From the NCBI GenBank assembly GCA_018712145.1, contig DVHJ01000045.1, positions 1-39,720 of the forward strand: a DNA stretch of 39,720 bases. Reading direction: 5' to 3'. Position 1 is the first letter of the stretch. Each line of letters starts with the position of its first letter. This document shows, one piece after another, positions 1 through 39,720 of the stretch. The notes under the pieces were generated by a model. That model worked only from the letters and a program-made list of their open reading frames with translations, did not search any database and was not told the DNA's origin. Both the position numbers and the translations under genes were made by a program. Source of the stretch: Candidatus Faecousia faecigallinarum (GTDB lineage Bacteria > Bacillota > Clostridia > Oscillospirales > Oscillospiraceae).

Positions 1-86
1 AGGGTTTCCTCCACGCTGCCACGGACCAATTCCTTGATTTGCCCCTTGATTATTTCCTCGTTGAATTGTACAATGTTGTTGGACAT
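1..86 (-). CDS. IS256-family transposase, N-terminal fragment (cut by window edge)
   Basis: The first 28 codons of a gene reading out of the window on the minus strand. It starts MSNNIVQFNEEIIKGQ and continues with a charged helix ending GSVEET, which I recognise as the conserved N-terminus of a group of IS256-family (mutator-type) DDE transposases in Clostridia. A good ribosome binding site (AAAGGAG) lies about 10 bases before the ATG at 86. The catalytic domain lies outside the window, so whether the element is intact cannot be judged. The family call rests on a short but characteristic N-terminus. Confidence 0.75.
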   Translation of the reverse strand, partial: MSNNIVQFNEEIIKGQIKELVRGSVEET

Positions 87-200
87 GGTTTGTCGTCTCC
101 TTTCAGAATGTGTGTAGCAACGTCATTCTACCAGAGACCGGCAAGCCGTGTCTACTTTTTTGCTATTTTCAATTTGCGCAATTTATTATACCTTATCCTT
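1..200 (-). mobile_element. End of an IS256-type insertion sequence (outer boundary uncertain)
   Basis: Upstream of the transposase start the sequence becomes AT-rich (about 145-200), unlike the GC-rich flanking genes, as expected for the terminal region of an insertion sequence. The terminal inverted repeat cannot be verified because the other end of the element is outside the window, so the boundary given at 200 is only a guess. Confidence 0.45.
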
Positions 201-295
201 CCCTAGATTCCAATCTCATTGCTTCCTCTTTCCTCAGCACAAAGGTGGGGGCGCTCCGGCGCCCCCACCTTGTGCGCCGACCCACTGCCCGGCGC
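201..295. other. Intergenic stretch with a perfect 13-bp hairpin
   Basis: Between the insertion sequence end and the fumarase terminator lies a perfect inverted repeat, 242-254 against 259-271 (AAGGTGGGGGCGC and its complement), with a 4-base loop. There is no T tract on either side, so it is not a classical intrinsic terminator. No gene is visible here. Confidence 0.5.
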
Positions 296-328
296 AAAAA
301 AGGAGCTGCCTCATCGTGAGACAGCTCC
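296..328 (-). terminator. Intrinsic terminator of the fumarase operon
   Basis: Read on the minus strand, GGAGCTG..CTCA / TGAG..CAGCTCC forms a stem of about 11 pairs with one mismatch and a 3-base loop, followed directly by six T (the run of A at 296-301 on the plus strand). It begins 20 bases past the stop codon of the fumarase beta subunit. Confidence 0.85.
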
Positions 329-348
329 ATTTAATTTTGCCCGAGACG

Positions 349-918
349 TTAAGGCCGGTTTGCCTGGCAGGCAGCCAGATAAGCGGCCCGGCCGGTTTCG
401 TAGAGATTCTGGCCCAGGGTGTCAATGACCACCGTCACCGGGAAATTCTCCACCTCCATGCGGCGGATGGCCTCAGCGCCAAGATCCTCGTAGGCGATCA
501 CCTCCGCTTTCTTCACGCACCGGGCAAGCAACGCCCCGGCGCCGCCGATGGCGGCAAAGTATACCGCGCCATATTGCTGCATGGCTTCCACCACCGCTTT
601 GTCCCGCTTGCCTTTGCCAATCATGCCGGTGGAACCGGCGGCAATGACCTTGGGGGCGTAGGCGTCCATGCGGTAGCTGGTGGTGGGGCCGCAGGAACCG
701 ACGGCATAGCCCTTCTGGGCGGGGGTGGGGCCGGCGTAGTAGATCACTGCGCCGGAGATGTCAAAGGGCAGGGGTTCGCCCCGGTCCAGCAGCTCCACCA
801 GGCGCTTATGGGCGGCATCCCGGGCGGTGTAGATCACCCCGGAGAACAGCACCGTATCCCCGCACCGCAGCTGCCGGGCCTGTTCCCGGGTCATGGGGGC
901 AGTCAACCGGTATTCCAT
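349..918 (-). CDS. Fumarate hydratase, class I (Fe-S), beta subunit
   Basis: The protein has 189 residues, the usual size of the separate C-terminal (beta) subunit of class I Fe-S hydro-lyases (fumarase/L-tartrate dehydratase). Visible family features are the N-terminal entry 'LRCGDTVLFSGVIYTARDAAH', kept here as LRCGDTVLFSGVIYTARD, the segment GPTTSYRMD and the loop GMIGKGKR that helps bind the dicarboxylate. It pairs with the alpha subunit just upstream (gap of 1 base) to form the cytosolic enzyme that interconverts fumarate and L-malate. Tartrate dehydratase has the same architecture and cannot be excluded from sequence alone, but fumarase is the common role in fermentative Clostridia. Translation is probably coupled to the alpha subunit. 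Confidence 0.9.
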   Translation of the reverse strand: MEYRLTAPMTREQARQLRCGDTVLFSGVIYTARDAAHKRLVELLDRGEPLPFDISGAVIYYAGPTPAQKGYAVGSCGPTTSYRMDAYAPKVIAAGSTGMIGKGKRDKAVVEAMQQYGAVYFAAIGGAGALLARCVKKAEVIAYEDLGAEAIRRMEVENFPVTVVIDTLGQNLYETGRAAYLAACQANRP

Positions 919-919
919 C

Positions 920-1759
920 TCACAGCACCTCCGATTCGTGTCTGGCCACGTGGCAGTTGATGTTCACCGCCACCGGCAGGCTGGCCATGTGGCAGGGGGC
1001 GGCCTCAATGTGCACCGCCAGGGCGGTAGTCCGGCCCCCCAGGCCCTGGGGGCCGATGCCCAGGGCGTTGATCCGGTCCAGCAGCTCCTGCTCCAGCTGG
1101 GCATAGAAGCGGTCCGGGTTGGGTTCGCCGGTGTGCCGGAGCAGGGCGCGCTTGGCCAACTCCGCCGCCCGGTCAAAGCAGCCCCCCAGGCCAACGCCAA
1201 CCACCACCGGCGGGCAGGGGTTGGGGCCGGCTTCTTCCACGGTTTTCACCACGAAATCTTTCACGCCCTGCTCCCCATCAGAAGGGCGGAGCATGGCGAT
1301 GCGGCTCATGTTCTCGCTGCCGGCGCCTTTCGGGGCCACAGTAATGCGCAGCTTGTCCCCCGGTACAAGGCGAATATAAGTCACCGCCGGGGTGTTGTCC
1401 TTGGTGTTCACCCGGCGCAGGGGATCCGCCACCACCGAACAGCGCAGCCCCGCCTCCAGGTAACCTTGATGCACCCCCTGGTTTACCGCCTGCTGCAAAT
1501 CGCCGTCGATATGTACCTCCTGCCCCACGTCCAGGAACACGCAGGCTACCCCCGTGTCCTGGCAGATGGGCAGCTGATCCGCTTCTGCAATCTGGTAATT
1601 TTCCACCATCCGGTCCAGGATTCCCTGGGCCCCTGGCCACGGCTCCTGCGCCCGGCTCCGGGCGATGCACGCCCGCACATCCTGGGGCAGATTCCGGTTG
1701 GCGCTCATACACAGCCGTGCCACCGCTTGGGTCACGGCCTCTGCACGGATTTCCCGCAT
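920..1759 (-). CDS. Fumarate hydratase, class I (Fe-S), alpha subunit
   Basis: A 279-residue catalytic subunit that carries the [4Fe-4S] cluster. Expected cluster-binding cysteines are visible in PICQDTG, in the CPPVVVGVGLGGC segment (two candidates), and the substrate segment KGAGSENMS is present. Three in-frame ATGs lie at 1768, 1765 and 1759. I chose 1759 because MREI is where family members begin and because the AGGAAAGG ribosome site is then 9 bases away; with 1768 it would touch the start codon. It is the first gene of a two-gene operon with the beta subunit and has its own promoter and palindromic site upstream. Tartrate dehydratase is the alternative. Confidence 0.9.
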   Translation of the reverse strand: MREIRAEAVTQAVARLCMSANRNLPQDVRACIARSRAQEPWPGAQGILDRMVENYQIAEADQLPICQDTGVACVFLDVGQEVHIDGDLQQAVNQGVHQGYLEAGLRCSVVADPLRRVNTKDNTPAVTYIRLVPGDKLRITVAPKGAGSENMSRIAMLRPSDGEQGVKDFVVKTVEEAGPNPCPPVVVGVGLGGCFDRAAELAKRALLRHTGEPNPDRFYAQLEQELLDRINALGIGPQGLGGRTTALAVHIEAAPCHMASLPVAVNINCHVARHESEVL

Positions 1760-1800
1760 GGCCATCATCCTTTCCTATCCATTCTCCGGCGTTTGCCGGG

Positions 1801-1839
1801 ATTCGATAATAGTATATCGAATATAGTGGCAGGTTTCAA
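1801..1839 (-). promoter_or_regulatory. Promoter of fumarase operon with overlapping 22-bp palindrome
   Basis: On the minus strand TTGAAA (1834-1839) and TATACT (1811-1816) are separated by exactly 17 bases, a good housekeeping sigma promoter. The -10 box lies inside an inverted repeat, ATTCGATA (1801-1808) and TATCGAAT (1815-1822) with a 6-base spacer. A dimeric repressor bound there would block the promoter. The identity of the regulator is not visible. Confidence 0.75.
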
Positions 1840-1864
1840 CCCCCACCGGGGATTTTTTCCCAGT

Positions 1865-3061
1865 TCACTGCACCTCGGCCAGCAGATCCCGGTAGAACTG
1901 CCACACTTCCGCCTCGGTCTCAAAGTTGGCCACGTACATCTGGTTGGCCATGGCGCCGGACAGCACATCGGGAATGCGGCCGTGCATTTTGATGCAGTGG
2001 CCATATTTGGCCATCACCGCTTTGTGGCTCAGCACGAACACTTTCCCATCCCGGCGGCCACAAAAGGCACAGTAGTGGTGGGGCCGGTTCAGGGGAAGGG
2101 TGCACCGGTCAAAGGCAACCATGTCTGCCCAAATCTTATACACATCTACCTCGTAGGCGTAGTCAAACAGATCCGGGGTATAGCCGCCGGCAGGGCGCAT
2201 ATTTACCTCAAGCCCCAGAATATCCCCTTTTTTGCCCAGACCGGGCTGGTCATCGTTGAGCACGAAAAATTCCAGGTGAACAAACCGGCTCTTTACATCG
2301 AAGGCCCGCACAGTCCGCCGGCCCACATCCCGCATCTGAGGGGAGAGCTCCTTGACGATATAGTAAATGGAATTGTCGTTGTTGTTCACCGTGTCCATGA
2401 TGGATTCCGGGGTGACATTCCCACTTTCAAACAAGGGCTTGCCCTGGGAATCCACAATGGCGTCATAGGTGCGCACCTGGCCATTGACAAATTCCTCCAT
2501 AATATACGCTTCTTTGCCTTTGGTGGCCATAAATTCCCCCAGCTCTTGGTCATTGTTCAGACGGTAGGTGTGGTTTGCGCCCACGCCGTTGTCCGGCTTG
2601 ACAATGACCGGGTAGCCCACCTGGTGGGCAAAGGCCTTTGCGCCGGTCAGGTCCTCCACCAGGTGGTAGCGGGCGGTAGGAATACCGGCGGCTTGGTAGT
2701 AGCGCTTCATTGCAGACTTTTGCTTAATGCGGTCCATATCCTGGGTTTGGAAGCCCGTGGTGATGTGAAATGCAGTACGCAGTGCGGCGTCCCGCTCCAG
2801 CCAGTATTCGTTATTGGACTCCAGCCAGGAAATTTCGCCGTACTTGTGGATAAAAAAAGCCACGGCCCGGTAAACCTCATCATAGTTCTCTAAGCTGGAA
2901 ACCCGGTAGTACTCGTGGAGGGACTCCAACAGCGGCTGGGGCAGATCCCCATAGGGGCAGTCGCCGATGCCCAGAACCCGCATGCCGTTGTTTTTCAGTT
3001 CGGCGCAGAACTTCCAATAGTTAGAGGGGAAGTTAGGGGAAATAAATATGCAGTTTTTCAT
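1865..3061 (-). CDS. ATP-grasp domain protein, probable carboxylate-amine ligase
   Basis: 398 residues. Residues about 1-105 form a Rossmann-like pre-ATP-grasp region (MKNCIFISPNFPSNYW start). The middle has the ATP-grasp nucleotide-binding elements GYPVIVKPDNGVGA and YIMEEFVNGQ, and the Mg-binding, catalytic-type motif LEVNMRPAGGY near residue 295. Such enzymes activate a carboxylate as an acyl phosphate and join it to an amine, thiol or other nucleophile; the substrates here are unknown. It is the last gene of a three-gene operon behind two esterase-type hydrolases, which suggests that it makes a small amide or ester-containing compound that the hydrolases process. It has a clear RBS (AAAGGAGAG) before ATG 3061. 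It is not a biotin carboxylase or PurD-like enzyme by size or context. Confidence 0.8.
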   Translation of the reverse strand: MKNCIFISPNFPSNYWKFCAELKNNGMRVLGIGDCPYGDLPQPLLESLHEYYRVSSLENYDEVYRAVAFFIHKYGEISWLESNNEYWLERDAALRTAFHITTGFQTQDMDRIKQKSAMKRYYQAAGIPTARYHLVEDLTGAKAFAHQVGYPVIVKPDNGVGANHTYRLNNDQELGEFMATKGKEAYIMEEFVNGQVRTYDAIVDSQGKPLFESGNVTPESIMDTVNNNDNSIYYIVKELSPQMRDVGRRTVRAFDVKSRFVHLEFFVLNDDQPGLGKKGDILGLEVNMRPAGGYTPDLFDYAYEVDVYKIWADMVAFDRCTLPLNRPHHYCAFCGRRDGKVFVLSHKAVMAKYGHCIKMHGRIPDVLSGAMANQMYVANFETEAEVWQFYRDLLAEVQ

Positions 3062-3085
3062 CCAATCTCTCTCCTTTGCTGGGTG

Positions 3086-3835
3086 TTACAGGAAACGGGG
3101 AACGTAGTGCTCTACCTGGCGGTACCACCAGTACCAGTCATGGTTAACATCGTGCCCCCAGAAATCCACTTGGGCATAAATTCCTTTTTCCCGGAGGATT
3201 TGCTGCAGCCATGCCGTGCTGGCCAGCGGCTCATCCTCCCAAGCCCCCTGTCCCACACAGAATACCATGTTCCGCTGATTGTACATGTGTATATAGGGGT
3301 GATCCCAGGGCATGTTGGGCAGATACAGGCAGGGGGAATTCTGATACACCAAATCGTCTATATAGCCGCCGAAGTACTGCCCTGGGTCGTACAGCCCGGA
3401 CAGGGCCAGGACGCTGTCAAACAAATCTGGCCGGCGGAAAAACAGGTTGGCTGCATGCATGGCCCCCAATGAGCAGCCAAAGGTCATGATAGGAATGTCC
3501 TGCCAATTCCGTTCACCGCTCAGGTGGCGGATGGTGGGCACCAGTTCATCCACCATGTAATGATACCAGCGTTCGTGCTGTTCGATCCGGCTTCGGGGAT
3601 CTCCCCCCGGGCAGGCATAGGTTTCGTCGTCAATACAGTCTGCGGCGTATACCGTGACCTGCCCTGGCTCGATCCATTTGGCCCACACGTCGGACATGTG
3701 AAAATTTTCGAAATCGTAGAACCGGCCGCTCTGACAGGGAATGAACAAAACCGGCTTTCCCCGGTGGCCGTAGACCTTGAATTCCATGTTCCGGTTCAGG
3801 TGGCTGCTGTAGTGCTTCATATAGCGAATTTCCAA
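3086..3835 (-). CDS. Esterase-family alpha/beta hydrolase (first of two)
   Basis: 249 residues, cytosolic (no signal peptide). The nucleophile elbow is TFGCSLGAMHA (G-x-S-x-G) and a candidate catalytic His lies in WGHDVNHDW near the C-terminus, matching the 'putative esterase' (esterase D/IroE-like) group. The start is a TTG at 3835: AAGGGGG lies about 7 bases before it, and the first residues (MEIRYMKHYSSHL) fit the family N-terminus. The in-frame ATG at 3820 has no well-placed ribosome site. It sits 24 bases before the ATP-grasp gene and 30 bases after the second esterase gene. Substrate unknown. Confidence 0.8.
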   Translation of the reverse strand: MEIRYMKHYSSHLNRNMEFKVYGHRGKPVLFIPCQSGRFYDFENFHMSDVWAKWIEPGQVTVYAADCIDDETYACPGGDPRSRIEQHERWYHYMVDELVPTIRHLSGERNWQDIPIMTFGCSLGAMHAANLFFRRPDLFDSVLALSGLYDPGQYFGGYIDDLVYQNSPCLYLPNMPWDHPYIHMYNQRNMVFCVGQGAWEDEPLASTAWLQQILREKGIYAQVDFWGHDVNHDWYWWYRQVEHYVPRFL

Positions 3836-3865
3836 TGGGATTCCCCCTTCTTTTTCTGGCTGGCG

Positions 3866-4621
3866 CTAAAACCCCAGACACTGCATGAAAATGGGAATCT
3901 GTCGTTCCCAAGAGGCCTCGCTGTGGGTGCCGCCCGGGACAATGCGAAACGCCAAATTCACCCGTTTGCTCAGCAGCAGATGGGCTACGGAAATCAGCGC
4001 CTCGGCACTGGCTGGGTGGCGGTACATTTCCTTGCTGCCGTAGTCCATGTAAATGCAGGTGTCGTTGTGGATCTGAGCCCAGGCTACCATCTCCAAAATT
4101 TTACCCGGCGACAGCCACAGGCTGGGCGAAAGACATGCCGCCCGTTGAAATACGTGATTGTATACCGTGGCGCCATACAGCGCCATCAGCCCACCCATAG
4201 ATGATCCGCAAATCAGCGTGTTTTCCCGCTCCGGCAAGGTGCGCAGTTTAGCGTCGATGGCTGGCTTCAAGGTGTCTACCATCCAGTCCATGTAGATTTT
4301 CCCCTGGCCGTGAATGCGGCCCAGCGTGGAATTCTCTACATCCACGGGGCAGTATTCTTCCAGGCGGCGGTTACCCTCGTGATTACACTCAATGGCCACG
4401 ATAATCAGCGGTGTACGGGTCCAGCCCATATAGCTGCCAAATCCCCAGGATTTGCCATAGGTTGCGTCAGCGTCATAGAAAACGTTGTGCCCGTCAAACA
4501 TATACATCACCGGATAGCGGCGCTCCAGGTCGTTATCGTAATCCTCCGGCAGGTAGACGTACCCCCGGCGGGTTTTGTCGCCGGACAGAGGCGGGATTGT
4601 CACATCCCATTTGTACACCAT
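3866..4621 (-). CDS. Esterase-family alpha/beta hydrolase (second of two)
   Basis: 251 residues from ATG 4621. The open frame continues upstream, but GGAGGTC 9 bases before this ATG and the family-like start MVYKWDVTIPPL fix the start. The nucleophile motif is ICGSSMGGLMA (G-x-S-x-G), a candidate His lies in VPGGTHSEASWE, and the region YPVMYMFDGHNVF matches the front of IroE/esterase D-type enzymes. It is first in the operon with another esterase and an ATP-grasp ligase. The two hydrolases belong to the same superfamily but are only distantly similar, so they probably act on different bonds or substrates. No signal peptide, hence cytosolic. Confidence 0.82.
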   Translation of the reverse strand: MVYKWDVTIPPLSGDKTRRGYVYLPEDYDNDLERRYPVMYMFDGHNVFYDADATYGKSWGFGSYMGWTRTPLIIVAIECNHEGNRRLEEYCPVDVENSTLGRIHGQGKIYMDWMVDTLKPAIDAKLRTLPERENTLICGSSMGGLMALYGATVYNHVFQRAACLSPSLWLSPGKILEMVAWAQIHNDTCIYMDYGSKEMYRHPASAEALISVAHLLLSKRVNLAFRIVPGGTHSEASWERQIPIFMQCLGF

Positions 4622-4658
4622 AATGCAAGACCTCCACACAGTGTTTTTGGATTCCATT

Positions 4659-4687
4659 AGTATACTCGGATAATGACAAATTGTCAA
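4659..4687 (-). promoter_or_regulatory. Near-consensus promoter of esterase/ATP-grasp operon with palindrome over -35
   Basis: On the minus strand TTGACA (4682-4687) and TATACT (4659-4664) are 17 bases apart, one base from full consensus. The -35 lies in the perfect palindrome TGACAAaTTGTCA (4674-4686). This suggests a strong promoter held down by a dimeric repressor. Confidence 0.8.
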
Positions 4688-4765
4688 TTTGCAAAAGAAA
4701 AAAAGCAGCGAAAAAAATTCCGCCGCAGCCAGAGGGATAATCCGCCCGATCGGCGGAAAATCCAG

Positions 4766-4793
4766 TTGTTTTTTTCCGGAAATGTGGTACAAT
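4766..4793 (+). promoter_or_regulatory. Probable promoter of the Asp23-nusB-ispA operon
   Basis: TACAAT (4788-4793) with TTGTTT (4766-4771) 16 bases upstream, about 60 bases before the Asp23 gene start. Together with the minus-strand promoter at 4659-4687 this makes the 235-base gap a divergent control region. A short hairpin (CCGCC..GGCGG, about 4742-4756) precedes it. Confidence 0.55.
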
Positions 4794-4856
4794 AACCTAA
4801 ACGGATGCCCCCAATGGGGGCGCGGCAGATTGCCATCATCTAAAGGAGGGTATCCC

Positions 4857-5231
4857 ATGGCGGAAAATAAGCAGTACATTACCCAGAATCAGGAGAATGG
4901 CGCAATTCTCATCGCTGAGGACGTGCTGGTCTCCATCGTCACTGTCGCCGTGAACGAGACAGAGGGCGTGTCCGGGCTGAACACCAAGCTGGGCGCGGAT
5001 ATTTCCGATATTCTGAATAAAAAGAACCGGGGCAAGGGCGTGAAGATTACCATTACCGAAGAGGATAAGTTGCTCATCGAATGCAACATCATCGTTACCT
5101 ACGGTTCGGCGGTGGTGAGCGTGGCCAAAGCGGTGCAGGACAATGTCACGGCTGCGGTGGAGTCCATGACCGGCATCACCCCGGCGGAGATCAATGTGAA
5201 TATCTGCGGCATTACCGTGGAGCAGAAATAA
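4857..5231 (+). CDS. Asp23/Gls24 family envelope stress response protein
   Basis: 124 residues from ATG 4857. The open frame extends upstream, but AAAGGAGGG sits 7 bases before this ATG. It is a compact Asp23/Gls24 (DUF322) domain: GAILIAEDVLVSIV, then GVSGL, then the repeated IxVxYG and VQDNVTAAVESMTG helices, ending EINVNICGI. Members are abundant cytosolic proteins, some membrane-associated, linked to envelope stress. Position directly before nusB is the classical Firmicute arrangement. There is no transmembrane segment. Confidence 0.92.
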   Translation: MAENKQYITQNQENGAILIAEDVLVSIVTVAVNETEGVSGLNTKLGADISDILNKKNRGKGVKITITEEDKLLIECNIIVTYGSAVVSVAKAVQDNVTAAVESMTGITPAEINVNICGITVEQK

Positions 5232-5265
5232 GCCGGAAAACCCTCAGGGGGGTCCGGCAGTCTCG

Positions 5266-5287
5266 AAGGGGGCGTTGCGCCCCCTTT
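5266..5287 (+). terminator. Terminator-like hairpin in the nusB leader
   Basis: AAGGGGGCG (5266-5274) and CGCCCCCTT (5278-5286) form a perfect 9-bp stem with a TTG loop, followed by TTCCCT, a weak U tract. It is flanked by GCCGGA/TCCGGC pairs at 5232-5237, 5253-5258, 5295-5300 and 5304-5309, which can pair in alternative ways. It may attenuate transcription into nusB; see the finding. Confidence 0.5.
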
Positions 5288-5330
5288 CCCTATCTCCGGC
5301 AATGCCGGAAACCACACAAGGAGGCCGCCC

Positions 5331-5795
5331 ATGACCAGATCCAATGCCAGAGAGCTGGCAGTACATTTGATTTACAGCCGGAGTTTTACCGGGGAGGAGC
5401 CGGAATCCGTCTTGGAGGCCCGGTTGGACCGGGCTTACTATGACGCTTTGTCGGCAGAGACCGAGGTCTATGCGCAACGCCCCAGCCGCAAGCAGCTGGC
5501 CTACCTGGACCAGGTGGTGGTGGGTACCGCCAACCGGGCCGGGGAGTTGGACGCAGCCATTGCCCAATACGCCATCGGCTGGGACATCAGCCGGATTTCC
5601 CGGTTGACCCGGGCCATTTTGCAGCTGGCCCTGTTTGAGTGCCAGTATGTGGAGGATGTGCCCCCGGGCGTGGCGGTAAACGAGGCGGTTACCCTGGCGA
5701 AGAAATATGACGGTGACGAGGCCGGAACCTTTGTCAACGGTATTTTGCGGAATTACCTGCGCAGCCAGCAAGCTCCGGAGGCGGCGGAGCCATGA
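5331..5795 (+). CDS. nusB: Transcription antitermination factor NusB
   Basis: 154 residues. The N-terminus RSNARELAVHLIYSR matches the RNA-binding Arg-rich helix of NusB, and the C-terminal half (VNEAVTLAKKYDGDEAGTF, then VNGILRNYL) is the family signature. NusB binds boxA RNA together with NusE (S10) to support antitermination of rRNA operons. Its stop overlaps the start of the next gene by 4 bases (ATGATC at 5792), so the two are translationally coupled. A 99-base gap full of hairpins separates it from the Asp23 gene. Confidence 0.95.
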   Translation: MTRSNARELAVHLIYSRSFTGEEPESVLEARLDRAYYDALSAETEVYAQRPSRKQLAYLDQVVVGTANRAGELDAAIAQYAIGWDISRISRLTRAILQLALFECQYVEDVPPGVAVNEAVTLAKKYDGDEAGTFVNGILRNYLRSQQAPEAAEP

Positions 5796-6709
5796 TCGCC
5801 TTGGGCCTGGACACCAGCAACTACACCACTTCCATTGCCTGGTTTGACGGCCGGTCAGGGGAAAACCAGTCCCGGCTTTTGCCGGTTCGCCCAGGTGAGC
5901 TGGGGCTGCGCCAGTCAGATGCGGTGTTTGCCCATGTACAGGGTCTACCAGCGTTGGCTGCCCGGTTATTTGCCGGAGTGGATACCGGCGGCCTAGAGGC
6001 GATTGGCGTCAGCACTCGTCCCCGGGCGGTGGAAGGCTCCTACATGCCCTGCTTCCAGGTGGGGCTCAGTCAGGCCAGAACATTAGCTGCTGCCTTAGGT
6101 GTACCGGTGGTGGAGGTGGCTCATCAGCAGGGCCATTTGGCTGCCGCTTTGTGGGCTGCCGGGAAAATGGACTTGTTGGACGGTCCGTTTCTGGCTTGGC
6201 ACCTGTCCGGGGGCACCACAGAACTGCTATATGTGGAGCCGGAGGGATGGAACCTGAATTGCCGCCGGATTGGCGGCACCATGGACATTTCTGCCGGACA
6301 ACTCATTGACCGCACAGGGAAGCTGCTGGGCTTGCCGTTTCCCGCCGGCAGGCACTTAGACGAGCTGAGCCAGGCGGCCGGAACGGAGGAGGCCTTCCGG
6401 GTAAAGTGCCCGGAAACCTGGTTTTCCCTGTCCGGCGCAGAGAATCAGGTGCAGGCCTACCTCCGTGCCACCCAGAATCCGGAAAAAACGGCAGCCTATG
6501 CCTTGCGCACGGTCTGCTTGGCGGTGCAGGCGGCGACAGAACATGCCGTGGTCCGGCATCCTGGGCTACCGGTGGTGTTTTCTGGCGGGGTATCTGCCAA
6601 CCGCCTTTTGCGCAGGACGTTGGACGGTGCTGTATTCTGTCCACCGGCCTATTCCACCGACAATGCCATGGGCCCGGCAATTTTGGCCTGGCGCAGCAGA
6701 AGAGGTTAG
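5792..6709 (+). CDS. TsaD-like (Kae1/Gcp, peptidase M22-type) paralogue
   Basis: 305 residues of the ASKHA/Kae1 fold: the N-terminus MIALGLDTSNYTTS is the phosphate-1 motif, the metal-binding H-x3-H is present as H111 and H115 in VAHQQGH, then LSGGTTEL, and the C-terminal SGGVSANRLLR. It is shorter than the usual essential TsaD (about 335-340 residues) and its location between nusB and xseA is typical of a second, clostridial M22-like protein rather than the tRNA t6A enzyme itself. Its function is unproven; t6A biosynthesis or an ATP-dependent modification are possible. Start overlaps nusB; the next gene starts 2 bases after the stop. Confidence 0.75.
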   Translation: MIALGLDTSNYTTSIAWFDGRSGENQSRLLPVRPGELGLRQSDAVFAHVQGLPALAARLFAGVDTGGLEAIGVSTRPRAVEGSYMPCFQVGLSQARTLAAALGVPVVEVAHQQGHLAAALWAAGKMDLLDGPFLAWHLSGGTTELLYVEPEGWNLNCRRIGGTMDISAGQLIDRTGKLLGLPFPAGRHLDELSQAAGTEEAFRVKCPETWFSLSGAENQVQAYLRATQNPEKTAAYALRTVCLAVQAATEHAVVRHPGLPVVFSGGVSANRLLRRTLDGAVFCPPAYSTDNAMGPAILAWRSRRG

Positions 6710-6711
6710 CC

Positions 6712-7956
6712 ATGGAACAAAAGATTTATTCTGTCTCCCAGGTGACCGCTTATATTCAAACCCTGATGGACAAGGACGGTATGCTTTCCCGCCTGTGCAT
6801 TCAGGGAGAGATTAGCAATTATAAGCTCTATCCCTCCGGCCATCACTATTTTTCCCTGAAAGACGGCACGGCCGCCATCCGTTGCGTTATGTTTAAATCC
6901 GCAGCCCAGCGCCTGCGCTTCCGGCCGGCAGACGGTATGCGGGTGCTGGCCGTGGGGCGGATATCCGTCTTCCCCCGGGATGGAATTTACCAGCTGTACT
7001 GCACTGGTCTGATGCCGGCCGGGGTGGGGGACTTACACGCCGCTTTCGAGGCGCTGAAAGCTAAGCTCCAGGCAGAGGGCCTATTTGATCCTGCCCACAA
7101 AAAACCCATTCCCCGCTACCCCGGCGTCATTGCCCTGATTACGTCCCCCGCCGGGGCGGCTGTTCAGGATATGCTGCGGATTCTGCGCAAGCGGTATCCC
7201 CTGGCTAAGGTGCGGATTTTCGGCGTCCGGGTGCAGGGGGCTGAAGCCCCGGCGGAGCTATGTGGCGCGATACGTTATGTCAACCGTTGGAATCTGGCGG
7301 ATGTGATCATTACTGGCCGGGGCGGCGGCAGCTTGGAGGACCTTTGGGCGTTCAATGACGAAAATTTGGCCCGCACCATTTTTGCTTCTCGAATTCCGGT
7401 GATCTCCGCCGTGGGGCACGAACCGGATGTTACCATCTCCGACTATGTGGCGGATCTGCGGGCGGCCACCCCCTCCAATGCGGCGGAGTTGGCGGTGCCG
7501 GATCGTCAGGAATTGCAAAAACGCCTGAATGTCATGTGGTCGGGCATGTCTGCCAACCTATCCCGGCAGGTGCGGCTACACCGGCAGCGGCTAAACGTGC
7601 TGGCCTCGGCCCGGGCGATGCAGAGCCCTACCGCCTACTTAGAACAGCGCCGGCTTCTGCTGGACAGTCTTTTGCGCCGGTTGTGTGCAGCCCAGCAGCA
7701 GCGGCTGTCAGGTTACCGCCGCCGCAGCGGCACACTGGCCTCTGCCTTGGATGCCATGAGTCCCCTAAAGGTATTGGGCCGGGGCTATGCCATGGCCCAG
7801 ACGCAACCTGGCCGGCTGTTGCAATCGGTTCAGCAGGTGGCGCCCGGGGACAGTATTACCCTCTTTTTGGCCGACGGCCAACTCACTGCCAACGTGCAGA
7901 CCATTACCCAACGACAGGGGGAATTCACCGATGAGCGAACCATCGAAGACCTTTGA
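6712..7956 (+). CDS. xseA: Exodeoxyribonuclease VII large subunit
   Basis: 414 residues from ATG 6712 (MEQKIYSVSQVTAYI), the usual XseA start; the open frame upstream overlaps the previous gene and is ignored. An N-terminal OB-fold (VQ/IQGEISNYKLYPSGHHYF, KDGTAAIRCVMF) is followed by the catalytic region with GRGGGSLEDLWAFNDE and PVISAVGHEPDVTISD, then a long C-terminal helical region. With XseB it forms the nuclease that degrades single-stranded DNA from both ends. It overlaps xseB by 26 bases. Confidence 0.95.
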   Translation: MEQKIYSVSQVTAYIQTLMDKDGMLSRLCIQGEISNYKLYPSGHHYFSLKDGTAAIRCVMFKSAAQRLRFRPADGMRVLAVGRISVFPRDGIYQLYCTGLMPAGVGDLHAAFEALKAKLQAEGLFDPAHKKPIPRYPGVIALITSPAGAAVQDMLRILRKRYPLAKVRIFGVRVQGAEAPAELCGAIRYVNRWNLADVIITGRGGGSLEDLWAFNDENLARTIFASRIPVISAVGHEPDVTISDYVADLRAATPSNAAELAVPDRQELQKRLNVMWSGMSANLSRQVRLHRQRLNVLASARAMQSPTAYLEQRRLLLDSLLRRLCAAQQQRLSGYRRRSGTLASALDAMSPLKVLGRGYAMAQTQPGRLLQSVQQVAPGDSITLFLADGQLTANVQTITQRQGEFTDERTIEDL

Positions 7957-8164
7957 AGCCTCCATGGCCCGTCTGGAGCAAATTGTCCGGGCCATGGAGC
8001 GGGGGGACGTGCCTCTGGAGCAGTCCTTAAAGTTATTTGAAGAAGGCACCACCCTGGTGCGCAGCTGCACGGCTCTGCTGGATCAGGCGGAGATGCAGAT
8101 CAAGCAGGTGATGAAGGGACCGGATGGTGTCCCGGTGGAAACGGAGTTTGGCGGCGATGCATGA
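7931..8164 (+). CDS. xseB: Exodeoxyribonuclease VII small subunit
   Basis: 77 residues beginning MSEPSKTFEASMARLEQIV, the family start, and containing the signature ERGDVPLEQSLKLFEEGTTL. It lies in a different frame within the end of xseA (26-base overlap) behind the RBS-like CAGGGGGAATT, so the two subunits are probably made in a fixed ratio. The C-terminus ends GDA, with its stop inside the start region of the next gene. Confidence 0.93.
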   Translation: MSEPSKTFEASMARLEQIVRAMERGDVPLEQSLKLFEEGTTLVRSCTALLDQAEMQIKQVMKGPDGVPVETEFGGDA

Positions 8165-9023
8165 ACGATTGGCCCAGTATCAGGCACAAATTGAACATTA
8201 TCTGTCGGAAAAATGTATCATCCATGACGGCGAACCTCAGCAACGGCTGTTTTCCGCCATGCGCTACAGCCTGCTGGCCGGGGGCAAGCGGCTGCGCCCG
8301 GCGCTGGTGTACGAGTTTTGCCGCTTGTGCGGCGGCCAGTGGCAGCAGGCTGACAGCTTTGCTGCCGCGGTGGAAATGGTGCACACCTACAGCCTGATTC
8401 ACGACGATCTGCCCTGTATGGATAATGACGATTTCCGCCGTGGCCAACCCACCAACCACAAAGTCTACGGCGAGGCCACGGCGGTGCTGGCGGGGGATGC
8501 CCTGCTGACGGCGGCCTTCGGGCGGCTGGCCTGCGCGGCCTATCCAGCGGAGGCCAGAATCCGGGCCGTTGAAGTGCTGTCCTCCTGCGCCGGTGAGTTG
8601 GGCATGGTGGGCGGCCAGATGCTGGATATGCTGGCGGAGGAACGGGCCTGTACTGCCCAGGAGATTTTGGATATCCAAACCCGGAAAACCGGAGCTTTGA
8701 TTCGCTCCGCCTGTCTGCTGGGGGTGATCGCCGGGAGCGGCAGCCGGCAACAGGAAGGGGCGGCGGTAGAATTTGCTACCCATTTTGGTCTGGCGTTTCA
8801 GATTCGGGACGATATGTTGGACGCCATTGGCGATGCGCAAGTCCTGGGCAAGGCGGTTGGGGCCGATGGGGCCAAAAATACCTTTCTCCGGCTCTACGGC
8901 CTAACTGGCTGTCAGACTTTGGTGGAGCAACACACGGCCCTGGCGATTGCCGCTCTGGCAGTTTTCCCAGACAGCGCATGGCTGGCCAGCCTGGCCCAGT
9001 CCCTCGCCGTCCGGGTGAAGTAA
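8157..9023 (+). CDS. ispA: Polyprenyl (farnesyl/geranylgeranyl) diphosphate synthase
   Basis: 288 residues, starting at ATG 8157 and overlapping xseB by 8 bases. The first aspartate-rich motif is DDLPCMDNDD (DDx4D type, bacterial short-chain) and the second is QIRDDMLDAIGD. KRLRPALV and the GEATAVLAGDALL helix are also typical. It condenses isopentenyl diphosphate with allylic diphosphates to make FPP for undecaprenyl and quinone-type lipids. Position after xseA-xseB is classical. Dxs, which often follows, is absent; a strong terminator follows instead. Exact chain length cannot be told from the sequence. Confidence 0.92.
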   Translation: MHERLAQYQAQIEHYLSEKCIIHDGEPQQRLFSAMRYSLLAGGKRLRPALVYEFCRLCGGQWQQADSFAAAVEMVHTYSLIHDDLPCMDNDDFRRGQPTNHKVYGEATAVLAGDALLTAAFGRLACAAYPAEARIRAVEVLSSCAGELGMVGGQMLDMLAEERACTAQEILDIQTRKTGALIRSACLLGVIAGSGSRQQEGAAVEFATHFGLAFQIRDDMLDAIGDAQVLGKAVGADGAKNTFLRLYGLTGCQTLVEQHTALAIAALAVFPDSAWLASLAQSLAVRVK

Positions 9024-9040
9024 ACGGAATACAGATTGAC

Positions 9041-9094
9041 CAATAGCCCATTGGAAAGCGGGAGCTTTTCGATGGGCTATTGTGTATTTTTTTT
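9041..9094 (+). terminator. Strong intrinsic terminator after ispA
   Basis: CAATAGCCCAT (9041-9051) pairs perfectly with ATGGGCTATTG (9072-9082), with a further inner GAAA/TTTC pairing, and is followed by a run of eight T (9087-9094). It ends the housekeeping operon. Confidence 0.93.
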
Positions 9095-9332
9095 GGTATG
9101 CCCCGCTCTGCCACGGTTCCGGCGTCCACTTGGTGGAGAGTATCGCGGAGAAGGAGCTGGGCATGGTTTGTTTGACGGACAAATCCTCATGCCGCAATAG
9201 CGGTACCTGGAAGGTTCCGCTGCGAAAATCACTCGGTGGGGTTCTTGTGGTTGGCGCTCTCCCACTGTTCGGCCGGATGGCGTTAATGTTGGGGAAATTA
9301 CAGGGAAATTGGTCAATATCTCAGTTCAACAC
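9095..9332. other. Intergenic region without a recognisable gene
   Basis: About 240 bases between the ispA terminator and the next promoter. Short open frames exist on both strands but none has a recognisable product or a good ribosome site. It may hold remnants of a decayed gene. Confidence 0.4.
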
Positions 9333-9361
9333 TTGCGCCGGAAGATGAAATGCAGTATAAT
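9333..9361 (+). promoter_or_regulatory. Promoter of the vWA/PP2C/kinase operon
   Basis: TTGCGC (9333-9338) and a perfect TATAAT (9356-9361) are 17 bases apart, 50 bases before the first gene. The predicted transcript begins with or near a 7-bp hairpin, CCGGGAA (9374-9380) and TTCCCGG (9385-9391), which may protect the 5' end. Confidence 0.75.
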
Positions 9362-9410
9362 GGCCAAAGAAACCCGGGAAAGTATTCCCGGAAGAGAGAG
9401 GTGACTGCCT

Positions 9411-9764
9411 GTGGAAATTGCCTTGCTGTTCTTTGCCCTTGCTGTGCTGGTGTTTGCCATTGGCGGCGTGATTCTGGTGCGGCGGACCGGTAAGCGGCCG
9501 GACCCGCCGGCTCGTGGTGGGCCTGTTTACCCGCCGAATCCGCCTGGCTATCCCCCGTCTGGCGATTACCCGGTTGGCCCCCCTGCCGGGTCGGAAACCG
9601 CCGGCGGCCCGCCGGTGCCGGCGGCAGAACCGGCCGCGCCGGACGGATATATTTCCTTGTATACTTTCCAGCCAAGAGAGGACGGCTGGCGTTGCCCCAA
9701 TTGCGACGGGGAAAATCCCCCGGGGGAAAGCCGTTGCCGGATATGCGGACGGCTGAGAGTTTAA
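9411..9764 (+). CDS. Small membrane protein with C-terminal zinc ribbon
   Basis: 117 residues from GTG 9411, with GAGAGAGG upstream. Residues about 3-22 are one hydrophobic segment (LLFFALAVLVFAIGGVIL) followed by basic residues RRTGKR, so the rest is probably cytoplasmic. Residues 30-80 are a Pro/Gly-rich linker. The C-terminal C-P-N-C and C-R-I-C pairs form a zinc ribbon. No enzymatic domain is present. It is the first gene of the operon with the vWA, PP2C and kinase genes and probably serves as a membrane anchor or adaptor. Role inferred only from context. Confidence 0.7.
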   Translation: MEIALLFFALAVLVFAIGGVILVRRTGKRPDPPARGGPVYPPNPPGYPPSGDYPVGPPAGSETAGGPPVPAAEPAAPDGYISLYTFQPREDGWRCPNCDGENPPGESRCRICGRLRV

Positions 9765-9785
9765 CCCAGAGAAAAGAGGGAGCCT

Positions 9786-10877
9786 ATGTTTTGTAAATGG
9801 TGCGGAACCCCCATGAGACCTACCGATGGCAAGTGCTCCGCCTGCCACCGGGAGCAGCCGCCGGCCTCGGACTGTAACGGATTTTATCACCTGGTGCCGG
9901 ATGCCAAAATCCTGCTGGAAAGCGCAAAATCCGGCCCGGTGGCCGAAACCAAACCCGCTGCCCCGGTATCTGAACCGGCCGGCCAGAGCCAATGGCAGCC
10001 GCCGGTTCCGGTCAGGCCCCGCTCTCCTTGGCCCACAGTGATTGCCGGCGCTGCAGTGTTGGCGCTGGTGGTGGTTACCGGCTTGCTGATTCGTTCCAGC
10101 GCACAGGTGCGCCGGTTGGAGGACCGGGTGCAGGAGTTGGAGCAGCAGACGGTCCTCCTCCCCACCCAAACGCCCCAGAGCACGGCAGGCACCGGACCGG
10201 CTACCCAACCGCCCACGGAAGCGGTAACCCAACCGGCGACAGAACCGGCTACTGAGCCAAGCATGCAGCCTACGACTGCGCCGTCCACCCAGCCCGCCAC
10301 GGACCCCGTCATGACCACTGCGGAGATTGCCGGCGCGGACCTCACCTTTACCATGACCATTGACGGCCAGCGAGTCACCGGCGGCTGTGCCGAGCTGGGC
10401 AGGCAGCTGGATTTTGAGGACAACAGCGAAAATGGCGCCTGGATTGGGGAGTTTGCCCTGGAGAACGATCCCCAGGATACAGAGGCGGAGTTGCGGATCT
10501 CCCTGGAGCAGGACGGCACCCAAACCACCATCCGGCTGAGCTGCAATGTGGATGCCGATGGGGATAACGGCGGCACCTTTGGCCAGTCTGGTGGCATCCA
10601 GGCCAAGGATGTGATCTGGACCTATGACACCGGCAACGGCGTGGCCATGGCCCTGCCCCAAACGGTGTTGGCCCCCGAAGACAGCGAGGCATATCTGCAC
10701 CGGGAAGTGGAGTTTACCCTCTCCCATACCCAGCTGAAGCGGCTGCTGGGGCAGGGGGAGGAGCTCACCCTCTCTTTCCGCTGCGTGAGAGAGAACGTAT
10801 ACGGCGGCTCCATCACCTTTGACGTTACCGGCCTGACCCTGTCCGTGCCTGGTACGGTAACCACCGGCAGGCCGTAA
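9786..10877 (+). CDS. Zinc-ribbon membrane protein with large extracytoplasmic domain
   Basis: 363 residues. The N-terminal zinc ribbon has CKWC (residues 3-6) and CSAC, followed by a linker. One membrane segment (about 79-100, WPTVIAGAAVLALVVVTGLL), then a short predicted coiled coil with LEDRVQELEQQ. A Thr/Pro-rich spacer (about 119-176, many TQPATEP-like units) resembles a cell-wall-spanning stalk. The last 185 or so residues are a beta-rich domain that I do not recognise. Topology therefore puts the ribbon in the cytoplasm and a sensor- or adhesin-like domain outside. It is 22 bases after the first gene. Likely a receptor for the kinase system; inference. Confidence 0.7.
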   Translation: MFCKWCGTPMRPTDGKCSACHREQPPASDCNGFYHLVPDAKILLESAKSGPVAETKPAAPVSEPAGQSQWQPPVPVRPRSPWPTVIAGAAVLALVVVTGLLIRSSAQVRRLEDRVQELEQQTVLLPTQTPQSTAGTGPATQPPTEAVTQPATEPATEPSMQPTTAPSTQPATDPVMTTAEIAGADLTFTMTIDGQRVTGGCAELGRQLDFEDNSENGAWIGEFALENDPQDTEAELRISLEQDGTQTTIRLSCNVDADGDNGGTFGQSGGIQAKDVIWTYDTGNGVAMALPQTVLAPEDSEAYLHREVEFTLSHTQLKRLLGQGEELTLSFRCVRENVYGGSITFDVTGLTLSVPGTVTTGRP

Positions 10878-10901
10878 ACCCATCATCAGGAGGTAGGATA
10901 T

Positions 10902-11633
10902 ATGCAAGATAATTATTATGGCGGCCAGAATGGCGGCCAGCCCAATTTTGTCCACAAGCAGAGCTATACCGTGGATATGGTATTCTGCATTGACGCCACC
11001 GGCAGCATGGAGGACGACACCGGCCTGCAGGATAAGATCATCAATATGGTGAAGAAAAATGCCCTGCATTTTTACGATGACTTTTGCCTGACCATGAGCA
11101 AGAAGCGGAAGCTGGTGCAGCAGCTCCGGGTGCGGGTGGTGGCCTTCCGGGATTACTTGGAGGATCGGGAGAAGGCCATGCTGGTGACCAACTTCTTTCT
11201 TCTGCCCCAGCAGGCTCGGGAATTTGAGGCCTGCATCAACAGCATTCACGCCGACGGCGGCGGGGACATTCCCGAAGATGGGCTGGAAGCTTTGGCCTAT
11301 GCCATCCGCTCCCCCTGGACCACGGAGGGGGAAAAGCAGCGCCACGTGATTGTGGTCTGGTCCGACGCCGGCACCCATGAGCTGGGGTTTGGCCGGGCGG
11401 CGCCCAACTATCCCAAAGGAATGCCTGCCAACATGTCTGAGCTCACTGACTGGTGGGAGACATATATGCGCCAGAACAGTAAGCGTCTGCTGCTGTTTAC
11501 CCCCAATGAGCCGGGGTGGAGCCATATTTCCGACTACTGGGACAATGTGGTACATTATCCTTCTGTTACCGGGAACGGCCTGGCGGAGCAAAATTATCAG
11601 GAAATTTTAAACATTGTGGCCAACTCGGTGTGA
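10902..11633 (+). CDS. von Willebrand factor A domain protein, TerY-like
   Basis: 243 residues, almost entirely one vWA domain. The metal-ion-dependent adhesion site reads DATGSM (D31, T33, S35; D-x-T-x-S form instead of D-x-S-x-S), with a later GGGDIPEDGLEAL loop and VVWSDAG. It lacks signal peptide and membrane segments, so it is cytoplasmic. A Gly/Gln-rich N-terminus of about 15 residues precedes the domain. Cytoplasmic vWA proteins with a PP2C and a kinase as neighbours are the hallmark of TerY-P-type triads, where the vWA protein is thought to act as a metal-dependent assembly scaffold. RBS AGGAGG is 9 bases upstream. Confidence 0.85.
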   Translation: MQDNYYGGQNGGQPNFVHKQSYTVDMVFCIDATGSMEDDTGLQDKIINMVKKNALHFYDDFCLTMSKKRKLVQQLRVRVVAFRDYLEDREKAMLVTNFFLLPQQAREFEACINSIHADGGGDIPEDGLEALAYAIRSPWTTEGEKQRHVIVVWSDAGTHELGFGRAAPNYPKGMPANMSELTDWWETYMRQNSKRLLLFTPNEPGWSHISDYWDNVVHYPSVTGNGLAEQNYQEILNIVANSV

Positions 11634-11657
11634 GTTTTCCGGGAAAGGGGAATCTTC

Positions 11658-12620
11658 ATGCAACACAGTGACCTGGGGCTGGACGTGATTGTACAGTTCT
11701 GCGGCCAGCCGGAGCTGGGAGAGGACAGCAGCTGTTACAGCTTCTGCACCAATGCCGGGCTCTTGGGTGTGTTTGACGGCTGCGGCGGACTGGGCGCCCA
11801 GACCCGCTGGCAGTATTGCGGCCGGTCGGAGGCGTACATGGCCGCCCGCTTAGCCAGTGGTGCGGCCTATGATTGGTTTTGCCAGACCTTCCCCCGGCAG
11901 AGCCCGCCGAAGCATGGGCAGGACTTGCAGGACGGGTACTTGAATCCGGTGCTGCAGGCCTTCCGCGTTCGGGGGGAGGGGGGCTTAAAGGGTTCGCTCT
12001 ACCGCCCCTTGCCCACCACGGCGGCCTTGGCGGTGGTGACCGGTCAAGGCAAGCTGCGTCAGGTTACGGCCATGTGGGCCGGGGATTCCCGGGTATACCT
12101 GCTTACCCCGGCGTTGGGCCTGTGCCAGCTCACCAGGGACCATTGCACCCAGCCGGATCCCATGGAAAATCTCTATGACGACGGTATTTTAACCAATGTA
12201 CTTTCTGCCGACGGCAACTATCATCTTGCGTTCAACCAGCTGCCGGTTACCGGCCCGGCAGTGGTGCTGGCGGCCACCGATGGCTGCTTCGGCTATGTAT
12301 CCACCCCCATGGAATTTGAGGGGTTACTCCTGTCCACGTTGGATCAGGCGGACAGTGCAGCCGGTTGGGAGACTTCCCTGGCCCAGGCCACCGGTGCAGT
12401 GTCCGGGGACGATCACACCATGGTGCTGGCGGCATTCGGCTTCGGTAGCTTTACCGCCCTGCGGGAGGCGTTCCACAGCCGCTATGCCCAGCTATACCAG
12501 CAGTACCTAGAGCCTCTGAGCCGGTTGGCACCGGATGACCGGGCGGCCCGCCGGGCCATGTGGCAGGAATACGCTGGCAATTATCTGCAATTCTTGGGAG
12601 GTCAGCCATGTCACAATTAG
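11658..12620 (+). CDS. PP2C-family protein phosphatase
   Basis: 320 residues. PP2C (PPM) metal-site motifs are visible in order: GEDSS (D23), LLGVFDGCGG (D40, G41; Cys replaces the usual His of DGHGG), AMWAGDSRVYLL, LAATDGCFGY and SGDDHTMVLA near residue 255. The main metal ligands are therefore kept, so activity as a Mn/Mg-dependent Ser/Thr phosphatase is plausible. A C-terminal helical tail of about 50 residues is extra. No membrane segment. It lies between the vWA and kinase genes, overlapping the kinase gene by 13 bases, and is the obvious counter-enzyme of that kinase. Confidence 0.88.
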   Translation: MQHSDLGLDVIVQFCGQPELGEDSSCYSFCTNAGLLGVFDGCGGLGAQTRWQYCGRSEAYMAARLASGAAYDWFCQTFPRQSPPKHGQDLQDGYLNPVLQAFRVRGEGGLKGSLYRPLPTTAALAVVTGQGKLRQVTAMWAGDSRVYLLTPALGLCQLTRDHCTQPDPMENLYDDGILTNVLSADGNYHLAFNQLPVTGPAVVLAATDGCFGYVSTPMEFEGLLLSTLDQADSAAGWETSLAQATGAVSGDDHTMVLAAFGFGSFTALREAFHSRYAQLYQQYLEPLSRLAPDDRAARRAMWQEYAGNYLQFLGGQPCHN

Positions 12621-13576
12621 GCCCCTACTATTTAGACGGGGAGATGAGCAATGCCAACGCCGGCTACTGCATGTGGGGATTCGGCACCCGATCCGGCCGG
12701 CAGTACTTTATAAAGCAGTTCCTCAGCCCCAAGTATCCCTTTGAAGGCGCGGCGTTCACCGACGAATACAAGCGCAAGCGGATCCGGGAGTGTGAGCAGT
12801 TTGAGCGGCAGAAGAAAGAGATCTACAGCGTGCTCAACCAGCATTCCGACGGAAATGACGTGCGGGTCCTGGACTTTTTCCGGATTAAATCCCGGTATTA
12901 TATGTGCATGGAGAAAGTCAACGACTTAGGGCTGACGGTGGAGCAGATTTATGCCATGGATTGGGCTGACCGGTTGCGGCTGTGCACCTCCATTGCCCAT
13001 GCGGTGGCAGGCCTGCACCAGGGCCGGATGATCCATGCGGACTTAAAGCATGACAACATCCTTTATACCTACACCCAGGGGCGGCGGATTACCGCCAAAG
13101 TCATTGACTTTGACAGCAGTTTCCTGGAGACCAATCCCCCCAAAGACGGAGAGGAAATCGTAGGGGATCAGTTGTACTTTTCCCCGGAAGCCAGGGAGTT
13201 TATGGATGGTCAGCCGGTTCCCCTCACCTGTAAAATGGATGTGTTTGCCTTGGGCATTTTGTTCCACCAGTACCTGGGAGGGAGCCTGCCGCTGTACGAC
13301 CGGACCCGGTTTCACTATCCGGCGGATGTGGTGCTCAGCGGCCAGAGTTTGGATGTTGTCCCGGAGATGCCGGCCCAGGTGGCGGATTTGTTGAGGCAGA
13401 TGCTTCAGGGGGATCCCGGACGGCGGCCTACGGCCTGGCAGTGCTTTGTTCAGCTGCGGGAGGCGATGGGGGTGCCGGTGACCTCTTTTGACCAGCCGGA
13501 GCCGCCGGCGTTTGATCAATCGCTCCCGGAGACACCGGTGAGCGAAAATCCCTGGCATGCTGCAGGGGATTTGTGA
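12608..13576 (+). CDS. Ser/Thr-type protein kinase
   Basis: 322 residues from ATG 12608 (MSQLGPYYLDG; GGGAGGTCAGCC upstream). Kinase landmarks: ATP-anchoring Lys K36 in YFIKQF, catalytic loop HADLKHDN (D145, N150), metal-binding Asp in DFDSS (D167; DFD rather than DFG), then DVFALGILFHQYL, and PGRRPTA (subdomain XI Arg). The Gly-rich loop is degenerate (GYCMWGFG). It has no transmembrane or PASTA domain, unlike PrkC, so it must be brought to the membrane by partners. A Pro/Glu-rich tail of about 35 residues ends AAGDL. Likely the kinase of the vWA/PP2C triad; substrate unknown, with the zinc-ribbon proteins as candidates. Confidence 0.88.
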   Translation: MSQLGPYYLDGEMSNANAGYCMWGFGTRSGRQYFIKQFLSPKYPFEGAAFTDEYKRKRIRECEQFERQKKEIYSVLNQHSDGNDVRVLDFFRIKSRYYMCMEKVNDLGLTVEQIYAMDWADRLRLCTSIAHAVAGLHQGRMIHADLKHDNILYTYTQGRRITAKVIDFDSSFLETNPPKDGEEIVGDQLYFSPEAREFMDGQPVPLTCKMDVFALGILFHQYLGGSLPLYDRTRFHYPADVVLSGQSLDVVPEMPAQVADLLRQMLQGDPGRRPTAWQCFVQLREAMGVPVTSFDQPEPPAFDQSLPETPVSENPWHAAGDL

Positions 13577-13604
13577 GAAAACCGTGAGAGATAAGGAGGA
13601 GACC

Positions 13605-14210
13605 ATGAAACGATTATCCTGGAAACCCGGTGCAGCGGTGGCCGGGATCGGCCTATTTGCCCTGTTAACCGGAATTTTGCTTCAGCTAACCCCCAGGAAT
13701 TTGTGGCGGGAGCTGTTTTACCAACCCCTGGGCCTGTCTGCCGGTTGGAGCCTGGGCCGGGTGGTGTACTGGGTGGGCATTGCCCTGCTGGCAGTGGGCG
13801 TGATTTGGACGCTGATTGCCCTGGTGGCCCGGCGCAAGCCTGGGAAACCGGCCGGCACATGGGTTTGCGCCGCTTGCGGCGCATCCAATCAGGCGGGCAG
13901 CCACTTCTGCGGAGTGTGCGGAAAACCGGCGGCCGCTGCCGGACAGGGGAAAACCTGGCGGTGCAGCGTGTGCGGCGGGATGAACCCGGCAGCCGCTACG
14001 GTTTGCCGCAGCTGCGGAAATCCTGCCCAGCCGGCTAGCAGGGAGCAAACCTGGACTGCACCCCAGCCATCGGCCCAACGGGCAGACCCGGCGCAACAGC
14101 CGGCCCAGGCCGCAGCGCCGGTGCAGCAGCCGGTTTCCCGGGAGACGGGGGCCGCCCAACCTTCTGCCAGCCAGCAGAGCGGCGGCTTTACCACCCCGGG
14201 AGATTTGTAA
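13605..14210 (+). CDS. Two-pass membrane protein with tandem zinc ribbons
   Basis: 201 residues from ATG 13605 (AAGGAGGAG upstream). Two hydrophobic segments (about 10-28 and 50-75), then basic residues ARRKPGK, so both termini are probably cytoplasmic. Two zinc ribbons follow: WVCAACG...FCGVCG and WRCSVCG...VCRSCG, each with two CxxC pairs. The last 60 residues are Gln/Ala/Pro-rich and disordered, ending TTPGDL, a tail that resembles the kinase end (AAGDL). No known function; probably an adaptor or phosphorylation target in the membrane. Confidence 0.7.
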   Translation: MKRLSWKPGAAVAGIGLFALLTGILLQLTPRNLWRELFYQPLGLSAGWSLGRVVYWVGIALLAVGVIWTLIALVARRKPGKPAGTWVCAACGASNQAGSHFCGVCGKPAAAAGQGKTWRCSVCGGMNPAAATVCRSCGNPAQPASREQTWTAPQPSAQRADPAQQPAQAAAPVQQPVSRETGAAQPSASQQSGGFTTPGDL

Positions 14211-14244
14211 AGCCTGGCTTACCCAGGCGGAAAGGAGAAGTACG

Positions 14245-14886
14245 ATGGTTGTGGTGGGATGGATACTGACGGCTCTGGGCCTGCTGGGTTCAGTGGGTTG
14301 CCTGGCTGTCAGAAACAGCGAGGAATTTCAGCTGGAACACGCGTTTAATGGTCTTGCCCACGCCTATGGGGAAAGGATGACCAGCGTGGACATCATTAAC
14401 TACGCCACCTATGGCTGCGTGGCGCTGCTGGTGCTGGGCATTATCTTACTGGCGGTGGGCTACAGCCGGGCCAGCCGCAGCCGGCAGCAGGCGGCGCCGG
14501 GGTACGGCGCCTATCCGCCACCTATGGGCTACGCGCCCCCGGCAGCAGGAGCGGCTCCGGTGAGCAGTGCGGCTGCCGGCTGGCGGTGCAGCTGCGGCAT
14601 GGAAAATGGGGCGGATGCCCGGTTTTGCGCTGCCTGCGGAAAACCCCGCCCGGCAGCGCAGCCGGTGGAGCACTGCCCCGCCTGCGGCGCAGCGGCGGAA
14701 GAACCTGGGCAGGCATTTTGCAGCCACTGCGGCAAGCCCATGGCAGCCCCTGGGAAATGGGATATGCCGCCCGTGCGGCCGGAGTCACCGGCATCTTCGC
14801 CGGAGGCGCCCGCCCAACCAGATACGCCCCCGGCCGAAAATGCGCCCCCGGTATTTAAGAGCACCTTCGGCAAACGGTCCGGCTGA
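14245..14886 (+). CDS. Two-pass membrane protein with tandem zinc ribbons (second)
   Basis: 213 residues. Two hydrophobic segments (about 3-22 and 55-76) flank a short loop; then a Pro/Gly/Ala-rich linker, and two zinc ribbons. The first is unusual, with a CSC (CxC) pair in place of CxxC before CAAC; the second has CPAC and CSHC. The C-terminal 50 residues are Pro-rich and end FKSTFGKRSG. It looks like a relative of the preceding gene product and lies 34 bases after it. Function unknown; by layout it is another cytoplasmic ribbon-bearing membrane partner. Confidence 0.68.
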   Translation: MVVVGWILTALGLLGSVGCLAVRNSEEFQLEHAFNGLAHAYGERMTSVDIINYATYGCVALLVLGIILLAVGYSRASRSRQQAAPGYGAYPPPMGYAPPAAGAAPVSSAAAGWRCSCGMENGADARFCAACGKPRPAAQPVEHCPACGAAAEEPGQAFCSHCGKPMAAPGKWDMPPVRPESPASSPEAPAQPDTPPAENAPPVFKSTFGKRSG

Positions 14887-14929
14887 CGGCGTTTTCCAGA
14901 TTTTTTGACACACTGAAAGGAGGCAGCTT

Positions 14930-16384
14930 ATGAATTCCTGTCCCAAATGCGGCTATGCCAATGATGGCGATGCCATGTTTTGCGCCCAATGCGGCAACTT
15001 GCTTACCCGGCCTGCCGGTGGGCAGCAAACCGCCGGCCAATCTGCCGGACAATTTAATGGCCGGCCTGGCCAGTATTCCGGCGCCCAGCAAAACGGGTTT
15101 AGCCAATCCAGCAAAGGAAATCAGCCGGAGGCCCCCCAGGAGGGCAAGCCCAAGAAGCGGGGTGGCCTGGTGGCGGTATTGTGCCTGGCCTTGGTGGCAG
15201 CCATCGGCTTGGGCATTGGCTTCTGGCTGACCCTGTCCAGCCCAACGGCCCGGTTCCTCCGGGCGTTCCGCCAGACCGGCGACGCCCTGGGTGACTACCT
15301 GTCCCAGCCGGAGCAACTGGCGGACTTTGGAGAGAACATCCACACCCTGCTGGCAGACCGCAAGGAATTTACCATGGAGCTTGGCATTAGCCAGGAATTA
15401 GATTTTTCGTTGCATTGTGCGGACGGCGCAGCACTGCTGCAGATGGAAATCCCCAGTGGCTGGAGCAGCCTGGAGATGAATTTCTATGGGGACAGCCAGG
15501 TGGTGCAGCTGGAGGTGCCCCAGTTCCTGGATGAGGTTTACGGCCTGCCCCTGGAGAATTTGGGGGAAGAGCTGCCGGATTCTGCGTTGGGCCAAATGCT
15601 GGGTCTGACGGAGGAGCTTGACCTGTCCGGGGAAAGCTGGACCATGCCGGACTACCGGCCCCAGCTGGATCAGTTCCTGGATACATTGACGGTGGAGGAA
15701 CTGGGGGAGGAAACCCTGACCTTAGGCGGCCGCAGCACGCCCTGCACTGTGTATTCCCTGAGTTGGGACAATGCGGCGCTGGCGGAACTCATCAACTGGT
15801 TTGTAGATTATGGGACGTTGGGTGCAACCAGCATGGATGCGGGAACCGATGCTTCCTTGCCCGGAGCCAACACTGCCCATATTGCGGCAGAGAATCTACC
15901 CCAGATTGAGGCGGAAGCTTACGTAGACAGCCGGGGGAACCTGGTGGGCCTGGATATCACGGTGGAAGAGCATACCCTGGCCATCCGCCTGTGCGGCGAG
16001 GAAAATGTCTGGAGTGAGCTGGCTCTGTGGGAGCGGGATTCCGCTGGCGATGAAGACTATATAGGTGGCTGGTCCCTGGAGGCCGGGGAGGATGGGATTC
16101 TCTGGACATTTAATGACAGCGGCGGTGAAGCGGAGTTTACCATCCAGTATGACAACGATTCCGGCCAGTACAGCGCCCTGGATGCGTATGGTGGTGGCAT
16201 TACCGGCACCCTCCGGGGGGAAAATGGCGAGGCGGAATTTAGCTTAGGGGACGGTTACCAGGAAATGGTGCTGATTTTCAGCCCGTTACAGGAGGAGCCG
16301 CAACCGTTGAGCCAGGACTATGTGGATCTCCTGGAGATGACAGAAGCGGATTGGCAGGAGCTGATGTATTCTTTCTACGGCTGA
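14930..16384 (+). CDS. Zinc-ribbon membrane protein with large extracytoplasmic domain (second)
   Basis: 484 residues. N-terminal zinc ribbon CPKCGYAN...FCAQCG (residues 4-22), a Gln/Gly/Asn-rich linker, a basic stop (PKKRG) and one membrane segment (about 76-98, LVAVLCLALVAAIGLGIGF). The remaining 380 residues are extracytoplasmic, acidic and beta-rich, with no motif I can name. RBS AAGGAGG 8 bases upstream. The architecture (ribbon in, sensor out) repeats that of the 9786 gene although the outer domains differ, as expected for receptors feeding one shared cytoplasmic kinase/phosphatase module. Confidence 0.7.
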   Translation: MNSCPKCGYANDGDAMFCAQCGNLLTRPAGGQQTAGQSAGQFNGRPGQYSGAQQNGFSQSSKGNQPEAPQEGKPKKRGGLVAVLCLALVAAIGLGIGFWLTLSSPTARFLRAFRQTGDALGDYLSQPEQLADFGENIHTLLADRKEFTMELGISQELDFSLHCADGAALLQMEIPSGWSSLEMNFYGDSQVVQLEVPQFLDEVYGLPLENLGEELPDSALGQMLGLTEELDLSGESWTMPDYRPQLDQFLDTLTVEELGEETLTLGGRSTPCTVYSLSWDNAALAELINWFVDYGTLGATSMDAGTDASLPGANTAHIAAENLPQIEAEAYVDSRGNLVGLDITVEEHTLAIRLCGEENVWSELALWERDSAGDEDYIGGWSLEAGEDGILWTFNDSGGEAEFTIQYDNDSGQYSALDAYGGGITGTLRGENGEAEFSLGDGYQEMVLIFSPLQEEPQPLSQDYVDLLEMTEADWQELMYSFYG

Positions 16385-16405
16385 TTTTCGACAAAAGGAG
16401 ATAAG

Positions 16406-17095
16406 ATGAAGAAGATTGTACCTGTGATTGTTTTTCTGGCGCTCTGCCTGACTGCCTGTGGGCTGCTGCCGGCGGCCAGCACGGAACCGGCCACCGAACC
16501 GGCGGATATTCCGCCGGAGGTGACCATCGACCCAGGGATTCAGGGGGCGTGGTATTGCGTCAATGGCGAGCTGGAATTGCAGCTGGACATTGATGCCGGC
16601 GGGAACTTCAGCATGTATGACCTGCCGGCGGACCAGTCCAAACAAACCCTGACGGGTGTTGTGACGGTGTCCGGAGATCAGGTAACCTTGACGGCCCAGA
16701 CCATCAATGGCGCTGCGGCAGAGGAAAGCGTGGAAGAAGGCGTTTTGGACGGCAGCGGCAACCTGGTGTTTGGCAATAACGACATGGTCTTTACCCGGGA
16801 GGCGCCGGCTTCGGCGGAGACCATGCCGGAAAATGCCGGCGGTCTGTCCGGTACTTGGACCGGTGGAGACGGCCTGTACACCCTTTCCCTGACGGCGGAG
16901 GGGATGTTCAGCCTGACCCAGGAGGACGGCGAAATTACCGGAATCTACACGGTGGACGGCACGGAAATCTGCCTGATTACCCAGATGGTGAACGGCCAGG
17001 ACTATACCGGGGACGAGGGTGAACTCACCGGCCAGGTGGGCCAGGACGGTACATTGGATATGCAGGGGACGGTATTTGTCCCGGCAGCGGAATGA
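16406..17095 (+). CDS. Lipoprotein with two lipocalin-like repeats
   Basis: 229 residues. Signal peptide with the lipobox LTAC (Cys at residue 19), so it is lipid-anchored outside the membrane. A Thr/Glu/Pro-rich spacer follows. Two domains of about 80 residues share a pattern: GAWYCVNGELELQLDIDAGG...GVVTVSGDQVTLTAQTINGAA and GTWTGGDGLYTLSLTAEG...GIYTVDGTEICLITQMVNGQD (shown in parts), suggesting an internal duplication. It is the last gene of the operon, closed by a double terminator. Function unknown; it may bind ligands or the outer parts of the membrane proteins. Confidence 0.75.
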   Translation: MKKIVPVIVFLALCLTACGLLPAASTEPATEPADIPPEVTIDPGIQGAWYCVNGELELQLDIDAGGNFSMYDLPADQSKQTLTGVVTVSGDQVTLTAQTINGAAAEESVEEGVLDGSGNLVFGNNDMVFTREAPASAETMPENAGGLSGTWTGGDGLYTLSLTAEGMFSLTQEDGEITGIYTVDGTEICLITQMVNGQDYTGDEGELTGQVGQDGTLDMQGTVFVPAAE

Positions 17096-17100
17096 TTTAC

Positions 17101-17172
17101 AGGCGGGAGGCCCATTGGGTCTCCCGCCTGAAACGGCCAGTAAGCGTCATTTTTGGCTTTCTGGCCGTTTTT
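17101..17172 (+). terminator. Double hairpin terminator of the vWA/PP2C/kinase operon
   Basis: Hairpin 1 is AGGCGGGAG with CTCCCGCCT (17101-17129). Hairpin 2 is AACGGCCAG (17132-17140) with CTGGCCGTT (17161-17169), followed by T6. The second has the classical U tract. No convincing promoter was found between here and the next gene at 17333; a TATTAT at 17280-17285 has only a weak -35. Confidence 0.88.
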
Positions 17173-17332
17173 TGCGTTCAGGGGGTGAATGCTGGGCTTT
17201 TCCGAAATATAACATAAACCGAGGGGCAATCTTAACCTCCCTTTACCAAAGCCGGGTGGAAGCCAGAACACAAGGTGTGTATTATATGGACTGTGCGAGA
17301 AAATCAGCAAGCACAGAAAGGATGAACCACCC

Positions 17333-20300
17333 ATGAAATGGAAAAAATGGATTTCTGCCTGCTTGGCCCTCGGCCTGACGGTTTCGGCCTTTGCCGCAGC
17401 CATGCCCCGGGCTGCTGCAGCGGACGCCAAAACGGAACCGGGCCTATGGCTGACGGAAATTTACCAGAATGACCGGAACCGTTCCGGCGTGTTCAGCAAC
17501 TCCAGCGACCAGATGGAGTTTGTGGAAGTGACCAATACCGCCGGGGAGGCGGTGAGCTTGGGAACCGACTATACCCTGTGGTATGAGTATCCCTCCGGTG
17601 ACACCATGGTGATGAAGCAGCTCACCATCTCCAGCCCAACCGGCTCCACCGTTGTGGAAGCCGGGGAGACGGTTGTGCTCTGGAGCCAGCGCACGGACTT
17701 GGGGGGCGAAGAAGGGGTGGACTATGCTTCCGAAGCCCAGTTCCGCCAGGCCATGTCGGTGCCGGAGGACGTGAAGGTCTACCGGGTATCCGGCCAGAAT
17801 GGCTTTGCCGAAAATGACCGGGGCTTTGCCCTGAAGAATGCGGCCGGTGAGGTGACCAGCTATTTCCATTACAATACCACTACCGATGAGGTCACTGCTG
17901 ACGGCTTGGCGGTGAGCCTGGCCATTCCGGACTTCGGCAGCCAGATGCAGGTTTTCGCTGCCAAGAAGCCCACCACCGCCGGACGGGTTTTCGTTGGCCA
18001 GCTCAACGGCCAGCGTACCGCCACCGCCCCGGCAGACCTGACCCCGGAAGGGGTGTACATCACCGAGATCCGGCCCAATGACAGCAGCCGGGACGGGGAT
18101 TTCGGCAGCGGCAGCAACGACATGATGGAGTGCCTGGAGCTGTATAACACCACCGGCGAGACGGTGGATCTGAATCAGGCGTATGAGCTGATCTACCGGG
18201 TGAAAGAGGACAATACCAAGGTGCTGCCCCTGTACCGGCTGCTGGAGGATGGCACCCTGAGCGGGGAGGGCTGCACCATCGCCCCCAATTCCCCGGCGGT
18301 GCTGTGGTGCTACCGGGCAGAGTCTCTGGCCGGCAGCTATGACCGGTTCCCCACAGAAGCGGAGTTCCGGGCTGCCTACGGCATTGCCGATGATGTGCCG
18401 GTATATGTGTTCACTGCCCAGAACGGTTTGAACAACACCTTGCGGGGCTTTGAACTGTTCCACAAGGAGGCCGACGGCAGCAAGACCCTGGTAAGCCGGT
18501 ATTTCTGGGACGGCGTTGATGATCTCAAAGACAACCGCAGCGTGGAGCTGAAGGTGAACCCGGAGGGTCCGGAAATGCTGGTCTACCGCGCCCAGGCTAC
18601 GACGAACATGGGTGTGGTGAACGAGGCGCAGATCACCTATCCTGCCGACGATGGTTCCAGCCCCACCCTGACCCTGCTGGATGACCGGACTACCGTCACC
18701 CAGGGCGATTTTCTGCGGATCCCCTACAACTTTGCCGGTTCTGACACCATGCCGGTGCGGTCTATCACCCTGTACTACCGCACCGACCTGATGTCCGCCT
18801 ATGCCAGCGAGGAAACCACCAGCTTTGCCATTTACAACAAGTGGTATGCCTTTATCCCCTCTGATGTACTGCTAAACGCTCAGTATGTGGATTACTATGT
18901 GAAGGCCGCCAACGATTACCGCACCACCATGACAGAAGTCCGGCGGGTGGATGTGGAGAAGCTGGAGGCGGGGCTGACCGGTTTGCAGGTGAATTTCCCT
19001 GAGCAGGAGACGGTTTCCGGCCAAGTGAACTTTACCGTGAAAGACTTTGGGGATACCACTGCCGCCTTCTCCGTCCACGTGGACGGCCAAGCGGTGGAGA
19101 TGACCCCCAGCTTCGCCCAGGGTGCCTTCTTCACCTTCACCCACCGGGGAGTGGACAGCTATTTTAAGAACGCCCTGCTGTGCGGCGACAGCATTATCCG
19201 CAACTTTGCCAAGAGCAGCGAAATTCCCAGCGATTCCTCCATGGCAATCTTCGTGGATCAGCGCTACTTTACCTACCAGGCGGATGGCTCCGCGACAATC
19301 GTCCTGGAGATTTGGCCCGGCACTTATGGCTCTACCTGGGAGAATGATACCGAGGCCAACAATGATGATTTTTACATCAGCGATATGGCCCTGTCCACCC
19401 TGGACGGCCAGATTATCCGGCCGGTATCCATTGTCAATGAAAATGGGGAAGCCCTGGCCCTGGATGCAGAGCTGAGCATTGGCGACAGCGCCACCTGCAA
19501 CAAGAAGGCCATCATGACCTTTGAGATTCCGGCGGGTCTCACCGATGCCATGGCCGGTGTAATTGACACCACCACCTTGGCCGACGGCACCCACAACCTG
19601 ATTGTGGGCAGCTCCACCGGCAGCAGCCGGTCCATCAGCTTCACCGTGGACAACACGGCGCCCCAGCCGGAGCCGGAGCCGGAACCCATGGACATGGCCA
19701 TGGAGATGACCCTCACCGCTTATCCCGCCGCTGCAGCGGTTGACGCCCCTGCCGGTACGGCTGCTGTGGAGATTTACCAGGCTCAGCCCCTCACCGGCTA
19801 TACCGTCGCCACCGGCGTAGGCGACTCCACCATTTCCCAGACTGCCGCCCAGGGCCTGACCACGGTGGTTTCCGAGAACGGCCAGCTGCCCTACGCGGTG
19901 TTCACTGTGGACACCCGGGGCCAGACCGCCGGAACGGTTCGCCTGGACCTGACCGCTCAGGCGGATTATGACCAGCCGGTGCGGCTGTATGCCTTGACCC
20001 AGGAGGATACCTGGACGCCGCTGAACTGCGCCTGGGCCAACGGCACGGTCACCGCGCTGGTTCAGCTGGAGGACCTGGTCCAGGACGGCCAGCTCACCAT
20101 TCTGGCCCAGGCCAGAGGTGCGGAGTACAACCCGGTGACTACCCAGCCCGCCACTGCCGATACGGTGGAAAACGACTACGTCTGGGACGGTACCGGCATC
20201 CCGGAGCAGTACGACTTTGCCTTTGCCTGGATCAGCGACACCCAGTACTATGCCGAGCAGTATATGGAGAACTTTGCCGCCGTCACCGATTGGATTGTGG

Positions 20301-22054
20301 CCGAGAAGGATGCGCTGGGCATTGAATACGTGATCCATACCGGCGACATTGTGGACGAGTTCAACGAAGAGTATCAGTTTGTCAACGCCTCTGAACAGTT
20401 GGAGAAATTGGAAAACGCCGGCCTGCCCTACGGCCTGCTGGGCGGTAACCATGACGTGGCCCACGGCAATGCGGTGTACGACCTGTACCAGAAGTACTTT
20501 GGCGCATTCCGCTACGAAGGCAATCCCTGGTATGGCGGCACCTATGACGACAACAAGGGCCACTATGATCTGGTGAATGTAGACGGCGAGGAATTCCTGT
20601 TCATCTACATGTCCTGGGATATCTACACCCCGGAGGTGGAGTGGATCAACAGCGTGCTGGAGCAGTACCCCGACCGGACGGCTATCCTCTGCACCCACCC
20701 GGGCATCAACGCCACAGCTACCCCGGATTACTTCAGCGACCTGCTGCTGGAGGAGGTCTGCCGGACCCATCCCAATGTGATTGCCATGCTCAACGGCCAC
20801 TACCACGGCTCTGCCCTGAACTTTGTGGGCTTTGACGACGATGGCGACGGGGTGGACGACCGGGTGGTTTACCGGATCTGCACCGACTACCAGAGCGCTC
20901 CCGGCGGCGGCCAGGGTTACATCAAGATGATTTACTTTGACCTGGCCAACGATAAGGTGTACCTGAATTCCTATTCCCCGGTGCTGGATGACTACAACTA
21001 CTATGACACCCCGAAGCTGGACAACTACAGCGCGGGCACTGTGGCTTACGACATTGATATCACCGAGCTGGACGTGGACTTTGACCGCCAGACCCCCAAG
21101 ACCCTGACCCTGACGGATTTCCAGGCCAACCTCTTGGGCGCCGATCTGATCGCCCGCAGCGAAACGGAAACTACCCTCTCCCTGGGCCAGACCGTGGGCA
21201 GCGTCTATGCCGTGGCCAAGGACAGCCAGGACAATGTGCTGGCCTACAGCCCGGTGCAGGCAGTAAGCGGCCAGTATACCATTCAGGCGGTGGCCGATGA
21301 CGGCGGTTCTCTGTCTCCCGAGGGCGCCACGGTAGTTGCCCTGAATGGCGCCGTTACCTACACCATTACCCCGGATGAGGGCTACGAAATTGCCGATGTG
21401 TTGGTGGACGGCCAGACCGTGGGCCCGGTGAGCACCTACACCTTCACCGGCGTAAACGCCAACCATACCATTGAGGCCCGGTTTACCCAAATTCCGGCCC
21501 CGGAGCTGCCCTTCGTGGACGTGGCGGAGAGCGCATGGTACTACCAGGATGTGTCCTACGTGTTTGCCCATGGGCTGATGAACGGCGTGGACGAGACCCG
21601 CTTTGCCCCCCAGAGCCTGACCAGCCGGGCCATGGCGGCGGTGATCCTGTACCGGCTGGAGGGCAATCCCCAGGCAGGCCAGTCGGACTTCACCGACGTG
21701 GCTGAGGGCCAATACTTTGCCCCGGCGGTAGCCTGGGCCCAGGCCGAGGGCCTGGTGGAGGGCTATGGCGACGGCACCTTCCGGCCCAACCAGACCATGA
21801 CCCGGCAGGAACTGGCCACGGTGCTCTACCGTTACGCCGAATACAAGGGCCTGGATGTCAGCCAGAGCGCTGATCTATCTGGCTATGCCGACGCCGGCAG
21901 AATTCAGGGCTATGCCCGCCCGGCCATGGCCTGGGCGGTAAGCGTGGGCCTGATGGAAGGCACATCGGAAACCACCCTATCCCCTGCAGGCGGCGCCCAG
22001 CGCTGCCAGCTGGCGGCTCTGCTGCACCGGTTCGACGTTATGCTGAACGGCTAA
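17333..22054 (+). CDS. Cell-surface metallophosphoesterase with lamin-tail-like repeats and three SLH domains
   Basis: 1573 residues. Signal peptide (residues 1-31). Two similar repeats of about 190 residues (about 37-225 and 240-430), each opening with 'TEIYQND'/'TEIRPND'-type strands, look like lamin-tail (LTD) domains. Further beta domains follow and a PEPEPEP linker near 780. A complete calcineurin-type phosphoesterase lies at about 958-1245: D969 in SDTQ, D1005 in GDIVDE, N1039/H1040 in GNHD, H1122 in CTHPG, H1156 and H1158 in GHYHG. Then an InlB-type repeat (about 1318-1386) and three SLH domains (about 1392-1573) that anchor it non-covalently to the cell wall. Substrate unknown; nucleotide or phosphodiester scavenging is plausible. 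Confidence 0.88.
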   Translation: MKWKKWISACLALGLTVSAFAAAMPRAAAADAKTEPGLWLTEIYQNDRNRSGVFSNSSDQMEFVEVTNTAGEAVSLGTDYTLWYEYPSGDTMVMKQLTISSPTGSTVVEAGETVVLWSQRTDLGGEEGVDYASEAQFRQAMSVPEDVKVYRVSGQNGFAENDRGFALKNAAGEVTSYFHYNTTTDEVTADGLAVSLAIPDFGSQMQVFAAKKPTTAGRVFVGQLNGQRTATAPADLTPEGVYITEIRPNDSSRDGDFGSGSNDMMECLELYNTTGETVDLNQAYELIYRVKEDNTKVLPLYRLLEDGTLSGEGCTIAPNSPAVLWCYRAESLAGSYDRFPTEAEFRAAYGIADDVPVYVFTAQNGLNNTLRGFELFHKEADGSKTLVSRYFWDGVDDLKDNRSVELKVNPEGPEMLVYRAQATTNMGVVNEAQITYPADDGSSPTLTLLDDRTTVTQGDFLRIPYNFAGSDTMPVRSITLYYRTDLMSAYASEETTSFAIYNKWYAFIPSDVLLNAQYVDYYVKAANDYRTTMTEVRRVDVEKLEAGLTGLQVNFPEQETVSGQVNFTVKDFGDTTAAFSVHVDGQAVEMTPSFAQGAFFTFTHRGVDSYFKNALLCGDSIIRNFAKSSEIPSDSSMAIFVDQRYFTYQADGSATIVLEIWPGTYGSTWENDTEANNDDFYISDMALSTLDGQIIRPVSIVNENGEALALDAELSIGDSATCNKKAIMTFEIPAGLTDAMAGVIDTTTLADGTHNLIVGSSTGSSRSISFTVDNTAPQPEPEPEPMDMAMEMTLTAYPAAAAVDAPAGTAAVEIYQAQPLTGYTVATGVGDSTISQTAAQGLTTVVSENGQLPYAVFTVDTRGQTAGTVRLDLTAQADYDQPVRLYALTQEDTWTPLNCAWANGTVTALVQLEDLVQDGQLTILAQARGAEYNPVTTQPATADTVENDYVWDGTGIPEQYDFAFAWISDTQYYAEQYMENFAAVTDWIVAEKDALGIEYVIHTGDIVDEFNEEYQFVNASEQLEKLENAGLPYGLLGGNHDVAHGNAVYDLYQKYFGAFRYEGNPWYGGTYDDNKGHYDLVNVDGEEFLFIYMSWDIYTPEVEWINSVLEQYPDRTAILCTHPGINATATPDYFSDLLLEEVCRTHPNVIAMLNGHYHGSALNFVGFDDDGDGVDDRVVYRICTDYQSAPGGGQGYIKMIYFDLANDKVYLNSYSPVLDDYNYYDTPKLDNYSAGTVAYDIDITELDVDFDRQTPKTLTLTDFQANLLGADLIARSETETTLSLGQTVGSVYAVAKDSQDNVLAYSPVQAVSGQYTIQAVADDGGSLSPEGATVVALNGAVTYTITPDEGYEIADVLVDGQTVGPVSTYTFTGVNANHTIEARFTQIPAPELPFVDVAESAWYYQDVSYVFAHGLMNGVDETRFAPQSLTSRAMAAVILYRLEGNPQAGQSDFTDVAEGQYFAPAVAWAQAEGLVEGYGDGTFRPNQTMTRQELATVLYRYAEYKGLDVSQSADLSGYADAGRIQGYARPAMAWAVSVGLMEGTSETTLSPAGGAQRCQLAALLHRFDVMLNG

Positions 22055-22080
22055 GGCGGAAAATTATTCCAACGTTTCGG

Positions 22081-22106
22081 AACCCGGCGGGAAATCCCGC
22101 CGGGTT
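22081..22106 (+). terminator. Hairpin terminator after the SLH protein
   Basis: AACCCGGCGGGA and TCCCGCCGGGTT form a perfect 12-bp stem with an AA loop, followed by CATTTTCC. The U tract is short but the stem is very stable and lies 26 bases after the stop codon. Confidence 0.8.
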
Positions 22107-22131
22107 CATTTTCCTACCGGGACGGACTGCG

Positions 22132-22160
22132 TTGCATTTTGCCGGGTAATGTGATAGGAT
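22132..22160 (+). promoter_or_regulatory. Promoter of glpK
   Basis: TTGCAT (22132-22137) and TAGGAT (22155-22160) with 17-base spacing, 28 bases before the glpK start codon. No palindrome overlaps it. Confidence 0.6.
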
Positions 22161-22188
22161 AAGCAAAAACAGGTAGGGAGGCAGAACG

Positions 22189-23667
22189 ATGGCGAAATAT
22201 ATCATGGCCCTGGATGCAGGCACCACCAGCAACCGGTGCATTCTCTTTGACCCCACCGGGGCGGTGTGCAGCATGGCCCAAAAGGAATTTACCCAATATT
22301 TTCCCCAACCCGGCTGGGTGGAGCACGACCCGGAGGAGATCTGGTCGGTGCAGCTGGAGGTGGCCCGCCAGGCCATGCGCAACGCCGGGGCGGTGGCGGC
22401 GGATATTGCCGCCATCGGCATCACAAACCAGCGGGAAACCACTCTGGTCTGGGACCGGACCACCGGCAGGCCCTTGTACCCGGCCATTGTCTGGCAGTGC
22501 CGCCGCACGGCGGAGGACTGCGACCGGCTGAAGCCCCATGCCCAGATGATCCGGGAAAAAACCGGCCTGGTGCTGGATCCTTATTTTTCCGCCACCAAGC
22601 TCCGGTGGATTTTGACCCATGTTCCGGAGGCTTACCAACGGGCGGAGCGGGGCGAGCTGTGCTTTGGCACCGTGGAAACTTGGCTGATCTGGAAGCTGAC
22701 CGGCGGCAGGGTTCACGTGACGGATTACTCCAATGCCTCCCGCACCATGCTCTTTAACATTCATACCCTGCAGTGGGATGGGGATATCCTCCGCCTCCTG
22801 GACATTCCGGCGGCCATGCTGCCGGAGGTGCGGCCCAGCAGCCAGTGCTATGGTCAGGCGGATCCGGCCTGGTTCGGCGGACCAATTCCCATTGCCGGGG
22901 CGGCAGGGGATCAACAGGCGGCGCTGTTTGGGCAGACCTGCTTCCGGCCGGGGGAGGCGAAGAACACCTATGGCACCGGGTGTTTCCTCCTGATGAACAC
23001 CGGGGATACCCCGGTACTCTCCCAAAACGGCCTGGTGACCACCATTGCCTGGGGCCTGGGCGGCAAGGTGCAGTACGCGTTGGAAGGCTCGGTATTTGTG
23101 GCCGGGGCGGCGATTCAGTGGCTTCGAGATGAGCTGCACCTGCTGGACACCGCGGCGGATTCGGAGTACATGGCCAAGCTGGTGCCGGATACCCACGGCT
23201 GTTACGTAGTACCTGCCTTTACCGGCTTGGGTGCGCCTCACTGGGACCCCTACGCCCGGGGGGTCATTGTGGGCCTGACCCGGGGCGTCAACCGGTACCA
23301 CCTGGTGCGGGCCACCCTGGATTCCCTGGCCTATCAAACTGCCGATGTGTTGGCGGCCATGCGGGCAGATTCCGGCATCGTCCTCACTGCCCTGAAGGCG
23401 GATGGAGGCGCCGCCGCCAACAATTATCTGATGCAGACTCAGGCGGATATCATTGACGCGCCGGTGGTGCGGCCTAAGTGCCTGGAAACCACCGCCATGG
23501 GTGCAGCCTATCTGGCCGGCTTAGCGGTGGGGATGTGGGACAGCCCAGAGTCACTGGCTTGGTCCATTGACCGGGTGTTTCTGCCGGATATGGGGCCGGA
23601 GCAGCGCCAAGCCCGGCTGAGAGGCTGGCGGCGGGCCCTGCAGTGCAGCCGGGGATGGGCGGTGTAG
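22189..23667 (+). CDS. glpK: Glycerol kinase
   Basis: 492 residues, the standard length of FGGY-family glycerol kinase. N-terminal phosphate loop [15 protein letters not shown]; substrate residues in TNQRETT; ATP-site [15 protein letters not shown] elements in [17 protein letters not shown] and [15 protein letters not shown]. It phosphorylates glycerol to glycerol 3-phosphate in the cytosol. No glpF or glpD lies beside it; the next gene is an acetyltransferase that starts 1 base after its stop. The C-terminal 20 or so residues are a little divergent. RBS GGGAGG 9 bases upstream. Confidence 0.95.
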
Positions 23668-23668
23668 C

Positions 23669-24214
23669 GTGGAGGAAATTCTTTATCGCCGGATTGCCCG
23701 GCAGGAGTTGTGTCTTAACCTGTTTGCCCAGTTTCAGCGGCGGCAGGAAGTCAACCTTTGCTGGCGGCGGACGGAACAGGGTTGGACCGTCCGGCCCGAT
23801 CCGTTTGTGGATCAGTGGAGCCGGGAAGACTATGTGTTTTTGGTGCAGTGTTTGCAAGGTACCCTGGACGGGGGCGGAGCAGTGTTTGGGGGATTTTTAT
23901 CCGGCGGCTTAAAGGGCTTTGCCTCTGTGGAGGGCCGTCCCATGGGCAGCCGGGGGCAATACCGGGACCTGACCAGCCTGCATGTGTCCCGGGAGCTGCG
24001 GGGCCGGGGGATGGGCCGGCAACTGTTTGCGCTGGCCGCCCGGTGGGCCGGGGACCAGGGCGGTGAGAAACTGTACATCTCCAGTCACAGCGCCGTGGAG
24101 ACCCAGGCATTTTACCGGGCGATGGGTTGCCGGGAAGCAGTGGAGTATGACCCGGGTCATGTGGCTCGGGAACCCTATGACTGCCAACTAGAGTACGAAA
24201 TCCCCAAATCTTAA
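23669..24214 (+). CDS. GNAT-family N-acetyltransferase
   Basis: 181 residues. Motif A of the GNAT fold, SLHVSRELRGRGMGRQLF (R/Q-x-x-G-x-G/A type acetyl-CoA loop), is at about residues 105-122, followed by LYISSHSAVETQAFYRAMG, the C-terminal motif B with the usual Tyr. The GTG start at 23669 lies 1 base after the glpK stop and has only a weak ribosome site, so translation is probably coupled. Substrate unknown; functional link to glycerol metabolism is not evident. The first 80 residues do not match a family that I know. Confidence 0.8.
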   Translation: MEEILYRRIARQELCLNLFAQFQRRQEVNLCWRRTEQGWTVRPDPFVDQWSREDYVFLVQCLQGTLDGGGAVFGGFLSGGLKGFASVEGRPMGSRGQYRDLTSLHVSRELRGRGMGRQLFALAARWAGDQGGEKLYISSHSAVETQAFYRAMGCREAVEYDPGHVAREPYDCQLEYEIPKS

Positions 24215-24236
24215 TTTTTCTTAAGCCCGGCCCAAG

Positions 24237-24277
24237 GGAGCAAATTTGTGGTACAATGGGCCATAAGAATTTGCTCC
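24237..24277 (+). promoter_or_regulatory. Promoter of the two-component genes flanked by a perfect 10-bp inverted repeat
   Basis: GGAGCAAATT (24237-24246) and AATTTGCTCC (24268-24277) are perfect complements separated by 21 bases. The -10 TACAAT (24252-24257), preceded by TGG (extended -10), lies between them; no good -35 is present, as is common for activator-dependent promoters. The arms would also form a hairpin in any read-through RNA. Confidence 0.65.
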
Positions 24278-24312
24278 GGTGGACCCAGCCGGAGGGTAGG
24301 GAGGCCAAGGCG

Positions 24313-24996
24313 ATGAACGAACAGGCGCGAATTCTGGTGGTGGACGATGACCCGGATATCCGGCAGCTGCTGCGGGTGCTGCTCCGGGACTACCGAGTGG
24401 AAGAAGCGGAGTCCGGCGTGGAGGCGGTGCAGCGCCTGCGGGCAGATGCCGCCTATGATTTAATTATTCTGGATATTATGATGCCAGGCATGGACGGGGT
24501 GGACACCTGCCAGATCCTCCGGCGGTTTTCCGCCTCACCGGTGTTGTTTCTCACGGCCAAGACCCAACTGGGGGACAAGGCGGCCGCCTACGCCAGCGGC
24601 GGGGATGATTTTTTACCTAAGCCCTTTTCTCAAGCGGAGCTGATGATGAAGGTGGATTCCCTCCTGCGGCGGTACTGTGTCTACAAAGGCAAGCGGGAGG
24701 CGTACCAAGCGGCGGATGTGCAGCTGGATGAGCAGCGGCGATGTGCGGTGAAACGGGGGAAGACGGTGGAGCTGACTGCCAAAGAGTTCGAGATCCTCCG
24801 GTATTTTTTCCGGCACCAGGGCAAGCCCTTAGAGGTGCGCACCTTATACGAAGAGGTTTGGGGAGATAGCTACATGCCCTCTTCGGCCAATACGGTGACG
24901 GTGCATGTGCTGAACCTGCGCAAGAAGCTGGAGGAGGATCCGGCCAACCCCCAACTCATCCGCACCATCTGGGGAAAGGGGTATCAGTTTGGCTAG
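24313..24996 (+). CDS. Response regulator, OmpR/PhoB family
   Basis: 227 residues from ATG 24313. Receiver domain with acidic pocket VVDDDPD, phosphoacceptor D54 in ILDIMMPGMDG, conserved Thr in FLTAK and Lys in PKPF. C-terminal winged helix DNA-binding domain (about 130-227) with ELTAKEFEILRYF, VWGDSYMPSSANTVTVH and the wing IRTIWGKGYQF. It overlaps the kinase gene by 8 bases. It probably binds the inverted repeat at its own promoter and may control the ABC exporter downstream. Confidence 0.92.
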   Translation: MNEQARILVVDDDPDIRQLLRVLLRDYRVEEAESGVEAVQRLRADAAYDLIILDIMMPGMDGVDTCQILRRFSASPVLFLTAKTQLGDKAAAYASGGDDFLPKPFSQAELMMKVDSLLRRYCVYKGKREAYQAADVQLDEQRRCAVKRGKTVELTAKEFEILRYFFRHQGKPLEVRTLYEEVWGDSYMPSSANTVTVHVLNLRKKLEEDPANPQLIRTIWGKGYQFG

Positions 24997-26311
24997 ACGC
25001 ACCTATCACCGCTTGAATATCCAGCTTCTGGCTACCATGCTACTGGCAGCGCTGGCGGCCCTGGCTTTGGCCATGACGGCAAAGGTGGCGGGGGATATGC
25101 TGGTGCGTGAGGTCTATTGCAGTCCTACCCGGGCGGAGAGGCGGATGCAGGCGGCGGCGGATTCCTTCCGGGCCTACGTGGCGGAGCATCAGGTGACCTC
25201 CACGGACGTGGAGCAAATCGGCCGGTGGAATTTGACGGAGCCCTATGTTCGGGTGGCGGTAATGGCCAATGGCACGGTGCTCAATTCCGACCGGTGGGGA
25301 GCGGAGCTGGTGCGTTCCGACAGCGGTTTGGTTCTGCGGGCCGATACCAGCGGTGATAGCGCCAGCCAGTTTCCGGTGAATTTTCAGGATGGGGCTTACC
25401 TGGTGCAATTCCAGGAGTTTTCCCAGGACAGGTTGTTTGATCTGGTTACTTGGTGCGCCGTGATTGCGGCGGGCATATTATTTTTGATTTTGGTGCTGCT
25501 GTACAGCCGGCGGGTGACCAGAGCCATTACCCGCCTGGGCCGGCAGGTGCGGCAGGTGAGCCAGGGGGACCTGACCATGGAGATTAGCCCCTCCACCCGG
25601 GATGAAATCGGTGACCTGGCTCAGGACGTGGATGCCATGCGCCTATCCATCATCGACAAGCTGCAGCGGGAGGAAAGGGCCTGGCGGGCCAACACGGAGC
25701 TGATTACCGCCATTTCCCACGATGTGCGCACGCCCCTGACTACCCTATTGGGGTATCTGGATCTGCTCAGCAGCGGCGAGGCGCTGCCGCCAGACCGGCA
25801 GCGGGAATACCTGGAGGTTTGCCGCCGGAAGGCGGAAAAGCTGCGCACCTTGACCAACGAACTATTCTCCTATTTTTTGGTGTTTGGCAAACCGGATCCG
25901 GAGCTGGCCATGGAAGAGTACGACGCCCAGACCTTGCTGGAGCAGCTGGTGGGGGAGATGGCGGCAGAGTTGAGCGACCGGGGCTTCACGGTAAATACCA
26001 TCTCCTTGACCAGGCCGGGAAACATCCGGGTGGATGTGCAGCATCTGCGCCGGGTATTTGACAATCTGTTTTCCAACGTAGTGAAATACGCCGACCCGGC
26101 CAAGCCGGTCACCGTGACCATGGCCTGGGTGGCGGAAGAGCTGCGGGTAAGCATCAGCAACCATATCCTGGCCCAGGGCGGGCGGCCGGAGAGCACCAAA
26201 ATTGGCCTGCAAACCTGCCAGAAGCTTTTGACCTCCATGGGCGGGTCCTTTGTTGGGAGCCAAACTCAGTGGGTTTATACAGCCCAGATTACCTTACCCG
26301 AGTGTAAATGA
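24989..26311 (+). CDS. Sensor histidine kinase (HAMP-HisKA)
   Basis: 440 residues from a TTG start inside the end of the regulator gene. Two membrane segments (about 12-32 and 150-173) enclose an extracytoplasmic domain of about 115 residues; then HAMP (RRVTRAITRLGRQVRQVSQG), and HisKA with the phosphoacceptor H244 in AISHDVRTPLTTLLGYLD. The ATPase domain has an N box (DNLFSNVVKYA) and a G2-like STKIGLQTCQKL, but no clear DxGxG G1 box: that position reads like VSISNHILAQGG. This variation is seen in some Firmicute kinases, so activity is likely but not certain. Followed by a terminator. Confidence 0.9.
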   Translation: MARRTYHRLNIQLLATMLLAALAALALAMTAKVAGDMLVREVYCSPTRAERRMQAAADSFRAYVAEHQVTSTDVEQIGRWNLTEPYVRVAVMANGTVLNSDRWGAELVRSDSGLVLRADTSGDSASQFPVNFQDGAYLVQFQEFSQDRLFDLVTWCAVIAAGILFLILVLLYSRRVTRAITRLGRQVRQVSQGDLTMEISPSTRDEIGDLAQDVDAMRLSIIDKLQREERAWRANTELITAISHDVRTPLTTLLGYLDLLSSGEALPPDRQREYLEVCRRKAEKLRTLTNELFSYFLVFGKPDPELAMEEYDAQTLLEQLVGEMAAELSDRGFTVNTISLTRPGNIRVDVQHLRRVFDNLFSNVVKYADPAKPVTVTMAWVAEELRVSISNHILAQGGRPESTKIGLQTCQKLLTSMGGSFVGSQTQWVYTAQITLPECK

Positions 26312-26345
26312 AACGCCAGTCCGGACATTTCCGGCTGGCGTTTTC
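26312..26345 (+). terminator. Terminator after the histidine kinase
   Basis: AACGCCAG (26312-26319) pairs with CTGGCGTT (26335-26342), with an inner TCCGGA/CCGG pairing, followed by TTTT. It separates the two-component genes from the ABC exporter. Confidence 0.85.
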
Positions 26346-26451
26346 TGGTGCTCCCGGCGGAAACAATAGATTTATGTAAACCATACGCAGGAAGGTGAAA
26401 AAAACCTGGCGCATTCACAAATTGTTGAAGAATTCTCCCGGCACAATGCTT

Positions 26452-26457
26452 ATAATG
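26452..26457 (+). promoter_or_regulatory. Possible -10 box for the ABC exporter genes
   Basis: A perfect TATAAT lies about 40 bases before the ATPase start, in a locally AT-rich gap. The -35 at 17 bases is poor, so activation by a regulator such as the neighbouring OmpR-type protein is possible. Confidence 0.45.
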
Positions 26458-26496
26458 AAAGAAAAAATCAGGCAATTTGTTTTGGGGTGTCAGCGT

Positions 26497-27198
26497 ATGG
26501 CATTTGTGGAATTTCAACATGTGGGCAAGATTTACAACAGCGGCGAAGTGCGGGTGCAGGCCTTGCACGACGCTTCTTTCCAGGTGGAGAAAGGGGAGCT
26601 GTGTGTCATTGTGGGCCCTTCCGGCGCGGGGAAAACCACCCTGCTCAATATTCTCGGGGGAATGGACACCCTGTCTGAGGGGAAGGTGCTGCTGGACGGC
26701 ACGGAAATTTCCGCCTTCAACCGGCGGCAGCTCACCACCTACCGCCGTCAGGATGTGGGCTTTGTCTTTCAGTTTTATAACTTGATTCAGAATCTCACCG
26801 CCTTGGAAAATGTGGAAATGGCCAGTCAAATTTGCAAAACGCCCCTGAAGCCGGAGAAGGTGCTGGCGGACGTGGGCCTTGCCCAGCGGGCCAAGAATTT
26901 CCCGGCCCAGCTGTCCGGCGGGGAGCAGCAGCGGGTGGCCATTGCCCGGGCATTGGCCAAGAATCCTAAGCTATTGCTGTGCGACGAGCCAACCGGCGCC
27001 CTGGATTACAACACCGGCAAGGCCATTCTCACCTTGCTGCAAGACACCGGCCGGCAGACCGGCATGACCATCATCATCATTACCCATAATTCCGCCCTCA
27101 CCGCTATGGCCGACCGGGTGATTCGGGTACGCAACGGCACCGTTGTCTCCACTGCCGTGAACCCGAAGCCGAAGCCTGTGTCGGAAATCGAATGGTAG
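26497..27198 (+). CDS. ABC transporter ATP-binding protein, MacB/LolD type
   Basis: 233 residues from ATG 26497; the frame is open further upstream but [13 protein letters not shown] is the family start. Walker [10 protein letters not shown] (K46), Q loop FVFQFYNL, signature [15 protein letters not shown], Walker [14 protein letters not shown] loop IIITHN. The order and the GALD sequence identify the MacB/FtsE-type class that energises FtsX-like permeases. The stop overlaps the permease start by 7 bases. Probable role: extruding or handling peptides, antibiotics or envelope lipids at the membrane. Confidence 0.93.
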
Positions 27199-30100
27199 GG
27201 GTAATGCGGAGGGAACTCCGCCGCTCCATCCGCTGGTCCATGGGCCGGTATCTGGCGATTCTGGCCATCATTGCCTTAGGCTCCGGCTTCCTGGCCGGGC
27301 TGAATGTGACCAAGAGTGCCATGCTGGCCACGGCCCAGGACTACATTGACGGGCAAGCCATGTTTGACTTTCGCATCATGAATACCTATGGCTACACCCA
27401 GGCGGATGTGGAGGCCCTGGGTTTGGTGGAGGGAATTCGGGCGGCGGAAGGCGTGATCACCCTGGATGTGCTGCTTCAGGCCCCGGACAGCGAGGATGAG
27501 GTGGCCGTGCGCCTCATGAGTTTGCCGGAGACGGTGAGCCTGCCCAAACTTCAATCCGGCCGAATGCCCCAGAGAGCCGGGGAGTGCCTGGCGGACGGCT
27601 ATTATTATACCGATGAAGACATTGGCACCACTTTGCATTTGGCCGGCAGCAATGACAGTGATACTCTGGAGCAGCTGACCGTGGAGGAACTGACCATTGT
27701 GGGCCTGTGCAGTTCGCCGATGTACATGAATTTTGAGCGGGGCAGCACCACCGTGGGCAAGGGCAGTCTGGCCACCTTCCTGTATGTGCCGGAGACCACG
27801 TTTGATTTGGACGGGGTATATACGGAAATCCAGCTGAAGCTGGATCAGGATTACACCATGTACAGCCCGGCCTATGAACAGGCGTTGGAAGAGAAGACCG
27901 ATGTGTTGGAGCCTTTGGCAGAGGCGCTGGCCCAGGCCCGGTACGATACGGTGCTGCAGGAGGCCCGGGACGCTTTGGCCGACGGTCAGGCGGAATACGA
28001 CCAGGGCCTGGCAGAGTATCGGCAGGAGCGGGCGGACGCTTTAGCCCAGTTGGACGATGCCCAGGCAGAGTTGGACGAAGCTCAGGCGGAGCTGGACAGC
28101 CAGACGGAAACCCTGGAAAGCAGCGAAGCCGCCTTGGCGGCGGCCCAGGCGCAAATTGACGCCGGGAAAGAGGAGCTGGCCCAGGGCCGCGTGCAGCTGC
28201 TGGAGGAAAAGTCCGCCACTTATCAAACCTTGGCGGACAACCAGGCACAGCTTACGGAACAGCGTACTCAGGCCACCCAGGGCCTGCAACAGGTGGAAGA
28301 CGGCTTACAGCAGGTGGAAGACGGCCTAACCCAGGTAGAGGACGGCCTGGCCCAGATTGAAGATGGCCTGGCCCAGTTGGAACAGGGGCTGAGTCTGGCC
28401 CAACTGGGGCTGGAGGCCGCCCAGAATCTGTTGGCCGCCGTGGAGTCCGGCCTGGCCGAAAACCCGGAGGACGAGTCCCTCCTGGCGGCAAAAACGGAGC
28501 TGGAAACCCAGATTGCCAATTTAGAGAGCCAAATTGGGGATTTGGAAGCCCAGAAAAGCCAGGCGCTGGCCCAGCAGGCAGAGCTGGAAACCACTCAGGC
28601 AGAACTGACCGGCCAGAAAACCCAGCTGGAGGCAACCCAGGCAGAGCTGAACGCCGGCCTGACCCAGATTGAAGATGGGCTGGCCCAGCTGGAATCTGCC
28701 CGGCTCCAGGCGGAGGATGAATTTGCCGCCGCTGAGGCTACCCTGGAGGCCAATCAACTGACCCTGGAAAACAGCCAGGCAGAGCTGGACAGTAACCGGG
28801 CCACCCTGGAATCCGGCCGCCAGGAATTGGAGTCCGGCCGGCAGGAACTGGCCGACGCCCAGGCCCAGTTTGACCAGGAGAAGGCGGATGCCCTGGCCCA
28901 ACTGGACGATGCCCAGGCGGAGCTGGATGCGGCCAAGGCAGAGCTGGAGGAAGGAGAGGCAGAGCTGGCGGATATGGAGCCGGCGGACGCCTACGTCCTG
29001 GACCGAAGCACTAATGTGGCCTATGCCTGCCTGGAAAGTGATGCGGATATTGTCACCGGCGTAAGCCGGGTGTTTCCCGTGTTTTTCTTTGCGGTGGCCG
29101 CCCTGGTTTGCTTGACCACCATGAGCAAAATGGTAGATGAGGAGCGGACACAGATCGGCGTGCTGAAGGCCCTGGGCTATGGCCCTGGCACCATCAGCGC
29201 CAAGTATCTGTTTTATTCCGGCAGCGCCGCCTTGGTGGGCTGCCTGGTGGGGGTGTCCCTGGGCATGGTGCTGCTGCCCATGGTCATTTGGCAGGGTTAC
29301 AGCATCATGTATAACTTTTCCTCCACGGTTCACCTGGTCTTTGACTGGCGGCTCAGCTTACTGATTGTGGCCAGCTTTACCTTGGTGATGCTGGCGGTTA
29401 CTTGGCTGTGTTGCAACAAGAGCCTGCGGGAGGTACCGGCAGAGCTAATCCGGCCGAAGAGTCCCAAAGCCGGCAAGCGGTTGCTGCTGGAGCGCCTGCC
29501 CCTGTGGAAACACCTGGGCTTTTTGCGGAAGGTTGCCGTGCGGAATATCTTCCGCTATAAAAAACGGTTGGTGATGATGTTGGTGGGCGTAGGCGGCTGT
29601 ACAGCCCTGGTGGTTACCGGGTTCGGCGTGCAAGACACCATCACCAACATTGCCCAGATCCAGTACGCGGAGGTTACGGTATACGATATGGCCGTCACCT
29701 TTGGGGAACCCCAAAGCCAGCAGGATCAGGCGCAGTTCCAGGCCGCCATTCCTGATGCAACGACCCTGTTCCTCCATGAGAGCAGCGTAGATCTCACCGC
29801 CAACGGGGGCATTAAGTCTGTATACCTGCTGGCAACAGAGGATAGCCTGGAGGGTTACGTGCAGCTGCGCAGCGGAGACGATCCGGTGCCCTTTCCCGGC
29901 GTGGGGGAGACGGTGATCAACAACGGCCTGGCGAAAAACCTGGAACTGTCTGTGGGAGACACGGTAACCCTCCGCACCCCAGACATGGAGGAATTGACCC
30001 TGACCGTCAGCGGCATCTTTGACAACAATGTGTATCACTATGCCGTGGTCTCCCAGGAGACGGTGCGGCAGCAGTGGGGCCATGGTGCCGAGGTGAACAC

Positions 30101-30632
30101 CGCTTATGTGAATGCGGCGGAGGGAACGGATGTGCACCAAGTTTCCGCTACCGTCTCCGGGCAGAAAGACGTGCTGAACGTTACCGTGTCGGAAGATATG
30201 GCTACCCGGGTGGGGAATATGCTGGACAGCATGGATTACATTGTGGCTACCATTATTTTGTGCGCTGCTGCCCTGGCGTTTATTGTGGTGTACAATTTGA
30301 CAAATATTAACATCACCGAGCGCATCCGGGAGATTGCCACCCTGAAGGTGCTGGGCTTCTATCCCCGGGAGACCGCCGCCTACGTTTTCCGAGAGGGGTT
30401 TGCCCTGACGGGGATGGGCTGCGTACTGGGCCTGGCGGCGGGCAAACTGCTCCATGCCTTTGTCATCAGCCAGATCCGGGTGGATATGGTGTATTTCAAT
30501 CCCCGGATCACTTGGCCCAGCTACCTGTACTCGGTGATTCTCACCTTCCTGTTTGCTGCCCTGGTGGATTTGCTGCTGTATTTCAAACTGGAGCGGATAA
30601 ACATGGCCGAGGCCCTGAAATCTGTGGAGTAG
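27192..30632 (+). CDS. FtsX-type ABC permease with very long coiled-coil insertion
   Basis: 1146 residues. TM1 at about 18-38, an extracytoplasmic MacB-like region, then a coiled coil of about 340 residues (257-598) rich in Ala, Glu, Gln and Leu, then three membrane segments (from about 626), a second extracytoplasmic domain and three terminal membrane segments (from about 1016) ending EALKSVE: two FtsX domains. The coil starts and ends with nearly the same sequence (DALAQLDDAQAELD near residues 280 and 565), and includes six 7-residue tandem repeats such as QVEDGLT. It pairs with the ATPase just upstream. Similar giant permeases occur in Firmicutes; the transported molecule is unknown. Confidence 0.9.
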   Translation: MVGVMRRELRRSIRWSMGRYLAILAIIALGSGFLAGLNVTKSAMLATAQDYIDGQAMFDFRIMNTYGYTQADVEALGLVEGIRAAEGVITLDVLLQAPDSEDEVAVRLMSLPETVSLPKLQSGRMPQRAGECLADGYYYTDEDIGTTLHLAGSNDSDTLEQLTVEELTIVGLCSSPMYMNFERGSTTVGKGSLATFLYVPETTFDLDGVYTEIQLKLDQDYTMYSPAYEQALEEKTDVLEPLAEALAQARYDTVLQEARDALADGQAEYDQGLAEYRQERADALAQLDDAQAELDEAQAELDSQTETLESSEAALAAAQAQIDAGKEELAQGRVQLLEEKSATYQTLADNQAQLTEQRTQATQGLQQVEDGLQQVEDGLTQVEDGLAQIEDGLAQLEQGLSLAQLGLEAAQNLLAAVESGLAENPEDESLLAAKTELETQIANLESQIGDLEAQKSQALAQQAELETTQAELTGQKTQLEATQAELNAGLTQIEDGLAQLESARLQAEDEFAAAEATLEANQLTLENSQAELDSNRATLESGRQELESGRQELADAQAQFDQEKADALAQLDDAQAELDAAKAELEEGEAELADMEPADAYVLDRSTNVAYACLESDADIVTGVSRVFPVFFFAVAALVCLTTMSKMVDEERTQIGVLKALGYGPGTISAKYLFYSGSAALVGCLVGVSLGMVLLPMVIWQGYSIMYNFSSTVHLVFDWRLSLLIVASFTLVMLAVTWLCCNKSLREVPAELIRPKSPKAGKRLLLERLPLWKHLGFLRKVAVRNIFRYKKRLVMMLVGVGGCTALVVTGFGVQDTITNIAQIQYAEVTVYDMAVTFGEPQSQQDQAQFQAAIPDATTLFLHESSVDLTANGGIKSVYLLATEDSLEGYVQLRSGDDPVPFPGVGETVINNGLAKNLELSVGDTVTLRTPDMEELTLTVSGIFDNNVYHYAVVSQETVRQQWGHGAEVNTAYVNAAEGTDVHQVSATVSGQKDVLNVTVSEDMATRVGNMLDSMDYIVATIILCAAALAFIVVYNLTNINITERIREIATLKVLGFYPRETAAYVFREGFALTGMGCVLGLAAGKLLHAFVISQIRVDMVYFNPRITWPSYLYSVILTFLFAALVDLLLYFKLERINMAEALKSVE
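28281..28406 (+). repeat. Six tandem 21-bp coding repeats in the coiled coil
   Basis: Units of 21 bases start at 28281, 28302, 28323, 28344, 28365 and 28386 and encode variants of GLQQVED / GLAQIED. The first four are the most alike. The 7-residue length equals one heptad, so changes in copy number would lengthen or shorten the coiled coil by whole heptads without a frame shift. Confidence 0.8.
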
Positions 30633-30867
30633 AACAACGGCAAATAGGCTTTTCCGGTGAACAAGAGAATTGCATGTATTGGAGCCGGAAGACAGGGCGA
30701 ACAGAGATGAGATTGACATGGCGCCAGGGAGAGATGGGCAGGCCGACCTGTGCAAACCCCACCCACTGACCGGCCTCCCGAATCCCCATAGGGTTACCTG
30801 CCTGGTTGCTGCTGAATAATACCCATGCCAGTTGCGGAAGACGGGCATGGCCCCCATTTCCCCACCC
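30633..30867. other. Intergenic region between ABC permease and TetR gene
   Basis: No gene is supported here. One hairpin, CCATGCC with GGCATGG (about 30822-30850), lies shortly before the promoter but has no U tract, so no convincing terminator for the ABC operon was found. Confidence 0.4.
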
Positions 30868-30896
30868 TTGACAAACTAATGGGATTAGTTTACAAT
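30868..30896 (+). promoter_or_regulatory. Promoter and palindromic operator of the TetR-MATE operon
   Basis: TTGACA (30868-30873) and TACAAT (30891-30896) are 17 bases apart. The spacer is filled by the perfect palindrome AAACTAAT-GGG-ATTAGTTT (30873-30891). A TetR dimer bound here would sit between the -35 and -10 boxes, so autorepression is likely. The ATG at 30895 lies within the -10 box and so cannot be the start of the regulator. Confidence 0.85.
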
Positions 30897-30930
30897 GGTG
30901 GGGAAAATTGCGATTTGGGGTGGTAACCAC

Positions 30931-31509
30931 ATGCCGAGGCAAGGATTAACCCAAGAAACCGTAGTTCAAGCGGCGGCGGCGCTGATCGAGGCGGAGGGGA
31001 TAGACCGTTTTTCCATGGGGGAGCTGGCGAAGCGGTTGGATGTCAAGCCTGCATCCCTGTACAACCATGTGAAGGGGGTGGACGCCTTGCTGGAAGCGGT
31101 GGGATTGTCTGCCATCGGCCAGCTGGTGGAAGCGGAACGCCAGGCCATTGCCGGCAAGGGGCCGGAAGAGGCGCTGTTTGCCTTGGCGGAGGCCTACCGG
31201 ACCTTTGCCCGGGTACATAACCAGCTCTACCGGGTGATCATGGGGAAAAATCCGGTGCTCACCAACCGGGCTGGGGAAATCGTTCAACCCATTTTGCAGG
31301 TACTCTCCGCTTACGGACTGACCCGGACCCAGCAGTTTCACTGGCAGCGGGTGCTCCGGGGCCTGATGTACGGCTTTGCCGCCCATGAGTATGCTGGAGG
31401 CTTCTCCCACTTCCCGGTGGACGAAAACGAAAGCTACCGCATGGCCATCCAATGGGTGGCCCAAAGCCTGCGCCAGGTAAAGGAGGGTAACCATGGCCAA
31501 CCGGAATAA
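30931..31509 (+). CDS. TetR/AcrR-family transcriptional repressor
   Basis: 192 residues from ATG 30931, behind a GGGGTGG ribosome site and downstream of the promoter -10 box. N-terminal helix-turn-helix (about 10-57): QETVVQAAAALIEAEG, FSMGELAKRLDVKPASLYNHV, with the typical SLYNHVKG recognition helix. The C-terminal part, including RTFARVHNQLYRVIMG and GLMYGFAAHEYAGGF, resembles the WHG-type ligand domain. It overlaps the MATE gene by 17 bases and very likely represses both from the palindrome in its promoter, being released by an exporter substrate. Confidence 0.9.
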   Translation: MPRQGLTQETVVQAAAALIEAEGIDRFSMGELAKRLDVKPASLYNHVKGVDALLEAVGLSAIGQLVEAERQAIAGKGPEEALFALAEAYRTFARVHNQLYRVIMGKNPVLTNRAGEIVQPILQVLSAYGLTRTQQFHWQRVLRGLMYGFAAHEYAGGFSHFPVDENESYRMAIQWVAQSLRQVKEGNHGQPE

Positions 31510-32860
31510 CCACGACTTGTTTGCTGAAGCGCCGGTCCTCCGGGCGGTGGTTTCCCTGGCGTTGCCCACGGTGATCAGCCAGCTGATCACCGTGGCGTAC
31601 AACATGGCCGATACCTTTTTTATCGGGCAGATCGGCGATGCCAACCAAGTGGCGGCGGTCAGCGTATGTATGCCCATGTTCATTTTTTTAACCGGCCTGG
31701 CGAATCTGTTCGGCATTGGCGGCGCCAGCCTGATTTCCCGCTGCTTGGGCGCAGGGGATTCCCAAAAGGCGAGGCAGACAGCCGCGTTCAGCCTTTGGAC
31801 TGCCACCGGCGTCAGTTTGCTTTACGGCCTTCTGCTGGCGCTGCTCCGGCCGGTGCTCCTGCCGGCAGTGGGCGCGGATGAGGAAACTTACGGCTTTTGC
31901 AGCCAGTACATTTTCTGGACCATTACCGTGGGCGCGGTGCCCACGGTACTCAATCAGGCCTTGGCCCATCTGGTGCGGGCGGAAGGCCATTCCGCTCAGG
32001 CCAGCTTTGGCATGGCCCTGGGGGGCGTATTGAATATTGTGCTGGATCCGATCTTTATCTTCCCCCTGGGTCTGGATGTGGCCGGCGCGGCCATTGCCAC
32101 CATGCTTTCCAACGTGGTTGCCACCGTTTATTTTCTGGCGCTGATCTTCTGCAAGCGCCGGTCCACAGTGATTTCCTTCCACCCCCGGCAGTATACCTGG
32201 GGCAAGTCCATCCCTCGGGAGGTGCTGCTGGTGGGCTTGCCCAGCAGCCTGATGAATCTAATGGGCGTACTGTCGAATATCACGGTGAACCGGCTGATGG
32301 TGGGTTACTCCAACGCGGCGGTGGCCGGCATTGGCGTGGCCAAGAAAGTGGATATGCTGTCCTATGCCGTTGCCACTGGTATGTCCCAAGGGGTGCTGCC
32401 CCTCATCGGCTACAATTACTCCGCCAAAAATTACCGGCGCATGACCGCGGCCATCAAAACCAATTTTGTCCTGAGCCTGGCCGTGGCGGTAATCAGCACC
32501 GTGTTCCTCTTCACCTGCGCCGGGGCCATTGTACAAGCCTTTATCCCTGATGCGGAAACGGTGAAATACGGCAGGCTGTTCCAGCGGATCATTTGCATCA
32601 CCGGCCCATGTATTTCGGTGACCATGCTGGCCATCACCGCCTTCCAATCGGTGGGCAAGAAACTGGCCCCCACGATTCTCTCCCTTCTCCGGAAAGGTGG
32701 GCTGGATATCCCCTTCATGTTTATCATGAACGCCTTGGCCGGGGTGAACGGCATTGTGTGGGCCACGCCCATTGCCGACTTCGGCGCAATGGTGGTAGCC
32801 ATCATTTTGTTTATCCCGTTCTGGCGCAGGCTGACCCGCCTGGTCAAAGCCCAACCCTAA
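31493..32860 (+). CDS. MATE-family multidrug/cation efflux transporter
   Basis: 455 residues, about 12 membrane segments, standard MATE size. Family features: PTVISQLITVAYNMADTF at the first segment, the FGIGGASLISRCLGAGD loop, and IGYNYSAKNYRRM in the second half, which mirrors the first. It exports drugs or organic cations by Na+ or H+ antiport across the cytoplasmic membrane. The ATG at 31493 lies inside the end of the TetR gene behind AGGAGGG. Regulated by that TetR protein by inference. Confidence 0.93.
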   Translation: MANRNNHDLFAEAPVLRAVVSLALPTVISQLITVAYNMADTFFIGQIGDANQVAAVSVCMPMFIFLTGLANLFGIGGASLISRCLGAGDSQKARQTAAFSLWTATGVSLLYGLLLALLRPVLLPAVGADEETYGFCSQYIFWTITVGAVPTVLNQALAHLVRAEGHSAQASFGMALGGVLNIVLDPIFIFPLGLDVAGAAIATMLSNVVATVYFLALIFCKRRSTVISFHPRQYTWGKSIPREVLLVGLPSSLMNLMGVLSNITVNRLMVGYSNAAVAGIGVAKKVDMLSYAVATGMSQGVLPLIGYNYSAKNYRRMTAAIKTNFVLSLAVAVISTVFLFTCAGAIVQAFIPDAETVKYGRLFQRIICITGPCISVTMLAITAFQSVGKKLAPTILSLLRKGGLDIPFMFIMNALAGVNGIVWATPIADFGAMVVAIILFIPFWRRLTRLVKAQP

Positions 32861-32988
32861 CCATAAAAGGAGAACGGGGTCAATGGCATTGCGGGTAACC
32901 CCCACTGCGGTGAAACGCATATTGACAAAATCCAATCTTCCGGTAGCGGACAAGTTTGACACCCTGCCGGCTGAAAATATCCGCGCCG

Positions 32989-33027
32989 ACAGCCAGAATG
33001 CTTCCCGGTGTTCTGGCTGTTTGTTTT
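32989..33027 (+). terminator. Terminator after the MATE gene
   Basis: ACAGCCAGAA (32989-32998) and TTCTGGCTGT (33011-33020) form a perfect 10-bp stem with a 12-base loop, followed by TTGTTTT. The 128 bases between the MATE stop and this hairpin carry a ribosome-site-like AAAAGGAGA but no credible gene. Confidence 0.88.
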
Positions 33028-33080
33028 ACCCAATTGCCCCAGGCCGTTCCGGCATAATGTATAAAATTGACTGGGTATAG

Positions 33081-33109
33081 TTGACAGAAGTAGGGCACCG
33101 TGGTAAGAT
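33081..33109 (+). promoter_or_regulatory. Promoter of the buk-ptb-ior operon
   Basis: A full consensus TTGACA (33081-33086) and TAAGAT (33104-33109) with 17-base spacing, giving a leader of about 80 bases. In the leader TTCCTGGT (33111-33118) and ACCAGGAA (33158-33165) can pair around a 39-base loop. Confidence 0.8.
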
Positions 33110-33197
33110 ATTCCTGGTAAACATCATACATCTTGCGCTTTGGTCATACAAATTGACACCAGGAAAAATACAAAAAACCGTGGCCGGGAGGAACGAC

Positions 33198-34256
33198 ATG
33201 AAGGTTTTGGTGATCAACCCAGGGGCAACTTCCACGAAGGTCTCCGTCTTTGACGAGGAAAACGAAGTCTTTAAAACCAACCTGGTCCACAGCGCCCAGG
33301 ACCTGGCCCCCTTTGCCCACGTGGTGGAGCAGGGGGACTTCCGCAAAGCCCTGATTTTACAGACCCTGGAGCAGGCGGGGTACCAGCTGTCGGATTTTGC
33401 CGCCGTGTGCGGCCGGGGCGGCCTGCTGCGGCACATCCCTTCCGGCACCTACGCCATCAACGACGCGGCCATTGCCGACGTGATGGATCCCCCCTATGGA
33501 GAGCACGCTTCCAATCTGGGGGTGCTCTTGGCTCGTGAGCTGGGGGACATGGCAGGCATTCCTGCCTATTTTGTGGATCCGGTGTGCGTGGATGAGATGA
33601 CCCCGGTGGCCCATGTCTCCGGATTTAAGGGCATGCAGCGGGAGAGCTTCTTCCATGCCCTGAACCAGAAATCCATCGCCCGGAAGGCGGCCCGTATGCT
33701 GAACAAATCCTACCAGGAGGCCCGGCTGATTGTGGTGCACATGGGCGGCGGGGTATCCGTGGCCGCCCACGAAAACGGCCTGGTGGTGGATGACTATAAT
33801 GTGAAGGATGAGGGCGCCTTCGGCATGGACCGGGGCGGCAGTTTGCCGGTCAATGCGGTGATCAACCTGTGCTTCTCCGGCATCACCAAGCAGGACGCCA
33901 AGCGTATGCTGGGGGTGGAGGCCGGGGCCTACTCCTACGTGGGGACGAAGGATTTCCGGGAGGTGGAGCGCCGGGCTTTTCAGGAGAATGATCCGGACTG
34001 CCGCCTGGTCTTTGACGCCATGGCCTATCAGCTGGCCAAAGACATCGGCGCCATGGCTGCGGTGCTGAAATTCCAGGTGGATGCGGTGGTGTATACCGGC
34101 GGCATGGCCTATTCCGACCGGTTTACCCAGGCCATTACGGATTATGTGGGCAAACTTGCCCCAATTCTCCGCCTGCCTGGGGAGGAAGAGATGCGGGCCC
34201 TGGCGGAGGGCGCCCTGCGGGTGCTCCACGGGGAACCGGCAAAAGTGTACGGATAA
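33198..34256 (+). CDS. buk: Butyrate kinase-like acyl kinase
   Basis: 352 residues from ATG 33198 (GGGAGG upstream; the frame is open further upstream, in the leader). ASKHA-fold acetate/butyrate kinase family: NPGATSTKVSVFDEE at the N-terminus, CGRGGLLRHIPSGTY, VHMGGGVSVAAHENG, DEGAFGMDRGGSLP and VVYTGGMAYS near the end. It converts acyl phosphate plus ADP to acid plus ATP in the cytosol. In this operon the likely substrates are acyl phosphates made from amino acids (phenylacetyl, indoleacetyl or branched-chain) rather than, or as well as, butyryl phosphate. Confidence 0.9.
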   Translation: MKVLVINPGATSTKVSVFDEENEVFKTNLVHSAQDLAPFAHVVEQGDFRKALILQTLEQAGYQLSDFAAVCGRGGLLRHIPSGTYAINDAAIADVMDPPYGEHASNLGVLLARELGDMAGIPAYFVDPVCVDEMTPVAHVSGFKGMQRESFFHALNQKSIARKAARMLNKSYQEARLIVVHMGGGVSVAAHENGLVVDDYNVKDEGAFGMDRGGSLPVNAVINLCFSGITKQDAKRMLGVEAGAYSYVGTKDFREVERRAFQENDPDCRLVFDAMAYQLAKDIGAMAAVLKFQVDAVVYTGGMAYSDRFTQAITDYVGKLAPILRLPGEEEMRALAEGALRVLHGEPAKVYG

Positions 34257-34268
34257 GGAGAGATACAT

Positions 34269-35174
34269 ATGCTAGATTCCATTCCTGCCATTTTGCAGGC
34301 TGCCGCCGCCAGCCCGGAAAAGCGCACCATCGCCGTGGCAGCGGCCCAGGATGGGGACGTGCTCCAGGCGGTGGCGGAAGCCCGCCGCCAAGGCATTGCC
34401 CAAGCCGTGCTCACCGGCAATCCTGAGGGCATCCGTGAGATGCTGACCCGGCTGGGGGAAAATCCGGCAGACTACGCCATTCTGGCGGCGGATACCCCGG
34501 AGCAGTGCGCCGCCCTGGCGGTGGCCCAGGTGCGGGCAGGCCAGGCTAACTTTTTGATGAAGGGCTTGCTGGGCACCGGGGATCTGATGCGGGCTGTGCT
34601 CCACCGGGAGACGGGATTGCGCACCGGCCGCCTCATCAGCCATGTGATGCTGTATGAAGTGCCGGGCCACCGTATGCTGGCCCTCACCGACGGGGGGATG
34701 AATACCTTCCCGGATCTGGAGAAAAAGGGGGAAATTCTGGAGAATGCCGCCCGGGTGCTTTGCGCCCTGGGCTATGACCGGATCAGCGCCGCCTGTGTTT
34801 GCGGGGCGGAGACGGTGAATCCCAAAATTCAATCCACCCTGGATGCCCAGGCTCTGGCCAACATGCCGGAACGCTGGGCCCCGTACCACATGACCGTGTT
34901 CGGCCCGGTGGGCCTGGACTTGGCGGTGAGCGAAGGGGCTTGCCGGCACAAGGGCTACGCCGCCCCCGGCGCCGGCCAGGCGGATATCCTCTTGGTGCCT
35001 ACCTACGAAGTGGGAAACGGCATCGGCAAAGCCATGAGCCTGTTTGCCGGGGCCAAAAATGCCGGGATTATCCTGGGGGCCAAGGTTCCCATTGTCTTGG
35101 TTTCCCGGTCGGACAGCGCCGAAAGCAAACTGGCCTCCATTGCCTTGGGGGCGGTTACCGCAGGGAAGGTGTGA
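34269..35174 (+). CDS. ptb: Phosphate butyryltransferase-like phosphotransacylase
   Basis: 301 residues, the phosphate acetyl/butyryl transferase family. Visible: IAVAAAQDGDVLQAVAEA, the FLMKGLLGTGDLMRAVL region, LALTDGGMNTFPDLEKKG and LLVPTYEVGNGIGKAM near the end. It exchanges CoA of an acyl-CoA for phosphate, giving the substrate of the kinase encoded 12 bases upstream. The order kinase-then-transferase is the reverse of the ptb-buk order in classical solventogenic clostridia. RBS AAGGAGAG 8 bases upstream. Confidence 0.9.
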   Translation: MLDSIPAILQAAAASPEKRTIAVAAAQDGDVLQAVAEARRQGIAQAVLTGNPEGIREMLTRLGENPADYAILAADTPEQCAALAVAQVRAGQANFLMKGLLGTGDLMRAVLHRETGLRTGRLISHVMLYEVPGHRMLALTDGGMNTFPDLEKKGEILENAARVLCALGYDRISAACVCGAETVNPKIQSTLDAQALANMPERWAPYHMTVFGPVGLDLAVSEGACRHKGYAAPGAGQADILLVPTYEVGNGIGKAMSLFAGAKNAGIILGAKVPIVLVSRSDSAESKLASIALGAVTAGKV

Positions 35175-35178
35175 TCGG

Positions 35179-35736
35179 GTGGAACAATCCCAGGAAATTC
35201 GCCGGCTGCTGCAGCCCGGGGAGGCGCTCCTCTGGTCCGGCGCACCGGCGCCGGGAATCCATCTGCAAAGCGCAGATTGGGGGCTGATTGTGTTCAGCCT
35301 GGTGTGGTGCGGTTTCGCCGGGTTCTGGGTATACACCGCACTGACCATGGGCGCGCCGGGATTTATGGCCGTTTTTGGCTTGCTGTTCCTTTTGCTGGGG
35401 CTGTACGCCAGCTTCGGCCGGATATTCCGCCGGGCTGGGCAGTTGAAGCGGACGCATTACGGGGTAACCGACCGGCGGGTGATCCTGCTGGAGGACCGGC
35501 GGACCACCGTCCTGCCTTATGACCAGATTCCGGTGCTGGAAAAGCAGGTAAAGCCCGGCGGAATTGGAACAATTTACCTCTCCCAAACCCCGGTTTACTA
35601 CACCCGCCACGGCTACCGGCAGGACCTCCTAAGCCGTACGGCGCTGATGAATATCCCGGACGTAGAGCGGGTTTTTCGATTGATTGAGACAAATATGCTG
35701 CAAAATGGCAACAGCCGTAATGATGATCAGAATTAG
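35179..35736 (+). CDS. Small membrane protein with bacterial PH domain
   Basis: 185 residues from GTG 35179, 4 bases after the ptb stop, preceded by GGAAGG. Two hydrophobic segments (about 34-51 and 57-77) lie near the N-terminus, followed by the PH-like stretch HYGVTDRRVILLEDRRT, then VLPYDQIPVLEKQVKPGG and IGTIYLSQTP. This fits the bacterial PH (bPH/YdbT-type) membrane proteins. No catalytic motif is visible. It sits between ptb and iorA within a metabolic operon, where its role is unexplained. Confidence 0.7.
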   Translation: MEQSQEIRRLLQPGEALLWSGAPAPGIHLQSADWGLIVFSLVWCGFAGFWVYTALTMGAPGFMAVFGLLFLLLGLYASFGRIFRRAGQLKRTHYGVTDRRVILLEDRRTTVLPYDQIPVLEKQVKPGGIGTIYLSQTPVYYTRHGYRQDLLSRTALMNIPDVERVFRLIETNMLQNGNSRNDDQN

Positions 35737-35752
35737 AAAGGTGGGACTCTCC

Positions 35753-37501
35753 ATGAAACACTTGCTCTCCGGCAACGAGGCCGCAGCAAGAGGCGCTTAT
35801 GAAGCAGGCGTCAAGGTTTGCTCGGCCTATCCCGGCACCCCAAGCACAGAGATTTTTGAAAACCTGCCCCAGTACAAAGACAGTTTGTACTGCGAATGGG
35901 CCCCCAATGAAAAGGTGGCCACCGAGGTGGCCATCGGCGCGGCCTTGGGCGGAGTGCGGAGCCTGACGGCCATGAAGCACGTGGGCGTCAACGTGGCGGC
36001 AGACCCCATTTTCACCGCCGCATACAACGGGGTGGATGAGGGTTTTGTCATCGTCTCCGCTGACGATCCATCCATGCACTCCTCCCAAAACGAGCAGGAT
36101 AACCGCCACTATGCCCGGGCTGCCCGGCTGCCCATGGTGGAGCCGTCGGATTCCCAGGAGTGCCTGGATTACATGAAGGCCGCCTTTGACCTGTCCGCCC
36201 GGTGGCATATTCCCGTGCTGTACCGGGTAACCACCCGGGTTTGCCACTCCAAGAGCCTGGTGGAATTTTCCCAGCGGCAGGAGATCCCCTGCCAGCCCTT
36301 TGTCCGGAACATTGCCACCCGGGTAAGCACCCCGGCCAACGCCTACCGGAACCATGCCACTGTGGAAAAGAAAATGGCGGAGCTGGCGGAGTACGGTAAT
36401 ACCTGTCCCTTAAACCGGGTGGAGATGAATGGCTGTAAAACCGGCGTGGTGACGGCAGGCATCGCCTACCAGTATGCAAAAGAAGCATTCCCCCAGGATA
36501 CCTCCTTCCTGAAGCTGGGCCTCACCAACCCCCTGCCCATGGACCTGATCCGGGACTTTGCCGCCAAGGTGGAGACCCTTTACGTCATCGAAGAACTGGA
36601 CCCCTTTATGGAGGAGCAGATTAAGGCCGCCGGCATCCCCTGCGTGGGCAAGGATCTTACCGGCGTGCTGTATGAGCTGAATCCCCAGCTGCTGGCGGAG
36701 CGGATCTTCGGCCAGACGCCCCAGACTAAGGCAGTGCGGGTGGAAGCCGTGCCTCGGCCGCCGGTACTGTGTCCCGGTTGCCCGCACCGCGGCTTCTTCT
36801 ACACCATGTCCAAAAACAAGAATTTTGTGGTGGGCGGCGACATTGGCTGCTACACCCTGGGCTGCGCCGCGCCCCTGAACGCCCTGGATTCGGTGGTGTG
36901 CATGGGCGGCGGGTTTACCGTGGCCATGGGTATGAGTAAGGCCTTCGAACTCACCGGCCAGACCCAGAAGAAGGTGTTTGGCGTGGTGGGCGACTCCACC
37001 TTCTTCCACTCGGGCATGACGGGAGCGGCGGAGATCATTTACAACAAGGGGAACATGATCCCCGTGGTGCTGGATAATTCCATCACCGGCATGACCGGCC
37101 ACCAGGATAACCCCGGCTCCGGCTACACCCTCCAGGGGGACATGGCGGAGATCATCCGCATCGAGGATGTGCTCCGCTCCATGGGCTTCCAGAACGTCAT
37201 TATTGTGGATCCCCAGGACTTAACCGCCATGCAAAAAGCGGTGGACGACGCCTTGGCTTCCACCGTTCCCGCTGCCATCATCACCCGCCGGCCCTGCCTG
37301 CTGATCAAGCGGATCAAGCACGACATCGGCCTGTGCACCGTGGATACGGACAAGTGCATCGGCTGTAAAAAGTGCCTGAAGGTGGGCTGCCCTGCGGTGT
37401 GTATGTCCGGCGGAAAGAGCACCATTGATCCCACGCTGTGCGTGGGCTGTACCGTCTGCGCCCAGGTTTGCCCGGTGGGCGCCATTACGAGAAAGGAGTG
37501 A
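35753..37501 (+). CDS. iorA: Indolepyruvate:ferredoxin oxidoreductase, alpha subunit
   Basis: 582 residues from ATG 35753. N-terminal pyrimidine-binding half (LLSGNEAAARGAYEAGV, SAYPGTPSTEI), C-terminal thiamine-diphosphate half (GGDIGCYTLGCAAP, VGDSTFFHSGMTG, LDNSITGMTGHQDNPG) and, from about residue 530, two [4Fe-4S] ferredoxin-type motifs, CIGCKKCLKVGCP and CVGCTVCAQVCP. With IorB it oxidatively decarboxylates aryl (and some branched) 2-oxoacids to acyl-CoA, passing electrons to ferredoxin. It is oxygen-sensitive, which fits a strict anaerobe. Neighbours supply its substrate (aminotransferase) and use its product (ptb, buk). Confidence 0.95.
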   Translation: MKHLLSGNEAAARGAYEAGVKVCSAYPGTPSTEIFENLPQYKDSLYCEWAPNEKVATEVAIGAALGGVRSLTAMKHVGVNVAADPIFTAAYNGVDEGFVIVSADDPSMHSSQNEQDNRHYARAARLPMVEPSDSQECLDYMKAAFDLSARWHIPVLYRVTTRVCHSKSLVEFSQRQEIPCQPFVRNIATRVSTPANAYRNHATVEKKMAELAEYGNTCPLNRVEMNGCKTGVVTAGIAYQYAKEAFPQDTSFLKLGLTNPLPMDLIRDFAAKVETLYVIEELDPFMEEQIKAAGIPCVGKDLTGVLYELNPQLLAERIFGQTPQTKAVRVEAVPRPPVLCPGCPHRGFFYTMSKNKNFVVGGDIGCYTLGCAAPLNALDSVVCMGGGFTVAMGMSKAFELTGQTQKKVFGVVGDSTFFHSGMTGAAEIIYNKGNMIPVVLDNSITGMTGHQDNPGSGYTLQGDMAEIIRIEDVLRSMGFQNVIIVDPQDLTAMQKAVDDALASTVPAAIITRRPCLLIKRIKHDIGLCTVDTDKCIGCKKCLKVGCPAVCMSGGKSTIDPTLCVGCTVCAQVCPVGAITRKE

Positions 37502-37507
37502 GCCGGT

Positions 37508-38086
37508 ATGGTGAAGAGCATTCTCCTGGTGGGCGTGGGTGGCCAGGGCGCCATCCTCACGGCTAAGGTTCTGGTCAACGGTCTGATGAAGGCCGGATAC
37601 GATGTAAAAATGTCCGAGGTTCACGGCATGAGCCAGCGGGGCGGTTCCGTCTCCACTCAGGTGCGCTGGGGAGAAAAGGTGTACTCCCCTCTCATCGGCC
37701 AGGGTGCAGCGGACTACATGGTGGCCTTTGAGAAAATGGAGGCGGTGCGCTATGCCAGCTTCCTGAAGCCGGATGGCGTGGCGGTGATCAACGACTATGC
37801 CATTGCCTCGGCAACCATTGCCGCCGGGCAGTTCCAGTACCCGGAGGGCTGCCTGGAAGCCATGCAGGACGCTTTCCAGGTCTTCCCTCTGAAGGCGGCG
37901 GACATTGCCATGTCCCTGGGCAATCCCAAGTGCATGAATATCGTGCTGTTTGGCGCCCTGACCCATGTGCTGGGCCTGGAGGAGATTGACTGGCCCCAGG
38001 TCATCCGGGAAACGGTGCCGCCGAAATTCCTGGAGCTGAACCTGAAGGCCTATCAAGCCGGACTGGCTGCCGCCCAGGCAGTGTAA
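37508..38086 (+). CDS. iorB: Indolepyruvate:ferredoxin oxidoreductase, beta subunit
   Basis: 192 residues, the gamma-type POR domain: LLVGVGGQGAILTAKVL, then VKMSEVHGMSQRGGSVSTQVRWG, the strongly conserved signature, and VPPKFLELNLKAYQAG. It forms the heterotetramer with IorA and helps bind CoA. It starts 6 bases after the iorA stop, preceded by AAAGGAG that overlaps the iorA end. Confidence 0.94.
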   Translation: MVKSILLVGVGGQGAILTAKVLVNGLMKAGYDVKMSEVHGMSQRGGSVSTQVRWGEKVYSPLIGQGAADYMVAFEKMEAVRYASFLKPDGVAVINDYAIASATIAAGQFQYPEGCLEAMQDAFQVFPLKAADIAMSLGNPKCMNIVLFGALTHVLGLEEIDWPQVIRETVPPKFLELNLKAYQAGLAAAQAV

Positions 38087-38098
38087 AGGAGCGGCAGT

Positions 38099-39280
38099 AT
38101 GGTATCCAAAGAAATGTGGGCCCTGGGGGCCAACCGGTCGGTGATCCGGGATTTGTTTGAATACGGCCTGCGGCAGGCTGCCGTGGTGGGGCCGGAAAAT
38201 GTGTTTGACTACAGCTTGGGCAACCCTTCCATTCCCTCACCGCCCCAGGTGAACGATGCGGTGCGGGCCATTTTGGCGGACACGGACAGCGTGACGGTCC
38301 ACGGCTATACCCCCGCCATCGGCGACTTTGCCACCCGGAAGGCCATTGCCGATGACCTGAACCAGCGCTATGCCGCTGGGGTCCGGCCGGAAAATCTGTT
38401 TATTTGTTGCGGCGCGGCTCCGGGCCTCATTGCGGTGTTCCGGGCGCTGGCTGCCACGCCCCAGGCGGAATTTATTGCCATTGCCCCGTATTTTCCGGAA
38501 TATAAGCCCTTTGTGGACTGCGCCGGGGGAAAGCTCACGGTGGTGCCGGCGGATACGGAACATTTCCAGATCAACCTGGACGCGCTGGCGGAGCGGATTA
38601 CCCCCAACACCCAGGCAGTGATTGTCAACTCCCCCAATAATCCCGCCGGTACGGTGTATACTGCCGAAACCCTCACCGCTTTGGGTAAGCTCTTGGACAG
38701 CCGGGCTGCCCAGTACGGCCATCCCATTTACATTTTGGCAGACGAACCCTACCGGGAGCTGGTTTACGGCGGGGTAGAGGTGCCCTTTATCCCCAACCTG
38801 TACCGGAATACCATTGTCTGCTATTCCTATTCCAAGTCTCTGTCTCTGCCCGGCGAGCGGATCGGCTATCTATACGTGCCGGACGGCGCCCAGGATTCGG
38901 CGGAGCTGTACGCCGCCATTGCTGGGGCGGCCCGGGCAGGGGGCCATGTGTGCGCCCCGTCCCTGTGGCAGAAGGTGATTGCCCGCTGCGCCGGCCTGCG
39001 TCCGGATTTGGCGGCCTATGACCGGAACCGCCGGACCCTGCAATCCGCCCTCACCGCCATGGGTTACCGGATGGCCAGCCCCGACGGCGCGTTTTACCTG
39101 TTTATCCAAGCCCCCGGCGGGGATGATGTGGCGTTTTCGGAAAAGGCCAAGGCCAAGAATCTATTGGTGGTGCCGGGCACCGGCTTCGGCTGCCCGGGTT
39201 GGTTCCGGATTTGCTACTGCGTCTCTCCGGAGATGATCCAGCGGAGCCTGCCGGCATTCCAGGCGCTGATTGGGAAATAA
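38099..39280 (+). CDS. PLP-dependent aminotransferase, class I/II (aromatic/branched-chain candidate)
   Basis: 393 residues of fold-type I. YSLGNPSIPSPP at the N-terminus, NSPNNPAGTVY (cofactor Asn), ADEPYRELVY (Asp for the pyridine nitrogen), YSYSKSLSLPGERIGY with the PLP Lys, and a C-terminal WFRICYCVS with the substrate carboxylate Arg. It transfers the amino group from an amino acid to 2-oxoglutarate, giving the 2-oxoacid for IorAB. The product specificity (aromatic) is inferred from the operon. The gene begins 12 bases after iorB with AAAGGAG upstream and ends the operon. Confidence 0.9.
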   Translation: MVSKEMWALGANRSVIRDLFEYGLRQAAVVGPENVFDYSLGNPSIPSPPQVNDAVRAILADTDSVTVHGYTPAIGDFATRKAIADDLNQRYAAGVRPENLFICCGAAPGLIAVFRALAATPQAEFIAIAPYFPEYKPFVDCAGGKLTVVPADTEHFQINLDALAERITPNTQAVIVNSPNNPAGTVYTAETLTALGKLLDSRAAQYGHPIYILADEPYRELVYGGVEVPFIPNLYRNTIVCYSYSKSLSLPGERIGYLYVPDGAQDSAELYAAIAGAARAGGHVCAPSLWQKVIARCAGLRPDLAAYDRNRRTLQSALTAMGYRMASPDGAFYLFIQAPGGDDVAFSEKAKAKNLLVVPGTGFGCPGWFRICYCVSPEMIQRSLPAFQALIGK

Positions 39281-39290
39281 GATTACAAAT

Positions 39291-39325
39291 GCATTACGGG
39301 GCCCCGTTTCGGGGTCCCGTAATGC
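39291..39325 (+). terminator. Long hairpin terminator of the buk-ior operon
   Basis: GCATTACGGGGCCCCG and CGGGGTCCCGTAATGC pair over 16 positions with one G-U, around a TTT loop. It is followed by TGTAAAAATAAATTT, a poor U tract, but the stem is very stable and sits 11 bases after the last stop codon. Confidence 0.82.
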
Positions 39326-39350
39326 TGTAAAAATAAATTTGACCTAATTC

Positions 39351-39379
39351 TTGACACTGCGCATAATTATTGCTACAAT
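39351..39379 (+). promoter_or_regulatory. Consensus promoter at the right edge
   Basis: A full TTGACA (39351-39356) and TACAAT (39374-39379) with 17-base spacing in an AT-rich region. It is probably a strong promoter and is about 290 bases ahead of the start codon at 39668, so the mRNA has a long leader. Confidence 0.85.
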
Positions 39380-39385
39380 AACAGT

Positions 39386-39667
39386 GCTACATGTTAAGAC
39401 TGGTGCGTTGATACTTGGCAAAGCGCATTGGCGAACAGGGCTAACCTTATGGGCTTTTAAATGCATATTTATGTAATTAAATTTACAACTTCAAGAAACG
39501 GATGCATGGCCAGCATTTGTTATAAATAAATGTCCGGTGATTATATTGTGGTACCGATAGATATCATTCTGTGGAATTTCAACCACGATGGCTATATACC
39601 AATTATAGCCAGGACAGGAAGCAATTGGTGAATTTCGTTAATATTACACAAAAAAGGAGAAGAATTT
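39386..39667 (+). other. Long AT-rich 5' leader with potential H-type pseudoknot
   Basis: About 280 bases of untranslated leader, clearly AT-richer than everything to its left. Near its end GGCTATA (39590-39596) pairs with TATAGCC (39604-39610), and the loop bases ACCAAT (39598-39603) are complementary to ATTGGT (39624-39629), which makes a pseudoknot about 25 bases before the ribosome site AAGGAGA. GTGG (39548 and 39571) can each pair with CCAC (39583-39586). I could not match it to a known riboswitch class. Confidence 0.5.
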
Positions 39668-39720
39668 ATGGAAATTATTGCTGAAAAGATTGAACTGGAC
39701 GTGGTTGAGACACTTCTTCA
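39668..39720 (+). CDS. Unidentified gene, first 17 codons (cut by window edge)
   Basis: ATG 39668 follows AAGGAGA at good spacing and reads MEIIAEKIELDVVETLL, an acidic amphipathic start, then leaves the window. The product cannot be named. A strong promoter and long structured leader indicate a regulated, possibly highly expressed gene; a small peptide gene is one possibility. Confidence 0.6.
   Translation, partial: MEIIAEKIELDVVETLL

Follow-up and report, generated by a model that had tools for sequence, protein, structure and literature searches.

A clostridial operon that combines vWA, PP2C-like and kinase genes with membrane zinc-ribbon proteins and a C-terminal GDL-type tag on more than one product

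The predicted kinase and one predicted membrane protein (g6) encoded by a nine-gene operon at positions 9411-17095 of a 39,720-nt stretch of Candidatus Faecousia faecigallinarum DNA (the window) have, as judged from their translated sequences, a GDL-type C-terminal tag in common. The vWA protein of the operon is predicted to adopt an integrin-like fold, and the tags are predicted to lie in the cytosol. We propose that the operon encodes a phosphorylation switch linked to the membrane, whose vWA protein would grip the tag aspartate via a bound metal ion, a reading to which we give somewhat less than an even chance. The literature searched contained no description of the operon or of the tag.

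All features described here lie on the forward (+) strand. The nine ORFs were all confirmed and are tightly packed, with gaps of 21-43 nt between genes and, as the exception, a 13-nt overlap of the PP2C and kinase genes. The composition that a sequence-only reading had given was borne out: next to the trio of vWA protein, PP2C-like phosphatase and Ser/Thr kinase, the set encodes five membrane proteins with zinc ribbons and one lipoprotein. The same reading had the set bounded by one promoter and one terminator. For the terminator this held, as two adjacent hairpins occupy 17100-17170 (dG −52.6 kcal/mol, z −7.5). The promoter at 9333-9361, read from the sequence with a 17-nt spacer and a −10 box TATAAT at 9356-9361, is a candidate only, since its −35 box TTGCGC is poor and it is absent from the output of a consensus promoter scan, which with 4 sites against 3.1 expected from shuffled sequence showed no excess. 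The flanking genes scanned were nusB, a tsaD-like gene, xseA, and genes for a polyprenyl synthetase, an SLH protein and an FGGY kinase. Apart from xseA, which encodes a DNA exonuclease subunit, yet is a housekeeping gene, no ter, restriction or other DNA-processing genes were found among them.

The three soluble components are adjacent at 10902-13576. The PP2C-like phosphatase (11658-12620, 320 aa) matched Pfam PP2C_2 with an E value of 0.0025, below cut-off; it does have the motifs GED, DGCGG, GDSR, TDG and GDD, which 18 relatives conserve and of which the metal-binding Asp motifs are invariant across these relatives. The Ser/Thr kinase (12608-13576, start at 12608, 322 aa) matched Pfam Pkinase with E 9.7e-26, and its catalytic residues K36, D145, N150 and D167 were invariant in 18 relatives. 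Phosphatase and kinase activities are predicted for the two enzymes.

Each of the five zinc-ribbon proteins contains one or two hydrophobic segments. Protein g1 (9411-9764, 117 aa) has an N-terminal transmembrane (TM) segment and a C-terminal ribbon, g2 (9786-10877, 363 aa) an N-terminal ribbon followed by a TM segment, a Thr/Pro stalk and an outer region; genes of both types are present in relatives. Protein g6 (13605-14210, 201 aa) has two TM segments, a predicted cytosolic C-terminus and two ribbons, for which the Pfam RanBP ribbon and DZR models both scored above cut-off. Two TM segments and zinc ribbons are also found in g7 (14245-14886, 213 aa), which is without a tag. Protein g8 (14930-16384, 484 aa) has an N-terminal ribbon, a TM segment and a large outer region. 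A relative of it occurs in locus L005, a database search returned at least two matches, one of them nearly identical to g8, and its structure prediction from three sequences was poor (mean pLDDT 45.6). Pfam scored the zinc ribbons of g6, g7 and g8 above cut-off; those of g1 and g2 stayed below it, with both CxxC pairs intact. The ribbons of all five had been claimed to be cytoplasmic. A simple count of K/R residues flanking the hydrophobic segments fitted this for g1, g6, g7 and g8, but weakly opposed it for g2 (2 before, 4 after). The lipoprotein that had been assigned to the set is g9 (16406-17095, 229 aa), in which a lipobox LTAC could be read from the sequence.

The vWA protein is rare: a strong match was found in 14 of 391 sampled Clostridia genomes, and a profile search gave 4 of 400 genomes of the host's family, the host's own included. 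Where relatives occur, the vWA, PP2C and kinase genes are clustered in 25 of 28 loci; in 16 of 26 the vWA gene comes immediately after two zinc-ribbon genes (L055 and L057 are not part of the gene-order table). Zinc-ribbon genes are more frequent nearby than chance would give: over 26 related loci they account for 75 of the 158 genes close by and for 18 of the 204 further away, the ribbon and TM calls beyond the window being made by regular-expression and hydropathy rules and the GC-rich loci L005 and L123 being read by tblastn and single-strand ORFs. The trio and the membrane zinc-ribbon genes recur as a unit in several Clostridia families and in varied surroundings, which partly supports the earlier claim of a single system. 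Against it, relatives of the trio in L017 and on Herpetosiphon and Calothrix plasmids occur without membrane ribbon genes, so that the trio is separable over long evolutionary distance, an arrangement that the sequence-only reading had named as speaking against a single system. A viral origin was also considered and rejected, the vWA profile giving eight distant matches (24-38% identical) on viral contigs.

This patchy distribution, together with the changing surroundings, would also suit an anti-phage or stress defence, in which membrane effectors would be under the control of a TerY-P-like trio, with the ribbon proteins damaging or reshaping the envelope upon infection. TerY-P triads are described as anti-phage in PMC11090510 and PMC7699616, the kinase matched PADLOC kinase models (e.g. 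mad6, E 3.4e-27), and a resolvase gene lies near the trio in L116. The PADLOC matches, however, cover the general kinase domain and many families, the vWA and PP2C proteins had no PADLOC match at all, and the scanned neighbours in the window are housekeeping genes and the SLH protein. The lipoprotein and the varied outer regions, moreover, point to signals arriving from outside the cell more than to the sensing of phages. We consider defence unlikely, although it is the alternative that fares best.

The tag itself, which the sequence-only reading had overlooked, was seen as a shared ending of the kinase (WHAAGDL, 13553-13573) and of g6 (FTTPGDL, 14187-14207). Its consensus is roughly F-x-x-(A/P)-G-D-L, strictly C-terminal and placed after a variable linker. 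The pattern was present on 107 of the best 120 of 774 database kinases, a count possibly biased slightly towards tagged kinases, as the tag columns were part of the alignment used for retrieval. Positions −1, −2, −3 and −7 carry high information, partly as a result of choosing the sequences by the pattern; position −4, on which the pattern set no constraint, has Pro or Ala in 108 of 113 cases. Among proteins encoded between the trio genes 10 of 18 had the tag, two tagged L005 proteins being counted inside the operon across a 301-nt gap, compared with 0 of 176 distant neighbours; the corresponding Fisher p value of 2.7e-12 was obtained on the same loci in which the tag was discovered and is hence descriptive. 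The tag table does not include L017, L054, L055, L056, L057 and L123. In some relatives the tag is missing or degenerate: 5 of 21 kinases lacked the pattern (L007, L016, L116, L117 and L118), a tagged member was found in only 4 of 7 kinase clusters at 50% identity, and once the pattern had been fixed, L123 was the only one of four newly retrieved loci with a tagged kinase. Most zinc-ribbon proteins near but outside the trio were untagged as well (3 of 55 tagged). A role of the tag as phosphosite was rejected, because many tags contain no Ser, Thr or Tyr (e.g. WFKPAGDL).

The candidate reader is the vWA protein (10902-11633), a single domain of 243 aa with no hydrophobic segment, which matched Pfam VWA_4 above cut-off. 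Its structure model (pLDDT 91.3) has a predicted integrin beta I-like fold with MIDAS-type residues. The closest solved relatives of the model among the PDB matches listed were integrin beta I-like domains, including ones that read RGDL, and no non-integrin folds appeared among the matches listed by each program (50 each), with the qualification that the sequence match to integrins is weak and that integrins are numerous in the PDB. The MIDAS-type motif D31-x-T33-x-S35 (10992-11006), which aligned to integrin beta-8, was kept in 135, 136 and 135 of 137 homologues, respectively, the metal-site segment D122-x-P124-E125 (11265-11276) in 137, 137 and 136, and the MIDAS-type aspartate D155 (11364-11366) in all 137; we take these residues to be the counterparts of the integrin MIDAS residues. 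Conservation of the metal site is not tag-specific, since it persists together with the vWA protein in L017 and L054, from which the tag is absent. The earlier label "TerY-like" is doubtful for this protein, given its integrin-like closest relatives and the lack of a TerY-named family match in Pfam, NCBIfam and PADLOC, libraries that may hold no TerY-P vWA model.

The reader could instead be the PP2C protein or the kinase's own domain, so that the tag either docks substrates or keeps the kinase switched off until it is displaced by membrane proteins. A tag common to the kinase and its candidate substrates would be expected of docking or pseudosubstrate tails, the PP2C gene is always near, and in the untagged loci L017, L054 and L056 the PP2C protein has roughly double the length (641-695 aa). 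It is the vWA protein, however, that has a predicted site of the Asp-peptide-binding type, and we know of nothing comparable for a PP2C or a kinase; the loci themselves fit vWA, PP2C or kinase alike. The PP2C protein or the kinase domain as reader seems rather improbable to us. In nine genomes the DNA form of the tag gave 37 matches against 18 for a reversed control, 16 of the 37 being inside operons; outside operons the tag is thus about at control level, and a private reader fits better than a general one. That a housekeeping protease or membrane factor reads the tag as a general signal for addressing or degradation, its sharing reflecting common turnover, is for this reason very improbable, even though the motif is short, strictly C-terminal and behind a variable linker and an FtsW/RodA-type protein distant from the operon in genome G607 also ends in it.

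With the vWA protein as reader, its grip on the tag aspartate would link kinase, phosphatase and membrane proteins. Kinase and membrane proteins may dock on, or compete for, one vWA site, and membrane events could thereby move the kinase toward or away from its substrates, with the PP2C phosphatase undoing its action; input would come from the lipoprotein g9 and from what g2 and g8 expose as outer regions. More tentatively than the switch itself, we suggest a cytosolic integrin-like peptide code in Clostridia, in which integrin beta-like vWA proteins would read GDL tags at the free C-termini of the kinase and of varying membrane and zinc-ribbon proteins, and gain of a tag plugs new sensors or effectors into a kinase-phosphatase core. 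If true, this would mean RGD-like recognition inside bacterial cells and would give membrane proteins a plain rule for joining a phosphosignalling core. In passages of PMC11090510 and PMC7699616 the role of vWA proteins in kinase-PP2C-vWA triads is a hypothesis only; tag and integrin-type vWA domain turn it into a simple peptide-binding test. With the tag, partners encoded beyond the operon can furthermore be searched for.

Compared with integrin beta, the likeness lies in the predicted vWA fold, the metal-site segments and a putative ligand that would present Gly-Asp-Leu. In contrast, the hybrid, PSI and EGF domains and the TM helix are all absent, the window protein being a bacterial single protein with no alpha partner seen, and the putative ligand is a free C-terminus instead of an RGD or RGDL ligand. 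Actinobacterial GAP1-N2 GTPase systems also have linked kinase, PP2C and vWA genes, according to PMC7159879. They share the three enzyme and binding domains with the window set, which is from Clostridia; no GTPase family, GAP1/TRAFAC-associated or other, was found in the nine proteins by Pfam, or in the flanking genes scanned. In the threonine phosphorylation pathway of type VI secretion (PpkA/PppA/Fha), kinase, PP2C phosphatase and vWA domain act in a membrane-linked pathway, whereas the window vWA is a separate soluble protein. No FHA domain was found by Pfam in the nine operon proteins, nor among the 25 families listed, of 32 Pfam families, for 78 proteins, 77 of which are adaptors from relatives and the window.

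The closest likeness in composition is to the TerY-P triad, for which Anantharaman et al. 2012 is the founding paper and in which vWA, PP2C-like and Ser/Thr kinase genes likewise stand side by side. PMC11090510 proposes a metal-dependent phospho-switch for TerY-P and describes a C-terminal fusion of its kinase to a zinc ribbon. An OB-fold is the alternative fusion partner. The window kinase differs in having no fused ribbon (no CxxC pair and no such Pfam domain); the L007 kinase does carry a ribbon motif. As far as the libraries and the flanking genes scanned show, the window set may also differ in the type of its vWA protein and in its neighbourhood, and, unlike TerY-P, it has membrane zinc-ribbon proteins and a common C-terminal tag. 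The operon is best read as TerY-P-like in composition, yet as a probable new, membrane-linked variant.

The nine genes of the operon lie on the plus strand in a single compact block from 9411 to 17095, as the sequence-only reading had it. The first gene, g1, encodes a transmembrane (TM) protein with a C-terminal zinc ribbon, and g2 a zinc ribbon, a TM segment, a Thr/Pro stalk and an outer region. The vWA protein, a PP2C-like phosphatase and a soluble kinase follow in this order, the phosphatase below and the other two above the Pfam cut-off. Proteins g6 and g7, each with two TM segments and ribbons, and g8, with a ribbon, a TM segment and a large outer region, have ribbons above the Pfam cut-off, and a lipoprotein gene, g9, ends the block. 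Catalytic residues of kinase and PP2C were invariant across 18 relatives. One promoter and one terminator had been proposed; a double hairpin indeed closes the block, while the promoter is a candidate only. The next gene downstream (17333-22054) encodes a 1573-aa surface protein with lamin-tail, metallophosphoesterase and SLH repeat domains. By composition the operon is TerY-P-like. A defence role was described for TerY-P triads in PMC11090510 and PMC7699616, and the main rival to a signalling function is that this operon, too, is a defence system.

The C-terminal residues of the window's kinase are WHAAGDL, and those of g6 are FTTPGDL. Across loci this C-terminal tag turns up again on kinases and other operon proteins; it consists of F or W, any two residues, in most cases an Ala or Pro, and Gly-Asp-Leu. 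A variable linker precedes it, a placement as expected of a short docking motif. Over 22 loci, 16 of 21 kinases and 10 of 18 proteins encoded between the trio genes were tagged, as were 3/55 other nearby ribbon proteins and 2/41 other neighbours; the tag was absent from vWA (0/23), PP2C (0/22) and distant proteins (0/176). Kinase and another protein were both tagged at nine of these loci. The pattern was fixed in writing before database kinases were checked. Among the best 120 of 774 such kinases, 107 fitted its loose and 87 its strict form; the loose form occurred in 0 of 120 vWA homologues. Tagged kinases made up 85/95 of those less than 70% identical to any pattern-discovery kinase and 21/27 below 60%, and 16 of 20 kinase-domain clusters at 60% identity (4 of 7 at 50%) had a tagged member. 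From a simple hydropathy and charge rule, 4 of 15 tagged proteins outside the trio were predicted to be soluble and 11 to have a cytosolic C-terminus; for 57 untagged ribbon proteins the prediction was 29 outside, 16 inside, 11 undecided and 1 soluble. A search of nine whole genomes with the tag in its DNA form yielded 37 matches versus 18 for a reversed control, 16 of the 37 in the operons, including all five in genome G899. Genome G607, which has a tagged kinase, encodes far from the operon an FtsW/RodA/SpoVE-type protein ending in EFFTGGGDL (L114:5583-7232, minus strand); this may be a distant carrier of the tag or a coincidence.

The tag is widespread within the family without being universal. 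Kinases at L007, L016 and three same-genus loci (L116-L118) do not match the pattern, those of L118 and L007 retaining an F-x-x-P-x-x-L ending, and of four loci retrieved once the pattern had been fixed only L123 has a fitting kinase (WFTAPDEL). The divergent L017 and L054 kinases have no tag; towards their C-terminus they contain two copies of a module of about 60 residues. This module also forms the end of the ribbon protein adjoining the L054 kinase (52% identical to the L017 kinase over 63 residues), a second version in which kinase and ribbon protein have a C-terminal part in common.

The likely reader of the tag is the vWA protein. Its predicted model was confident (mean pLDDT 91.3), and in the Foldseek listing the top 50 fold matches were integrin beta chains, as were the 50 best of a second aligner with the exception of one, the related Pactolus I-domain. 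Against PDB sequences, the vWA profile matched only integrin beta-8 and beta-6 at E<=0.1 (best E 3.2e-4). Residues D31, T33, S35, E125 and D155, each found in at least 135 and at most 137 of 137 homologues, align with metal-site segments of integrin beta-8, where integrins have their MIDAS. Integrins alphaV-beta6 and alphaV-beta8 bind RGDLXX(L/I), according to PMC9411592; their ligand is RGDL-type, and the operon tag would likewise offer GDL to its predicted reader. Fold matches, conserved metal-site residues and this ligand together make it reasonable that the vWA protein would use a metal ion to hold the tag's Asp. The reader could instead be PP2C or the kinase. The vWA proteins themselves end in NSV, NSI or NSL in 112/120 homologues (11622-11630 in the window).

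Few genomes carry the vWA family, yet it is a large one, with 1705 database relatives (E<=0.001). With the window protein as query, matches were found in 3/200 genomes of the family, 6/394 of the order and 18/391 of the class (14 of the 18 at E<=1e-30), and a profile search at E<=1e-20 gave 1/398 for the phylum and 4/400 for the family, all counts taking in the window's own genome. Three more trios were reached via a kinase search of 61 same-genus genomes. Among the 28 related loci for which context was available, the window being one, the three genes occur together at 25 (24 tabulated together, L123 added separately); at L049 the contig edge came before any kinase gene, and the vWA genes of L055 and L057 stand without PP2C or kinase. 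At L055:9045-11210 (genome G871) three tandem vWA-family genes lie next to a zinc-ribbon TM gene, and neither PP2C nor kinase was found near them; this genome also has a full divergent trio, at L054. Ribbon genes accounted for 75/158 nearby versus 18/204 distant genes at 26 tabulated loci, and at 16 of these two directly precede the vWA gene. The co-occurrence expected of a single system is partly supported, by the trio and by the ribbon enrichment; trios without membrane ribbon genes also exist: L017 had no ribbon gene nearby, and distant trios on Herpetosiphon and Calothrix plasmids had no membrane ribbon genes alongside. A short ribbon-like match to g1 (L111 12869-12946, E 5e-4) immediately follows the kinase gene of the Herpetosiphon trio, in a different frame; a CHAT-domain protein gene is found upstream of that trio (L111:3754-6930, pHAU01). 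Surroundings differ between loci: nusB, a tsaD-like gene, xseA and a polyprenyl synthetase gene precede the window operon, truB and ribF that of L005, whose vWA protein is 88% identical. At one same-genus trio a resolvase-type recombinase gene (L116:904-1515) precedes the first ribbon gene by about 350 nt, a hint of mobility.

The kinase and some membrane proteins carry a single tag, and we propose that the vWA protein would hold a tagged kinase or membrane protein, or several in a cluster. Membrane changes, with the outer regions as inferred sensors, would shift the kinase toward or away from its substrates, and PP2C would reset the system. The literature searched, which did not include the founding TerY-P paper, contained no description of operon or tag. 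The window has the genes of the TerY-P triad recognized earlier, vWA, PP2C and kinase. TerY-P as defined in PMC11090510 has a kinase with a fused zinc ribbon, whereas the window kinase is without one, and the operon is therefore classed as a new variant and not as a TerY-P member.
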